DNA of 64,000 bases. Origin: Tribonema minus. Its lineage: Eukaryota; Sar; Xanthophyceae; Tribonematales; Tribonemataceae. The notes under the pieces were generated by a model. It ran no database searches and was not told where the DNA came from. It saw only the letters and a list, made by a program, of their open reading frames with translations. Below are positions 1 to 64,000 of this stretch, in pieces (position 1 is the stretch's first letter; every line of letters starts with the position of its first letter). A program made the position numbers and the translations under genes. The stretch is from the NCBI GenBank assembly GCA_017506865.1, contig JAFCMP010000514.1, positions 558,001-622,000 on the forward strand, read 5' to 3'.

Positions 1-2034
1 GGCGCGCGGGAGGTGGCAGAGGGCGAGGCGCTGGAGGTTGGGTGCGCGGCGTAGGAGGGGGCGCAGGGAGGCGTCGGTGGCGGCGGCGATGTGGGCGAGG
101 TGGAGGTCTGTCAGCAGTGCTCCGCAGTGCCGCGCCAGCGCGCCGATGCCTGCGGGGGGGGGCAAGGAGGGGGAGTGCGAGTTGCGAGTGTGGAGTCAAG
201 GTTGAATGTGTGGGGGGAATGTTATGTGAAGTGGCGGTGATGGTGCTGCTTTTGACATCAGAGCAAGGTCAGTAGCAGGAAGGCATCACTACTTCCAATT
301 TCTTGTGCAACCAAGCGTGTCACGAGGCTGGGTCATATACATGCGATGCTTGATTTCATAGTGGTGGTGTTACTGATAGCACGCTGGTGGTTTGGCGCTG
401 CCACGCAACACAAATTTCAAACCTGAAACTGTCGCGACCATAATTCGTAGCAGAAGAACACACTTCAATATGCGCGAAGTCAATGAAACAAACCTGCAGC
501 CGGCGGTGCCCGCTGCACGGCTCAACCGCCCCCTCTGCCGTCCCTCCGCCCTTGCGCGCAATACTGCACAACATACCAGCTATTCAAAAAACACATACAT
601 ACCTGCATCCGTAACGGCGACGCCGCCCTCCAAGCGCAGCACGCGCAGGTGCCGCCCCACGCGCCGCGCCGCCGCCGCCAGCGCCGCGTCCCCCACCCGC
701 ACGCAGCGCCGCACGTCCAGCGACCGCAGCGGCGGGCACGCGCCGCCTCCGCCGCCGCCGCCGCCGCCGCCGCCTCCGCCGCCGCCGCCGTCGCCAAGCA
801 GCGCGCACACGCCAGCGTCCGTCACGCGCGGCATGTCCGCGAGCGCGAGCGCGGTGAGCGACGGCAGCGCTCCGAGCGCGCCGAGCGCCGCCGCGCCGCC
901 GGCGTCCGGCAGCGCGGCGAGGCGCAGCGCGCGCAGCGCGGGGCACGCGAGCGGCAGCACGCGCAGCGTCGCGTCGGTGACGCGGGGGCTGGCGCCGAGC
1001 GCGAGGGCGCGCAGGCGCGCGACGCGCGCGTGGCGGCGGCGCCCGTAGACGACGGGCATCTCGTAGAGCGCGCTGAGGCCCTCGTCGCTCAGCAGTGCGC
1101 AGCCCGTGAGGTCGAGATTGAGCAGCGCGCCGTCGTCGGAGCGGTCGCCCAGCAGCAGCGCGGCGGCGGCGGCGTCGGTGACCTCCGCGCAGCCCGCGAG
1201 GCTGAGCGTGTGGAGGCGCGGGAGCTTGGAGAGCGCCATTACGGCGCGGTCGCGCACATGCGGGCAGCCGCTCACGTCGAGGGCTTCCAGGTTTGCGCAG
1301 CAGCGCACAAGCGTCTCTATGCCCGTGTCTGTGATCTCGCGGCAGCCGGAGAGCGCCAGCCCCAGCAGCGCGGCGCCGCGGCGGCGCGCCAGCGCTGACA
1401 GTCCGGCGTCCGTGAGCTCGACACAGTGGGATGCTGTCAGCGTCTGCAGCTGAGAGCACTGCGCCGTGATGATCTTGAGGGCTGCATCGTCGACATCTGG
1501 CGAATTTGAGATGTCCAGCTCCAGCAGCTGGTGTCCGAGCCCTCGCCCCACTGCGCCGCAGAGGTCCGCGGCGCGTTCCTCGATGCGAGTGAGCTTGAGG
1601 GCTGTGATGGTGGGATTGCATGACGCGATGTCGTCGAACACCCCCTCTGTCAGCAGGGCACCCTGCCAGCAGCTCAGGTCCACCGACTGCAGCCTCTCAC
1701 TGCTGAGGTCCTCCAGAAGCACAGAGTGCGGTATGGCAGGCTGCCTCGGCCCCGCTGCCGCTGCTGCTGCTGTGGTTGAAAGTTGACGATCTGTAGTGCG
1801 GCCATCATCGCTCAGAGAAGGAGTGACAGACCTCTGCCGCTCATGGCTAGGGCTGCTTGTCGGCGTGTCCGGATCTGTGTCCTCTTCCTGACGCAGTTTC
1901 TCCCAGGCTGGCGGCGGCACATCGTCCCCATCGCTGCCTCTGCCGTGAGACAGCGATCGCTTGCGCTTTTTGAGGGGGTTTCTTCTGCTAATTGCGGCTG
2001 CAGGCAAAGCGCCGACAGCTCCGGTGGTTCTCAT
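1..2034 (-). CDS. Leucine-rich-repeat protein, AMN1/F-box-LRR-like (3' end beyond window)
   Basis: Exon 1 runs from the ATG at 2034 to 603, where GCAG|GTATGT is a clear donor. Exon 2 starts at 149 after CCCCGCAG and stays open to position 1, so the C-terminus is missing. The split codon at the junction gives Gly and keeps the repeat pattern going (VTDAG then IGALARHC). An in-frame TGA lies just upstream of the ATG. Residues 1-100 are charged and low in complexity. From about residue 120 there are cysteine-containing leucine-rich repeats of the L..L.LSGC..ITD.G...L kind, typical of AMN1 and SCF F-box-LRR proteins, which act as protein-interaction surfaces. I see no F-box in the visible part. 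A run of 17 Gly near the 3' end of exon 1 is encoded by GGC repeats. The gene is divergent from the kinesin-2 gene. A flagellar role is possible but is inference from that pairing only. Confidence 0.85.
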
Positions 2035-2183
2035 AAGTACAACATCACATCATGTACATAATGTCAAGGCACACAATTGCAGCTCTCTCCATCTGCACAC
2101 TTCAAGTTGTTGCAGTTTACAGTTACTTTTCCGTTTCAAACACTGGATGGGACAGCTAGCGTCTGCTGGACACCACAGGCGTG
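2035..2183. promoter_or_regulatory. Putative bidirectional promoter between LRR gene and kinesin-2 gene
   Basis: Only 149 bp separate the two divergent start codons, so both 5' UTRs and promoters must fit here unless there are upstream noncoding exons. The stretch is AT-richer than the flanking exons and contains a CTTCAAGTTG word. I see no convincing TATA box. Assignment as a promoter rests on position alone. Confidence 0.5.
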
Positions 2184-5100
2184 ATGGAAGGCTCAGGACG
2201 TCCTAAGAGCGATGAGTGCGTCAAGGTGGTTGTGCGCATCCGGCCGCTCAGCCGGAAGGAGGTGCAGGATGGCCATTCAGCGTGAGTAATCTTGAAGACC
2301 CAATGTGTCTGATGTGTTATCGCGTGTATACACATGATGGCCGCGTGAGCAGACTACTGCAGTCGACCCTATAAGCCCTAAAGCCATTGGCTGCTTGCTG
2401 TCTCGGTGGAAGACGGCAGGCTGAGACGGTTGGAGCCTTGGTAATCCAGGCCACGGTTTGAAATTTTCACGTAGCCATGTGGTTCTGTACATCAGCCGCA
2501 TCTGCAATGTTTGCGTTCCCATCATCGGCAATACAAGTGACAGCTACGACAGACAGTGCCGTCTGTAGAAGCGTCTGGTTCTTGCATCAAGCGCGCTGGG
2601 CACCATCTGCATTTGCGTGTCCAACGTGCATGGGTCTGATGCTAGCAAGCGGCCAGCTGCGGGACCTGAATTTGCGCACACATGATGAGCGTTGTACCTT
2701 GAAACATACAAGGATACACTTCAACTTGAAGCCGTGAACTTGTTCATCTGATGGCAGCTCCGCTACTAGTAAAGTTTGAGGTGTATCATCACCACAGCCT
2801 GTTCCAGTATGTCATCTGTGTTTGCATGCTTCAAACCTCTGAAGTGGCCGTTCAGCTCATAGCACAGACCCTGAGTACCGGAACCACATCAGCTGTGCAC
2901 TCTGAGAACTTGATGGCAGTCTGGACTTCTTGGAAGTTTAAGTCAACCGGGTGTGTCCAGTGCGTGATTCAGTTTCCCAGGTGCTCTGCATGTTATCCCT
3001 GTTTGCAACAACACAAGCACTCTGCAAAGTGAAGAGTAATTGCCAACGTGACAAGTTGAGCTCTAAGGGGGCTACGAGGCCAGCACCGCAAAACCGTGCG
3101 CAAAACGCCGACAAACGCTTTCAAGTCTTTCTTGTTCTTGGTGCGCGGCACTGCCGAGTTTTGTTAGAAGCAAGCAGGCAAGATGATGTCCCGTAATCAT
3201 CTCACGCACAGCGCCGCCTCTGTGCATGCAGGCTGCGACAACTGGTTGCTGTTCTGCAGCATGCGTTGCCACAATGAATACAATGCAGATATAAACAAAA
3301 TTTTGACAGAATGAGTGCATTTTTATAATGCGGCACTCACTTGTTGCGCACTGCAGGAGCGTCACCGCGGACGGCAGTTTGCGATGCCGTGCGACAGATG
3401 CGCACCGAACTTCTCCAACCCTCAACTTCAGCCTCACACCACGTCTAGCACATTTCAGCAGCGTATTTTGTTGCATGTTTTTTGAGGAATTGTTCTGCAA
3501 AGTATCAGTGTCCAGGACACGCTGCCTGCTGTTCGCTGACGCGCTTCGCAGGGGCGCGGCATGTAGCTGAGAGCCGCGGCGAGGTGTGATGGTGGCGCTC
3601 ACAGCTTCTGCAACTTCAAGCACAGACACCGTGCCGAGCATTCAAAACAGCTTACTGTACGTCCACCAAGTGAGTCAAATGACGCCGCACTTGTTAACGC
3701 GCGCCACAGGAGCGCCACCGTGGACGAGAGCCGCGGCGAAGTCTGCGTCAAGAACCCGCGCGCCGATGATCGCGAGGCCCCCAAGTCCTTCTTCTTCGAC
3801 AGCGTTTTCGGCGATGGCGTGACGCAGAAGCGCGTGTACGAGGTGTGCGGCGCGCCGCTAGTGGAGTCGGTGTTGGAGGGCTACAACGGCACCATCTTCG
3901 CGTACGGGCAGACGGGCGCGGGGAAGACGCACACCATGGTGCGTCACCGGTTGAAGTTCACATGTTGAAGTTGATGCGTGGGTAGGAAGTGTGCGGTGCG
4001 CCGCTGGTGGAGTCCGTGCTGGAGGCTACAACGGCACCATCTTTGCGTACGGGCAGACGGGCGCGGGAAAGACGCACACCATGGTGCGTCACCAGTTGAA
4101 ATTCACATGTTGAAGTTGAGGCACGCCGCTGGTGGCCGGTGCCAAGCAAGAGTGATGTGCATGGCGCTGCCTACTCTAGGCTCTTCGCAAAACTTTCACA
4201 CTCTTTGAGGCCTGTTGCCCCTTCGCGTGCGGGCAGACGGGCGACGGGACGCACGCACACCACGGTGCGTCACCAGTTGAAGTTACGGGCACGATTACCA
4301 CCAGTACACACACGCATACTCCCCCCCCCCCCCCCAGAAGCTTGCAGAAACACTACCCTGACCCCCTCGAGCACGCTTACCACTATTACACACACACGCA
4401 TATACCCCACTTCCTCCTCCCTTGTAACCCCCCCCCCTCCCCCTTCCCCTCCCCCTTGCGCGCAGGAAGGGTACCCCGACCCCCCCGAGCAGCGCGGCAT
4501 CATCCCCAACTCCTTCCAGCACATCTTCGACAAGATCGCGCTGGCAGACAACGTGCAGTACCTTGTGCGCGCCTCCTACCTCGAAATCTACAACGAGGAA
4601 ATCCGCGATCTCCTGTCGAAAGATCCCAAGAACAGCCTGGATTTAAAGGAGAACGCCGACAGCGGCGTCTACGTCAAAGATCTGACATCGTTCGTGGTCA
4701 AGAGCGCCATGGAGATCGACCACGTGATGCAGGCGGGCAAAAAGAACAGATCCGTGGGCGCGACGCTTATGAACCAGACGTCCTCGCGCTCGCACTCCAT
4801 CTTCACCATCGTCGTCGAGTGCAGCGACCTTCACGACAAGAACGGGCACATCCGCGTCGGCAAGTTGAACTTGGTGGATCTCGCGGGCTCGGAGAGGCAG
4901 TCCAAGACGGGGGCCACGGGGGATCGGCTCAAGGAGGCCACCAAGATCAACTTGAGTTTGAGCGCGCTGGGCAACGTGATCAGCGCGCTGGTTGATGGCC
5001 GCAGTCAGCACATACCCTACAGGTGTGTCACCCAGTTGTGGATTAGTTCAAGTTGAACTTGATGGTGTGATCAGCGCGCTGGTTGATGGCCGCAGTCAGC

Positions 5101-8100
5101 ACATACTCTACAGGCGAGTCATGAAAAAAGGGGTTAGGTTAAGTACAAGTTGAACTTGATGATGGGACCAGCGCGCTGGTGGACGGCTGCAGTCAGCACA
5201 TCCCCTACAGGTGCGTCACCCGCATTGGTGTATGTTGATTTTGAAGTCAATCACTTGCAAAATGAGATTGGATTGCACCTGGCTTTGGGGAATGTGAGCA
5301 GTGCGCCATGATCGACAGCTGCGGTCAGCACACATCGTTACAGCATCAGTCGCCAGAAATCGAAATCAGTGTAAGGTCAAGCTGAACTTCATAATGGGAA
5401 GAACTCAAGCCGAAACAATTCCTTGACATTGTCAGCAGCGTGCCACGATAGACGACTGCAGCCAGCACATCCTCTATGGGCGAGTCACCGGGGGTTACAT
5501 TAAGTTCAAGTTTAACTTTTTGTATCGTAGCTGCATCGGCAGCGCGCCTGTGGATGGCCTCAGTCAGCACACCCCCTGCAAGTGCGTCACCAGGGTTTAG
5601 GACATGACAAAGTAAGTCCGTGGGAAAGCTGCAGTGCATGGTAGTAAAACTGCAAACTTGGCGCTTCATCGCGCCGGGACTCAGAGTTGACGCGCCTGCT
5701 CCAAGACTCACCTCGGTGGCAACACCAAGACAGTTATCAGGGTTGAGAACACGGTAGCCCAAGCCTGAGGCAAAGCAGCAGTGCTGACCTGTGAATTCAC
5801 GCCACATAAATGTGAATTCTCCGCATTGATCGGGCAGGGACTCGAAGCTGACGCGCCTGCTTCAAGACTCCCTTATTGGGGACATGTTGAACTAGGCCCA
5901 GCGGCAAACTTGCGGCGAAACATTGTCACTAAATGTGAATTCCCTGCTCCATCGCGCAGGGACTCGAAGCTGACGCGCCTGCTCCAAGACTCCCTCGGCG
6001 GCAACACCAAGACGGTCATGTGCGCCAACTGCGGCCCCGCGGAGTACAACTACGACGAGACCGTGTCAACGCTCCGCTACGCGAACCGCGCCAAGAACAT
6101 CAAGAACAAGCCCAAAATCAACGAGGACCCTAAGGACGCCATGCTGCGCGAGTTTCAGGAGGAGATTCGGAGGTTGAAGGCACAGCTCGCGGAGGGAGGG
6201 GGGGCGAGTGGCGCGGGGGGGAAGCACGTGATTTTTGTGGATGGGCAGCCGGTGGAGGTGCCGGCGGGGGTGGGGGCGGAGAGCGTGAGGGTGGTGCGCG
6301 AGGGGGTCAGCGAGGAGGAGTACAAGAAGCTGCAGGTGACATTGAAGTTGAGGTAGATGAGAAGCGACCGTGTTGAAGTACAGCAGAAGTACAGTAGATG
6401 TGGCATGTGAGGGTGGTGCGGGAGGGAGTCAGCGAGGAGGAGTACAAGAAGTTGCAGGTGAAGTTTGTGTTGAAGTACACTGGATGTGAGCAGCGTTAGT
6501 GGTACTACAGAGGAGATATATATGAGCGGGAGGGGGTCAGCGAGGAGGAGTACAGGAAGCTGCAGGTGAGGTTGGCGTTGAAGTAGATAAGGAGTGTCCT
6601 TGTTGAAGTACAGTGATATTGCAGGTGAGGGTGGTGTTAAAGTAGGTGCGGGGCGTCCGTGTTGAAGTACAGTAGATGTGGCGTGTGGGGGTGGTAAGGG
6701 AGGGGGTCAGCGAGGAGGAGTACAAGAAGCCGCAGGTGAAGTTGGTGTTGAAGCAGATGAGGGGCGTCCTTGTTGAAGTACAGTAGAAATTGCAGGTGAG
6801 GTTGGTGTTGAGGTAGATGAGGAGCGTCAGTGTGGAAGTACTGTAGATGCGGAGAGCGTGAGGATAGTGCGGGAGGGGGTCAGCGAGGAGGAGTACAAGA
6901 AGGTGCAGGTGAAGTTGGTGTTGCAGGTGAAATTGGTGTTGAAGTCGATGAGGCGCGTCCGTGTTGAAGTACAGTAGATGCGCGCATGTGAGCGTGTTGC
7001 GGGAGGGGGTCAGCAAGTTGGACAGGGAGCGGAAGCGCAAACCGCGCGCACAGACCGTGGACGACATGCAGCGGCTGTCAAATGCGCAACACGTCACAGC
7101 GCTCACCTCTCTTCAAGCGCACACTACATCGCGCAACTGCTAAGTGCAGCGCCGTAATTTCCTTTTGCCGCATTATCCACCAGGCGGAGGCTGACAAGCG
7201 GGAGCGCGAACTGCGGGCGCAAGCGGCAGAGGACATGCAGCGGTTATTGGATGCGCATGCGCGAACGGCTGAAGAGCGCGAGGCGCTGAAGGCGCGCCTG
7301 GAGGCGGAGGCGGCGGAGCGGCGCAAGATGGAGAAGGGCAAGGCGTCACTGGCCAGCAAGCTCAAGGCCATGGAGGAGAAGGTGAGAGGGGTTTCGACCT
7401 TTAGGTACCATGTGTTGTGCTTTGAGTTTTTGGGTGTAGGATGATGGCACTAGACTAGCTTCCCCCCCTCGCTGGAAAGTATGACCGTCAACTTCAACTT
7501 CAATTCTGTACGCACTGCTACTTCACGGCGGCGAGATCATGGACGAGGCCGTGCGCAGGAGAAACTTAAACTTGTTTCACAAGGCGTCGAGCCATTCCAA
7601 CTGACCACTTGCCGACACCCTAACAGCTGCGCCCCCCTTTCTGAAACAAATGTATGATCATCTTTTGTGCCTTGAACCTCAACTCTGCGCGCACAGCTCA
7701 TAGGCGGCGAGATCATGGACAAGGCCGCGCGGCAGGAGCAACAATTAATTATCGCAACGCATCAACTCACTCCAATGACCACGTGCCAACACCCGACCGG
7801 CTGCGCCCTCTCACCTGAACATATACGATCCTATTTTTAACTTCAAGTTCAACTCCATTCGCAGCTCATCCAAGGCGGCGAAATCATGGACACAAGGCCG
7901 CGCGGCAGGAGGCGCAGCTATATCATTGTACTTGAAGTATTAACATTTCAACTCCAACTCTACGTGCGCAGCTCATCCAGAGCAGCGAGATCATGGACCA
8001 GCTGCCCCTCCCCCCCACCTGACATGTATGATCATCCAACTTCAACTTCAATTCAACTCATTACTGAACTATAACTTCAACTTCAATGCCATTCGCGCAG

Positions 8101-11100
8101 CTCATCCAAGGCGGCGAGATCATGGACAAGGCCGCGCGGCAGGAGGCGCAGCTGCGCCAGGCGCAGCAGGAGCTGGAGCTGCAGCGCGCGCAGGAGGCGG
8201 CGCTCGCGCGCGAGCTGGCAGAGCGCGAGGAAGGCCTCGCGGATCTTGACCGCGACTTCCAAGACCTGCAGGTGACGCTCCAACTTCAAAGGTCCTCAGA
8301 CTTTATTTATGAATGATCAGACTCGATTAAATTAGACATTTGACATACAGAAGGCAGTGGTTGCACGCAAGCTGATGGAGCAAAGCGCGAGCTGGCGGAG
8401 CGAGAAAAAGGCCTTGCGGATCTGGACCGCAACTTCCAAGACCTGCAGGTGAATCTCCGCTGATATCAGAACTGTAAGTGTGCTCAGGGTGCTCTTGATA
8501 CAGGAGGGCTCGCTTGCATGCAAGTTGGCGGACCGAGAAGAGGGCGTTGAAGTTCTGGACGGTGCTTTGCAGGACCTGGGTGATTTTGGGTTAGGGTTTG
8601 GGCTAGGTTGTCAGTGCGCTGGGGCTTGAACTGTTTGACGGGCTGCAGGGTGCTACACACTCAGTACATCAAAACTCTCCTGCAGGTATGTGCTTGCAGC
8701 AGACAGTTGTGCCCTTTCTGCATTGCCAACTTCCATTGCAATTTTGCTTCATTTGTTGTACTCCCGCCATCAGACCTTGATGAGAGTTGTGATTACCATA
8801 CACAAAAGGCTTTGACCGGATGCCAAGAGCGCGACAGTTAGAGTTGGTTGCAAGTGCGGACAAATGACAATTTACCACACTCAACGACCGGGCAGCCCTC
8901 ATTGCCGTGTGAGCAGGGGCCATTTAATGGTCATGTACTTTTTATTTGACGTACTTGCATGACAGGTTAGGGTTAGGATAAGGATTGGGGTTGGGGTTTC
9001 AGGCAGCTGCATTACATATGATAAACATGCTGCCGCACTGGCACAAAGGGACACGTGTCGGTGAAGACAACCCTAACCCTAGCATTAACCCTGGCCTCCC
9101 ACACTGTGGCATCAGGTCTTGCCATGTGTACTGTACACAGGGAACAGGCGTGGTTTATAATTATTTGTGAAGTTTTTGCGCAGAGACTTGAGCACGCAGC
9201 TGCATGGTGCCATCATTTGAAATTGTTGCCTTGGAGTAGTCGACTGGCACATGGTCATTCCGGGGCCCCCTCAATCCCGCAGGAAGAGGTCGAGGTGAGA
9301 CTGCAAGCTCAAGAATACTTTCAGACGTTGACATAATCCGTACATGGGTATGCATATACTTCAGTATATATACAAGGCATGTGAGTACACACAATGACAT
9401 CACTTTGCCCCTATGATGCCCACAGGAAGAGGTGGAGGTCAAGACGCGCAAGCTCAAGAAGCTCTGGGGCAAGTACCAGGCCGCGCAGGCCGAAGTCGCA
9501 GACATCCAGGCGGAGTTCCAGGGCGAGCGCGAAGACCTGCTCGACGCGATCCGCCAGCTCAGCCGCCAGTTGAAGTTGAAGGACCTCATAATAACCAACT
9601 TTGTGCCGCCAGAAGAGGCGCGGCGCGTGGAGCGGCGCGCCGAGTGGAGCGAGGAGGCGGGGACGTGGACCATTCCGTTCCCGGAACTGGCCGGGAACGT
9701 TCTGCGGGGGCTCGTCGCGCGGCCGATCTCGTCCGAGGTATGCATGTTTCAGCGTGTGCTTGACCGCATGCATGCGGGTGACCTGATGCAGGTGCTTGGC
9801 AGTGGCAGAGTGTTAGGGTTAGGGTAAGGTTTCAGTTAGCGTGCGGCAGAGAGTCGAAGTGACGGAGAGTCAACGGTGACGCACCTTGCGAACGGCCGGG
9901 CGCCACAGCAGCGCGGGTAGCGTGATAGTGACGGTTTCGTCGGTTACAAGGAGGCATGACGTTGAAGTGACAAGAGGCAAAGTGACAGGTATCGTGATGG
10001 TGACTGGGGTCAGAAAGCTGGTACAAGATCAAGATGTATCCACGCGTGAAGCCTCGGAGCTTACAACTTCAGCTGCAGTGCGTTCTGGAGATCCAGTGCT
10101 CACACAGTACTATTCGCCTGTTTTCTTTTCACAAATACTGACCAGATGTCACCTGTTCAAATCTCACTTCAGGCACTGCGGCGCCCGGAAACGGAGTTCG
10201 CGCGGCAACGGCGCCAGGTGGATCCGAACCCCCGCTACCGTTCCGAGAACGTTCTTCAACAGGAATTGGACCCGCCGGAGCGCACGACTCAGCCATACGA
10301 GGGCCCCGGGATGGCGAGTCGCGTGGCGCCAGTGCTCGCTATGCCGCTGGATGCGGACGAGGAGGAAGTTACGTTTACCGTGGCGCAGGAGGCGGTGCCG
10401 CAGCCGTACTTGCACTACGAGAACGGCGACGCAGGTGCGTGCCTGGGTATGTAGGTTGCGATGATTGGTGTTTCCTGAGTACATGCTAATTGTGTACACA
10501 AGTGTATTGGCGGTGCTGCAGCCGTACTTAAACTACAAGAACGGCAATGCCGGTGCGTGCCTGGGTGTGTATGATGCGATGGTTGATGTTTCATGAGTAC
10601 ATGTTGCTTGTGTACACCAGTGTATTGGCGGTGCCGCAGCCATACTTGCACTATGAGAATGGAGATGCAGGTTAGTGTCTGGGTATGTAGGTTGCGATGA
10701 TTGGTGTTCCCGAGTACATGCTTGTTGTGTACAGTGAATTGCAGCCGTGGCACTTGCACTGCAAGGAATGGCATTGCAGGTGCGTGCCTGGGCATATGTC
10801 CCATGTGATGTTGCAATGATCAATGTTTCACGAGTACATGCTTGTTGTGTACACATGTGAGTTGCAGCCGTAGTACTTGCATTGTGACAGACACCTCATC
10901 CTCACCAGGAACCCAGATGACTGCCACGATGCCAGCAGTGGTGCCAACAGCAGCAACCGCAGCCACCTCTCAAACGCCTTTAGACATGCCGCACATGCTA
11001 GCCCTAACCTAACCCTAATTCTACCTGACCCTCTGGTGCTGCATACATACCCCATGTCGACCCGCGCCTGTTGTGCTCCACAATTTTGTCACAGCGCTCG

Positions 11101-11826
11101 TCCTACTTGCAGCGCTGCTCTGCTGCATTGCTGACTTAGGGTTAGAGTTGGAGTTGGCAGCAGCGCCAACAACAGCCATGGGCCCCCCAAGTAGCAGTTC
11201 ACCGGCCGTGCCATGCGCACATATTCGTGTAACGCAAACGCCCCTCAGTAAATTGGAAAATCTTACTCTATATACACTTGCGACACAGCATTCTTTTCAC
11301 AAGCAGCCTCACAAACTTCATGCGCTGGCGACCGCGGCGACGCCGGCAGACGTCGCTTACTTAGGGTTACAGTTAGGGTTAGCAGTGGCGCCAGTAGCAA
11401 CTACGGCGCCCCCCTTGCTAGCACGTCGTCAGCCCCGCCATGCGCACGGTCGTATGCTGCATGGCCCTGTGATGACTTGCAAAGTTTTGAACTATGCACA
11501 CTTGCAACACAGCACTCTTCTTACCAACAGTTTTGCAAACTTCATGCGCAGGCGACCGCGGCGACGACGGCGACAACGGCGCTAACGGCGATGCCGGTGG
11601 CCGCCCAAAAACGGCCTTCAACCGCAGCAGCGCGCGCAAGGCCGGCAGCAGCAGCGCCACCAAGCGGCCCAAGAGCGCAGCGCGGCGGCGCCGGTCGGGG
11701 GAGGCGGGGGGCGAAGAGAATGGCGGCGGCGGCGGCGGCAGCGGCGGCGGCGGCGGCGGCGGCGCCATTGAGTTCAAAGAGGATGAGGAGATGTACCCGA
11801 CAGCGCGCGGGCTTGTGAGAAAGTAG
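2184..11826 (+). CDS. KIF3B: Kinesin-2 motor subunit, KIF3B (FLA8)-like, nine exons
   Basis: Exons: 2184-2281, 3710-3938, 4466-5022, 5960-6335, 7184-7381, 8101-8271, 9426-9737, 10173-10434 and 11552-11826. All splice phases close and the sum is 2478 nt (825 aa), close to the usual kinesin-2 length. Motor domain: N-terminal KVVVRIRP; P-loop [10 protein letters not shown] at about 99-108; switch [10 protein letters not shown] at about 212; switch II DLAGSE at about 247; then [15 protein letters not shown] and the neck linker [13 protein letters not shown] coiled-coil stalk follows (exons 5-7), then a globular tail with RTTQPYEGP and a final [10 protein letters not shown]. The tail signatures and motor residues match KIF3B-type rather than KIF3A-type subunits. 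The family forms heterotrimeric kinesin-2, the plus-end motor of intraflagellar transport. A Gly-rich tract precedes the C-terminus. The introns are large for the exon sizes and carry many decayed exon-edge copies. Confidence 0.95.
3350..3605 (+). repeat. Intron 1: two decayed copies of the exon 2 5' edge
   Basis: At about 3342-3380 and about 3535-3585 the intron repeats the acceptor region and first bases of exon 2 (3710 onward): an ..ACTTGTT..GCAGGAGCG.CACCG.GGACG pattern in the first copy and GAGAGCCGCGGCGA in the second. Both have diverged and neither stays in frame. They are direct repeats in the same orientation as the exon. Confidence 0.7.
3985..4380 (+). repeat. Intron 2: copies of the P-loop exon end and of the exon 3 start
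   Basis: About 3990-4112 is a near-identical copy of the last ~100 bp of exon 2, including the P-loop codons, the donor GTGCGTCACC and the first intron bases up to TTCACATGTTGAAG. One missing G (GGAGGCTAC against GGAGGGCTAC) breaks the frame. A second, shorter and more decayed copy lies at about 4121-4285. About 4335-4375 resembles the start of exon 3 (GCAGAAACACTACCCTGACC against GCAGGAAGGGTACCCCGACC), preceded by a duplicated ACACACACGCATA segment. Confidence 0.85.
5062..5880 (+). repeat. Intron 3: five copies of the exon 3 end and two of the exon 4 start
   Basis: Copies of the exon 3 3' edge (CAGCGCGCTGGTTGATGGCC through CTACAG and the donor) recur at about 5070-5120, 5165-5220, 5295-5345, 5435-5485 and 5540-5590, increasingly diverged. 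Some keep a usable donor, for example CTACAG|GTGCGTCACC near 5212. Two copies of the exon 4 5' edge (GGGACTC.GAG.TGACGCGCCTG, CAAGACTC) lie at about 5670-5735 and 5830-5880, before the true exon at 5960. Confidence 0.85.
6408..7090 (+). repeat. Intron 4: at least four copies of the exon 4 end and one of exon 5
   Basis: The exon 4 edge GTCAGCGAGGAGGAGTACAA through (C/T)TGCAG|GTGA recurs at about 6410-6462, 6530-6570, 6685-6740 and 6850-6912, with a partial copy near 6985-7012. Several retain an intact CAG|GTGA donor. About 7014-7082 is a decayed copy of exon 5 (ACAGGGAGCGGAAGCGCAAA..GACATGCAGCGG against the true exon at 7184). Between copies the intron repeats GTTGAAGTACAGTAGAT words. Confidence 0.85.
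7518..8005 (+). repeat. Intron 5: four copies of the exon 6 5' edge
   Basis: Segments matching GCAGCTCATCCAAGGCGGCG and AGATCATGGACAAGGCCGCG of exon 6 (8101 onward) occur at about 7526-7560, 7695-7742, 7861-7912 and 7970-8000. The copies at 7697 and 7863 keep a CAG acceptor; the copy at 7890 has two extra bases that shift the frame. Each is preceded by an AACTTCAA/TTCAACT-rich stretch like that before the true exon, so the repeat unit spans the intron end plus the exon start. Confidence 0.85.
8351..9320 (+). repeat. Intron 6: copies of the exon 6 end and exon 7 start, with telomere-like words
   Basis: About 8351-8455 copies the last ~100 bp of exon 6 (GCGAGCTGGCGGAGCGAGAA through CAAGACCTGCAG|GTGA). 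About 8505-8585 is a weaker copy ending in CAGGACCTGGGTGA. About 9281-9315 copies the exon 7 start (GCAGGAAGAGGTCGAGGT, CAAGCTCAAG). In between lie TTAGGG-type words (8585-8605, 8963-8998) and CCCTAA-type words (9069-9093) in opposite orientation. Confidence 0.75.
10505..11551 (+). repeat. Intron 8: four copies of the exon 8 end, then repeats of the exon 9 acceptor region
   Basis: The exon 8 edge (GCAGCCGTACTTGCACTACG, AGAACGGCGACGCAG and the donor GTGCGTGCCTGGGTATG) recurs at about 10508-10600, 10622-10705, 10735-10815 and 10858-10895, with a unit of roughly 115 bp. Nearer the 3' end, about 11090-11270 and 11276-11551 are related tandem segments. The later ones contain the exon 9 start GCGACCGCGGCGACG and TTAGGGTT words. 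In the copy at about 11330 the acceptor CAG has become CTG. Confidence 0.8.
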
Positions 11827-12240
11827 CTGGGAGTCGCGGCCGGCGGCGCTTGTTGAGCGCTGATGCCATGCATCTTGTTGCGTCGGGTGCTCAGCAGCGG
11901 CGAGGAAACTTCAACAGAGAAGTGCTATGGGGTATGTAGGCAGGCGCCGTAGCACACGCGTCGGCGGCGCACGCGCACAATGCGCGGCGCTCGCGTCCAG
12001 TGCTCAGGTGGTGAAGCGCGCTGCCCACATGTTCAACTGCGGATCATGACTGACAGAGGTGATGCGAGTGGTGCACACCAGTAGGTACCACAGAGGAGCG
12101 GTCATGCGCACCTTCAATCTGCGCTGCTGTCGCGCGTGCATGAGTTGATTCAGCGTTTCAATCACGACACTAGCGCTAGCCCTAACCCTATGGCACAGAC
12201 ACGGCGTACATCACAGAGGGTACATGTCTACCAGTGACAT
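11827..12240. other. Kinesin 3' flank, no gene seen
   Basis: No convincing coding segment. The kinesin 3' UTR and polyadenylation site must start here. A CCCTAACCCTA word occurs near 12180. Confidence 0.5.
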
Positions 12241-14340
12241 GACCCTCAACCGCATAATTCAAATCAAGCACTTTGCTCTGTCGAGCTCAGGCTGGCAAAT
12301 GCTCTCTGCACAGCGCTTGGCTCCTGTGTCTGTCTTTGCTGTGCACATCACCTGGCGACTCTCAGCATATCTTTGTGTGTGTTGCAGTTGCCAATGGGTG
12401 CCTTGCCTCGTGAACGGTGCGAGTCACTCTGCAGGCAGCGTTCAAAGCTCATGGTGTTGCATCCAAACCATGCTGACATTACTTTTTGTGATTGGACCTA
12501 TGTAAACTTCAAGGGCGGCAGTGGTGAGGGCTCTGGCAGCCCAAATGTCATTATATGTCCGAGGATGTTGAGAGTCTCAGAGACTGCGGGTTGCTATTCA
12601 ACAGCGCGTTTACCAGAGGGCTTGTCATTGTCAACTTGCACTCATGAGCTGATAGTCGGTTGTTGGTAGCTTACAGCAGTTGAAATGCACAGTTGCAGTT
12701 CCAACAGATGCCTACCCCCAACACTGAATAGTGTCTTGCGCAGTGTCTTTGTCACTTATATAACGAGTTTCTAAAATGCAAAGCTGAAGTACAAAGCTCA
12801 TGCCCTCCACAAATCTGCTCATCATGCTCTCATGTTATATGAGAATAAATGCAGCGCACAGAGAAGCACTATGCTCTCCATGATCCGGGTAGTTGCCAGG
12901 AACTGTGTTTTTCGTTCTTGGCAATTGCCTGGTGTCATCTGCCAGCCATGAGCTCTTTGAATAGCCGCCCCCCGGCATCAGTGCCGTGCTTTGCGCACTG
13001 CGAGCCCCTCTTGCAGAACCCATTTCACATGCGCGTACGCGAACGCACATCCAGCGGCAACGAGGTCATGCCATGCAGTGAACACATACTGAGTGAATTG
13101 TTTGTGAGGCAACCCTAGGGTTAGAGGGGGGTATTTAGCCATATTCTGCCACGCTGGCTTTATGTCGTATTCTGCCATTGCAGATGCTTCATGCTAATCA
13201 TTCTGACAACTGTAAAACCGAGCTATAAAGCCTTAGCGCCTTGCTGCTGCTTGTTCTTGCCAACCATGATGGCCTACTTAAGCTGGTATGGGAGTGAGGG
13301 TGGACCCCCTTTCTCACGGCACACAGGAGTTGCTGGGTCGAGGTAGGAGTAGGTCGGATAGTCAATAGCGACATACATCACTACACACACACACAGGTTG
13401 TACAGGTACTGAGATGCGTTGCATCGACAACACCTGGGCGCACAGAATTCGCGTCAATATTGAAAATGCGGAGTGCGAGTGATCAGGCGGCAACGAATTC
13501 ACGCATGGATGAACGCATTTTTGAAAATGTACTTCGAAGTGTATTGATTTCAATCGTTGTCAAAAAGGAAGATTGAGGGTGTCTTAATATTCTGTGGTGA
13601 TCTAAGGCCTTGGTGCACGCCTGAAGCTACCCTGCACGTAAACTCAAAATATCATGGCAATAGAGTTCAACATGTTGCAATATATCGTGTTGCACGGAAC
13701 TTGACCATCATATTCCTGTCACAATTTCAATCAGTTTCCACAGCAAACTCAAACAATCACAAAGCCATCATCGGCCTGCACCCTAATCCAGAACCTACCC
13801 CTAGCCCTAACCCTAATCGTACAAATGCCGCATGCTTCCCATCACCTGCGCATGCACCTCACCTCAGGCTGGTGTTGTGCAACGGAAAGTAACTGAAACT
13901 TTTTCTTTTGACACCTGCTTATGCGGACGTCATGACTGCCGCTGTGGCGGCGCGTCGCTGCCGCCGCAGCCACACCGGTCGCGAATGTGCTGAAAAACGC
14001 GCCGCTGCCCGCAAGTGCCCGTGTAGTGCTGCGACGCCACAGCGGTGTTCGGCGCCAGGTGGATGAGGCGCTGGTGGGGGTATGAGCACTTCCTCTCCTC
14101 CACACTGCACACGACCTGACATATCATCATGGCTGGGCTTGTGCAGGGACACCGCTTATTGAATGCGCCTACATACTGTGCTGGCGAGTGTTGGCTGCAT
14201 GATTACCCCGGGTCCTGGTACTGTATGACCTGACGAGCGAGGGTGCGCAAGCCTGAGGCAGAGGGGGGGGGGGGGGAGGGGGGCAATGGGGGAGAGGTAC
14301 CTCACGTGAGGCATGCGCAATTTCTTTGGCTTTATTGTTG
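12240..14340. repeat. Segmental duplication, copy A part 1
   Basis: This stretch is colinear with about 33590-35340. Shared landmarks include CAAGCACTTTGCT (12265/33605), TTGCAGTTGCCAA.GG.TGCCTTG (12383/33713), GCCAGCCATGAGCTCTTTGA (12941/34292), CCATCA.A.TGCAGTTGCAAT-type intron sequence, telomere-like words (13800/34755), the JmjC exon, and a G tract (14266/35278). Divergence is moderate, with many indels. No gene other than the decayed JmjC exon is apparent. Confidence 0.8.
13915..14125 (-). pseudogene. Decayed JmjC-domain exon (copy A)
   Basis: This is the homologue of the exon at 34885-35091. It still reads HLAPNTAVASQHY and QHIRDRCGCGG. The stretch encoding GETVLIPP and the metal-binding RWWHQV motif has been rearranged and shortened (the codons for WWHQ are gone), so the frame of the first half does not match. 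A retroelement fragment interrupts the locus upstream on the minus strand. It is therefore very unlikely to encode an active hydroxylase. Copy B is the better-preserved paralogue. Confidence 0.7.
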
Positions 14341-14344
14341 TTTG

Positions 14345-16345
14345 GGACCAGCTGTGCTTTCGTGTTGGTATTGTCATGCTTGAGCCCGCCAGAACACATG
14401 GACATCGCAGTGCTGCTGCGGGCATCACGGTTGCCGGAGTGACGAGGCGGTCTAGGCATGCCGCTCCTGGGGCTACTGGCTCCAGCCGCATACACGACCC
14501 AGGCATGCACAACACAATGACTGCGGCCAGCATCAATTCATGCCAGTGTGGCAGCGGGGGCCCTGAGGTTCGGTGCTGACGATTACGGCGCAGTCACCTG
14601 GTTTGGGCAGCACTCATGCACAATATGCAAGGACGAGTGTGAGGGACCGCCGCCAATCATCGAGGCCGTGCGGCGCTCTACGCGAGCACTGACAGCTGAC
14701 GGTGGCAAAAACTTGAAGTCACGCACAGCTGTGGCCGAGCAGCTCCCAGCATCGTTGCTACGGTGGGCAGCAGATACGACGGCCGCAGCGTCGACGCTCC
14801 CCGCTGCGGTACAAACGATTTACGCCGCAACTGCTAGCTGTCACAGAGACGGTGACCACTCAGCCAGCCTTGCACACACAGCTGGCATTGCGCCTGACGT
14901 CGTGGCGGCTGCTGCGGCGTCGATCGGTACGTGGCCCTCAAGCCGCTGCCGCAGCTGCCTCTTCCACGCCTACTCAAACACAAATTGAAAATAGCGCGGA
15001 AGAAAGCAACTGCAGCGGCAGGCAGGAGGACAATGACAACGACGACCGGGAGGCCTACTAGTATGCTGACGAGATCTGCAGGAACTTCAACTTGAAGGTT
15101 GTGCCCCGCCGCCGGCGCGGTCACTTCAAGTTCACGCACGGGCTACAGGCCGGCCTTTCAAATGTTCTCCGGCGTCAATACGAGGATTACCTGGTGAAGG
15201 ACCTAGAGGCCTGCCTCGGCTGGTGCCGTGGGCAAGCCGACTCAGGCTGCGCCTATTGGTGACTCGCGCGGCACCAGCCGCCGCCGGCAACAAGCGCGCG
15301 GGTGATGGCACAGCTGCCGCAGCGCAGTCAGCGTTCGTCCGGGGCCATGGCGTGCCACAGTGGATGAGCGTGCCGCCCACTGCCAATGACCGCCCGGGTG
15401 CGGCGCCCATGTCGAGCATGGCAGCAGCCTACGATAATTTAGGTTGCGAGCTTCATAGAGGGGTGGCCCAGGGGAATACAGGGCGAGGTGTGCCCATGGC
15501 GGTGCAGTGACGTGACTCGGAGCATCACCTCGCATGCGATTTGCTGCCCCAGCCAGCACATACGGGGGCACAACGCGACACACACCGTCCAAAAGCGGTG
15601 CCTCGAGCGCATCTTGAGATACTATCACCACTGGCATGTCTCTATTGTCCGCAAATTGAATGAGGACGCCAGTGTCTTCAAGGTGCCGGCCCGGGGGAAT
15701 CGGGCGGACACAGTCATCGTCCCAGGGTGTCTACACTTTGGCAGTGCATAGCGCAACAAGGGATAGTGCAAGACACAAGTGTGCGCGCACCCACAGCGAG
15801 CTCGTACCTGCCAGTCAGTGACAGGCAAAACGAATGCTTCGAACACGGACGGCTATGCTGCTGGGGTGCCACTGGCACGGTGGGAGAGGACGCGAAGGTC
15901 AAGCACCATACCGGCACCTTGAAGTCATCTTGGGCCTTTGTGCCATCGTGCAGGAGTCGTACGGAAGGTTGGGCAAGCAGACAAGACTTTTTGTCAAGGG
16001 GTTGGCAATGCACTCAGCGCGTGCTCAGGGGGGGGGGGGAGCAGATGTGTTGTGCAAGGCCGGGCCGCCACCTAAGGAGATCCTCATTGAGCTGAGCATG
16101 TCGTTGGCGCGGGAGTTGGCGCAGCACATCATGGCGTACACACGCGGAGCGTGAATGCTGGGCTGTGTTGCAGCGCCGATATCCAAGCTCCTAGGGCGCA
16201 GTGCAGACTAGGTTGCTGCGTTGACGCAAACTTTTCGATTGCATAGGCAACCCGGCCTCCCTTGGGGCCTTTGTCTATTATGCGCAAACAAGCTGAGCCA
16301 GCTGTACGTATGGACTTGTATTTATAAAGGCCCAAGGGAGGCCAG
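14345..16345 (+). mobile_element. Decayed non-LTR retroelement 3' part (zinc knuckle + restriction-like endonuclease)
   Basis: The insertion interrupts the segmental duplication; homology to copy B stops near 14340 and resumes near 16480. Broken reading frames show blocks parallel to ORF3 of the element at 21.6-28.5 kb: AGLSNVLRRQYEDYLVKDLE then ACLGWCRG (15140-15230), a remnant Cys/His knuckle followed by RGHNATHT (15535-15600), an RADTVIVPG block in the position of the endonuclease R-P-D motif (about 15705), and the C-terminal block QESYGRLGKQTR through SMSLARELAQ (15950-16150). The in-frame end is a TGA near 16153. Upstream, an open segment at 14548-14988 probably belongs to the same element. 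The 3' tail forms a hairpin at 16251-16342. Confidence 0.65.
16251..16342. repeat. Inverted-repeat hairpin in retroelement 3' tail
   Basis: GGCCTCCCTTGGGGCCTT near 16253 pairs with AAGGCCCAAGGGAGGCC near 16326, about 55 bp apart. The sequence TTTATAAATACAAGTCCATA in another family member (51946-51965) matches the opposite strand of the right arm here, so this tail is part of the element family. Confidence 0.6.
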
Positions 16346-16479
16346 CTGTACTGTTTGTTTATAATGGCATCACTGTTTTAGGGTCGGAAAGCTTCAATAC
16401 TTTGAAGCGTTGATGACTAACATGAAGTTGCATTATCAAAGATATCTCTGAGTCACTTCACTGACTCAGTCACATGTTG

Positions 16480-17180
16480 CCTGGGCAATATGCTTTGAGC
16501 TTGTGCACAGCGCAAGGAATGCAGTGATGATGATGCCGGAAGACAAATTCTCGCACACTGTCATAAAGGATGCCCTGCCAAACATTAGCAATGTCGGGCT
16601 GCAAAGCGACTGGTGCCAGTGCTTCAGCACGGGCACAGCCCTGCCCTTGCGCTGCAAGCAGCACCAGTAACAGCTGGAGCGTTACAGCTTATTGCCTGGT
16701 GCCTCCTTGCCCGCACATGGTGCAGCACGTGATTGGCAGCAGTGCTCAATGCAGCACTCAAAACGCCTGCCATCAATGCAGTGCCTGCCTTTGAAAGGGC
16801 ACGTGCTACTGCCGCGCACCTCAGTCTTCAAGTTGGCAGCGCGAGAAATGCTGACAACTGTCGAGTCATCAAATAACGCAGCGCCGCCGTGGACTGCGCA
16901 TACGTGCTCCAGGGTTTGTTGATGGAATAAGTGCAATCGATGCAGCTCAGTTTGTACTTCCTTTTAATTCTCAGACTGGCTCAGGGCGCGAAATTGTACA
17001 GCAACATAGCAGCATTGACAGTCACCTCTTGCCGCCGTGCCCACACATCATCTGGCACACCTATGCTGCAGCGCTTCTTATGCCGCCCCTGTCGTGCGTG
17101 CCGGAGTCAGAGAACGGGCGGTGAAGGTGAGGCAATTGCCAGACGGCGCTGACATTGCATGACCCTCCCCCTGCATTTCA
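16480..17180. repeat. Segmental duplication, copy A part 2
   Basis: This matches about 35485-36035 (for example GGATGCCC, GGGCTGCAAAG, GATTGGCAGCAG, CCGCCGTGCCCACACATC, GGCGCTGACATTG). It corresponds to the JmjC intron plus part of the JmjC exon at 35882-36150, now without an open frame. A degenerate terminus of the inverted-repeat element family (GTACTT..TTTTAATTCTC..GCTCAGGGCGCGAAA) lies at 16954-16995. Confidence 0.7.
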
Positions 17181-19353
17181 TGTCATTGACCAGATTGATG
17201 TAAGCGCCGCATCATGCTGCTGCGTCATTGAGCTGCGCGATGCAACAACAGCTGCCCTCACCTCTGCTTAACAGCGCCGCACCGCTCCATTCAAGTTGCC
17301 TCCGTACTGCAGTGGCGCCGAGCACAGCAGCAGTGAGGCTTCCACACACTGAGTGATGGGGGCGCATTGGGTCTCCTGCCGGCCGACAGGGCACGTGTTT
17401 CAGCACCACATGTACTTTATTTGCTTCGGCTTGAGAAGTGGTAACCCTACAACACATGTGCTATGTCACGCGTGCAACACATGCGCTATTCACACTATCA
17501 AACGGTTGCTGCCCGCCAAGCCAACTACAGATACTAGTGGGCTTGATTCCAGAAGGACTTTGTCCACCTCAGAACCCCCACTACCGCCCGCTACTCGATG
17601 CGCCTGAAACGGCTTGCAAATTATTTGCCCTTGAAATAGCTGTTAGCCTCTGAGAGTGACCTGAGATGCCAACACTTGTAAGTTACAAAACTTTGAAAAA
17701 AGTGCCCTGTATCCAGGTTGTTTTAAGCCGTGGCCTAAGTTGTTGTAACTTTGGAAAAACTCAGATCAACTTGCATGCAAGAATGCTTGTATTGAAGCTC
17801 AAGGCATGCCCTTTGATGTTTAATACGCACCATCACACTCTGTATATCATAATGACATGCAAAATCATCTACTTCTGAACTACATCATTTTTATGTTCAG
17901 GCTGTTGAATGCATTGCTCATGAGAGGAGAGCACACCCCTATTCACTGTGGCACACTACCATCTTGACAGTCGTTAACGCGCCCGCCCGGTTCGGTGCCC
18001 CGCAGTGCATTCAAGTGGTAACGGCAGACCTATCATGATCGCAAGGCGGCCGACACTACTGCGGATTTGGTGCGTCACCAACGTCAGCCTAGGGTGTGCA
18101 CATCAACAGATGGCCCGTCAGTGACGCCGCGCCGAATTTACCAGTTGAAGGGCCCCGGGCCGGGCCATGTTCATAAGGAAGACTGCGCCATGTCACGTGT
18201 GGCCGCTTGAAGTCCTTCAGGTTGTCCTTGCAGTTCTCAAATCTGCACAGCAGCTGCAGTCTCCGGGGTCGAAGGCAGCGGGGCCTTTTTATCCCTCTGC
18301 CAACATTTGCCGCAGGCTAGCCGCTGGCAAATCTCATGAGTCATTACCCAGCCCACCAAGGGGCGAAGGCATGCTGGCGGTCGCTTGGAGCACTGCAGAT
18401 GGGCCATCTGCCGGCCGCCACAGTTGAAATTTTTATGCGCAGACGGGGACCGCACGACAAACCAATGTGGCAGAGGGGTCTCATCTCAGAAGTTCTCGAT
18501 GCCCGTGTAGTACCTCATTGAATGCCAGTCCTTATGGAGGGCAATGTACCTGTTCACGGCATATTGCCTACAGCATATGGCACTGGACGTGGGTGAACAC
18601 TCAGGTAAAGATGCAATCTGCAATATCTGGGGGCAAGTCATGCATACGGAGCTTGCGCCACAAAAAGTGTGATTGATTGGAAATCTAGGCGTATCATACT
18701 AGACCAGAATTATGGTAATTAATGCATCATGAAGAGTGAGTCGGACATTTATTTGACAATTGTCAAATGCATTCAAGTTGTTGATGGCCCGTCTTTGAAT
18801 CTTTACTTATCCCCAAGGAGACCACTGTATCCCAGCATCGTAACGCTTGACGGTTGTACTGGGGGTACAGACACCTGCCTCACTGCGAGACACCACCTCG
18901 GCGCCCAATTGGCAAGGCTTTCAATGCCTCTGTGGGATTATGGCCAGCACGCAGGCCAGCATACTAGAAGGTCATGACATCATGGTCTGTATGGCGCGCT
19001 CAGCATGCGAGACATGTCATTGAGCCGGGTCCCACAGTGACTACCATATCACAGGCTAGCATATGGTGAAGTGTTTCGATGTCATGTCCGTATCATTGTG
19101 CCACAGCGTGCACCAGTTGCAAAAAAAGAAGTGTTCATGTTGAAGGTATTGGCAATCAACAGGTCCATTATCATCAGTCGATATGGTACTAGTAGTGCGA
19201 GCCGGCTTTCAACCTCAACAATACAAGAGGCGCACTGTGCTGCTGTCACATGGTAATTACATTATCAATAACAGTCAGAGAAGGTCACCCATCAGCCTGA
19301 GGGCTGAGCAGCCTGAGCCTGAGGTTCTGGAGTGCCATGAGGCACTGCACAGC
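17181..19353. other. Gene-free stretch, nothing recognised
   Basis: Only short open frames without domain or splice support. I see no RNA gene, long repeat or telomeric array here. Confidence 0.4.
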
Positions 19354-21410
19354 CTAGATGCCGCTGGTGCTGCTAGCAGTATCCGATGAGTCACTGCTTG
19401 TCCCGGTGCTAGTTGTAGTAGTGCCAGTAGCGCTTGTGCCAGCACATGCATCCGAGCCCTGAGCGCCGCTGCCAGCACCGCCGCAGTGGTAACCGGAACC
19501 GACAGCAAACGGGATGGGGTCGCAGCTCCCATCCGACTGTATTTGTGACGTCAGCTGAGTGATGATGTCCTGGTCGCCAGGTGTTGTTGAAAATGCGGGC
19601 ACGCGCACGTCCAGTTGCACTCCTGTGGGTGTCCAACTCTCAGCAGGGAAGGTACCGATCATGGGGATGCCCAGCAAAGCCAGGGTGACTTTCACTTGCA
19701 CCTGGTAGACCTCAAAAATTGCTGAGTACTGCAACTTGTTGACGACAGTGACCACGCCGCCACCTCCTTCTGGTACTTGAGATGATACCGATCGCGAGAC
19801 AGTGCGCGTCTCTGCCTCTGAGAATGTTTTGCTGGTCAGTACGGTCTGTGTGGTGCCTGCAGTACAAAAGTGCAAGTGCAACAGAGGCAATAGGCACATC
19901 ATTAGCTGCAGCCACGACAGCCTGAGTACCGCTGGTCCATATGACGAACTGTGCAGATCCATCAGCCTGAGTGACTTTTGTCAATATGCTGTCTTCGCAG
20001 TATGATTCATGATGAAAGTCGAAGCAGAAACAATATTTTGCATCGAGTTTCAAATTTAGGCATCAGTGGCCATGCTGGGGTTCTACTCATGTGCGATCAT
20101 TGTTGAGCAGTAGTCATGGTACTTTATAGTATACTACTAGTACTGAGTAGCAGCCACCATTGGGACAGCCACCTTTGAGCTACTACAATGATTATAGTGA
20201 TAAGCGGTTACGGTACAACGTCACGGTGGCGAACGCGCATGACGCCATGACGCAGCTGCGTGCTATTACATAGAATGTACAAGCCGTCGGTGTATACTAT
20301 AGAAACACAGGAGTGATCCTGCTTATCGACACTTGAAGACTGCACGGCATTGCTGCACTATCACATTGATGTAACGCATACCGCAATAAGGAATGTCACA
20401 GTGCTTCAAGCTGGCAATCAATTGATGCGCTGTTGTGGCACCGTGACTGGCGGGCTCAGCAGTCATTTTGAATGTCACTAATAGTATGGCACACGGTGGC
20501 GCAATCACTCACTTGAACTGCTGGCATTCTGCACGGACGTGGCGACATCCATCTTGAACTTTTCTGACACCTTGACGTCGACGCCAAATGCACCAGCTCC
20601 GACTTCGAGGCCGACCTCAAGGGACTTGGTGTCTGTCCTGCCTGTCGTGGTGGTAGTTCCTTCCGTGGTGGCGGTCGAAGAGGAGTCCGTGGCGCTGATA
20701 GTGGACATGTATGAATAAGTCACCGTCTCAGTCACTGGAGTGGAGCCCCCCAAAGGCGAGCAGAGGAAGGTCCCTAATACTTCATCGTCTCCATACTTCG
20801 TGGTAGGCCGTTCGGCAGGGCCGCAGATAACCTGCAGACAGCGACAGTAGCAAGAGGGTGTCGCACAGCACGGTGAGAGAGCAGCCTGAGGGCAGCTGTT
20901 GCACCAAATACCACTGTAGATGCGCCACTCAATTGTTGCATCGTTTATGGCGGCATATAAATAGCCAAGTTTTAGTGACCCAGACAGAGCTCATTGACAC
21001 GTCTAGACCCCAAATCGAACTTCGGAACTTCCCACAAGCACTGCCAGCACTGCGTGAGGTTACAGCCCGCGCATAGAAACCATACATCGAGTGACACGGC
21101 AAAGCACCCCCAGCATTACTACGGATCACGTCACCTGATACTCCCACAACACTTCGTTGTTGTTGCTGTTGAGCGTCCGAAGAAACTCGATGTCCCCGGC
21201 CGGGCCGCACCACGGAGGCAGGCCATCGAAAGGCAAGATTGCCGCGGTCAACTCGGGCGTGGTAGCGAGAGGAATATCGTAAGAATAATACTGTACTGGT
21301 GGCACCGTGGCGTCGGACGTTGATTGGAGGACACGCCGGCCGCCCCTGAGGTTGCCAGCCGCAGCGGTCGATGCGAAGATGCTCAAGAAAAGCAACTTAA
21401 CGGAGCACAT
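19354..21410 (-). CDS. Secreted Ser/Thr-rich protein, possibly aerolysin-like beta-pore-forming fold
   Basis: Three exons: 21410-21135, 20831-20513 and 19856-19354. Donors are CAG|GTGACG and AA|GTGAGT; acceptors are CTGCAG. The sum is 1098 nt (365 aa) and the phases close. The start at 21410 gives a textbook signal peptide (KLLFLSIFASTAAAG); an upstream in-frame ATG would bury it. The middle has alternating Ser/Thr stretches (SYMSTISATDSSSTATTEG) followed by a short Gly-rich segment and further Thr/Ser strands. This resembles the long membrane-inserting strands of aerolysin/ETX-MTX2-type proteins. The C-terminus is a low-complexity Ser/Thr/Gly tail after a Cys pair. The family call is inference from composition and strand pattern; a wall or adhesion protein is the alternative. 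The retroelement begins within about 200 bp upstream on the opposite strand. Confidence 0.55.
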
Positions 21411-21760
21411 GCTGAGGAGCACGCTGTTGTCGAAGAGGCTGGTGGCGATGTTGCAGAGTGGAGTGACCTCCTCCCCCCGCGAGCGCGGAGCGGACCCCCC
21501 CGGCGGGGTCTGGGTTTTTGGGTTGAAATCTTTCAAGAAATATTTTGCCTATGTTGATCGTTCGCGCCAAGCAAAGGTGAAGTTTCTGAGAGAACTTCAC
21601 AAACCGTGGTGCAGGGGTGGATTTTGCTGGCGCCACGTTGGTGACTCGCACCCTGTGTGCCTGCTGTTCAGCCAACGCTCGGCACCCTCCACGAGGGGCA
21701 GCCGCCACCGTGTCCCAGGGGCGGGGCAGGGCCCGCCCCATTTCAACTTCAAGTCGTTTC

Positions 21761-24253
21761 ATGCCATCCGAAGCGATGGAGGTGGTGCTGCCAGCGGCGA
21801 CTGGCGACACGCCAGCTGGCCCAAATGGTCGCGCGGCCACCCCTCCTGCTGCTGCTGCCTCGTGGGCGGCCAAAGCCGCCAAAACTGCGACAACACCCCC
21901 GTCGCTTACAGCGAAGAGCAACCTGCTTCGGGAGGAGGCACGGCTGCTGCACGGCCACGATGGAGCCTACTTCACTCCCCGAGGCAGCTACACGCCAACC
22001 CCAGCCCCATCCGCCCTCACTCCAGGGCAGCTAGACCAACAGGCGAGCGAGATGTTCCACGCCGCGGAACAGGAGCAGTACTTCTTCGTGCCCCCCGCTG
22101 TCGCGGCGGTGGGGCGCCAGGGTGGAGCCGCTGCGGGCCGCCTCATGGCGATGGCGGCGCGCGTGCAGGGCCGTCCGACAGCGGAGGGACAGCCATTTGT
22201 GCCGCCGGCGGCGGCAGCCGGCACAGACCTAGTCTCGTTTACGGTGGATCCAGTCACCTGCTACACCCAGGAGCACTTGGCTGCCTTGCCGGCCAGCGTC
22301 CGCGCACTGTTAGCAGAGCTCGCGCCGGCCCGTCAGCCTCACGAGCGCGAGCGCAGCACCCCTGCGGCGGCTGCACAGCGCCGCGCCCGACTCACGCGGG
22401 GGCGCCAGCAGCTGCTAGCGGCGGCGCTCACGCACATGCACGACGCGGCGAGGGCCGGCGCTGGAGACGCTGCCTCACTTGCGTCCCTATTCAAGGGTGC
22501 AGAGACGCTGGGGCCTCTGTCGCCTCGTGATGACTTCCGCACGCTATGCTTGCGGGCGCCGGCCGCGCTCGTTGACGCGGCGCTCGGAACGGTCGGCGAC
22601 TCCGCTGACTTCAGCTTCAGCGGCTTCCGCCTGCGCATCACCCGCGCTGGTGACATGAGCGCCCCGGTCACGGTCACCGTGCGCGGCGCGCCGGCGGCGT
22701 GGTCTGCAGCGCAGCTTGCAATGCTGCTTGCGCCCGCACTCGCAGCTCCTGGCATGCCCATCGCGCCGGTGCGCTTGCGGGCGGGCGGCGGCGGCACTTC
22801 CGCCGCCTTTCTGCTGCTGGCCAGCGCTCTGAAGACCTGCGGCGTAGGCATTAACGGTGCGGCCTCATCCGCGGCGCTGGCGTCGGCGGCATCGCCAGGC
22901 GCCGCGGGTGTTTGGGAGCTAACAGTGGTCCGCGGCGTTGCGCGGCGACTCGCGCACTCGGTCCTATGCGCGGTGGACGGCACGGAAGTAGCGCTGCGGC
23001 TGCTGGGCCCTGACAATCTGACAGCGTGCCCGTCCTGCCTGCGACGGCACTTCACGCGCCCGGGTCAGCAGTGCCGGGCAACGCGCTGCGCGCACACCAC
23101 GCTCCCCGCGGCCTGCACCACGCCAGCCGCCGCCACTGGCACAGCCGCCGGTGCCCCTGCGGTAGCCACGGCTGCAGCCGCCGCGGCGGCAGCCGCCGCG
23201 ACGCAGCGTGCGCCCACCGGCGCCGCCGCCTCGCACCCCCCAGCGCCGGCGGCGACCGGCGCCGCCGCGACGGACGCTGCCGCCGCCTCGACGCCCGCGC
23301 TGGCGAGCGCGTCGCCGGGCGCCTCGCCGCCGCCGCCGGCGGCCGACGCGGACCCTGCGCAGCTGGGCCAGGAGCAGCGCATTCAGCAGCTGCAGGGGGC
23401 CATCCTGGAGGGGAGGACCGCGCGGAAGGGGCTGCAGCAGCAGGTCAAGGCACTGACAAAGCTGCTGGCAGCCTCCGAGGCGGGAAAGCGGGCTGCTGAG
23501 GCCGATCGCGACCGGTCTCTGGCAGAGCAAGTTCGTGCGGAGCGGCTGGCGGCGCAGCAACGGAGCCTGCGCGAAGGAGAGCAGGTGCGCAACGCTGCGG
23601 CGACCGCTCGACTCGAGGCGCAGCTGACAGCGGAAGCGGCGCGCGCTGCGAGCGTGGCGGTGCCGGCGGCGGACGCCGCCGGCGCGGTGGCCACCACGCC
23701 CGTGGCGGGAGACCTTGAGGCTAGCTCTGCAGCGGCTGGCGCTGCGGCGGCGGTGGCGGCGGACGGGGCAACGGCGGCGGGCGCGGCGGCGGCAGGCGCG
23801 GCGGCGGCGGGCGCGCCGCCGCCTGCTGTAGGTGCTGCCAGCGCGGCAGCGGCAGCGGCCGCAAGCGCGGCAGCGGACCCCGCGGTGGCACTGGAGGCAG
23901 CGGCGGCGCCGCGGCAGCCGCCGCGCTCTTGCTCACACGGGCGCTCGCGGTGTCGGCGCGCATCGTCGCCAGCGGCTCGGCACGGCAGCGACTGCAGCGC
24001 CTCCCCCTCGCGCAGTAGGCAGCCCCCCATGCCTGCCAGTGACAGCAGCGCGCTTATGTCCGACAGTGGCACACCCCGCGCCAGCCGCAAGCGCACGGCT
24101 GCTGAGCGCACGCCGGGCTCGGCGGCGGAACCCCCCGCTGCACGCCCCGCGCGCGGGCTGCCCCAAGGTCAGTCCGCCGCCGACCGCTTCCTCTCCACCT
24201 CGACGGCCCAGCCGCCGGCACCGGAGGGAGGCGGCGGCGCCTCGGGCCTGTAA
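21761..24253 (+). CDS. Retroelement ORF1 protein
   Basis: 830 codons from the ATG at 21761 (the frame is open from about 21617) to TAA. Residues 1-420 are Ala-rich with an ordered-looking block. A Cys/His cluster follows at about 423-443 (C-x2-C-x3-H-x7-C-x4-C). After an Ala-rich linker a predicted coiled coil spans about 537-630, then a second Ala-rich linker and a basic Ser/Arg-rich tail. ORF1 proteins of non-LTR elements are usually RNA-binding chaperones that form particles through a coiled coil, which fits. It ends 33 nt before the next ORF and in the same frame. The extreme GC and Ala bias differs from neighbouring host exons. Confidence 0.75.
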   Translation: MPSEAMEVVLPAATGDTPAGPNGRAATPPAAAASWAAKAAKTATTPPSLTAKSNLLREEARLLHGHDGAYFTPRGSYTPTPAPSALTPGQLDQQASEMFHAAEQEQYFFVPPAVAAVGRQGGAAAGRLMAMAARVQGRPTAEGQPFVPPAAAAGTDLVSFTVDPVTCYTQEHLAALPASVRALLAELAPARQPHERERSTPAAAAQRRARLTRGRQQLLAAALTHMHDAARAGAGDAASLASLFKGAETLGPLSPRDDFRTLCLRAPAALVDAALGTVGDSADFSFSGFRLRITRAGDMSAPVTVTVRGAPAAWSAAQLAMLLAPALAAPGMPIAPVRLRAGGGGTSAAFLLLASALKTCGVGINGAASSAALASAASPGAAGVWELTVVRGVARRLAHSVLCAVDGTEVALRLLGPDNLTACPSCLRRHFTRPGQQCRATRCAHTTLPAACTTPAAATGTAAGAPAVATAAAAAAAAAATQRAPTGAAASHPPAPAATGAAATDAAAASTPALASASPGASPPPPAADADPAQLGQEQRIQQLQGAILEGRTARKGLQQQVKALTKLLAASEAGKRAAEADRDRSLAEQVRAERLAAQQRSLREGEQVRNAAATARLEAQLTAEAARAASVAVPAADAAGAVATTPVAGDLEASSAAAGAAAAVAADGATAAGAAAAGAAAAGAPPPAVGAASAAAAAAASAAADPAVALEAAAAPRQPPRSCSHGRSRCRRASSPAARHGSDCSASPSRSRQPPMPASDSSALMSDSGTPRASRKRTAAERTPGSAAEPPAARPARGLPQGQSAADRFLSTSTAQPPAPEGGGGASGL

Positions 24254-24286
24254 GCCGCCGGTGCGGCGCTCCCCTCATCCACCGTA

Positions 24287-26929
24287 ATGATGTCTGACTC
24301 TACTTCAGGGGGAGCCGCACCGGCGGCCATTGCGGCAGCTGCTGCTGCAGCAGCGGCTGCCGCGGCGGGCATAGACCCTGCGCAGCCTGAGGCAGTGCAG
24401 GCGCCCGCTCAGCCTGCAACGGCTGCCATCTATCCGCGCTGCCCTTTATATGACACTGGCTGCCTCTTTCGGGTGCCAGTGCCCAAACCGCGCCTCCGCC
24501 GGAACGGGGAGGCGCACACGCTCACGGCGCAGACGTCGGCGTCGCTGGCGCTGGCGCGCCGCATCGCCACGACGCTGGCGGATCACCAGCGCCGCAAGCA
24601 TCCGAATGTGCCTGCCGACTTTCTCGCGCGTATGCAGGCGGTCGACGATGAGTGTTTGACTCTCCACCGAGCCGGCGCAGGCACCTACTACGCCGTGGAA
24701 CCCGAGCTGCTACTCTGCGCATGCGCCTCGTGCGGCGAGCCAGGGTGCGTGCGCACGAAATTGCACCAGCGCGACCACCTGTACAAGTCCCGGGAGGCGG
24801 CCGCAACGCAGCGGCCACACGGGCCCCGCGTCGCGCCTCTGCCCCCCATCCTCCCCCTCTCTACAGCCAGCGGCGGCGCGCGCGGCCCCGGCGCCCGCGC
24901 AGCTGCCGCTGTGGCTGCGGCAGGGCCAACATGGCGCAGCGCGCTTCCGCTCTGGACGCTGGCGCCGCTCTCGCCCGCGCGCGCAGCGCTTGACGACCTC
25001 TCCTTTGACTATGTTCTGCAGCAGCAACTGGTGGTCGGCCGCTGCATTCGCCTGGAGCACCACTCGGACTTCACAGCCGCCTTGACGGCCACGCTGGCGG
25101 GCCTCCGGGAAGCGCAGACGGCGGTAGCGCAGGCACACGGGGTTGAGGCAGCGGCACAGGCGTCCGCCACAGCCGGTGCATGGTGCAAGCTGCTGCATCT
25201 GCTGCCGTGCCTGCTGCTTGTACCCAACGGCTCCCTGCCGCGGGCGCACCGTTTTGCGGCCTTCGTGGCAGGCGACCTGGACCTGCTCACGCGCACAGCG
25301 CTGGCCTTCTGCCGCCGCGGCGCCGCCCGTGCGTGCACGCGCCGCGCTAGGTCTATGACGGAGGCGGCGGCGGCAGTGCGGGAGCGCGCGGCGGCGACGG
25401 CGCGGCAGCCGGGCGGCGTCGGGCGCGCCGCGCGGCTGCTGGCGGAGGGTGCTGACACATCTGCCCCCCGCGACTCCGCTACCTTGCATAAACTGCAGGC
25501 TAAACACCCAGCTGGCGATGCGTCTGCGAAGCTGGATGCCGCGGCATCGCGGGCGCGCAGCTTGGTGGCGGCGGCGGCGCTGGCGGCGCCGGCACCACTC
25601 AACTGCGCTTCATTCACGGCGGACGGGCTACGCGAGGCCATCCTCGCCACCAACCCTGGCTCGGCCGCCGGTCCCTCTGGGCTGCGCAACTCCCACCTCC
25701 AGCAGTGCGTCCGGCACACGGCGCACACGTCGGGGCGCACGGTTGACTGGCTTCTTGAGCTGCTGGCGTGGCTGGGTACCGCGGTGTACTCCACCCCCGC
25801 CGCGCTGCCCGCCCCCTTTTGGCGCCTTCACGCGGCCGCGCGCCTCAGCGCTGTGGGCGAGAAGGCGCGCCCCATCGCGTGCGGCGACACCATCCGCCGC
25901 CTGTTCGCCCGCACCTTCTGCACGGACACCCGGGACCGCGTCTCCGCGCTGCTGGAACCAATTGGCCAGTTTGGGGTCGGCGCGCGGGGGGGCGCAGAGA
26001 GAGTGGCGCTCATGGCGCAGCTCACGCATGAGTGCGGCGGCGTGCTCCTTGCCATTGACGGCAGTAATGCCTTCAACGCGCTGTCGCGCTCGGCAGTCCT
26101 CACCGCGGTGGCCGAGCATCTGCCTGGCCTGTACGGCTACGTCGAGCACATCTACGGCCCCGGCCGGGCCCCTTGGCTACAATTTGGCCTAGATGGGCAC
26201 GCCGACGCCGCCAACATCCTCTCCCAACAGGGCGTGCAGCAGGGCGACCCATTGGGGCCGCTGCTGTTCGCGCTGGCACTGCTCGGCACCATGGTGGCTG
26301 CCCGCGCCAAGTTCCCGCAACTGGCACTTCCGGGCTACCTCGATGACCTCACCACCATGACGCCCAGCTGTGACGCGCCGGTGCTCGGTCACGTTGGCCG
26401 CGCGTTCTGCTTCATACAACAGGCGCTGAGCGAGCTCAACATTCAGGTCAACGTCACGAAATGCGCGGCGCTGGTGCCGGCCTCAGGCGGCGCCCGCGAG
26501 CGCGCCGCCGCCGTCTTTGCCGCCGCCAATGTCCCCGTACCAGTATGTGACGACGGCATCACGCTGATGGGGGTGCCGGTCGGCACCGAGGGCTTCGTGC
26601 GCGCGCAAGTGGCGGCGACCCTTCGTGCCCCCGGCACCGACCGCCTGGTTGCGGAGCTTGTGCAGATGGAGGATGTGCAGGCTGCCTTCTCCATTCTGCG
26701 TCTTGCCGTCCCCGCCCGCGCAGGGCATGTCTCGCGCAATACAGCGCCATCCCTAACGCACGAGGAGCTACGGCGCTTCGACGCCATCACGCTAGCGGCC
26801 GTGGCCGCGCTGGCGCAGGAGCCATCGGCGGGTCTTACGCCGCCGGCCCACCAGGGCGCGCCGGCGGCGGGTGACGATTGCCGCGGCCCGCCGGCGGTTT
26901 CGGCGGCGGCGGCGCCGCCCTCTCTGTAG
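24287..26929 (+). CDS. Retroelement reverse transcriptase ORF
   Basis: 880 codons. The N-terminal region has a C-x5-C...H-x5-H finger-like pattern (about residues 48-105) and a second Cys/His cluster (CACASCGEPGC, H-x4-H), as in R2-type elements. RT blocks: a fingers region NPGSAAGPSGLRNSHL; ARPIACGDTIRRLFAR; motif A DGSNAFNAL with Asp at about 591; motif B QGVQQGDPLGPLLFALAL at about 650; motif C YLDD at about 684-687 instead of the common F/YADD. All three catalytic Asp residues are present, so the domain could be active. The ORF ends with TAG at 26927 in a low-complexity linker; the downstream endonuclease continues in the same frame. Confidence 0.88.
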   Translation: MMSDSTSGGAAPAAIAAAAAAAAAAAAGIDPAQPEAVQAPAQPATAAIYPRCPLYDTGCLFRVPVPKPRLRRNGEAHTLTAQTSASLALARRIATTLADHQRRKHPNVPADFLARMQAVDDECLTLHRAGAGTYYAVEPELLLCACASCGEPGCVRTKLHQRDHLYKSREAAATQRPHGPRVAPLPPILPLSTASGGARGPGARAAAAVAAAGPTWRSALPLWTLAPLSPARAALDDLSFDYVLQQQLVVGRCIRLEHHSDFTAALTATLAGLREAQTAVAQAHGVEAAAQASATAGAWCKLLHLLPCLLLVPNGSLPRAHRFAAFVAGDLDLLTRTALAFCRRGAARACTRRARSMTEAAAAVRERAAATARQPGGVGRAARLLAEGADTSAPRDSATLHKLQAKHPAGDASAKLDAAASRARSLVAAAALAAPAPLNCASFTADGLREAILATNPGSAAGPSGLRNSHLQQCVRHTAHTSGRTVDWLLELLAWLGTAVYSTPAALPAPFWRLHAAARLSAVGEKARPIACGDTIRRLFARTFCTDTRDRVSALLEPIGQFGVGARGGAERVALMAQLTHECGGVLLAIDGSNAFNALSRSAVLTAVAEHLPGLYGYVEHIYGPGRAPWLQFGLDGHADAANILSQQGVQQGDPLGPLLFALALLGTMVAARAKFPQLALPGYLDDLTTMTPSCDAPVLGHVGRAFCFIQQALSELNIQVNVTKCAALVPASGGARERAAAVFAAANVPVPVCDDGITLMGVPVGTEGFVRAQVAATLRAPGTDRLVAELVQMEDVQAAFSILRLAVPARAGHVSRNTAPSLTHEELRRFDAITLAAVAALAQEPSAGLTPPAHQGAPAAGDDCRGPPAVSAAAAPPSL

Positions 26930-26938
26930 GCGGCGGCA

Positions 26939-28465
26939 GTGGCATGGGTACGCGGCGCCGACTGGGGTGGCGAGGCCCCAGTGACGCTACCAGCACATCA
27001 GCAGGTACGCGTGCATCTGCGGCTGGGGAGTGGTGGCTTTGGCGTGCTGGGCGCGGCGCCCCGTGCATGTGCCGCATTTGCTGCACGTTCCCTCGAGTGC
27101 ATGGGGCCGGCACTGGCGGCATTTCCAGTCGCGGCACGCAGCCGCGTCCTAGAGCATGCCCGCTATGGCTTCACCTTCACCCAGATAGCTACCTGCCTGC
27201 AGCAGCTGCGCAGCGGCAGCGATGAGGCTGCAGCGGCCCTCGCACTGCTCCTGCCCACAGTCTGGTACCAGGACTGGCGCCAGGACGACGGCGCATGGCG
27301 GGCGCTGCGCGATCTGCTGCAACGGGCAGGCGGAGCTGCGGGGCCGGGCATGCGGACTCGCGCCGGCGCGCGCCGCGCTGCTGCGCCAGCGGTGGCGCGC
27401 GAGCCAGGCTCTGCCCAGGCCCCGCCGGCCGCCGTGCTGCCGCGGCGTCAAGCGGCGCTATCACGGGTGCTAGACGCAGCGCTCGCCGCCACGCAGCTGC
27501 GTCGGCTTGAAGCAGCAAATGCGTTGGAAGCAGTCGCGGCGTGGCGCAGCGGCGCCTCTAAGGGGGCCATGGGTTTCTTGGCGCAATTGCCGAGCACTGA
27601 CCCAGCGGAGACCATGTCCCCGCCGGAATTCCGCGAGACGCTGCGGCGCCACCTGGGCGTGGAGCGCCCCGCCCCCGCTGCGGCGCGGTGCCCCAAGTGC
27701 CATAGACCAGTGGACTCGGGTGCCCACCTGCGCCGCTGCACACAAGGGCTTAACGTCACGCGACACAACTTGCTCGCAGACGCGCTCTTTCAGCTGCTCA
27801 AGCAGGTGGCCCACCTCCGCGGTCTCGACCGGGACACCCTTGCCCCCTTCCGCCGCTACGCGGCGCGCCACGGGTTCAACAAGTTCATGGACATCGTCTT
27901 TGGCAGCAACCAGGTCTGCCTTCCAGTCCCTAAAGTGCAGCCGAGCGCCGACGCGGTAGCAGCAGGCCGGTGCACTAAACTGCGCGGCGGCTTTGAAGTA
28001 GCTTGTTGCATAGACATCACCATACGTGACAGCTCATGCCCCTCCCGCCTCCGTCAGGCTCAGGGGGGCGCGCGCGATGTGCAGCGCGTGCTTGAATCGG
28101 CTTCGCAGGAAAAGATAGACACAATGTCATAGTATTACGTAGTCTCAGGGGCCCTGGACCCCACTACACACACCCTATTTTCCGCAGCCTTTGACCACTT
28201 CGGCGCTATGTCACGCGACACCCAAGCGCTGCTACACGCACTCGCCGAGCAGAGCTCGCAGGGCAGCTACAATCTCGCGCAGCGCGTTGCCTTCTGGCGC
28301 CGCCGCACCTCCCTCGCGCTACAGCGCGCGCTCACACGTGTCGTGATCGACAACTGGAACGCAGTCATTGCCCCTGATGGCGACGTCAGCGCTTACCGCC
28401 GCATCGCACTGTTGCAAGTGCCGCGGCCCTCGCCGGCCAGCGCCGAACCGCCGGCCCTTCCGTAG
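26939..28465 (+). pseudogene. Retroelement zinc-knuckle/endonuclease segment with in-frame TAG
   Basis: The segment continues the RT frame after TAG 26927-26929. Open blocks are 26939-28132 and 28133-28465, separated by TAG at 28130. The knuckle CPKCHRPVDSGAHLRRC lies near 27689, followed by NVTRHN. The endonuclease region has an SADAV block and CIDITIRD (about 27945-28030), in the positions of the PD...D core of restriction-like endonucleases. The piece after the second TAG (FDHFGAMSRDTQALLHALAE, SLALQRALTRVVIDNW) is the C-terminal block also found in the dispersed fragments. Homology across both stops suggests one ancestral polyprotein, now broken by two nonsense codons, unless the stops are read through. 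Confidence 0.7.
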
Positions 28466-28560
28466 ATTTAGTTATTGCAAGCCCGATTTATCGTGCGTGC
28501 AGCCCATGCGGTCCAGGACATAATATACAACTTCACTTTTTGCATTGGCGCGCGCAAAAT

Positions 28561-30315
28561 TAAAACGGAGTGGGTGGGTGGGTGGGCAAGGCCTAGGCAG
28601 CGACAGCGAGAGGCCGGCGACCGCGACAGGCAAGCTGAGACACAAGTGGCACCACTGATGTTCATTGTAGATCTGGCGAACTCACGCTGTCACATTAGTT
28701 GCGAAATCTAATTCTCCGACCATGCAGCTGCTGGGCCGGCTCATGACCTTAAGACATAGGTCCTCCCCCATGCTTTTAATCAACTCCTGCTTGCTGCTGA
28801 AAGCAGCTGCTGCTGACAGCACAACATCTGCAGAACGACAAAATAGCAAAGTGGCATTCAAGGTTTTTCACGATGGTACCTAGGAGCTTGCATGCCTTGA
28901 CCTGGTGTAAATAATAGTTCAGGGTTGACATGTTTGAGCAATGACTCAAGCGAGCTCCATTGACAGCATTGTGCCTCAGATGCTGTTTTTCAATGCGGTG
29001 GACGGGCCACCATGGCAACAAAGGCCGGGAGCAACGGCGCAGCTAGCCTGTTGTATTGGCATCGCCACCGAACTCTGACGACCATGAGGCGGATGTCCAC
29101 AATATCGTTTTTAGGCCAGAGGTGAGTGTTGACTGTACGACGACAAGGCAGGTCGCATGCTTTTCAAAATCTCTTTCTACTCACATGTAAAAGCAAGACG
29201 ACCATGTAAGCAGGACGACATACATGCCATTTGGCGATTTCGGTCGGAAGTCATCGTCGACATCGAGTGTGACTGTCAAGTTGCCGCATGGTACATGTGG
29301 ATTATGGTAGTAAGGCTGACATCAATCATCTGGGCTTTATGGTTGTGAGTTTGACATCAATAATCTGGGCTTTTTTGCGCTCTCGGCGAGATTGATTTAT
29401 AAAAGAAAATAGCACAATCTTACTAACAATTTTGTTGATCCATCTAGCAGCTGCCAATTGTGCTCGAAGCGTGCGAGCACCAACAGGACGGCCATTTGTA
29501 CCGCAACTATCTCCACAAGGTGCAGACTGAGCTGTGTCACGCCTACTTTGGACTGGTCATTTGCCGTATCATGCTGATCATGATGCGTGATGAGTTTTCC
29601 ATTATAATATATATAAATGTCAGAGATTGCAGACACTTTGCGCAAGGCTTTGGACTGGTCATTCCCGTATCATGCTGGTGATCAGGATGCGTGTGTTTTC
29701 CATCACTGAAGCTTATGTCAGAGACTGCAGACACTTGAAGCAACGCTTGGTGATGTCAACAGTATTGATGGCGACCCTCTGCTGCGCAATGTCTTTTGCG
29801 CTGCAGGACTCTCACACATAAGCATGTCCGGCTGCGCGATGGACAGTGTAGTCGCTGACATTCCGCTTTTCCTTCTGCTGGCTCGCAAATGATTGACCGC
29901 CACCTCCTCGCCCTCTTAGAAGGCACAGAACACCGGGCTCAACTGGGGGCAGATGCCCTGCGTGACATTGCCAACCTGGGCAAGGCGCTGTACGTGGCGT
30001 TTTGCTCCGCTATCGAGTTTTTAAAACTGTTCGCCGCTTTCAACCCGGCGTCAACCATTTCTGAAGGCATGTGTGCCCTGCTGCCGGGCGCCCGCTGCTT
30101 CTGCAAGAGAAGCGGGGACCACAACGGCTTCTGTCACGCAGCAGCGCGACCTGCGGCCGCTCAACAGCCACCTCTTTTTCGGCGCTTCCCTCGGGCGCAG
30201 CGCGGGCTACATCTTGGCACTTTCCTCCGGCTTACACGGCTGAGGAGCAGCAGATGGAACTGCTCTGCAGTAGCTGGCGCCTCCCTCGGGCACATCACGT
30301 TCTTCTTCTCCGCAG
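28561..30315. other. Mostly noncoding; 95-bp tandem duplication and an element terminus
   Basis: About 29350-29395 resembles the right terminus of the inverted-repeat element at 53.7 kb (CTGGGCTTTTTTGCGC.CTC.GCGAGA). About 29548-29645 and 29648-29745 form a roughly 95-bp tandem duplication (GGACTGGTCATT..CCGTATCATGCTG, TGTCAGAGA.TGCAGACACTT). An open frame at 29889-30130 (acidic then Cys-containing) could be an exon of the following gene, but I see no firm junction. Confidence 0.45.
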
Positions 30316-30690
30316 CCTCTCGAGGGCTCGGAGGCAGACAAGCAGCACAAGGAGACTGCTGCAGCAGAGGAACTGAGCATGGAGACTGCAGAGGAGGAGC
30401 TGATGGAGACGGCACAGGAGGGGTCTGGGGGGACCGATCTGGATCGTGTTCTGGATGCTGCAGTAACGAATCGCGCGCGCCGGGAGGTGGAGCAGCTGTT
30501 CGGGCCAGCTGCTGCGTGCGCAGCAAATCCTGAGGGTCCCGGAGAAGATTCGATGCAGGCGGAGATCGGCGGCGCCGACGGCGGGGGGCCGGCCAAGAAG
30601 ACGCGGCGCGAACGCAAAGCCAAACTGCCCTTCACGCCTAAGAAGTACTGCCGCAGCGTAGGGCTTCAGTTTTTGGCACGCCAGGGGGTC
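30316..30690 (+). CDS. Possible exon of an unrecognised gene
   Basis: The acceptor TTCTCCGCAG at 30306-30315 opens a frame starting PLEGSEADKQHKETAA. The encoded segment is acidic, rich in METAEEEL-type repeats, then turns basic (KKTRRERKAKLPFTPKKY) and ends near CRSVGLQFLARQ, where GT dinucleotides could serve as donor. Downstream the frame runs into the G-rich tract and is unlikely to be coding. The composition looks nuclear (acidic region plus a possible nuclear localisation signal). I do not recognise a family, and the start and end of the gene are not visible. Confidence 0.4.
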
Positions 30691-30719
30691 GTGCGTCCAG
30701 TTCTTTATACCTCTCCTCT

Positions 30720-30996
30720 AGGGGGGGGGTTGGGGGAGGCAGCGGCGGGGGGGCTACCGCCCCCCCCAGTTCTCCAACAGGGGGGGGTCTGGGGGGTCAG
30801 CCCGGCAGGGGGCGGGGGGGGGGGGGGGGGGGGTTGGGGGGTTTGGCAGCCCAGTCAGCAGGGGGGTCTGGGGGGGCGGCAGACCGCCCACTGATCTAGC
30901 AGGGGGGTCTGCTGCCGGGGAGGGGGGGCCGGAAGTCCCTCCCAGTTCTCCAGCTGGGGGGGGGGAGGGGGGGGTCGGGGGGTGCGGCACTCCCCA
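30720..30996 (+). repeat. G-rich block with repeated GGGGGGTCTGGGGGG units
   Basis: Dense G runs include about 20 consecutive G at 30814-30833, with repeated GGGGGTCTG and CAGTTCTCCA.C.GGGGG words. It meets the simple pattern for multiple G-quadruplexes on the plus strand. Open frames through it are simple Gly/Pro products of the repeat. Confidence 0.75.
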
Positions 30997-30999
30997 GGT

Positions 31000-32150
31000 T
31001 CTCTTTTGTGCTACAGGATTCTGTGCATGTCACTCTGTCTCATGTGCGTGGTGGTATGCTGACATGGTCTCCCGAAACAGTCACCCCGCGCAGAGAGCAG
31101 AGAAGGTTGCTGCGGCACCTGAGCAATTTGTGTCACATATCTGTCTGTCACAGGCTGTGTCCCTGGCCAGCAGACTTTTCAGCCAATTGTGAGATGACAA
31201 CACGTTGTCTCACAGTCCGACTAGTAGAGTACAATTGGTTTTGGGAGGGAGAGCATGCTTGCAAACGCATGCAGTGCTGTCAATCGCGTGCTGTCTTGCG
31301 CTTTTTTTGTGTTGTGTTGACCTGGGGGGACGTGTGATCATCTACCGGCACTCACCGTGGTGACACTGTCCCGCAGTAGGCGTTCCCCCTGGCCTGTCAC
31401 TCTACTGGTGGCGCAATAACTCGATAGGCCCTGCTTTTGTCCCCGTGTAAGAAGGGCTGGTGTTCTGCGTGTTTCGCACCAGAGCAAGCAGCACAACATG
31501 GCAAAATGCAAGCCTGTGTACGTGGAGCTGTATTCTTTTTGTTTTCTGCGCTTTTTTGCCCCCCCCCCCCCCCCCCCCCCCCCCCACCATTCAATATGCT
31601 GTCAAGATCTACAACAATGATGATGCTCTTTCTACGGAGGTGCACAGAGCTCGAACGCATCTGCCCTCGGCCATTGCAAGGTTAGGTACTATGCACAGTT
31701 ACAGCAACTGCTAGGCGCATTCAGTTGTATACAAAGGCATTGTGCATGCAGTGTCACTTTTTCTGCATCTTAGTAATGCTTTCACCAGAGCACAACGTGG
31801 TGTTGAAGCACGAAGCTTAACTTGAAGTCCGCCGTCATTTGCCGTCATTTGCCGTACTTTATGAATTTGCAGTAACTTACTTACTTACTTACTCTGACGT
31901 AATTTGGCGTCATAACGTCATTAACAACCCTGCTTCACACACCCAACTTCAAGTTCTGCCGGGGATCATATTCTAAACTCAAGAATACTCATTGTTGACA
32001 TGCCAAGTTGCATGCTGACTTCGCCAAGCTTGGCAGTTGATTTTTTTTTCTGCAAACAATGGTCAGCGCGCTTCATGCGCACCTACCTGCACATTATATT
32101 TAAAAAATGGTAGCGTATTTTCAGCTCAGTTTGGTCAGCATACCCAATGT
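31000..32150. other. Noncoding stretch with 27-C tract
   Basis: C run at 31559-31585, a short (TTAC)n array near 31870-31893, and repeated TTGCCGTCATTT words near 31835-31850. No gene recognised. Confidence 0.5.
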
Positions 32151-32159
32151 ACCCCCGGC

Positions 32160-32630
32160 GTGCTCGGCACGGTAGTCAGCGTGGTCAGCGCGTGCTCAGC
32201 ATACCAGCATAACCCAGCATACCCCCAGCATACCCCCAGCGTGCTCAGCGTACTCAGCGTGGTCATCGTACTCAGCGTACTCAGCGGCTTAGCGTACTCA
32301 ACGTGCTCAGCGTACTTGGTCAGCGTACTCAGCGTACTCAGCGGCTCAGCGTACTCAACGTGCTCAGCGTACTCAGCGTGGTCAGCGTGGTCAGCGTGGT
32401 CAGCGTACTCAGCGTGGTCAGCGTACTCAGCGTGCTCAGCGTGGTGAGCGTACTCAGCGTGGTCAGCGTACTCAGCGTGCTCAGCGTGCTCAGCGTACTC
32501 AACGTGCTCAGCGTACTCAGCGTGGTCAGCGTGGTCAGCGTACTCAGCGCGCTCAGCGTGGTGAGCGTACTCAGCGTGGTCAGCGTACTCAGCGTGCTCA
32601 GCGTACTCAACGTGCTCAGGGGTGGCAGCA
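32160..32630 (+). repeat. 9-bp minisatellite (CAGCGTRST-type)
   Basis: About 50 tandem units of a 9-bp motif, mainly CAGCGTACT, CAGCGTGGT and CAGCGTGCT, sometimes joined in 18- or 27-bp higher-order combinations. Because the unit is a multiple of three, all frames stay open and give Ser-Val-Leu-type or Leu-Ser-Thr-type repeats; I do not consider these genes. Confidence 0.92.
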
Positions 32631-32859
32631 ACCTACTAGTAGCGCTATTCGATAATCAGCGCTGCCGGAGCTGGTGAGCTTGCAACCCAGAGCGGGATGC
32701 AGTTCGCACTTCGTTCTCACAGGCCACATTCTTGTGCACCTCTCGTGGACACCGCCGAAAAATCAATGATGAATTCCTTAAGGAACTTGAAGAGGCTCCC
32801 ACGCAGTGACCAGCTCATGAAGCTAGCTGCGATGGTGGTGGGTTCCTTGTCAATAATCT

Positions 32860-33320
32860 CTCAAGGAAGGTGGCGATCCGGTGAAACTTTCAAAAGCCAC
32901 TCGGGCGGGCCGTCGCGCTTCGCGGGCATGAGGGCACTGCCTTGCTCTACCCAAGCGCTGGCTGCCGCTGCAGCTGTACCAAGCGATGATGGTGGCCACT
33001 GCCGTTCACGATGCAGTTGCAGATACCGTACACTGTGACAGGCTGCTAAACCAGTGCCAGCCGCAGCTGGAGTCGTCAGCGTTGCGCAGATTCGGCCAAA
33101 GCTTCTTCTGGCGTTCGAAGGGCGGTAGCGGCACCCATGCACTTGCTAATACAGTAGCTGGAAGCTGCTTCTTTAGGAAGGTGAGCACTGTGCCGTTGGT
33201 CGTTTCGACCTTGGTCTTCACATACCGCTTCTCATCCAGCATGACAGAGAAATTTCAAAAGGCTTAGCGCATGAGCGCGTATCCCTCGTCGTCAAAGCCG
33301 GACATGCCTGCCAGTGCCAC
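32860..33320 (-). other. Possible coding remnant; low-confidence terminal exon and repeat family member
   Basis: On the minus strand, CTGGCAG at about 33312 opens a short frame ending MSGFDDEGYALMR then TAA at about 33268. It could be a terminal exon of the JmjC gene upstream on this strand. Immediately after it, another frame reads MLDEKRYVKTKVETTNG. About 32940-33060 (minus) matches about 57770-57865 (plus): GTATGGCATCTGCAACTGCA-type sequence, CCGTCATCGCT, TGCAGC. So at least part of this is a dispersed repeat. Nothing firm can be said on function. Confidence 0.3.
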
Positions 33321-33589
33321 TGAACCAGGTGCCGCCGTCGTTGCTGCTGTGCCGGCGCTGCGGCGCCAGTGAGGGCGCCGCCTGCGCCGCTGCAGCAGCT
33401 GCCGGCGCTCGAGCTGCCCCCGCCGTCGTCGCCGCCACCGCCGCCGTTGTCACCGCCGCTGCCGCCGCCGCCTCTGCCGCCGCCACTGCCGCCGCCGCCG
33501 TCGTTGCCGATGCCGCCACGACGCGCGCCGCCAGCATAGCTGCTGTGTGTGTGGCTGAGGGCACCAGCCATCGACGTTGTGGTCAGGCT

Positions 33590-34850
33590 CAAAACAATTC
33601 AAAACAAGCACTTTGCTTTGTCAGGGCTCAGGCCGGCGAATCTCTCTGCCCACCGCTCGTCTCGTCTGACTCTTTTTCCGCGGCAACTCTATGCATATGT
33701 TTTTGTGCGTTGCAGTTGCCAACGGATGCCTTGACTTGTGAAGCAGTGCAGGTCACACCGCAGGCAGAGTTCAAAGCTGGATAATTCAAAACCACAATGA
33801 CATCACTTTCCGTGACTTGGTGTAGTATGTGAACTTCAAGGCCGACGAGGTGAGGGCAACCTGGCGGTCAAAAAATGCTTATTGTGCAACGTGACGTGTC
33901 ACTGTGTCTGACCGGGTTGACCGGTTGCCGAGAGCCTCAGAGACCGTAGGATTGCAGTCAGCAGCGCGTGTACCAGAGGGCTTGTCATCGCCACATTGCA
34001 CTCATAGGCTGATAGCCAGTTGGTAGCTCACAGCAGTTGAAAAGCACAGTTGAGGTTCAAACAGGCGCCACCCCCCAACACTGAATGGTGTCTTGCGCAG
34101 GGTCTGTGTCACTTATCTCACGAGTTCTTAAAGTGCAAAGCTGAAGTACATGGCTCCTGCCCCCGCGCATTTTTCCAGCATGCTTTCAATTTACTTGGGA
34201 CTAAATGCGGCGCAGAAGGAAGCACGATGCTCTCAGCTCAGGTATGTAGTTGCCAAGAATTGTGTTTTTTTCTGGCTGCTTAGTGTCATCTGCCAGCCAT
34301 GAGCTCTTTGAATAGCCGCTCCCCGACATCAGTGCCATGCTTTGCGCAGAGCCCCTCTTGCAGAACCCATTCCACCTGTGCATACACAAACGTCCATCCA
34401 GCGGCAATGAGGTCATGAATCAATAAAATACTGAGTGAATGCAGGTCCATGAAAGGGTGGAGTGCGAGTGCTCATCCGGCGGCAACAGATTCATGCACGG
34501 ATAAACGCATCCACATCAAGTTAAAACAAATTTATACAATACTTGTTTATGGTTACTTCTATTTACAAAGGAAGTACGAGTATATTCACAGGGTCTGTGA
34601 TTATACAACTTAGTGGATGTCATCAGCTGCTCTGCGCGTAATCTTAAAACAATACAGCAATTCATATCCCGTTGCACGAAACTTGACCATCACATTGCAG
34701 TTGCAATTTGATTTTTAAACCTCACAGCACACACAAACAATTGCAAAGCCATCGCCCTAACCTAACCCTAACCTTCAATTGACCCTACGAATGTCGCACG
34801 CTTTGCATCACCCGTGCATGCACCTCACCTCAGCCTAGCGTTATGCAACA
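33590..34850. repeat. Segmental duplication, copy B (downstream noncoding part)
   Basis: Colinear with copy A at about 12240-13880; the duplicated block continues through the JmjC exons to about 36035. It includes the CCCTAACCTAACCCTAACC word at 34753-34772, which matches the telomere-like word of copy A at about 13798-13818, so that word predates the duplication. Confidence 0.8.
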
Positions 34851-34884
34851 GAAAGTACGCGTGTAAAACCTTATCAAAAGTCAC

Positions 34885-36150
34885 CTGCTTCTGTGGCGGC
34901 CACGACCGTATCTCAGGCGGCGCGGCGCTGCCGCCGCAGCCGCACCAGTCGCGGATGTGCTGGAAGATGCGCCGCCGCCCGCGCGCGCCCGCGTAGTGCT
35001 GCGATGCGACAGCGATGCTCGGCGCCAGGTGGATGACCTGGTGCCACCAGCGCGGGGGTATGAGCACTGTCTCGCCTTCGCGCTGCACGACCTGACGGAG
35101 GCGGTACGCGAGGGGGGGGGGGTTGGAGGTTGATAATGCAGAGTAATTGGGTAGCATCATCAAGACTTGTCCAGGGTGACACTGAGTGAATGCGGCTATA
35201 TCATCACTGTGCTGGCGAGTGTGTTGGCTGCATGAGTGCCCCTCGCGCTGTATGACGGGCGAGGGTGCGCGAGGCGAGGGGGGGGGGGGGGGGGGGGGGG
35301 GGGTGAGCCACGCGAGGAAATTCTTTGGAGTTGCATATTGGGGGCAGTTGTTATTGCGGTTTGATGGGACCACTGAGAGGGTTGACTTGGAACTTTTGAG
35401 TGAGTTTGATGGACGTCAAGTTGCCACATCAAAGATTGTACGAACGCTTCATCAACTTGGCCGCATGATAATACATCAGCACACCGTCAGCTTCTGCACT
35501 GCGCAAGGGACGCGATGATGATGTTGAAACAAGGTGCGAGCAGGGTTGGCGGTTCAGGTCAGGGCTCCTTGCAATTCTCCAACACTGTCACGGAGGATGC
35601 CCGGGAGAACGTCAGCAATGGTGGGCTGCAAAGTGACCTTTACCAGTGCTTCGGGGCACCGCCCTGGCCTTATGCTGAAAACAGCACAGGACCGACACAT
35701 CTGTCTGGTGACTCCGTGCCGACACAGGGCCTGGATCTAATTATTGGCAGCAGCGCTCGACATGGCATCGTCCGCTGCTGCCTTCAAAACGACGCCATCA
35801 CTGCCCACCTGAAATTGCATGTACTATCACAATTGGTGGTGAGGTTTGTTACGGCAACGCAGCAGCAAACCTGGCGGTCACCTGTTTCCGCCGTGCCCAC
35901 ACATCTTCTGGCACGCCATACGCCGCAGCAGCGCTCAGCATGATGCCGTCGCTCCCGTGCGCACCAGACTCAGAGAATGGGCGGTAAAGGTCGACTGGGG
36001 ATTGCCAGCCGGCGCTGACATTGTAGGACCCCCCCCACGCATTTGGGGGCAGCCTGTAACCGTCTAGTAGGTGCTCTGGGCAGGGGGGGAGGAAAGTCCA
36101 GAGCTTTTCCCCTTCCATGAGGACGTTCCACCCCAGCCATTCGTAGGGGT
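34885..36150 (-). CDS. JmjC-domain protein (2-oxoglutarate/Fe hydroxylase-like), two internal exons
   Basis: The upstream exon is 36150-35882 (it completes an Asp codon, then PYEWLGWNVLMEGEKLWTF, ending RRKQ; donor CAG|GTGACC). The downstream exon is 35091-34885 (acceptor CCGTCAG; donor CAG|GTGACT). Joined in phase 0 they keep the JmjC pattern: a G-W-N-x-L-x-x-G-x-K-x-W-x-F-x-P strand, then GETVLIPPRWWHQV and APSIAVASQHY. The WWHQV His is the distal iron ligand. The proximal H-x-D would straddle the junction at 36150 and its His lies on an exon I could not find. Family members hydroxylate or demethylate proteins, or modify RNA; the substrate cannot be told. A decayed paralogue lies at 12-17 kb. 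First and last exons are unresolved. Confidence 0.65.
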
Positions 36151-36236
36151 CTCGGGTGTATAAAAGGGAGACGCAGGATAATGTGTGTGGGTGAACGGCA
36201 GTGGATAAGAATCAGGATGCACGATGGATAGGCAGC

Positions 36237-36380
36237 ACACAGAGCTTTTCCCCCTCCATAAGTACGTTCCACCCCAGCCATTCGTAGGGGTCTGGGGTGT
36301 ATAACAGGGGGACGCAGGATAATGTGTATGGGTGAACGGCAGTGAATAAGAATCAGGATGCACAATGGATAGGCATGCAT
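36237..36380 (-). repeat. Tandem duplicate of the JmjC exon 5' edge and upstream intron
   Basis: About 36098-36236 and 36240-36378 are about 140-bp direct repeats (AGCTTTTCCCC.TCCAT, CCACCCCAGCCATTCGTAGG, GTGTATAA, GACGCAGGATAATGTGTRTG). The unit covers the first ~55 bp of the exon, its acceptor and upstream intron sequence. The outer copy has a better acceptor (CCCCAG) than the one next to the used exon (CCCGAG). Confidence 0.85.
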
Positions 36381-36950
36381 ACTCATGCAGCACATATACA
36401 TGGAGATGATTGCGCGGGAGTCAAAAAGTGCACACATGACCGCTGGCTGTAAAGGCAGCATGTCAGCACGTAAGCCTGATATACCACAATACACGTGAAA
36501 TTTGCACCTCCGGAACCACCACGACAACACAATACTCAACTCCTGAAAGTGTGCGTCTTCACAGATGAAGGCAATACTGCACACATGTTGGGAGGAGCTA
36601 AGAGGTGGCTGAGGCAGAGCTCACGTAAGCTGCTGCGACGTGAAGAAGGTTTGCAGGAATGCTCTAATTTGGCCTCCAAATCATCATTGTTTCTAATCAT
36701 GAACTTCAAAGTAAACCATACCAAACCTGTTTTCTTTGCAGCTACTGGTGATACTCTTGGACGATGTGGCCTCTGTTCAAGCTATGAGAGCGACAAATGC
36801 CCTAGCTTGGAGTATAGAGATGGCGGCGATAACCAAATTGTGACGTGATGGCTTTAAGTTGATTAAACTTCTATATCCCTCGGGAGTAAAAAGCACCTGA
36901 ACATGCATGCGCGATTGTACCTCCCACTGTAGGGTGGTGGGCGCAATTAT
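36380..36950. other. No firm gene
   Basis: A frame after TTTGCAG at about 36740 (CGLCSSYESDKCPS, ends at TGA near 36848) could be a small terminal plus-strand exon, but nothing upstream supports it. Confidence 0.3.
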
Positions 36951-36954
36951 CCTA

Positions 36955-37665
36955 CACGCAGATGACAGCAGCCAGCGTCTGCTGCCACATGCCTCAACGC
37001 ACCAGCACGGCAAGGTCCGCAAAAACTTCAAAAGTGATTGCTGACTCTTTCACTTATTTTTCACGTTGATATTTTACTAAGATTGCTCGGTTTTGCTGAT
37101 AAATACAGACTCATGCGTGGGGTTTTCCGCGTGAGTTGAAGCCTGTGGGAACCAAACTATTGCTGGCATAAAGCACAGAGGCAACAGCCAGCATCTGCAT
37201 AATGCCTCGACGCACCAGCATGCAGAAAGGACCTCACCCCCTCCTCATCCACTTTTGCACACGACCGCTGTGGCCTGAAAAAAATGTTCACATAGTATTA
37301 AAGTGTATGCGCAAATATATATGCTGTACATGTACGAAGGCAGACGCACCACACTATTCGTACAGGAGGCACATGACCACAGCCAGTGTCTGCAACATGC
37401 CTCAACGCACCAGCTTGCAGAAAAAACCTATCCCTCCCCTCCCCCTACCAGGCACGACCGCTGTGGCCTGAAAGAATACTTAGACATGTCAATTTATACG
37501 AGCAAATATGTGATACATGTATGTAGAATGTGGGCGCACTACATGAGGCTTACGACAACAATTTGTGTCTGCTGCAACATGCCTCAACGCACCAGCATGC
37601 AGAAACGACCTCGCCCCCTCCCCTCCCACTATCAGGCACGACCGCTGTGGTCTGACGGGAGCAGG
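36955..37665. repeat. Tandem repeat, ~185-bp unit
   Basis: The block ATGCCTC(A/G)ACGCACCAGCA followed by CAGAAA..CCT and CACGACCGCTGTGG recurs at about 36990, 37201, 37397 and 37578, giving about three to four diverged units. Short open frames inside are repeat products. Confidence 0.8.
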
Positions 37666-37724
37666 GAATAGCTCAAACTCGTCCGCACGAAACAACTCTG
37701 GAGGCAGCTGCAGCAAAAATGAAG

Positions 37725-37814
37725 AAGTCACAAAGTTAAGGCATGGTTGGGGTTAGGGTTAGGGTTAACCTAACCCTACCCCTACCCTAACCCTAAGTCA
37801 CAAAGTTAAGGCAT
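37725..37814. repeat. Head-to-head interstitial telomeric repeat flanked by 20-bp direct repeats
   Basis: GGTTAGGGTTAGGGTTAACC at about 37750-37769 is followed directly by TAACCC/CCCTAA units to about 37796, so G-strand and C-strand telomeric arrays meet at GGGTTAACC. The 20-mer AAGTCACAAAGTTAAGGCAT is present intact on both sides (37725-37744 and 37795-37814). Confidence 0.9.
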
Positions 37815-38039
37815 CAGGCAAGCGTCACGCACACGAATGCAGCCAATGATGGTGCCTGGGTGACGACGGGAGTATGCATTTGCCATGTGATGATCTTAAT
37901 GATTAGAAAGGGCTGCATGATGGCGATGCGCAACTCTTTTTGCAAATTCAACAGCGGCAAAACTGCCATGCTCGGTCAAAGTATGTTTGCTGGTTGTGTG
38001 CCTTCAAGGGCTGACAGCCACCACACAACTCGAAGCACA

Positions 38040-38630
38040 TGTTGAGACAAACTTCACGCACATGTTGGGGTGCGAACTTCAGCTCTCGATTTTGATGGAA
38101 CCACCAGCACCAAATTATTTGACATTAACGTGTCTAGGCAACCCTGTCAATGACATCCCTGGGATTAATTTTTTACTCGCTTGACTTCAGCGGTCTCGGC
38201 AACCTTGTGAGTGACAGACAGCACTCATTGTTTGTGAAATCACCATAGCAGTGATTCGGTATGGTGCGTCTAGGCAACCCCCTTGATGACATACCTGAAG
38301 ATTTTATTCATTTACTTGTTTGACATCAGCGGTCTCGGCAACCTGCGAGTGACAGTCAGCTCTCAATTTGCGTAGAATCACCAGCAGCAATTATTCGACA
38401 TGATGCGTTGAGGCAACCCCGGTGATGACATACCTCTGAAAATGTATTTGACTTCAGCGATCACGGCCACCCTGCGAGTGACAGACAACACTCATTTTTT
38501 GTAGAATCACCAGTAGAAATTATTCGATATGATGCGTCCAGGCAATCCCATTGATGACATGCCTGGAGAATTCATTCATTTACTCATTTGACATCAGCGG
38601 TATCGACAACCCTGTGAGTGACAGACCTGG
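38040..38630. repeat. Tandem repeat, ~140-bp unit
   Basis: About four diverged units share GTCTAGGCAACCC..TGATGACAT, ATTTACT.G.TTGACATCAGCG, TCTCGGCAACC..GAGTGACAG and ATCACCA(G/T)..GAAATTATTCG. No coding frame persists across units. Confidence 0.8.
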
Positions 38631-38639
38631 AGGGGCGTT

Positions 38640-39990
38640 TGTAGGTGCGGTGCGGCTTCATCCACCAGGTGTTCATCTGCACCCACGACACAAGCATGCG
38701 CGCAAACGGCACAGGTAAGTCACCATGGCATGCAAGGTAAAGATATACATGTAACTAATGACAACATTGTGGATGATGGTGACAACATTGCGAAGAGCAA
38801 ATGCAGGCTTACGCCGCACACGCTTGTCAGCGCAACATGATCCTTGTTTATTTGAGGTATTGCTAAAGGTTGTGGGCAAGAGCTAAGGTAAGGGTCAGGG
38901 TCAGGGTTAGGGTTGGCTGTTCGATGCCTGCACACAGCTGAAACATAGCAGAAACTCGAGATAAGCCATTCTCCACCAAACTAAGACGCAAGTATTACCT
39001 TAAGTATGATACAACTCGTAACATTCCTACGCCGCAGTTGCATTCCACATTGTTTTCTGAAAAAAAATTGGAGCTGTAGTGCTTGTACAGGAGCATGCTC
39101 AGAACAGCTAGGAGCTGATTTTGTGCAAATGACTGAGCGACACTTCGACTACATCATCCTTTTTCAAAGAATCCTGGTCAACTTCAGTGATCCAAAGCCT
39201 GCGATGCTAGAACTCTCAGATTGCCCGTGTACATGCCATGATGCAGCTGAAATAATTGTTGACACCCATGACAAGCTCAGAGTCAGGCATTGATGCTGGG
39301 GAACTTTCCCCCCAAGAACTTTCGAATAGTCAATGTTGAGTGCCCTAGTCCGCTTTGTAACCTATACTGTGGAAGTGTTTGAATTACTGGCTCGTTGCGT
39401 CACTCATGTATCTCATGCGTACTGGAAGTTCACACTAAATATCATAGTGACCATTTGACCGCCTGCCTAATTGCCGACAGCTTGAGGCAAGCGTTAGGGC
39501 TCACCCTACAGTAAAGGTTGCGTTCAGACTGCGGCATGAGCTGTGATCTTGCTTCCTAACCGGCGGAGTACCAATGTTGTCATGATGCTTGCAGGCGTTG
39601 AAAGCACTCAATTACTTTTGAATGTGTTTTTTTTTAAGCTTGCAGATGCATGGCATTTGTTCTTGATACCCCTTGCAATCACATACCTCGAAGCATTAAT
39701 GTATAAGATTAACGTGATACTAGCTGGTGCACTTGAACACATATTGCGGTGTCAGCACCACTTGTTCAGCAGCTGCCGACAGAGAAGCTCAGATAAAGCA
39801 CAAATGAGGGAAGAAGAGCGCTGCCTGCTGGTTACACAACATTTGTCATGCTAATCTACTCGCTGCAGCAGCAGCGGGTCTCCGACAGGCATCATCATAC
39901 CAAACATTTGGGACCACCGCATGTTGACTATGCACTACTTGAAAGAATATATACGGGGCCACCGGATGTTGACTAAGCTGACCCATGCTA
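38640..39990. other. No gene recognised
   Basis: Contains a TAAGGGTCAGGGTCAGGGTT telomere-like stretch at about 38889-38915. Open frames at 39006-39293 and 39543-39854 lack recognisable domains or junctions. Confidence 0.35.
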
Positions 39991-40054
39991 TGCTCAGGGC
40001 AGCTGAATGGGACACCACAGCACAGCTGCGGAAGATATTTTCATTGAACTTTTG

Positions 40055-42265
40055 CGACTCACCGAGCAGGTACCAGCTGCTCTGTTGCGTGCTCTCAGTC
40101 TGCAGCCCTTCCAAGACGTCCAGCAGCTCCGCTTCGTACACCTGCCCACAGTGGCACCAACAGCTGTTTCAGCTGTGTTAGCCAACTCAAATGCCCACAA
40201 CCTTATTTGATATACAGCAAGCGATCTGCAGCATTTCACAGTAGGTCCCACATCAATGAAGTTATGACCACGTGTAAGCGTTGCTAGTCATGTACTTGCG
40301 TGCTGCATTTAGGGTTAGGCCTGAAGTTGAGGTTGCCCAACCTTAGAACTAAGCGATGCTTCAACCGCCTGCACACACCCGCACGCGTGCACAGCTAGGC
40401 GCAACAAATTGAGAGGCTAAGGTATCTGTCCGTCTGCATCCCTCCATCAGTGCTGTATACATATGCATACACCTGTCATCAGTGCCGCCACATACACCTG
40501 CCCGTAGCAGCGCTGTCAGACGTGTTTCAACCAATGCCCCTTTAGCTTCTTCGCACGCATCAGGTAAATCGCTTTGAAACGGACACTGAGGTGGACATAC
40601 ACGCTTGCTTCAGTGCCCATTATGCTAACATGCAGTACACATGTGTTGTATCGTTGTGCACGCACAGCCATTCAAAGTGCACTTTCATGATACTGTCTCT
40701 GTGATGTCTCTGGGAAGTCACGCACTTCACCTGCACTGTGCAAGTACGTCTGTACGAGCTGTGGTTTGCGCCCAATGTCAGTACATATGACTGAACAATC
40801 ATTGGTGATACAGACGCCGGTGGCAAACCCTATACCATCCGCCCTTCACTTCAACAGCAAAGACAATTTGAGCTGAGCGCCTGACAGCATTTGTGAATTT
40901 TCACAGGTGTACAAGGAGGCCAACGCAGAAACAGTTCAGCAGCTGCGCAGCACACCAGTCGCTGGAAAAATGGCAGCAGATGATGATGTGCGCTTGTCAT
41001 GTACTCTTCGCCATGTCGATATCAAATCTAGCTTTGGGCATCAAAAATGCCCAAATAATCAAGTACAACTCTTGCTGCAAGATGCCCATGTTTTGTCACA
41101 AAATTCCACAATGCTCATCCAGCTAGGTGATTTTGCCACGCAGCGTCAACTGATATACCTTTGTGAACTGTGAACTGTCTGCTGATGTACCTCTGTGAGC
41201 CCATCCGAGCTGCATTGCACTGGTAGTGCACCAGCGTGTCGGATAATTACACAAAAACTCATTCTGAATCATTCAGCTAGCTGGTTTTGCCAGTTGGCGT
41301 CAACTGATGTACATCCATGAACTGTGAACTGTACACTGATGTACCTCTGTGAACCCGTCCGAGCTGCGCCGCACTTGGTAGTGCACCAGCGTCTCCGCAG
41401 CAGCTTCCACCAGCTCACTGCACCACGCCTCGACGTCCAGTCCTGTGTGCCGAAACATGTCCGTCACCACCAAAGGTTCTGCTCCGTCGTACAACTTGTT
41501 GATCTGAACAGTAGGGATGTAAAGAGCAAACGGCTCGCATCGATGCAGTGCTGCTGTCAGGGGTTGATGTTTGAGCGAAATCGAACATATTGACTATATC
41601 GTAACAGCTGAACACTCGAGTGAACTAGCAACATGCATTAGAGAGTTCGTCATTTGCACGCATGAGCCACAAAATTAGCAAATTTGGGACATAGCCACTC
41701 ACAAGCGGTGCAGCACTCGTCCGCAACCTGGCTTTTGCAGCAAAGGGCAATAGAAGTTGCGTCGAGAAGTCTCAAAGTCCTCGTGCAACTTCGCAATCGT
41801 GGTGACGGCGGACACCAGCAAAGACCTGTACCGTACCTCATCTGCGCATAGCTGATCGATGCTGACGCGCCGGATCTCGTGTGCACTCAGCGTCGGCACG
41901 TGCGTCTGCCTTGCAGGTCGCACAGATACCCAAGCTGAGATATGCATGCTGCATAGGGCAAGACATGCCAATACCGTATCCCTCAACATATGGACCGGCA
42001 CTGTGACTCTTATTCAAGAGCTGTCGACCTCCTCCTCCATCTTTCCCCAGAGACCCAAAGTTCATCAATAACTTCAAGTTGAAGTGTTCCAGAGAATAAA
42101 CTGTAACTTCAACCTCGCGTGGAGAGCATGAGCAGCCGAATTTCACGCGTTTGATAGAGGTAGAGGGACAAGTCTATGAAGCGGGCATAGCAGGCGAAGA
42201 CGTTGAGCTGGTCGGCAGGCGGACTCCGCATGAGCAACAAACTGTAGTGATCCGAAGTACTGAGA
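40055..42265 (-). CDS. Unrecognised multi-exon gene
   Basis: Candidate exons on the minus strand, in order: about 42265-42114 (SPPADQLNVFACYARF, LSLYLYQTREIRLLML, donor GAG|GTTGAAG); about 41900-41703 (VSIDQLCADEVRYRSLLVSA, HEDFETSRRNFYCPLL, end GRVLHRL); about 41505-41340 (after TGTTCAG: INKLYDGAEPLVVTDMF, AWCSELVEAAAETLVHYQ, donor GAG|GTACATC); about 40147-40060 (after GTGGGCAG: VYEAELLDVLEGLQTES, then donor). They look like real helical coding sequence, and the third is duplicated as a decayed edge copy at about 41170-41240, as in the kinesin gene. I do not recognise the family, not every junction phase was resolved, and the start and stop are not assigned. A plus-strand frame at 40903-41125 is an alternative reading of part of the region. 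Confidence 0.45.
41170..41240 (-). repeat. Decayed copy of an exon 3' edge
   Basis: TGTGAACTGTGAACTGT..CTGATGTACCTCTGTGA.CCC.TCCGAGCTGC..TGGTAGTGCACCAGCGT is shared with the exon end and donor at about 41322-41396. It is the same direct-repeat arrangement as in the kinesin introns. Confidence 0.75.
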
Positions 42266-42289
42266 CACTTGGGCGAGTTGTTATGTTAC

Positions 42290-43940
42290 AGTTGTTATGT
42301 TACAGTACGTGAGAGCCAGACATACCCTTTTTGCAGACACAAACATCGACCTGATTTCATGTGCTGCCACACGTCGTGTGTTGGAAGCTGTGGCACTCTG
42401 TGGCGCCAAAAGAATGTGCCATGTGTCTGTCATGCGCAATGAGGATTGGTGAATGGCTCGGGTATTAGGCAAGCTTAGTCATCGACTTGCGTGTATGCAC
42501 TTCAACAGTGCTCAGCAACCAGGGCAGACCGCAGTCACGGTATTGGACACAATGCGCGCACGCTCGCAGCAATTCCATGCTTGCAGCCTAGGCATAAAAC
42601 GCTCAGAGTCTGATACCATGGTGTGGACGGTCTAGCTGTGCTGCACATCAAGTAAATTTGCCTGCTTTCTGCCGTTGCTTCAAGTTGGTATATACATACC
42701 TGCCAGACAGATGTCAACATGCATATGTGGTTATACTAGTATGTAGATGTCTTCGAATGGGTGTGAGTTTGTTCTTTTTGCAATGCATGGGAGCTGCAGC
42801 AGCGCAAGGGCGATGTCGTAGCCACCTGCTCTGGAAGCAATAGATAGAGTGCGACGTCATGTGCATGTTACCGCAACTTCGTTTTGGTGAGGCACTGCAC
42901 CATCATGGTTGTTTGCACCGCCAAGAGCTACAAGTCATTGAACAAATTCACATACGAATTCAACAAATATTGCCACCGAATCAATTGATGTGTATGCTGC
43001 AAAGCAATCAATTCGCTGCTGCTGCACATGTGCAACTGCCGTACTCATTCAGATGTTGGCCATGCATTTTTATATTCAAAGTGTTTGAAGCTTTGAATTC
43101 AAGAAGATGAAAGCAAGTGAACACACGCAATGGGTGGCTGCCCTTTGAGAAGCTTAAACCTCAGGATGCAAAAATGTTACAGCAACAACTGAGCCTTGTG
43201 CGTTGTATTATGTGTTTGCGCACACCATCAAGGCTTTGGCCGTACAAAGCTGAAGTCACAACTCATGAACATCAGCAAAGAACACGTAATGCTGCAGCAT
43301 TGGCAGCAGCAGCACCAGCAGCAGAAGCAGCTACAGACACAGCAATTTCGCAGCAGTAGAGGCGTTTGCAGAGAGTTCATTATATCACACGGTCTATGTG
43401 ACACCAAGATGTTACTGCACAGTACACTTCTCTCTTCGACGAAGAGTCTACGAGTTGGCCAACAGGCGGACACGCGCTTCTGCTGATGCCAGCACTCAAA
43501 ACCAACAGCCCACTTGAAAACGACTGCAGCCTCACCGGCATTGACACCACAGCACTATAGCTACAACAGCCATAACTCCATACTCTTACAGTCAGGCTCA
43601 GCACCACAAGGGCATTGCAGCGAGATCGGCAGGGCATACTGACTGTTGGCGGATGCCTTCTTGCTCGCTGGCAAAGCGAGCAGATACGGTGAAGCACAAA
43701 GTGCGTCCACACTCGTGCATGTACTACAGCTGAACTACCACAATCTATGCAGCAGATGCTGAGTGCTGCTTTAAAGAACCAGCGGCAGTCTTCTGGCGCT
43801 CTGTCTAAAACCAATCACACGATCACAACCTGTGCACTGTCACTGCCACACACGGCAGTCATCAGAAGAAGGCTCTGGGGATGCAGGCCCTTTGGTGTGC
43901 ACAGGCGGGTGCCAGCTTGCTTGAAGCGCCACCCATCTCT
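42290..43940. other. No gene recognised
   Basis: Only short open frames, a CAG-rich stretch near 43303-43335 and a direct repeat TTGTTATGTTACAGT at 42279-42306. Confidence 0.4.
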
Positions 43941-43948
43941 CAGTTAAG

Positions 43949-46900
43949 TTACTGACTCTGGAAGTACCACACCTGGTTTGAGCCTCCGTTACTTATGGGG
44001 TTGTAGTAGATGTTGCCGTTGTAGCCATCCGACCACGCGTAGTCCAGCACGCCGCCAGGGTCGTACCTGCTGGTGACGAGGTACTGCTTGTCGGCCTGCT
44101 CGTCCAGGTCCCAGCGCTGAGCATCGCTGCCGTCGCACGGCGCCATGATCACGTTGTAGGTGTCGAGCGCGAGGGCCATGCACATGGTGTCGTCGTACAG
44201 CGTCCTCACCTCGCCGTCCTGCCACGTCCAGCTCTGATAGCTGCTGCCGTCGCAGTCGGTGCCGTACACGTTGCTGCCAAAGTCCGCGCTATAGCCGTAC
44301 GTCGCGCAGTAGTCGTTGTAGACGGTGCGTATCAGCCACACGTCGAAGCCGGGTGCTGCAGAAAAAGCAGGAGCGGAGCTCCGAGTCAGCAAATGCACGT
44401 CACTGCACGGGGACCTTTGTAGCTGCTGTGCGTCCAATTGCAGCCAAGACAAGTGCGATGCATGTGTCCTGGTACTTGTTTGATACTGGTCTTCTTGATC
44501 ACAGCTTTAGTTTGACATGTAGGCGCACTGTGCAATAATCCAGATGTGGGCTCAGACTCAGTCGGGCGCGCACAGGCCATTACGCAGGGTAAGACAAGTA
44601 GTGATCTCATCAGCTAATGCCAACGCCGTCGCAGCTGTGCAGTCAGGCTGTGTAGGGGCAGGCGCAAAGCTGGTAGTGAACATATGAACCGTTTGCACAC
44701 TGGCTGATGCCGGCAGCATGATGAATGCCACAATGTGTTAGAGGCAAGGTGAAGTCGCTTCGGTCCTAGCAGTGCACAATGGCAAGTTGCCATAAGCTGT
44801 CATGTCATTGACGATGGGGGGAACAGCAAGTAAAAGTATGCAGTACTTTACAGCACAATCAAAGTTCATGAGCAGTCATACTATTGGCAGCACACTGATT
44901 TGAAGGCTAGACGCTACCAGCAATGCACATTGTACCGATTTAGCGACTCTCAAGACTCTTTGTGAACCTCAGTTAAAGCTGGTTCTGTCATGAGGAGCTG
45001 GCCCCTGGTGTGACTACGCCATTCATGCACATTGAACAGCACCCAGTGGCTATGCACACATTGTGACGCGCAGCACTCACGTGGGGTGGGAGCGACGGTA
45101 GGAATGGGCGTGTCGGTGGAACCCGCGGACACCTGGAAGTTTGCAACTTGATACTTCCACGCCATCACGGCGCGCCTGTTGTCGTCGGTGGCAGTGCCCA
45201 GCACCACCAGCCAGCCGTTCCACTCGAGCTCGTAAGGGGAGGAGAACAGGGGCAGGCGTTCGCAGTAGCACAGCAGCGGATCGCAGTCGTAGGCGTCCAC
45301 TGTGCGCACCGGTGGCGTGGTGTCTGAGGTTGGGGGGGGGGGGGGGGGGGGGGTGTTCGATGTGGGTCAGAGGTTCAGTGCTTACATTGATGCATACCTT
45401 AAGTGAAACAACGTGCAGTATATAAATGGACATTGTGTATGAGCTATGACCCAGTGCAAGCCGTCCCCAGCGCAGCCAAAGTGTCTGAAAACACAGCTGC
45501 CCTGTGCAGTGTCAAGGGGGCCAGCAATTGTTGCGCAGTGCTCTACAGCCTCGTTGGCTGCAAATCAAGTCGACCGATCAGCAAATGCGGAGCTCTGCTG
45601 TGGTGGCACTTGCAATTTCAGCGCCAGATGCGATGTATGCAGATGTAGCACCAGCAACCTGGCAACAAATGCGTGTGCGGGCGGCATGCACATGGCCTGC
45701 ACGCTGTCCCTGCAAGGTGCTCCGCATGCTGTGAGTTGCGCAGCATCGCTGAGCATGCTCCGCAATGCTCTACAGCCTCATTGGCTGCAGATCATGTCAA
45801 CTGATCAGAAATGCAGAGCTCTGCGCTGTAGTGCCACAGTGGCACTTGCAATTTCAGTGCCGGATACATCGATGCATGCAGATGTAGCCTCAGCTATTCA
45901 GTATCATGATGTGTAGCATCATATACTTCCAGGCTGAGCGTTTAGTGATGTGAAGCACTTCCATAAAATGAGAGCTCATTGAAAAAAGCACACACACACA
46001 CATCGATGAAACTGCCATCTCAGAGTCTTTTGAAGGACTTGTTCAAGTTGTACACAACTCACCGCATGTCTTGAAGGCCGTGCCGTATCCCTCGTATCCT
46101 CCATCCGTCTGGTTCTCGTCATCATGGCCAGCGCCAAGGTTGTGCCCGATCTCGTGTATGTGGACATAGTTCAAGAACAAATCCTGTTGAGGCGCGAGAT
46201 AATGAACGGGGTAAGCGACTGCGATAATGTGCTCCCGTGTGGCTGCCACGACCGCTTCACATGCCTCAGCTGTGCCCAGCTTCCTGCAATTAGCGTCATG
46301 GGAAACCAGCAAACTGCTAAGCATCACTATTGCATATGCGCCGGTCCGCTGCATGTCGACATTCATTAAGTGGGCGCGCATGCCTCAGGCGGCCTGTTGG
46401 CACATGTTTTGTCATTTGGCACACATGGTGTCTGCGCTATGCGCACAGTTGCCTTGATGATGACAACATTCGTTTCGTATAGGCGAGTTCTTTAGCGTCA
46501 TGTAGCAGACAATTGAAGGCCCTGGGTTTCGGTGACGTGAGTGGAAGCAACATTCTGCGCCCGCGCCTACTGTAGTGGGAAGCAATTGAGTGCATGCAGA
46601 CTGCAGCGGATATTCATACCTCTGCACATGGAGCAGCGAGCTCAATGTGCAGGCGGAAGGCACTAAGCGTGCCATGTTGATTTTGTAGTGGACCAATGAA
46701 TTGAAGCTTAAGGTGAGTATGCCTGGGCAAGAAAACGCAGGCGATGAAGTGTATGTTTTGCACCGGCAGGCACCCAGGGCCATATTTTACCAATAGCCTG
46801 CCTACTTGCTAAATACGGCTTCAAGTCAGACCACAGCCACCGCTTGCAGACTCAACTTCAACAGTGACAACCCTGCGGTGAGCATGAAGTGCACCAGGTG

Positions 46901-49900
46901 GTCTTGTGACATTGAGAGGGACTCAAGTGGAATATCCTCACGCAAGTACATATACAGCATGCGTGTGACCTTCATTCACACAGCTTATGTCAGCCCATAC
47001 TGCAGCAACGGATTTCAAGTTGTAGGCTACTTGTAGCGCTTATCAAGTTTTAAATTTGAGGGCGGTGCAGCATCTGAAGCTACAAGGCACTTGCTTTTAC
47101 ACTACTACAAGCCGTAGGGCATTGCATACCAACTTTAACAAACAGCACGAGGCCAACCATGACTCAGACTCACCACGTTCAGGAGTGACTGCGGGCTGCT
47201 CTCGTACGCAATGCCGCCAGCCGAGTAGTCTCCTGGTGCCACGATGAGCTGGATCAGATCGCAGGAGTAGGCGGCCAATATAGCGGGCCCAACGTCATCC
47301 CGCAGGATGTCAAGCATGACTTCCATGTCGTATTGTTCGGTGATGTCCACCTGGCCCATGTGCTTGACCGTCAGCTGTGTCCCCACTTGCGATGCCAGGA
47401 AGGCGTCGTTCAGGGTGGCGTACTGGTTGGCGATGAAGCTCTGCATGGTGGCCTCAGTGCCCAGGCTGCGCAGCGGATGAGGGTAGGTATACTTTGAGGA
47501 GGGCCCAGCAGCAGTGTCAGCTTCAATATAGGATCAAAGTTCATTGAACAGCAACAGGTACAAGCCGCATTGCCATACTATGCGCACTGCAGCGGTCTGC
47601 TGTACATCAAACACTGAAATCTGGAATCTATGGTTTCACAGTAGGTCACTAGCAACCAAAGATTCCAGATTTCAGTGTGTGTCGCCTGTTGTCAAAACAA
47701 GCAAAATTTACAAGAGCATCTTAGGCCACCTAGGCCCTTGCCGGTTTTCCACACAAGGGTCACTGCTGTGAGTGACACTGATTATGCTCTACTTCGAGGT
47801 ACATTAGATGCCTGACACCGGGTGAGGCAAGCAACAGTATCAGCTAGAATGTTACTTAGAATTTTTGGCCTCGCAACAAGCCACATCAGCAGCATGCAGA
47901 TATCAAGCAGTGCCTTCAGATATTGCCACCGCATTGCATCCTCATGTACATGCAATCAAAAAGTTAACATCATGCCGAAGAGTTCACCTGATCCACATGC
48001 TTTAAGGTAGTACCATGTAGCATAATGATACAAAGGCGGCCCGGCGCAATGGGGCATAATGATTGTACAAACCTGGCCAAGGCAGCAGCCGTGTACACAA
48101 CGGCGATGTCCACATTGCTGCCGTCATCCAGTCTCCGACCGGAGGGCGCAATGTACACCCCCTCATCCACTAGGTGCCGACCCTTTGGAGCACTGCCACG
48201 AAGACGCTTAGGCTGGTCCTGCGCACTGCTGCCGCTCAGGTGTGCCGCCATGACACAAACATCAGCGTCGTGTGCGGCCTGTAACGAATTGCATGAGCGT
48301 GTCATTGACACAATCAGTCTAACACGCAATAATCGGCATGTGCACGCCAAACAGTCCGGTTTGCGGGGCTCGTGTACATGTATACAAGGAAATGAGTACT
48401 GTAACAGCTGCACGTACAATGAAGTGCGTGATAACGCAACACTAGCACCATACAGTGATGATAGCAAGTGACTGTTTCTCGAGAGCATCGCATTTTAAGC
48501 ACGACGCACAATAATGATTGCAAAGTGGCAATGTGAGTGCAAACTGTGTGTGGGCTGGATGGTGTTGCCATTTGGCGCTTGTAGATCAGTACCAATTACA
48601 TACTTCTATGTGCATATGCCAATCTAGACCGTGGGGCTGAGAAAAGCCCCTGGGCACGAGAGGAATCCACAGCTTGAGCAATTACTACTGGTGAGTGTGC
48701 AATGATGTGAATTCTTATTAAGCTTATTAAGCAGCTTAAGCCACAGTCTGTACTTTTTATTAATTCTCGCTCAGGGCGCGAAAAAGCCCAGATGATTGGC
48801 ATCTAGCTGTAAGGAATCTACATGTCGTATGACAGTCTGAAAGTGTCGCAACGAGTACCTGTTCATCCGCGCTGCGCGAAGACAGCACTCTGCCTGCACC
48901 ACTGGGAGCAGGTACAGACATGCCGCGCTGCACCATGGTCTTCTGTGCCCGCGTCACCTGCACTGCGGGCAATGCACCGTCCTCCGAATCCTACAAACAC
49001 GGGGGGGCAAGGCGGTGGATCATATGGCGATCAGTAACTTGAAAATGGCTAGCAGTTCCAAGGGATATGAGACCTGTTCATTCAAGTTGACAAGTTGTTG
49101 AGGCCTGTTGTTGAGGTTGGCTCGAGGGGCACTGCATCTCCGCGCTCACTGCGCCCGCTGCAGCTCATCAAAGCTCACCAGTTTGAAAGCCGGCATTACC
49201 AAAAAGCCAAGAACACGGTCAGCAAAGTCGGTTGCTTGGCAAACTTCTGAAAACTGACAGTGCCTGTCACACAGACTGCCTAGTGAGTGTCAGGCGCTGT
49301 CAGGCAGTTGTCAACAGGCACACAATAACAAGCGTCAAATGATGCTTGCTGCAGTGGCGCCTATTCAATCAATTTGAAAGTTTGCCTAAAAAATTCAATA
49401 TGTATTCTTCGAAGTACTATAATAGACTACAATATCAACATGCGCTGGTATAAACTTGAAGATTGCAGTACATGCTGCAAGCAACTACTGTAACAACCTT
49501 GCATCACTTGGCAAGACTGCCAGTGATGTACATGTACTTTGAGACGAAGAATAAGAGACTCAGTGTTGATGCGAGAGACGGTCCAGTAAAGACAAAGCAT
49601 TGTCACAGACAGTGTCACAGTGTTCTCACCAGCTTCCTGCCAGAATCATCAAGCGCTCCCTTGCCAGTGACAACAGTGACCACCTCTCCATTGGCGCCTT
49701 GCTTGGTGCCACGGGTAGCGTGCAGGTAGAAAGTGTCCGCGTTGCACTTGCCCTCGGTCCATGTGATGCACACTACGCCCAACTCGCCGGTGATCCACCC
49801 GCACCATGTCTGCAGTGCACGCACAGTACGTACATATAACCTCAGGGTCAGGTGACCCGCCAGTATGATACTAGGAGGGGCACAGTAATGCGTAGACCGG

Positions 49901-52375
49901 GCTGTAGCAGTTGGCAATGATACTGTCGTATATGGTCTGTGATGCTGCTCGCTGAGGGTTTGCTAAGTGACTGCGAAAGTTGAACCTGTCAGTGAGGCTC
50001 TTCAAGTTGACTGTGAAAAAAGGCAATCTGCCAAGCGTTTGTCAGGCAATCTGCAACTTGAAAGTGCGTGGCACTGCACACTGTGGCACGAAACTGCCAC
50101 ACGGACTACATCAATGGACTTGGCCTTTGGTTGCCAGACAGTTTGGCACCTCCGATTCGTGATGAATTTCAAAGCTCTGCATGCACCATACAGCAGGGTA
50201 TATATTTAGTCAATGACATCGTGCAATGACCGTCGGACACTGTGACACGACGTCGTACATCCGATGAGTCATTTCAAGTTGCTTTCTCAGGCGCATCCGT
50301 TCTAGTGCCGCTTGAACTGCCAGGTGTGGTGCACATGCTGTCTGATTGGTTGCTTGGTGTCTCTGGCCATCACTGCGAGTTATGTGGTACAGGCATGTTG
50401 GACTTGGAAAGAATTCCCAGAAGCATGTTGTACTACTAGTAGCCTCAGGCTCATTGGCGGTGTGAAACTGGCAGTGCAGCATAGAAGTACTTCTAAGTAC
50501 TATTTTTGCGGTAGCCCTTCTTTTCTGCTCATGGGCGTGAACATAGAATATTATGTAATCTGCTTATTAAGCACTCAGTCTGGACATCCGATGAGTCATG
50601 ATTCTCAGGCATACACTTCAAGGCTTAGCCAGATGCTACGTGGACGGACGCTTTTGGAAACCTTCATGTTCTGGTCCCGCCAACTGCAGGCATTGTAGTT
50701 GGAGTATACTAGCGGCTGGACTCGTCACGACGTACGGTAGTGCCTAGCCGCCGGACTCGTAATGCAACTTTGAAAGTACATGCCACACGCCATATAGTGG
50801 CAGCAATTTGAAGTACATGCCAATACCACAGCAGCTCGTGCCAGGCAGCTGCACATTTGTCTCACCACAAGGCCACCGGGTCCGCGCTGGAAACTCTTGC
50901 GGTTAACAACAACCTCGTCTTCATTATCCAGGAAGATGGTCCAGGTGGGCTTGTGGTCGTACAGGTCATCACAATCCAGGAAGCCTGCCAGGTGTCACGG
51001 TGTTGTCACAAGCACGAGGGAGAACTGGTGAGGCGCCAATTTCAAGTTGAGGAGACTTTTTGAAACAAATAGATTCAACTTCACTACTGGGATTTACTCA
51101 CAAGTGAGGTCAAAACCACTGGTGTAAGTTCAACAACAACATGGCCTTCGGAGTAGAGTTTGAGCAACAACACAAAAGTTAATTACTAACTTATTGAATA
51201 CTATTAGCATGAAGAAGGGAATTCGGAGTTGATCCACAAACTATCAACTGTTACACATGATGCATTGCAATTTGGCATGACTTGTCATCATGTCCAGAGC
51301 ATTTTTGAAATTTATGATGTTGCAGGTTTCAAATTGTGAGGTTTACTTAGGCATGACATAGTATCATGTCCACAGTATGATGACAACTTAAAGTTTGCAG
51401 AATCTGATCCTGAAGACTTAGTTCTGAACTTCATTTGACGCCGTGTGTCCGGACTCAGTCTGTCCTCCGCCGGCGGCTGTTCTGAATTCAGATGCAGGAC
51501 TTGCTTTCGCAAATATTCAGTCTACTACTAAATGACTAAACCATGTCACAAACAGTTACTAAAGAGTCCGTGTGTGATATTGCCAATGCCATCACGGGTA
51601 CCGGCCCTCAAATACCGGTGACCAATAGACATAACATTTGAAAGTAAGTATGTGATATATGTTGTACACTTCGAAGGAGTTGGCAATGCATTCAGCACTG
51701 TGCTCAGGGGGGAGGAAGGCAGATGTGTTACGCAAGGCCGGGTTAGCCAAGCGTCAGATCCTCATTGAACTGAGCATGTCGCTGGCGCGGGAGTTGGCGG
51801 AGCGCGTCATGGCGTACACACGCGGAGCGCGAATGCTGGGCTGTGTTGCAGCACCGGTATCCAAGCTCCTAGGACACAGCGCAGACTAGGCTGCTGCGTT
51901 GACGCAAGCTTTTCGATTACATAGGCAACCCGGCCTCCCTTGCCTTTATAAATACAAGTCCATACGTACACTTCGAAGTTCACCTTCAAGTTGAGGTACA
52001 CTTGACAACAAAGAGTGGCAGGCAGGCAGGTGCAGGTGCAGGTAGGGTATGACAGTGCTGCACATGATCATTATTGACTCATGCTTCGCGATGAACGAAT
52101 TTTGACCTTTGTGCTTGTGCTCAAGGTTTCCAGTGGAGCTTGCCTGTTGACTCGTTGTCGATTATGTCGTGGCTGGTCTGCGATACAACTTTCGCAGTCC
52201 CGGCCGATGCGGCAGCTGTTTGCACCGGTGTTACGTCTGCTGATGCGAGCTGCTTTTTGTTAAGCCCCCTTCGCGAGCCTGCACTCTGGCTCTGCCGGAA
52301 GAGTCCGGCAGCGCTGCTGCACGAGAGCGCAAGCAGCAGCGCCAAAAGCAGAGCTCGATGCAGAGCTCGATTCAT
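43949..52375 (-). CDS. Secreted zinc metalloprotease (metzincin) with C-terminal ricin-type lectin domain, nine exons
   Basis: Exons: 52375-52144, 50984-50866, 49809-49630, 48990-48859, 48278-48073, 47465-47174, 46183-46063, 45323-45081 and 44355-43949. The sum is 1932 nt (643 aa) and all phases close. Signal peptide MNRALHRALLLALLLALSC; a prodomain-like region to about residue 220; the catalytic domain starts near VDIAVVYTAAAL; zinc site HEIGHNLGAGHD at about 397-408 (three His, catalytic Glu). Where most relatives have a T-(I/V)-M-(A/S)-Y Met-turn, this reads RTVDAYDC. A Thr/Pro linker (TPIPTVAPTP) leads to a beta-trefoil with three Q-x-W motifs (SYQSWTW, DAQRWDL, SNQVWYF). Likely role: extracellular or wall protein degradation targeted by sugar binding (inference). 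Intron 1 uses a GC donor (ACAG|GCAAGC). Introns contain an antisense retroelement tail, an inverted-repeat terminus, a hairpin and a tandem duplication. Confidence 0.9.
45332..45353 (-). promoter_or_regulatory. 22-C polypyrimidine tract before an acceptor
   Basis: The 22-G run on the plus strand is a C run on the transcribed strand of the metalloprotease gene, six bases upstream of the acceptor CTCAG at 45324. It would act as the polypyrimidine tract of intron 7. Such a tract is prone to length change. Confidence 0.6.
45490..45895. repeat. ~245-bp tandem duplication in metalloprotease intron 7
   Basis: About 45490-45650 and 45735-45895 share GCGCAGTGCTCTACAGCCTC, TTGGCTGCA.ATCA, GCAGAGCTCTGC.GTGGTGGCACTTGC-type sequence and ATGCAGATGTAGC.(T)CAGC. 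No coding content. Confidence 0.75.
47611..47678. repeat. 25-bp near-perfect hairpin in metalloprotease intron 5
   Basis: The left arm at 47611-47635 starts ACACTGAAATCTGGAATCTA and ends TGGTT. The right arm at 47654-47678 is its reverse complement with one mismatch. The loop is 18 bp. It could be a tiny inverted-repeat element or a precursor-like hairpin in the intron. Confidence 0.75.
48750..48854. mobile_element. Solo terminus of the 53.7-kb inverted-repeat element family, next to an exon
   Basis: About 100 bp match the left terminal repeat of the element at 53701-54291 (GTACTTTTTATTAATTCTCG, CTCAGGGCGCGAAAAAGCCC, AGATGATTGGCATCTAGCTG, AAAGTGTCGCAACGA). Its inner end lies five bases from the 3' end of metalloprotease exon 4 (48859), so almost the whole 5' end of intron 4 is element sequence. 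No opposite terminus was found in the intron. Confidence 0.8.
51655..51970 (+). mobile_element. Retroelement endonuclease C-terminal fragment, inside metalloprotease intron 1
   Basis: About 84% alike by eye to 15995-16260, in opposite orientation to the host gene. It encodes [38 protein letters not shown] and MAYTRGARMLGC, then TAG at about 51887. It ends in the family 3' tail (CATAGGCAACCCGGCCTCCC). This is a 5'-truncated copy. Confidence 0.75.
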
Positions 52376-52747
52376 TTGTCTCGGAGCTGGTGCGATGGCG
52401 AAGGCAGGCGGCTGTGTTGTTCCAATGTATGGCTTGCGCGAGCTAGCTTTGAGTGCGTTGTGATGCTTATGTCAGTCAGCTAGGGCTAGAGTGCATCGAA
52501 CGGGAACCACCGTGTCTCTCACCGATCAGAAAATTCGGGAGGGTCAGGTTCCTCCTCAGAAAATATTTATTTTTTCACCGGAGAAGGAAAACCACACTTT
52601 GAAAAAAAAAACTGAAGCTGTAATGCAATTAAAAATCATATGTATGCGTAGAAACAGCGTCGGCCGTCACATGACATGAGTGCTCTCCAAGTCAAGCGTG
52701 ACATTTTTGCCAACGGAGTCCTGCAGTACAGTATCATCTATTTATGA

Positions 52748-53195
52748 GGCGAGTTTTTTATGAGAGCGAAAAAAGGGGGGTGGGCGCCATTAATATATGG
52801 AGGAAAAAAGGGTGGGGTGCATTTATGTTTGAGCCATTTTAGCTCATCTTTCACCATCATGAGGTGCCAGCATGCTTCTACGCCGTTCCTGAAACCGGTT
52901 CAACTTCCAAGAAGTTCCGAAAAGCCAGCTGCTCCTTCTGGGAGCCTTGTTGTGAGTTTGTCTACATTGTTGGCTGTCTTTCTGTCTGCTCTGCACGTTG
53001 CTGACAGCGCATATGCATGCGCACACACAATGTGGTGATGTAGCATGAGTCACTGAATGCGCAGAATACACGTACGCAGAGGATACATGCTGCGTATGCA
53101 TGTGTGAAACGGGGGGGGGGGGCACATTTTTATGAGCCAAAAATAAGGGTGGGGCGTCATTTTGTGGGGGCTCGGAAACTCATAAAAAACTCGCC
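52748..53195. mobile_element. Short inverted-repeat element (MITE-like), ~450 bp
   Basis: Perfect 17-bp terminal inverted repeats GGCGAGTTTTTTATGAG (52748-52764) and CTCATAAAAAACTCGCC (53179-53195). Subterminal GGGTGGGCGCCATT and GGGTGGGGTGCATTTATG on the left resemble GGGTGGGGCGTCATTTTG on the right, but in direct orientation. No transposase. A target-site duplication is not evident. Confidence 0.6.
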
Positions 53196-53244
53196 CCATG
53201 GGCTTAATTATAGATAAAACGGTAGTACGTTCTATGGAGTACTA

Positions 53245-53700
53245 GTGACTTGGAGGCCGGGTTGCTTATGCAATCGAAAAGTTTGCGTCAGCGCAGCAGC
53301 CTACTAGTCTGCGCTGCGCCCTACTAGGAGCTTGAATACTCAGGCTGGCGTTGCAACACAGCCCAGCATTCGCGCTCCGCGTGTTTACGCCATGATGCGC
53401 TCCGCCAACTGCCGCCAGCGACATGGCATTGCTCAGCTCAATGAGGATCTGTCGGACTCTTACTTAGTCTAGCAGCTAGTAGCCCGGCCTTGCGCAACAC
53501 ATCTGCCTGCCCCCCCCCTGAGCACAGTGCTGAGTGCATTGCCAACTCCAAGTCCTTGACAAAATGTCTTGTCTGCTTCAAGTTGCCCAGGCGTCCGTAC
53601 GACTCCTGGAGGCTGCACGAATGGCACAAAAGCCCAAGATGACGTCAAGGTGCCGGTGTGGTGCTTGACCTTCAAGAAGTTCGCGTCCTCCCCCACCTGC
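53245..53700 (-). mobile_element. Retroelement endonuclease C-terminal fragment
   Basis: Reverse-strand copy of the family seen at 15.88-16.26 and 51.66-51.97 kb. On the minus strand it reads VGEDA..KVKHHTGTLTSSWAF, then frameshifts through the Gly-rich segment and ends in the family tail near 53250. It lies directly against the inverted-repeat element starting at 53701. A further short piece of the same region is at 54803-54890. Confidence 0.75.
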
Positions 53701-54291
53701 AGTAGTACTTTTTATTAATTAATTCTCGCTCAGGGCGCGAAAAAGCCCAGATGATTGGCATCTAGCTGTAAGGAATCTACATGCCGTATGACATTCTGAA
53801 AGTGTCGCAACGACAACCACTCAAACGCCGCCGCCGCCAAATGGCATCTCGGGGTCCTCCCCTACGTCCTCCTCCATGTGCCCCCCCCCCTGGATTCTGC
53901 CATGTGTGTCATGACACGGCCAGAGTACGCCATGTGGAGCGCTGCCGACAGTGCCGAGCGTAAGCGCGCCAGGGCGATGCCCTTGAGAGCTTTAGGGCGC
54001 GCTCCTCCGGGCACTGACATCCTGCTGGCATACTCCGTCGCCACAGCCTCCAGCAGCTTCCGCACCTGCTCTAGTACTACTATGGGGGGGGGGCACATGG
54101 AGGAGGATGTAGGGGAGGATGATCCCGAGATGCCAATTGGCGGCGGCCGCGTTTGAGTGGTTGTCGTTGAGACGCTTTCAAACTGTCACACGACATGTGG
54201 ATTCCGTACAGCATGCTTGCAAGCTTCAAGTTAGATGCCATTCATCTGGGCTTTTTGGCGCCCTGAGCGAGAAATACTAAAAAGTACTACT
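53701..54291. mobile_element. Inverted-repeat transposable element with ~190-bp termini and an internal open frame
   Basis: The termini AGTAGTACTTTTTA and TAAAAAGTACTACT are inverted, and homology continues inward through CTCGCTCAGGGCGC, AAAAGCCCAGATGA, GACAACCACTCAAACGCC and CCTCCTCCATGTGCC to a C/G run on each side (about 53890 and 54080). The ~190-bp unique core holds a minus-strand frame (QVRKLLEAVATEYASRMS, KALKGIALARLRSALSAA), helical and basic, which looks like captured host coding sequence. There is no transposase, so it is non-autonomous. Confidence 0.85.
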
Positions 54292-54299
54292 AAGTATAC

Positions 54300-54900
54300 T
54301 GTAGCAGCAGTACAAATTATTCATGATGAAGTTCAGGGGCTTGGTCAATGTTCAAAGCTTGGGCAGGCTGAAGGAAATCGTTGTGCTCGATAATTTCATT
54401 GCCACCAGATCCAATCAATTAGAGAAACACTTGCATCTGCAGCATATGCATATGCTAGCACCACATATGCCATGCAGCATAGTATGCAGTGTATACCATT
54501 AGTACGCCCCGTTTTTTGTTGAACTTTAAGCTAGTAATACTATGATTATAGTACTAGTAGTAGTAGTGGAATCAACGCCATGATGCATCTGTAATCGCAC
54601 GGAGACTCGGACCGTCTTGACCCCTTTCTGGGCAAAAATGCTCAAAATTTAATCCCTCCAACTTGAACTTGAAGTTGCGCATGAATATGGATCGATAAGC
54701 TCTCTAGATCAATTCGTGCATTATGAGTCAACCAGACAAGTCTGAAGGCTTGCTGCGCAATTTCATTCATACTACTAGAGTATTAGACTGCTGCTTGCCC
54801 AGCGGTCTTTAGGACTCCTGTACGAATGGCACAAAGGCCTTTGCAAGATGACGTCAACTTGAAGGTGCCGGACCGGGTGCCACAGTGCTTTTCTGCGACC
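54300..54900. other. AT-richer stretch, retroelement scrap only
   Basis: No gene seen. 54803-54890 matches the retroelement segment at about 53588-53670 (CGAATGGCACAAA.GCC, AAGATGACGTCAA..GGTGCCGG). A CCAACTTGAACTTGAAGTTG word occurs at 54659-54678. Confidence 0.5.
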
Positions 54901-55038
54901 CTCTTAATCGCCGCTGGCGCCGTCTGGATACCAAAGCCGAGATGAAGTGGTTGAATGAATCAGATGCCGATGGGGGACAGTAACTCCATGGCAAAGAGCC
55001 ACAGTCAGTGTGGCTCCAAGTTGGTCCTCAACTTGAAC

Positions 55039-55400
55039 TTCTGTTGAACCAGACCCAGATTGACATACTGCGCAGCGCCCCAAATGCGCCACTTGCCCAT
55101 GCCGGGCTGATGTGGCATCACCGGAGTGTAGTACCCAAAGGCTGTGGCGACATTGCCAACGTGGTGGTCCTCTACGCCAAAGCGTTCCGCGTACTGCTCC
55201 AGCGCCACCAAGTTGTTGAACTTTGCGGCATTGAGTGGGGCGTCATTGGGGATAGGGTGCGCACGGCATGTCGCTCATGTTGCGCCGCGCTCCTGGTCCC
55301 GTCGTATCGATCGTCATTTGGATGTAACCTGCGCCAGCGCGGCACATACGCTGTCACCAGCTTCACCGCAGCACCAAAACCCAGCTGGTCCGCCTCACTC
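55039..55400 (-). CDS. Small unrecognised gene or gene fragment, two candidate exons
   Basis: Minus strand: about 55400-55329 (AVKLVTAYVPRWRR, donor CGCAG|GTTACA) and about 55265-55039 (PIPNDAPLNAAKFNNLVALE, YAERFGVEDHHVGNVATAFG, HQPGMGKWRIWGAAQYVN; donor AA|GTTCAAGTTG). The second segment has the balanced composition of a real folded domain, unlike the simple repeats around it. A further open segment at 55980-55860 (FDVLLLPETRSTFILPAGK) may belong to the same gene. I do not recognise the family; start, stop and the acceptor between the two exons are unresolved. Confidence 0.35.
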
Positions 55401-55449
55401 AGTCTGAGTCAGCATTGCTCACAGCACGCTTGTCGCCACTTCTATCGCT

Positions 55450-55790
55450 GAGCTGCGACACCGCCGCGGCGCTGCCGTCATGCGCCGTGCGTGCGCCGCT
55501 GCCCCCGCCAAGCGGCGGCGCCGCCGCGGCGCTGCCGTTGTGCGCCCCGCGAATGCCGCTGCCCTTGTCGATCGAGCTGCGGCACCGCCGTGGCGCTTTG
55601 TCAGCGCGCCTTCAACTTGCATGCGCCACTGCCCTCGCCGACCAGCGGCGCCGTCGCGGCGGCGCCGCCACGTGCTGCGCATGCACCGTTGCCCTCGCCG
55701 AGCGGCGGCGTCGCCACAGCACTGCTGTTGTGTGCCTCGCGTACACCGCTACCCTTGCCAAGCTGCTGCGCCGCTGCGGTGTGCCATAGC
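55450..55790. repeat. GC-rich minisatellite, ~66-bp unit
   Basis: About five diverged units built on CCGCTGCCC(T/C)(C/T)GCC, AGCGGCG.CGCCGC and TGTGCGCC/GTGCGC blocks. All frames are open and give Ala/Arg-rich products, best read as repeat artefacts. Confidence 0.75.
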
Positions 55791-55799
55791 GACCAGTTT

Positions 55800-58700
55800 G
55801 AAGCATCTTATAAGAGCTGCACGAACAGGGAGACGACCGTTGCCAACATATGCAGCCTTGCCGGCAGGAAGTATGAAAGTTGATCTGGTTTCTGGCAGCA
55901 ATAGAACATCAAATATGATTATGGTTGCCGTTTTTGGAATGTGTTCAGCGGCAGGTGATCGCTCGCCACTGCCCACGCTCATGCTGTACCAGTAGCCAAA
56001 TGCATCCAGGTCCGCTGCTCTTCTGCGCAGCTCGCATCTGCTGAGAACCCATACGGCACGCGCGCATCAATGCGCTGCTGGCCAGGTTGACTGTCCAAGC
56101 CATGCAAGAGTGAGGGCTAGCGCCGCTTGAATTTTCGTGACGTACGCACGTGCACTTCGCAGAGTAGCACGGCAGTCGTCATAGGCAATCCACAGCTTTT
56201 TGGTTCCATACTATATGCTTCGTTCGTTGACTAGCTCAGCACTATTGATTGCTTGTCAACCCCAATAGTCATACGTCCAATTTTTTGCAAGCAATTAAGG
56301 TGTGAAAGCAGCATGTAAGTTTGTAGATGTCCATGCTGTATTGCGCTGAGCCGCGCAAAGTAGGCTCGGACTGCAAGCAGAGTTGAGCACGTCACCATTG
56401 GATACGCATGCTGCCGGTTTAGTCATGCGCCCGCACTTACCGCGTTGCCGCTGCATGCGCCCATTGGCCGCGGCGCCGGTGCTAGCGCTCACAGTGACCG
56501 TGTGAAGTTCTCCCCATGACGCTCGGCCACCAGCAGCGCCGCTGCCGCCGCCCCACTGCCACGTAGTACTCAACGGCGGCAGTGACGCTGCTGTGCTGCC
56601 ACCTGCACTCGACACGGCAGCATCTACGAGGCGTGGTCGCAAGAGCAGCGCAGCATTACACTCTGCAAACAACGTGTGGTACCTTCGTCACACAGCTGCT
56701 GCAGCTGCCACGCCTGGGCCACCCGCCAAAGCACCCCTCAGGCTGGCGAAATGATCTTCAAGGTCGCGCGCCAGAGAAGGCGCCACTGCGGCACTGTGGT
56801 AGCTGCTGCCACCTCTTGCGCTGCCCTACTGATGGCGGTGGCCTGCACATACACCGTGGCATGGACAGAGTGCAGGTCCCGGAGCTGAGCCAGTACACTG
56901 ATCTACAGACAGAAACTATTGACGAATGATGGCACAATGAGACGTCAAGTATCGATAGTTCACAACAAGAGCTGCAGCGTGTCTAAGGTCAACAACGTCA
57001 CGTCTAAATAAGTGTGATGATGCCAGCAACTTAAACTGCACGACTCCAAGACTCAGAGTCTTTGTGATGATGTGCCAGTGGAGAGAACTCAGCAAATGTT
57101 ACAGTAGAGGTTGGGTCTTCGGGGCGCAATTACATGCCACCTCAGACAGCGGTATGCATTGCATGTCTGCATGTACTTCTTGCTAGCAAAACACGCTCTC
57201 GCCAGTTGTGTCTACTAGGCTGCTTGGCTGTTCCCCTCTGACACGGTGTTGCTGCTGTTGCGCGTAAAGAACTCATCATGATGCTGCAGCTGCTGCGTGT
57301 CCATGTACGGCTGCAGTTGCGGCGACAGCGACAGTGCTCATGCCTTCTCAGACTTCCGCCACTGTAGCTTTGAGCGCTTCCACACCCAGAAATATGCCCT
57401 TTGACTCTACAATTTGTCGCCATGGTGCACGCACGCAATGCGCTTGCCCTCGGCCTGCGTTGTTGCAAGCGCCGCCGCCGCGTGCAGTTTTGCGAGCGAC
57501 TGGCTCATCGGGCACTAAAGTAAGGAGGGCGGGCGCTCAGCTTCGCGGTCTCTGTTCTGCTGCATCATGTCGTTGTGGACCGGCGCTCTAAGACTTCTTG
57601 CTGAGCCGTGGGCTGCACGCTGGGACAGGTCCAGTGTTGAGGCATCGCAGTAGTCGCTAGCGCCATGCTGTGTCGTGCTGCCACTGTGACTGCAGTGCAG
57701 GTCGCGTCGGACAGGGTGCAGCTCTACGCGCTGTGGTGACACTGACTTCGGCTGAGACTCGTTTGAGCAGGCGGTGTATGGCATCTGCAACTGCACTGTG
57801 AAGAGCAGCGGCGACCGTCATCGCTGCAAGGCTTGGTGCCGCTGCAGCTGCGTGGACTGAGCACGGCAGCGCATTCACGCCCGCAACTGCGGCGCACAGG
57901 CGCGATGGCGGCGGCATGGGCCGCGACCATGGTGGACACGACACCTAGGGCTTTGACACCACACCACCCTGTTGGCGGGGGGGGAACACTTGGGGGTGCA
58001 AGTGTCGCGGGGGGCGGGAGTGGCGTGACGGAAGTGACCGGACGACACGGTCAGTCAACACGCACGGCACGCACGGTTTAGTACATGCTCCATAGCAGCA
58101 GCAGCAGCCGCCCGAGCTTGCAGCAGCTTCACAGCGACAGCAGAAACTTCATGACATCGCTCAGCAGCAGTCAAGCCCAGCAGCATCAGCTTTACGGCAC
58201 TAGCAGCCGGGCATGCCATGTCAGCAGCATCATCCCAGCAGCTGCAGCTGCCATCTCCTCTGTACGTACATACTACTACTGTTACCACCACACACGGGGC
58301 CAGCGCACCTGCGCCGGGCACGGTGCTGGGCATCGCTTTCTGCAGGCCACAACACCTTTCTTTACACCTGCAGTGCATTGCCATCGCCGGCGCAGCCGCG
58401 CGTGCCGCTGCGGCGCCGCCACAACGCGCTGCAGCGCTCGCTGGACTCAAACTTGAAAGGCGGCAGATGTGTGGCCTTTGAAGTACTCTGCAGCTGCATC
58501 GTCAGCACGCACGACGAGCGCCGCACCGCAGCATCATGGCGCGCCGGTGTGGCGCATGACAATGACTAGCACGGGTATTCCGGAAGCGTGCGGTCAAGGG
58601 GGGATAAGGGCTGCCCCAGCTACTGCGGCAGCAATATCATCAACAGCAGCGCTAGTGACGCAGCACATTGCATATCTCTTGACCCAACCAATGGCTTGAC

Positions 58701-58890
58701 AGCAGTGCTTGATAATGTAATGCAACACGTACGTTGCATCTACCTTGCCCGCGTGGGCGCACGCATCTCATTGGCGTCTACACCATTTTCAACTGCGCTG
58801 ACGTCAACCACCGTGGCGTCATCACCTTTCGATTGAATCGGATCTCTGCCCGCAAAATGCACTCCAACGCTTTCATCTGCGCAAAGCACG
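55800..58890. other. Repeat-rich, no firm gene
   Basis: Includes 57770-57865, which matches 32940-33060 in inverted orientation, plus CAG/GCA-rich stretches (58090-58260, 58610-58660). Open frames are low-complexity or antisense to each other. I found no chain of exons with consistent splice sites. Confidence 0.35.
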
Positions 58891-58896
58891 CGCATC

Positions 58897-59496
58897 GTGG
58901 CATGTGACGTCATGGCGGCGGCGCCTGCGCTGGCGACTTTTTCTACGCGTAGTGCGCGCGCTTTGGTCAATGCCATGGCTGCGCCTGCACTGACAACTTG
59001 CTCTGCGCGGAGCGTGCGCCGCGTCCACGCCGCGGCGGCGCCTGCGCTGGACACTTCTTTGGCGCGCAGCGTGCGTGTCGTGGCGCCTGCGGTGGCATCC
59101 TCTTCCAACGCGCAACATGCAAGTGCGACGTGCCACACCAGCTTGCATGCACCATCATCTAGTAGTACACAGGTGTCCCCGATGCATCATGACGCCCCCT
59201 TTATCAGTGATAGCTCCCTCACAGGTGCTGGGCATGCGGCTCCAGCGGACGACATAGCTGCTGTTATAGTGGCGGCGCCTCAGTATTTACAGCGCGCACT
59301 CAGCTCATGCATTCCACCTGTGACTGCCAGGTTTCGGCTTGCCAGTGTTAACGCGCTTTTAGTTGCGGTGCCACCATATCAAAGCGGCCATATCAGCAAT
59401 TCCGAGTCGCGGGCATGTGCCCTCAGGCTGACCAAGCATATAGTATGCTCGGCGGCGTACTGGAGTGATGCAGATGGAGTTAGTGGGCTAGGCTAG
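58897..59496 (+). repeat. Open frame over three ~66-bp repeats; coding status doubtful
   Basis: 199-codon open frame starting at 58897. Three units at about 58918-59090 share GCGCCTGC(G/A)CTGGCGAC.CTTC, GCGCG(C/G)AG(C/T)GTGCG. The rest is Ala/Ser-rich with no recognisable domain, and the minus strand is equally open. I treat it as a repeat rather than a confident gene. Confidence 0.35.
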
Positions 59497-60358
59497 CGCG
59501 TACAGCGGGAGTATGCAAGGCAACAGGCAGCAAGGCGGAGGCGGTACATAGTGCGATGCTAGTTCTGCAGTAGGTGTATGCCTCATATGACAGTCACTAC
59601 GGTATGCGAAGTCGCAATCATCTTACGTGCGTAGCGTAGTACATGCGCTGGGCGAGAGACAGTTGGCGTGTATGTCATTGTGCAAGTCTTGCACTTGTGT
59701 CATGTTATGACTTACATGGTGACTCAGAAGTCATGGGTGCTTAGCAAAGCCCTAGGGGGGTGACCGCGGTGACACACTTGGTTGTGTCACCTGCTTCAAC
59801 TCTCAATAAATGAAGTTTTTAAGATTGGGACAGTCCTGCTCAGCCAGAGACAGTTCGTGGCTGGTGGTGACAGGAAGTTGAGTTTCAAATTGGTTGGTTG
59901 TCCTCTGTCACAATCAGAGCGAGGACAGCCTGATAAAACACACACACTTGTTTGCAAAGTGAGTGCTGCTGTGGGTTCCAGTATGCTGTCTGTTCTAGTC
60001 GTCACTGCTTAGGTGCAGTGCAAGCACTTCATCATGCATGTGTGCTGTCGCAAGAGCAGCCCTCGCACTGTACATGGTCACAGTTGCAAAAGCAGTGCAG
60101 AGGCCCGCTTCCAGATCCACCCAGTGATATGACATTTGTCTGTTTTGTCAGATACATCCAGCATCATGATAAATGCAATACATGTGCAGCTTTGCAGAGG
60201 CAATCATCGATGTCAATTGCTTATGCTGCAGTGTGATACACTGGCAGTATGCGAATGAACAAGCAAGTGACAACTTAACAGCAGAAAGGAAAGCAGGCAA
60301 TCACAGTGGCGTTTGCCAGTGGCAATGCTCAGTAAAATCTGAAAAATGAAGCGTACCT
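59497..60358. other. Downstream flank of the LRR membrane gene, nothing recognised
   Basis: No domain-bearing frame. A short duplicated-looking GTCACACTTGGTTGTGTCACC stem occurs near 59769-59790. Confidence 0.35.
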
Positions 60359-62371
60359 CTAATTACGCGTGAACTTCAGCGATGCAAGGTGCTGCTTGAC
60401 CTTGTCAGTGCAACCTGCCTCATGAAAGATCTCTAGAGAAGTCCATCCACAAATGCTGTCGGGCAGGCATTTGAGTGCACAGCAATCTCGCAAGTCGAGC
60501 TCATGCAGCGCCACCCAGCTGCCTACCGACTTGGGCACATCAACAAGTGCAGAGCAGCCTTGCAGATTTAGCTGCGCCAACAACTCCCAGCTGCCAACTG
60601 ACTCTGGCAGACCGGTAAGTGCATTGCAGCCTGACATGTTGAGCTTCGTCAGTACTGCCCAGCCGCCGACTGAGTCCGGCAGGCTGGTGAGCGCACGACA
60701 CTCATGCAAGCTGAGCTCACGTAACGATACCCAGCCTCCAACAGACTTTGGCAGGCCGGGGAGCGCATGACAGCAGCTCAAGTCAAGTTCGGTCAGTCTT
60801 GCCCAGCCGCCAACTGACTCAGGCAGGTCAGTGAGCGCACTGCACATGCTCAAATTGAGCTGCGTCAGCGCCGTTCAGCCGTTCACTGACACTGACAGGC
60901 TCGTCAGCGTCTTACACATGCTCAAGTCAAGCTGCGTCAAAGCCGCCCAGCAGCCGGCTGACGCCGGCAAATCGGTGAGCGCATGACAATTGCGCATAGT
61001 AAGCCGTTTCAGCGAAATCCAGCCACTGACTGATTCCGGCAGGCAAGTGAGATGACGACAATTGCTGAAGTTGAGGGATGTCAGCGCCATCCAGCTGCCA
61101 ACAGTACTGGGCAGGCTGGGGAGTGCGTGACTCGTGTGCCGTTCCAGGAAGTCCAATAACTCAACCTGACCATCGATTGTCTGAGGAAAATGCCGCTCCA
61201 TTAACGAATTTCCGTCTGTGAACAATCGGTTACAGCTCAAGTCAAGGCTGGTCAGTGCTGTCCACCCACCCACCGACTCCGGCAGGCCAGCAAGCGTGTT
61301 ACATGAGCTTAAGCTAAGCGCCGTTACTGCCTGGTGGGCATCCGCCGGCTTCCGAATCCTTTTTATTTGTGCAACTGTGCGCATGGCGTGAAGGCTGTCC
61401 TGATGCTGCTTTCCGACCACCTGCGCTCTTTTGAGATACTTTGAGTAATCTGCGAACCACACCGCCTCGCGCCTGGTGGACTCTGCTTCTTCTGACTGCT
61501 GGAGCATGGACTCAATTACCTCCGGCGCATCATCTACAAGCTTGAGCTCGGCGCGCACGGAAATTTCTCGCCTCAACTCATGAGCCTCAATCGCTCTCGT
61601 GATGATGGAGAACACGGCACCAGCAATGTTAAATTCGCCGTAAGGGCTGAGGTTCTTGCTGTACGCTGTGTCCAGGGCTGAGAGTATGACCTGTGGCGCG
61701 TCCTCCAACATGTTGTAAGCCAGCATTCTGCCAATCGGCACTCGCCAGTCAGAAAGCTGCGTGGGGCTGGCATCATGCTTCCTGTACCACCAGCGACTCA
61801 CTTTTTCGATGACGGCCGCCAGAGGGTGAAACTCGTACGCAAGGAGCACCCAAAGCGCTGTTCCGATGACTGAGAACGCCAGTGCAGCCTTGTGCATGGC
61901 CGTGATGCTGGCGTAGTCATCGGAGCCTGAGCGATGACCCAGGTCATAGACGAACGCCCAATCAGAGGCAGTGTCCAGGTCGGCCGCACATGAAGCGATG
62001 ATGGTGAGCGGATCCATCTTGTTGTGTATGATGGCCCGCTTCATGTCACGCGCGGTGCGGCAAACGCCGTTTTTTGCCGCCTCTCCGCCAGACGCCCCCG
62101 GGCCAGCCTCTTCCGTGCCGATGTGAGCCGTGCTCAGGCTCAGGCTGCCGGCACGGTGCGCTTCGCCCTCCGCCATGCCTGAATATATTGGAGCCGCATG
62201 TCCACTTTCTAGGGCAGCCGCTGCCGTCTGAGCAGCGCCGTCACGCGCATAATGATTGCAGCTTTGCTGAGAAGGGCCGCCGCCATTGCCGCTTGCTTTC
62301 CACTTCTTCATGAACAACAAGTGTATGATGTGGAATACCATGGCACCTGCAATGCCAGCACGGGGAGCCAA
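60359..62371 (-). CDS. Membrane protein with leucine-rich repeats, interrupted by TGA at a Trp position
   Basis: A continuous frame of 671 codons from ATG 62371 to TAA-side end 60359, broken only by TGA at 60877-60875. The N-terminal half has hydrophobic segments at about 11-21, 121-143 and 162-181 with ADLDTASDWAFVYDL, and an EDAPQVILSAL motif at about 223-233. This arrangement is reminiscent of XK-related membrane proteins (tentative). From about residue 350 leucine-rich repeats follow the pattern LP.SVGGW..L..L.LS.C..L, with Trp in nearly every repeat. The TGA replaces exactly that Trp (SVNG-stop-TALTQL). ATTGCAG|GT at about 62347 could instead be an acceptor, with the true start on an upstream exon. 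Possible role: sensing or scaffold at a membrane; inferred only. Confidence 0.75.
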
Positions 62372-64000
62372 TATGAGCTGCCGACTTCAATTTAATTTTA
62401 TGAGCTGCCGACTTCAAGTTGCTTTTCAACCAAAAATTATCATGTGCATCGATGTCTGAAGTAAGGAGAAGGAAAATGAGTGTCCATATCGCGCATCAGC
62501 CTGAATGAGACCGCCGTCTTGCTGATTTGCAACACAAACGCACCACCTTCAGCATGTCATTGACCTGGCGACTCTAGATCGTTGCAAGCATCTGACGAGC
62601 AAGAGCGCGCGCTATGTGCTGCTGCCGCATACAGCCATGCGTAGATATACACTCTTCATCTGCATTGTCTGGGGTGGGGTTTGCGACATGCCAGTGCGCG
62701 GCTCACCTTCCTTCGCCCTATAGAGCAGATCCTGAGCAGAGCTTCCTGTTGGTGTTCCGGGGCACTGCCAGGCAGTCGCGCGCGCGGTGTTTCCGGGTCG
62801 CGCTGAGCGGCAGCTGCTGAACGCGTATACGACTACGGCGAAGGTAGCTACGCCAGCAGCACCTTCAAGCTGCAGCAGCAGCGGTGCATATCCTGTCTAT
62901 TGTACAGATCAGATCTCGCTGAAATCCAATGGCCGGACTCGAAAACCGAAAACCGAAAGGATCGTATCGTTTGAGCCGGCAGATCGCACAGCGATTGTGT
63001 TTGTGTGCAGCTTGCGCTCATCGTGCCCTAGCTTGGTGCAGCAATGATTACTTATAACAATCTCGCACGTGTTCGACACTCTGGTTTTTTTTTACCTCTA
63101 ATCTTCTTCAAAATCTTTTTGGGGGTGACTCGTCCGCGAAGTGAACGTGCCAAGCTCGGCGACTGCACAAAATGAATTGGGACCAGCTGCTGCAGCGACA
63201 GCAGCACCAACAGCAGCAGCGGCAGCACACAGCGCAACTACGCCGGCGTACACCAGCATCAGCGATGAAGCAGCAGCGGCGGCAGCACATGCCAGCTGCG
63301 CCAGTCACGGTGTTGCCAGCCTGAGCAGCATCAGCGTGAATGGCAGCTGCTGCAGGCGCAGGCGACACGGCGTGACGGCTGCTCCGGACTGCTGCTGCTG
63401 CTGCTGCTAGCAGCTGCAGTGACTAGGACAGCGGCGGCGCCGCAGCCGGTGACGGTAGCGGCAGCGGCAACGGCAGCAGCGACTGTGGCAGAAGCCGTAC
63501 TGGCCCCGGCGGCAGCACCAGCAGCACCAGGCTGCGGCTCAGCTACTGCTCCAGTGCAGCAGCGACAGATGTTGTGCACCCCGCCCCAGCAATGCTACAA
63601 GCTGCACGCGGCATTTGATTAAGAGGTGACGCACCTGCCCCTCATGCAATCAACCACTGTGACAGCTGCTGCCGCATCAGATTCTCTGCGTGTGGCAACA
63701 GGTGACAAGCTGGATCAGCTGCTGCCAGTAGCTTTTCGCCGCTGCAGCAGCAACAGCAGCAACCGCCGCCGCCAGCACATGTCAATGCCCGCAGCAGCCG
63801 GTCCTCTGCAGTAGCTACTCGTAGCTGCAGCACGTGTTGAAGAAACTTTGAATAGCACTGGCGCGCATATGCTCAGCTCTCTTGATAGCGCTCCACATGG
63901 CATGCTCTTTTTGTGTGAAAGCACACGTGGCGCAGTCCAAAGGGGCGGGACAGATCAGGGGGCGGGACAGTCGTGACGTGACGTGGATGTAGTGGCGGGG
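62372..64000. other. No firm gene; CAG/CTG-rich region
   Basis: Directly repeated TATGAGCTGCCGACTTCAA words at 62371-62420, then CAG/GCA-rich stretches (63185-63260, 63395-63412, 63460-63530, 63745-63780) giving Ala/Gln/Ser/Cys low-complexity frames on both strands. The missing first exon of the LRR membrane gene could lie here. Confidence 0.35.

Follow-up and report, generated by a model that had tools for sequence, protein, structure and literature searches.

The introns of a kinesin-2 gene of Tribonema minus contain direct, locally derived and decaying copies of the edges of their own flanking exons, and copies placed and oriented in the same way recur in other genes of this alga. It is very likely that these arrays are junction-spanning minisatellites of the kind known in amphioxus as 'mirages'. 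The gene lies in a window of 64,000 nt, the whole stretch of DNA that was analysed (contig JAFCMP010000514.1, positions 558,001-622,000, forward strand, GCA_017506865.1). Coordinates below count from the first letter of the window, and all features are on the + strand.

The kinesin-2 gene has nine exons, which hold 825 codons in frame, and eight GT-AG introns. Exons 1 to 8 (2184..2281, 3710..3938, 4466..5022, 5960..6335, 7184..7381, 8101..8271, 9426..9737 and 10173..10434) were placed by reading frame and profile alignment, as was exon 9 (11552..11826), except that its outer end comes from the reading frame only. A spliced alignment to a profile of 99 other kinesin-2 proteins, from which the T. 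minus protein had been excluded, gave identical splice sites for all eight introns; it differs from the model only at the two outermost ends, because the alignment ends are local. The annotated T. minus protein P0001 agrees with the gene model save for 15 residues absent from exon 4. Judging by reading frame, homology and this annotated protein, the junctions in use are probably the outermost ones. An Rfam scan of the window gave no match, and a codon-use exon scan turned up no further multi-exon gene there that was clear enough for testing.

A first-pass annotation had proposed that introns 1-6 and 8 each carry one to seven copies of the adjoining exon edges. That these copies are real was confirmed: 30 were found in the seven introns, each intron edge set holding between one and seven, and the same search found none in intron 7. 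When the outermost 60 exonic bases of each edge were used as query, 12 of the 16 edges had a copy in the adjoining intron scoring above all 200 dinucleotide shuffles of that intron, and 11 of these 12 also did better there than in any other intron of the gene. For the twelfth, which belongs to intron 2 at its downstream edge, the score was 16.8 versus 17.0 elsewhere, and the match is C-rich. Most of the signal comes from the 60 nt next to the exon edge, and past 80 nt it is near background.

Intron 1 holds two decayed copies of the start of exon 2, one with acceptor flank at 3338..3438 (edge z 4.9 over shuffles) and one at 3539..3588. The end of exon 2 with its donor is copied twice in intron 2, at 3973..4113 (exonic identities 100/111) and 4221..4284, while the copy of the exon 3 start at 4319..4376 is the doubtful, C-rich one that other introns match as well. 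Intron 3 has five copies of the end of exon 3: at 5067..5121 (46/47 exonic identities, donor GT changed to GC), with the donor at 5141..5233 and 5507..5591, and as old copies at 5258..5343 and 5422..5489; the start of exon 4 follows at 5663..5737 and, with the acceptor, at 5807..5873. The end of exon 4 and its donor are found in intron 4 at 6407..6477, 6526..6594, 6685..6761, 6777..6825 (a short copy) and 6849..6928, with an old copy of the exon end at 6988..7035. The proposal that copies include the donor or acceptor fails for the downstream copy of this intron (7021..7088), which starts 9 nt inside exon 5 and lacks the acceptor. In intron 5 the start of exon 6 is copied with flank at 7490..7561 and with the acceptor at 7671..7738 (aligned exonic identities 42/42), 7838..7919 (52/53) and 7941..8001. 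The exon 6 end, together with its donor, lies in intron 6 at 8385..8458, an older copy of that end at 8501..8583, and the exon 7 start with its acceptor at 9265..9315. Intron 8 contains two copies of the exon 8 end that include the donor, at 10509..10581 and 10627..10700, an older copy of it at 10741..10810, and the exon 9 start with its flank at 11299..11360. Repeat units make up 61-89% of introns 2, 3, 4, 5 and 8, which may thus be said to be built from copies as first proposed; this description does not extend to introns 1 (4%), 6 (17%) and 7 (0%).

The pattern is not confined to the window gene. Across 17 kinesin genes (the window gene and 16 more), 44 of 82 introns carry direct copies of a flanking exon edge, and each of the 17 genes has at least one. 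The same pipeline returned 0/82 for inverted copies, 0/164 for shuffled introns and 3/82 for exons of another gene. After dropping the window gene and two loci that had been chosen after their repeats were already noticed, 31 of 67 introns remain with direct copies. Both the 5' and 3' boundaries are affected, with 24 edge arrays at donors and 31 at acceptors, and the smallest offsets within arrays are mostly about 60-230 nt, some being larger. Introns with edge copies have a median length of 926 nt versus 597 nt for the others (p = 2e-5), and repeat units account for 41% of the length of the 44 copy-bearing kinesin introns. Together with the gene model, these counts and controls bear out the original proposal of serial tandem duplication across splice junctions that lengthens introns and leaves the frame intact.

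The suggestion that the process could be genome-wide fared less evenly in our survey, which covered a small fraction of the T. minus genome (158 Mb). In addition to the kinesin genes, copies occur in four dynein gene segments, where 9 of 11 intervals separating adjacent exon cores carry them, and in both introns of one proteasome gene. Edge copies are not universal, because three CCT genes are almost without them: one of their 24 introns has an edge copy, a 21-bp match, and one further 37-bp copy stops 3 nt before the junction. A transcript-derived CCT1 protein (P0241, 497/497 identical) comes from a gene almost devoid of copies. Expression or gene class was considered as a cause of the CCT gap; the one proteasome gene examined, with copies in both introns, speaks against a simple rule that housekeeping genes are spared. 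When a unit of 148 nt from the window gene was searched genome-wide, it matched itself, two array copies and nine further places, all nine of which are known kinesin loci matched in the coding part. From this one unit, the array copies appear to be of local origin and confined to their own exon edge.

Tandem growth can be followed in a dynein array. The intron of dynein segment L059 has seven copies of its 3' junction ahead of the real acceptor, spaced by exactly 161 nt in six of seven cases. The array is recent, because five of the seven copies differ from the real junction at only 1-3 positions in about 161 nt. Two unit variants alternate in the pattern expected after duplication of a two-unit block, and the outer units are diverged; in this one array examined there is turnover inside the array. 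All upstream acceptors keep AG, and each would reach a stop within 25 codons. The intron is thus a natural test of splice choice, with eight nearly identical acceptor regions of which the last alone opens the frame.

The likely course of events is that about 60-230 bp crossing a splice junction, of which as a rule 20-70 nt are exonic and the rest adjoining intron, is duplicated in tandem, and that further rounds of slippage or unequal exchange could then enlarge the array. The outermost junction, joined to the whole exon, would remain the one used and the protein would be unchanged, so that new copies would land in the intron and the intron would lengthen. Copies would then decay by neutral mutation while fresh ones are added, which would leave copies of several ages at both ends of one intron. 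The decoys may be ignored because splice sites are presumably paired across exons (exon definition), so that half an exon with one splice site would go unrecognised. A stem bridging the two ends of an intron was also considered. Donor ends of the introns are rich in G/GT and acceptor ends in C/CA, and the stem was dropped because complementarity between the two ends of an intron is no greater than between ends taken from different introns (z -1.9 for pairing within versus between introns).

This account can be read in a stronger form, in which tandem duplication has its hotspots at the splice junctions of T. minus, with serial junction duplication, which exon definition would conceal from the spliceosome, as a principal route of intron growth across the genome. 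We put this forward tentatively, as a possibility with somewhat less than even weight. A slightly less probable alternative, and one that we regard as unlikely, holds that there is no junction bias: duplications fall anywhere, exonic ones are purged, and introns began short (100-200 nt), so that most tolerated duplications cross an edge; edge copies would also be easier to see because their exonic half decays more slowly. The observed edge share is 55 of 79 kinesin arrays. If duplication is simulated as uniform and introns start at 100-200 nt, edge shares do reach 0.66-0.94 at low divergence, at or above that observed. The settings with high edge shares, however, leave recognisable repeat coverage of 0.6-0.95, against an observed 0.17 for short introns and 0.34 for long ones, and edge shares are 0.2-0.35 in those settings whose coverage is realistic. 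When random insertions and deletions were allowed as well, the best of 33 uniform settings fitted more poorly (distance 21.9) than a fivefold junction excess (12.4, best of 34) or a tenfold one (9.8, best of 32). A null based on position expects 11.7 edge arrays of 79 at present intron lengths and 19.9 with the arrays stripped, against the 55 observed. The simulations therefore favour a junction excess of duplication but do not settle it; they are support rather than proof, because the grids were coarse and small.

Over 83 kinesin copies compared with the real junction, the exonic part is 88% identical and the first 50 intronic bases 74% identical. In several arrays the gap is far wider, as in one intron 5 copy of the window gene (exonic 42/42, intronic about 78%), L042 intron 3 (36/37 versus 32/49) and L051 intron 5 (45/45 versus 32/47), a pattern that would suit templated repair or gene conversion, with sequence of the exon edge copied into the intron, instead of plain tandem duplication. 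We judge that origin to be quite improbable: the younger arrays (L059 with its 161-nt period, introns 2 and 8 of the window gene) repeat whole units at a fixed period with the intronic flank included, the intronic and exonic parts of the very young L059 array are equally identical, and a slowly changing exon as the source explains part of the gap elsewhere. The expectation that copies diverge steadily with distance did not hold beyond a tendency. Among the 83 kinesin copies, compared in pairs within arrays, the farther copy was less alike in 36 pairs and more alike in 19, and for the 30 copies of the window gene the rank correlation of likeness with distance was -0.25 (p = 0.17).

As read from their substitutions and indels, the copies appear to decay without coding constraint. 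Each is a partial exon of 20-70 nt with a single splice site; 28 of the 33 exonic indels break the frame, and seven changes create stops. Where the junction is alignable, the donor GT is kept in 29 of 38 copies and the AG in 37 of 45, and the splice dinucleotides decay about as fast as neighbouring sites. Pooled synonymous and non-synonymous differences number 258 and 241, a ratio of 1.07, above the 0.76 expected of neutral copies when the exon itself gains synonymous changes at an equal rate; the window gene, at 102 to 133 (0.77 versus about 0.72 expected), fits. The pooled excess could reflect shared ancestry of the copies or gene conversion from the exon. That the copies are retained for use, as alternative or poison exons or as spare splice sites tuning expression, is very improbable, for although the mostly intact GT and AG, certain almost unchanged exonic parts and the pooled synonymous excess would accord with it, the single splice sites, the broken frames and stops, the loss of splice dinucleotides and the outermost junctions indicated for the window gene by reading frame and profile alignment all speak against it. 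An identity as duplicated alternative exons under coding constraint, raised in the first-pass annotation as the reading that would overturn its own, was rejected on the partial copies, frame-breaking indels and stops.

The first-pass annotation knew of no such standard mechanism, but boundary repeats of this kind have a precedent. Amphioxus mirages were reportedly first described by Canestro et al. in 2002. According to later reports, they are minisatellite-like tandem repeats across exon-intron boundaries of Adh3, the globin genes BflGb6 and BflGb9, PGBD5 and other genes, with units of 10-160 bp (150-160 bp in BflGb6), haplotype and somatic instability, and splicing said to be normal (PMC3087553, PMC3902484). 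Mirages and T. minus arrays share direct tandem repeats spanning both 5' and 3' boundaries, many units that keep AG/GT, homogenisation within an array and a similar unit size (161 in dynein L059). In T. minus, where the mRNA may be normal as well, the annotated protein P0001 fits the outermost junctions. Unlike amphioxus as described there, T. minus is a stramenopile alga in which about half of kinesin introns, and not single genes, are affected, with many copy ages down to about 70% identity and a large share of intron length.

Other systems resemble the arrays less. In intron gain by tandem duplication (Rogers; the AGGT model) a gene segment with splice signals is likewise duplicated in tandem, and a new intron arises between two exonic AGGT copies (PMC4974935, PMC3443670); in potato RdRp the duplicated stretch also spans an intron-exon boundary (PMC4974935). 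There, however, the intron is newly born, whereas in T. minus existing introns are lengthened. The AGGT model predicts likeness to the downstream exon in the intron's 5' part and to the upstream exon in its 3' part; we rejected it, since T. minus shows the reverse at every edge with copies, the upstream exon end being copied in the 5' part and the downstream exon start in the 3' part. Human segmental-duplication genes have internal tandem repeats at exon-intron boundaries, which as minisatellite units also alter intron structure, but these have units of about 30 bp, are recent, occur in few paralogues and often involve alternative splicing (PMC2812944). Introners, too, are a process working on introns genome-wide, but they are dispersed mobile elements (PMC9860276), with near-identical copies in many introns, while the T. 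minus copies are local and edge-specific; this identity was rejected from the one unit searched genome-wide, whose array copies are local and whose other nine places are kinesin coding sequence.

No earlier report for Tribonema or brown algae was found in the openly available literature searched. What is new in T. minus is the lineage, the density, the layered ages and the share of intron length, the kind of repeat being known from a few lancelet genes. Boundary-spanning repeats, so far seen in lancelets in the literature searched, would thus have arisen separately in an alga, and much more densely. Intron lengthening is usually ascribed to transposons and drift. In T. minus, the intron's own edges are a readable source of a good part of its length, layered by age, and if serial junction duplication is indeed a main route of intron growth, introns would keep a dated record of their own enlargement.

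The gene of the window lies on contig C511 of an assembly of 158 Mb in 554 contigs and, judged from its predicted protein, is a kinesin-2, because this protein is 98% identical over its full length to an annotated kinesin-like protein (P0001) of the yellow-green alga T. minus, its next nearest named relatives are from Chrysoparadoxa and the brown algae, and the best-scoring Protein Data Bank relative of its motor domain is human-type KIF3B. Our model has 825 codons in a single open frame, in exons 1 (2184-2281), 2 (3710-3938), 3 (4466-5022), 4 (5960-6335), 5 (7184-7381), 6 (8101-8271), 7 (9426-9737), 8 (10173-10434) and 9 (11552-11826), and all eight introns are GT-AG. Within exon 4, a 45-nt GT..AG stretch (6258-6302) encodes 15 residues absent from P0001 and reflects either a very small intron or a choice made in annotation. 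By eye, a leucine-rich-repeat-like open frame adjoins the gene (616-1716, reverse strand), and GC-rich long open frames at 21911-28132 (forward strand), one with a reverse-transcriptase-like stretch, form a putative retroelement.

The first-pass annotation had proposed that the introns of this gene contain decayed copies of the adjacent exon edges, and this was borne out. Self-comparison of the 64-kb window concentrated the gene's direct repeats at exon edges, alignment of the flanking edges to each intron recovered 30 copies, and 12 of 16 edges beat 200 of 200 shuffles, 11 of them outscoring every other intron as well. The share of 40-nt windows with z > 4 fell from 0.75 at 0-20 nt into the exon to 0.50 at 20-40, 0.19 at 40-60 and 0.13 at 60-80 nt, with 0.03-0.07 past 80 nt and 0 beyond 240. 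Copies of the upstream exon end occupy the upstream portion of the intron and bring their own donor flank, and those of the downstream exon start lie near its downstream end with their own acceptor flank. Repeat units make up 4, 76, 61, 88, 89, 17, 0 and 77% of introns 1 to 8, respectively, and 48% of the whole gene. The frame is carried by the outermost junction; a custom-written spliced aligner, run with a profile built on 99 other proteins, chose identical splice sites at 8/8 introns and never the site of a copy. Intron 2 also holds a short dispersed element of about 90 nt (4130-4232), matched by at least 31 of 39 other places among the matches listed (73-84% identity), which appears SINE-like by habit and is unclassified.

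A PF00225 search gave 132 exon matches at about 44 places, and 16 more kinesin genes were read and modelled. Among the 82 kinesin introns that were 150 nt or longer and flanked by exon pieces of 45 nt or more (67.9 kb), 44 carried edge copies (donor side 24, acceptor side 31) and five carried exon-sequence copies stopping short of the edge. The identical pipeline returned 0/82 for inverted copies, 0/164 for shuffled introns and 3/82 for another gene's exons. All 17 genes had at least one such intron, and edge copies were found in 31/67 introns when the window gene and two loci picked after the repeats had been seen (L039 and L040) were left out. Junction copies also occurred in both introns of one proteasome gene and, in four dynein heavy chain segments, in 9 of the 11 intervals separating adjacent exon cores; these intervals were assessed from core edges with the letters checked at each, and two of them, in locus L062, could hide a small exon. 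Three CCT genes were modelled from proteins; the models equalled protein P0121 at 484/484 residues and transcriptome protein P0241 at 497/497. Only 1 of their 24 introns (length limits of 100 nt for introns and 35 nt for exon pieces) had an edge copy, a 21-bp match (p = 9e-6 against kinesin), and among introns of at least 500 nt the counts were 40/66 for kinesin versus 0/8 for CCT (p = 0.001). The suggestion of a genome-wide process is therefore supported in part: several families are reached, but unevenly.

Arrays including an exon edge numbered 55 of 79 overall, 33/40 at 85% identity or more and 16/20 at 90% or more, where random placement predicts 11.7 of 79 on present intron lengths and 19.9 on array-stripped introns. 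Duplication without junction bias can give such an edge share if introns started at 100-200 nt, and an unbiased forward simulation from that length did reproduce it. However, the unbiased simulations that matched had repeat coverage of 0.6-0.95 versus 0.17-0.34 observed, and when insertions and deletions were added (99 settings), the best fit distance was 21.9 for uniform placement, 12.4 for a fivefold junction excess and 9.8 for a tenfold one. The simulations thus favour a junction excess of duplications, short of proof.

Across the 83 copies in which the junction was alignable, identity to the real junction was 88% in the exonic part and 74% in the first 50 intronic bases, and GT was intact in 29/38 and AG in 37/45, a retention overstated because copies with a wholly lost junction are not included. 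Divergence was expected to grow with distance; the tendency is present but weak. The copies are without coding constraint, 28 of their 33 exonic indels breaking the frame. Window-gene copies differed from the exon by 102 synonymous and 133 non-synonymous changes and 2 stops, a ratio of 0.77 where about 0.72 is expected for a neutral copy against an exon changing at synonymous sites only. For all kinesin copies (104 pairs; 258 synonymous, 241 non-synonymous, 7 stops) the ratio was 1.07 versus 0.76 expected, and this excess, which speaks against the simplest neutral reading, may come from shared ancestry of the copies or from conversion by the exon. In several arrays (L059, L062 and window introns 3-5) the exonic part of the unit is far better preserved than the intronic part, possibly through gene conversion by the exon.

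At dynein locus L059 (C531:161700-166200, reverse strand), an active case, eight acceptor junctions stand in a row and the true one comes last; the first spacing is 123 nt and each of the following six is 161 nt. Relative to the real junction unit, five copies show 1, 3, 1, 3 and 3 differences, and the other two are older and diverged. Two variants of the unit take turns along the array, the pattern that duplicating a block of two units would leave. AG is intact in 7/7 upstream acceptors, each of which reads into a stop within 25 codons. This near-identical array may be an assembly error, an origin excluded for the many diverged arrays.

The copies are local and direct, span the junction, occur repeatedly and at several ages, and are found at both intron ends. 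A search with a 148-nt unit found no unlinked copies except kinesin coding sequence at nine places. The mutational step would be slippage or unequal exchange, and the copies would be harmless under exon definition because each has one splice site without a partner at exon distance. Among 96 introns 300 nt or longer, G, GT and GGTTAG abound at donor ends and C, CA and AACCCT at acceptor ends, and TTGAAG and CTTCAA occur at about five times the frequency predicted from base composition; complementarity between the two ends of one intron did not exceed chance.

As set out in PMC4974935 and PMC3443670, the Rogers intron-gain model predicts a different arrangement and a new intron, unlike the Tribonema copies. 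In the published accounts found, a few lancelet genes have the same structure as in Tribonema; PMC3902484 adds PGBD5 to the lancelet cases and mentions troponin C. No report of such copies in Tribonema was found in the literature searched. The anatomy is therefore known, while the lineage, the far higher density and the layered ages are new, as is the main effect, the lengthening of existing introns.
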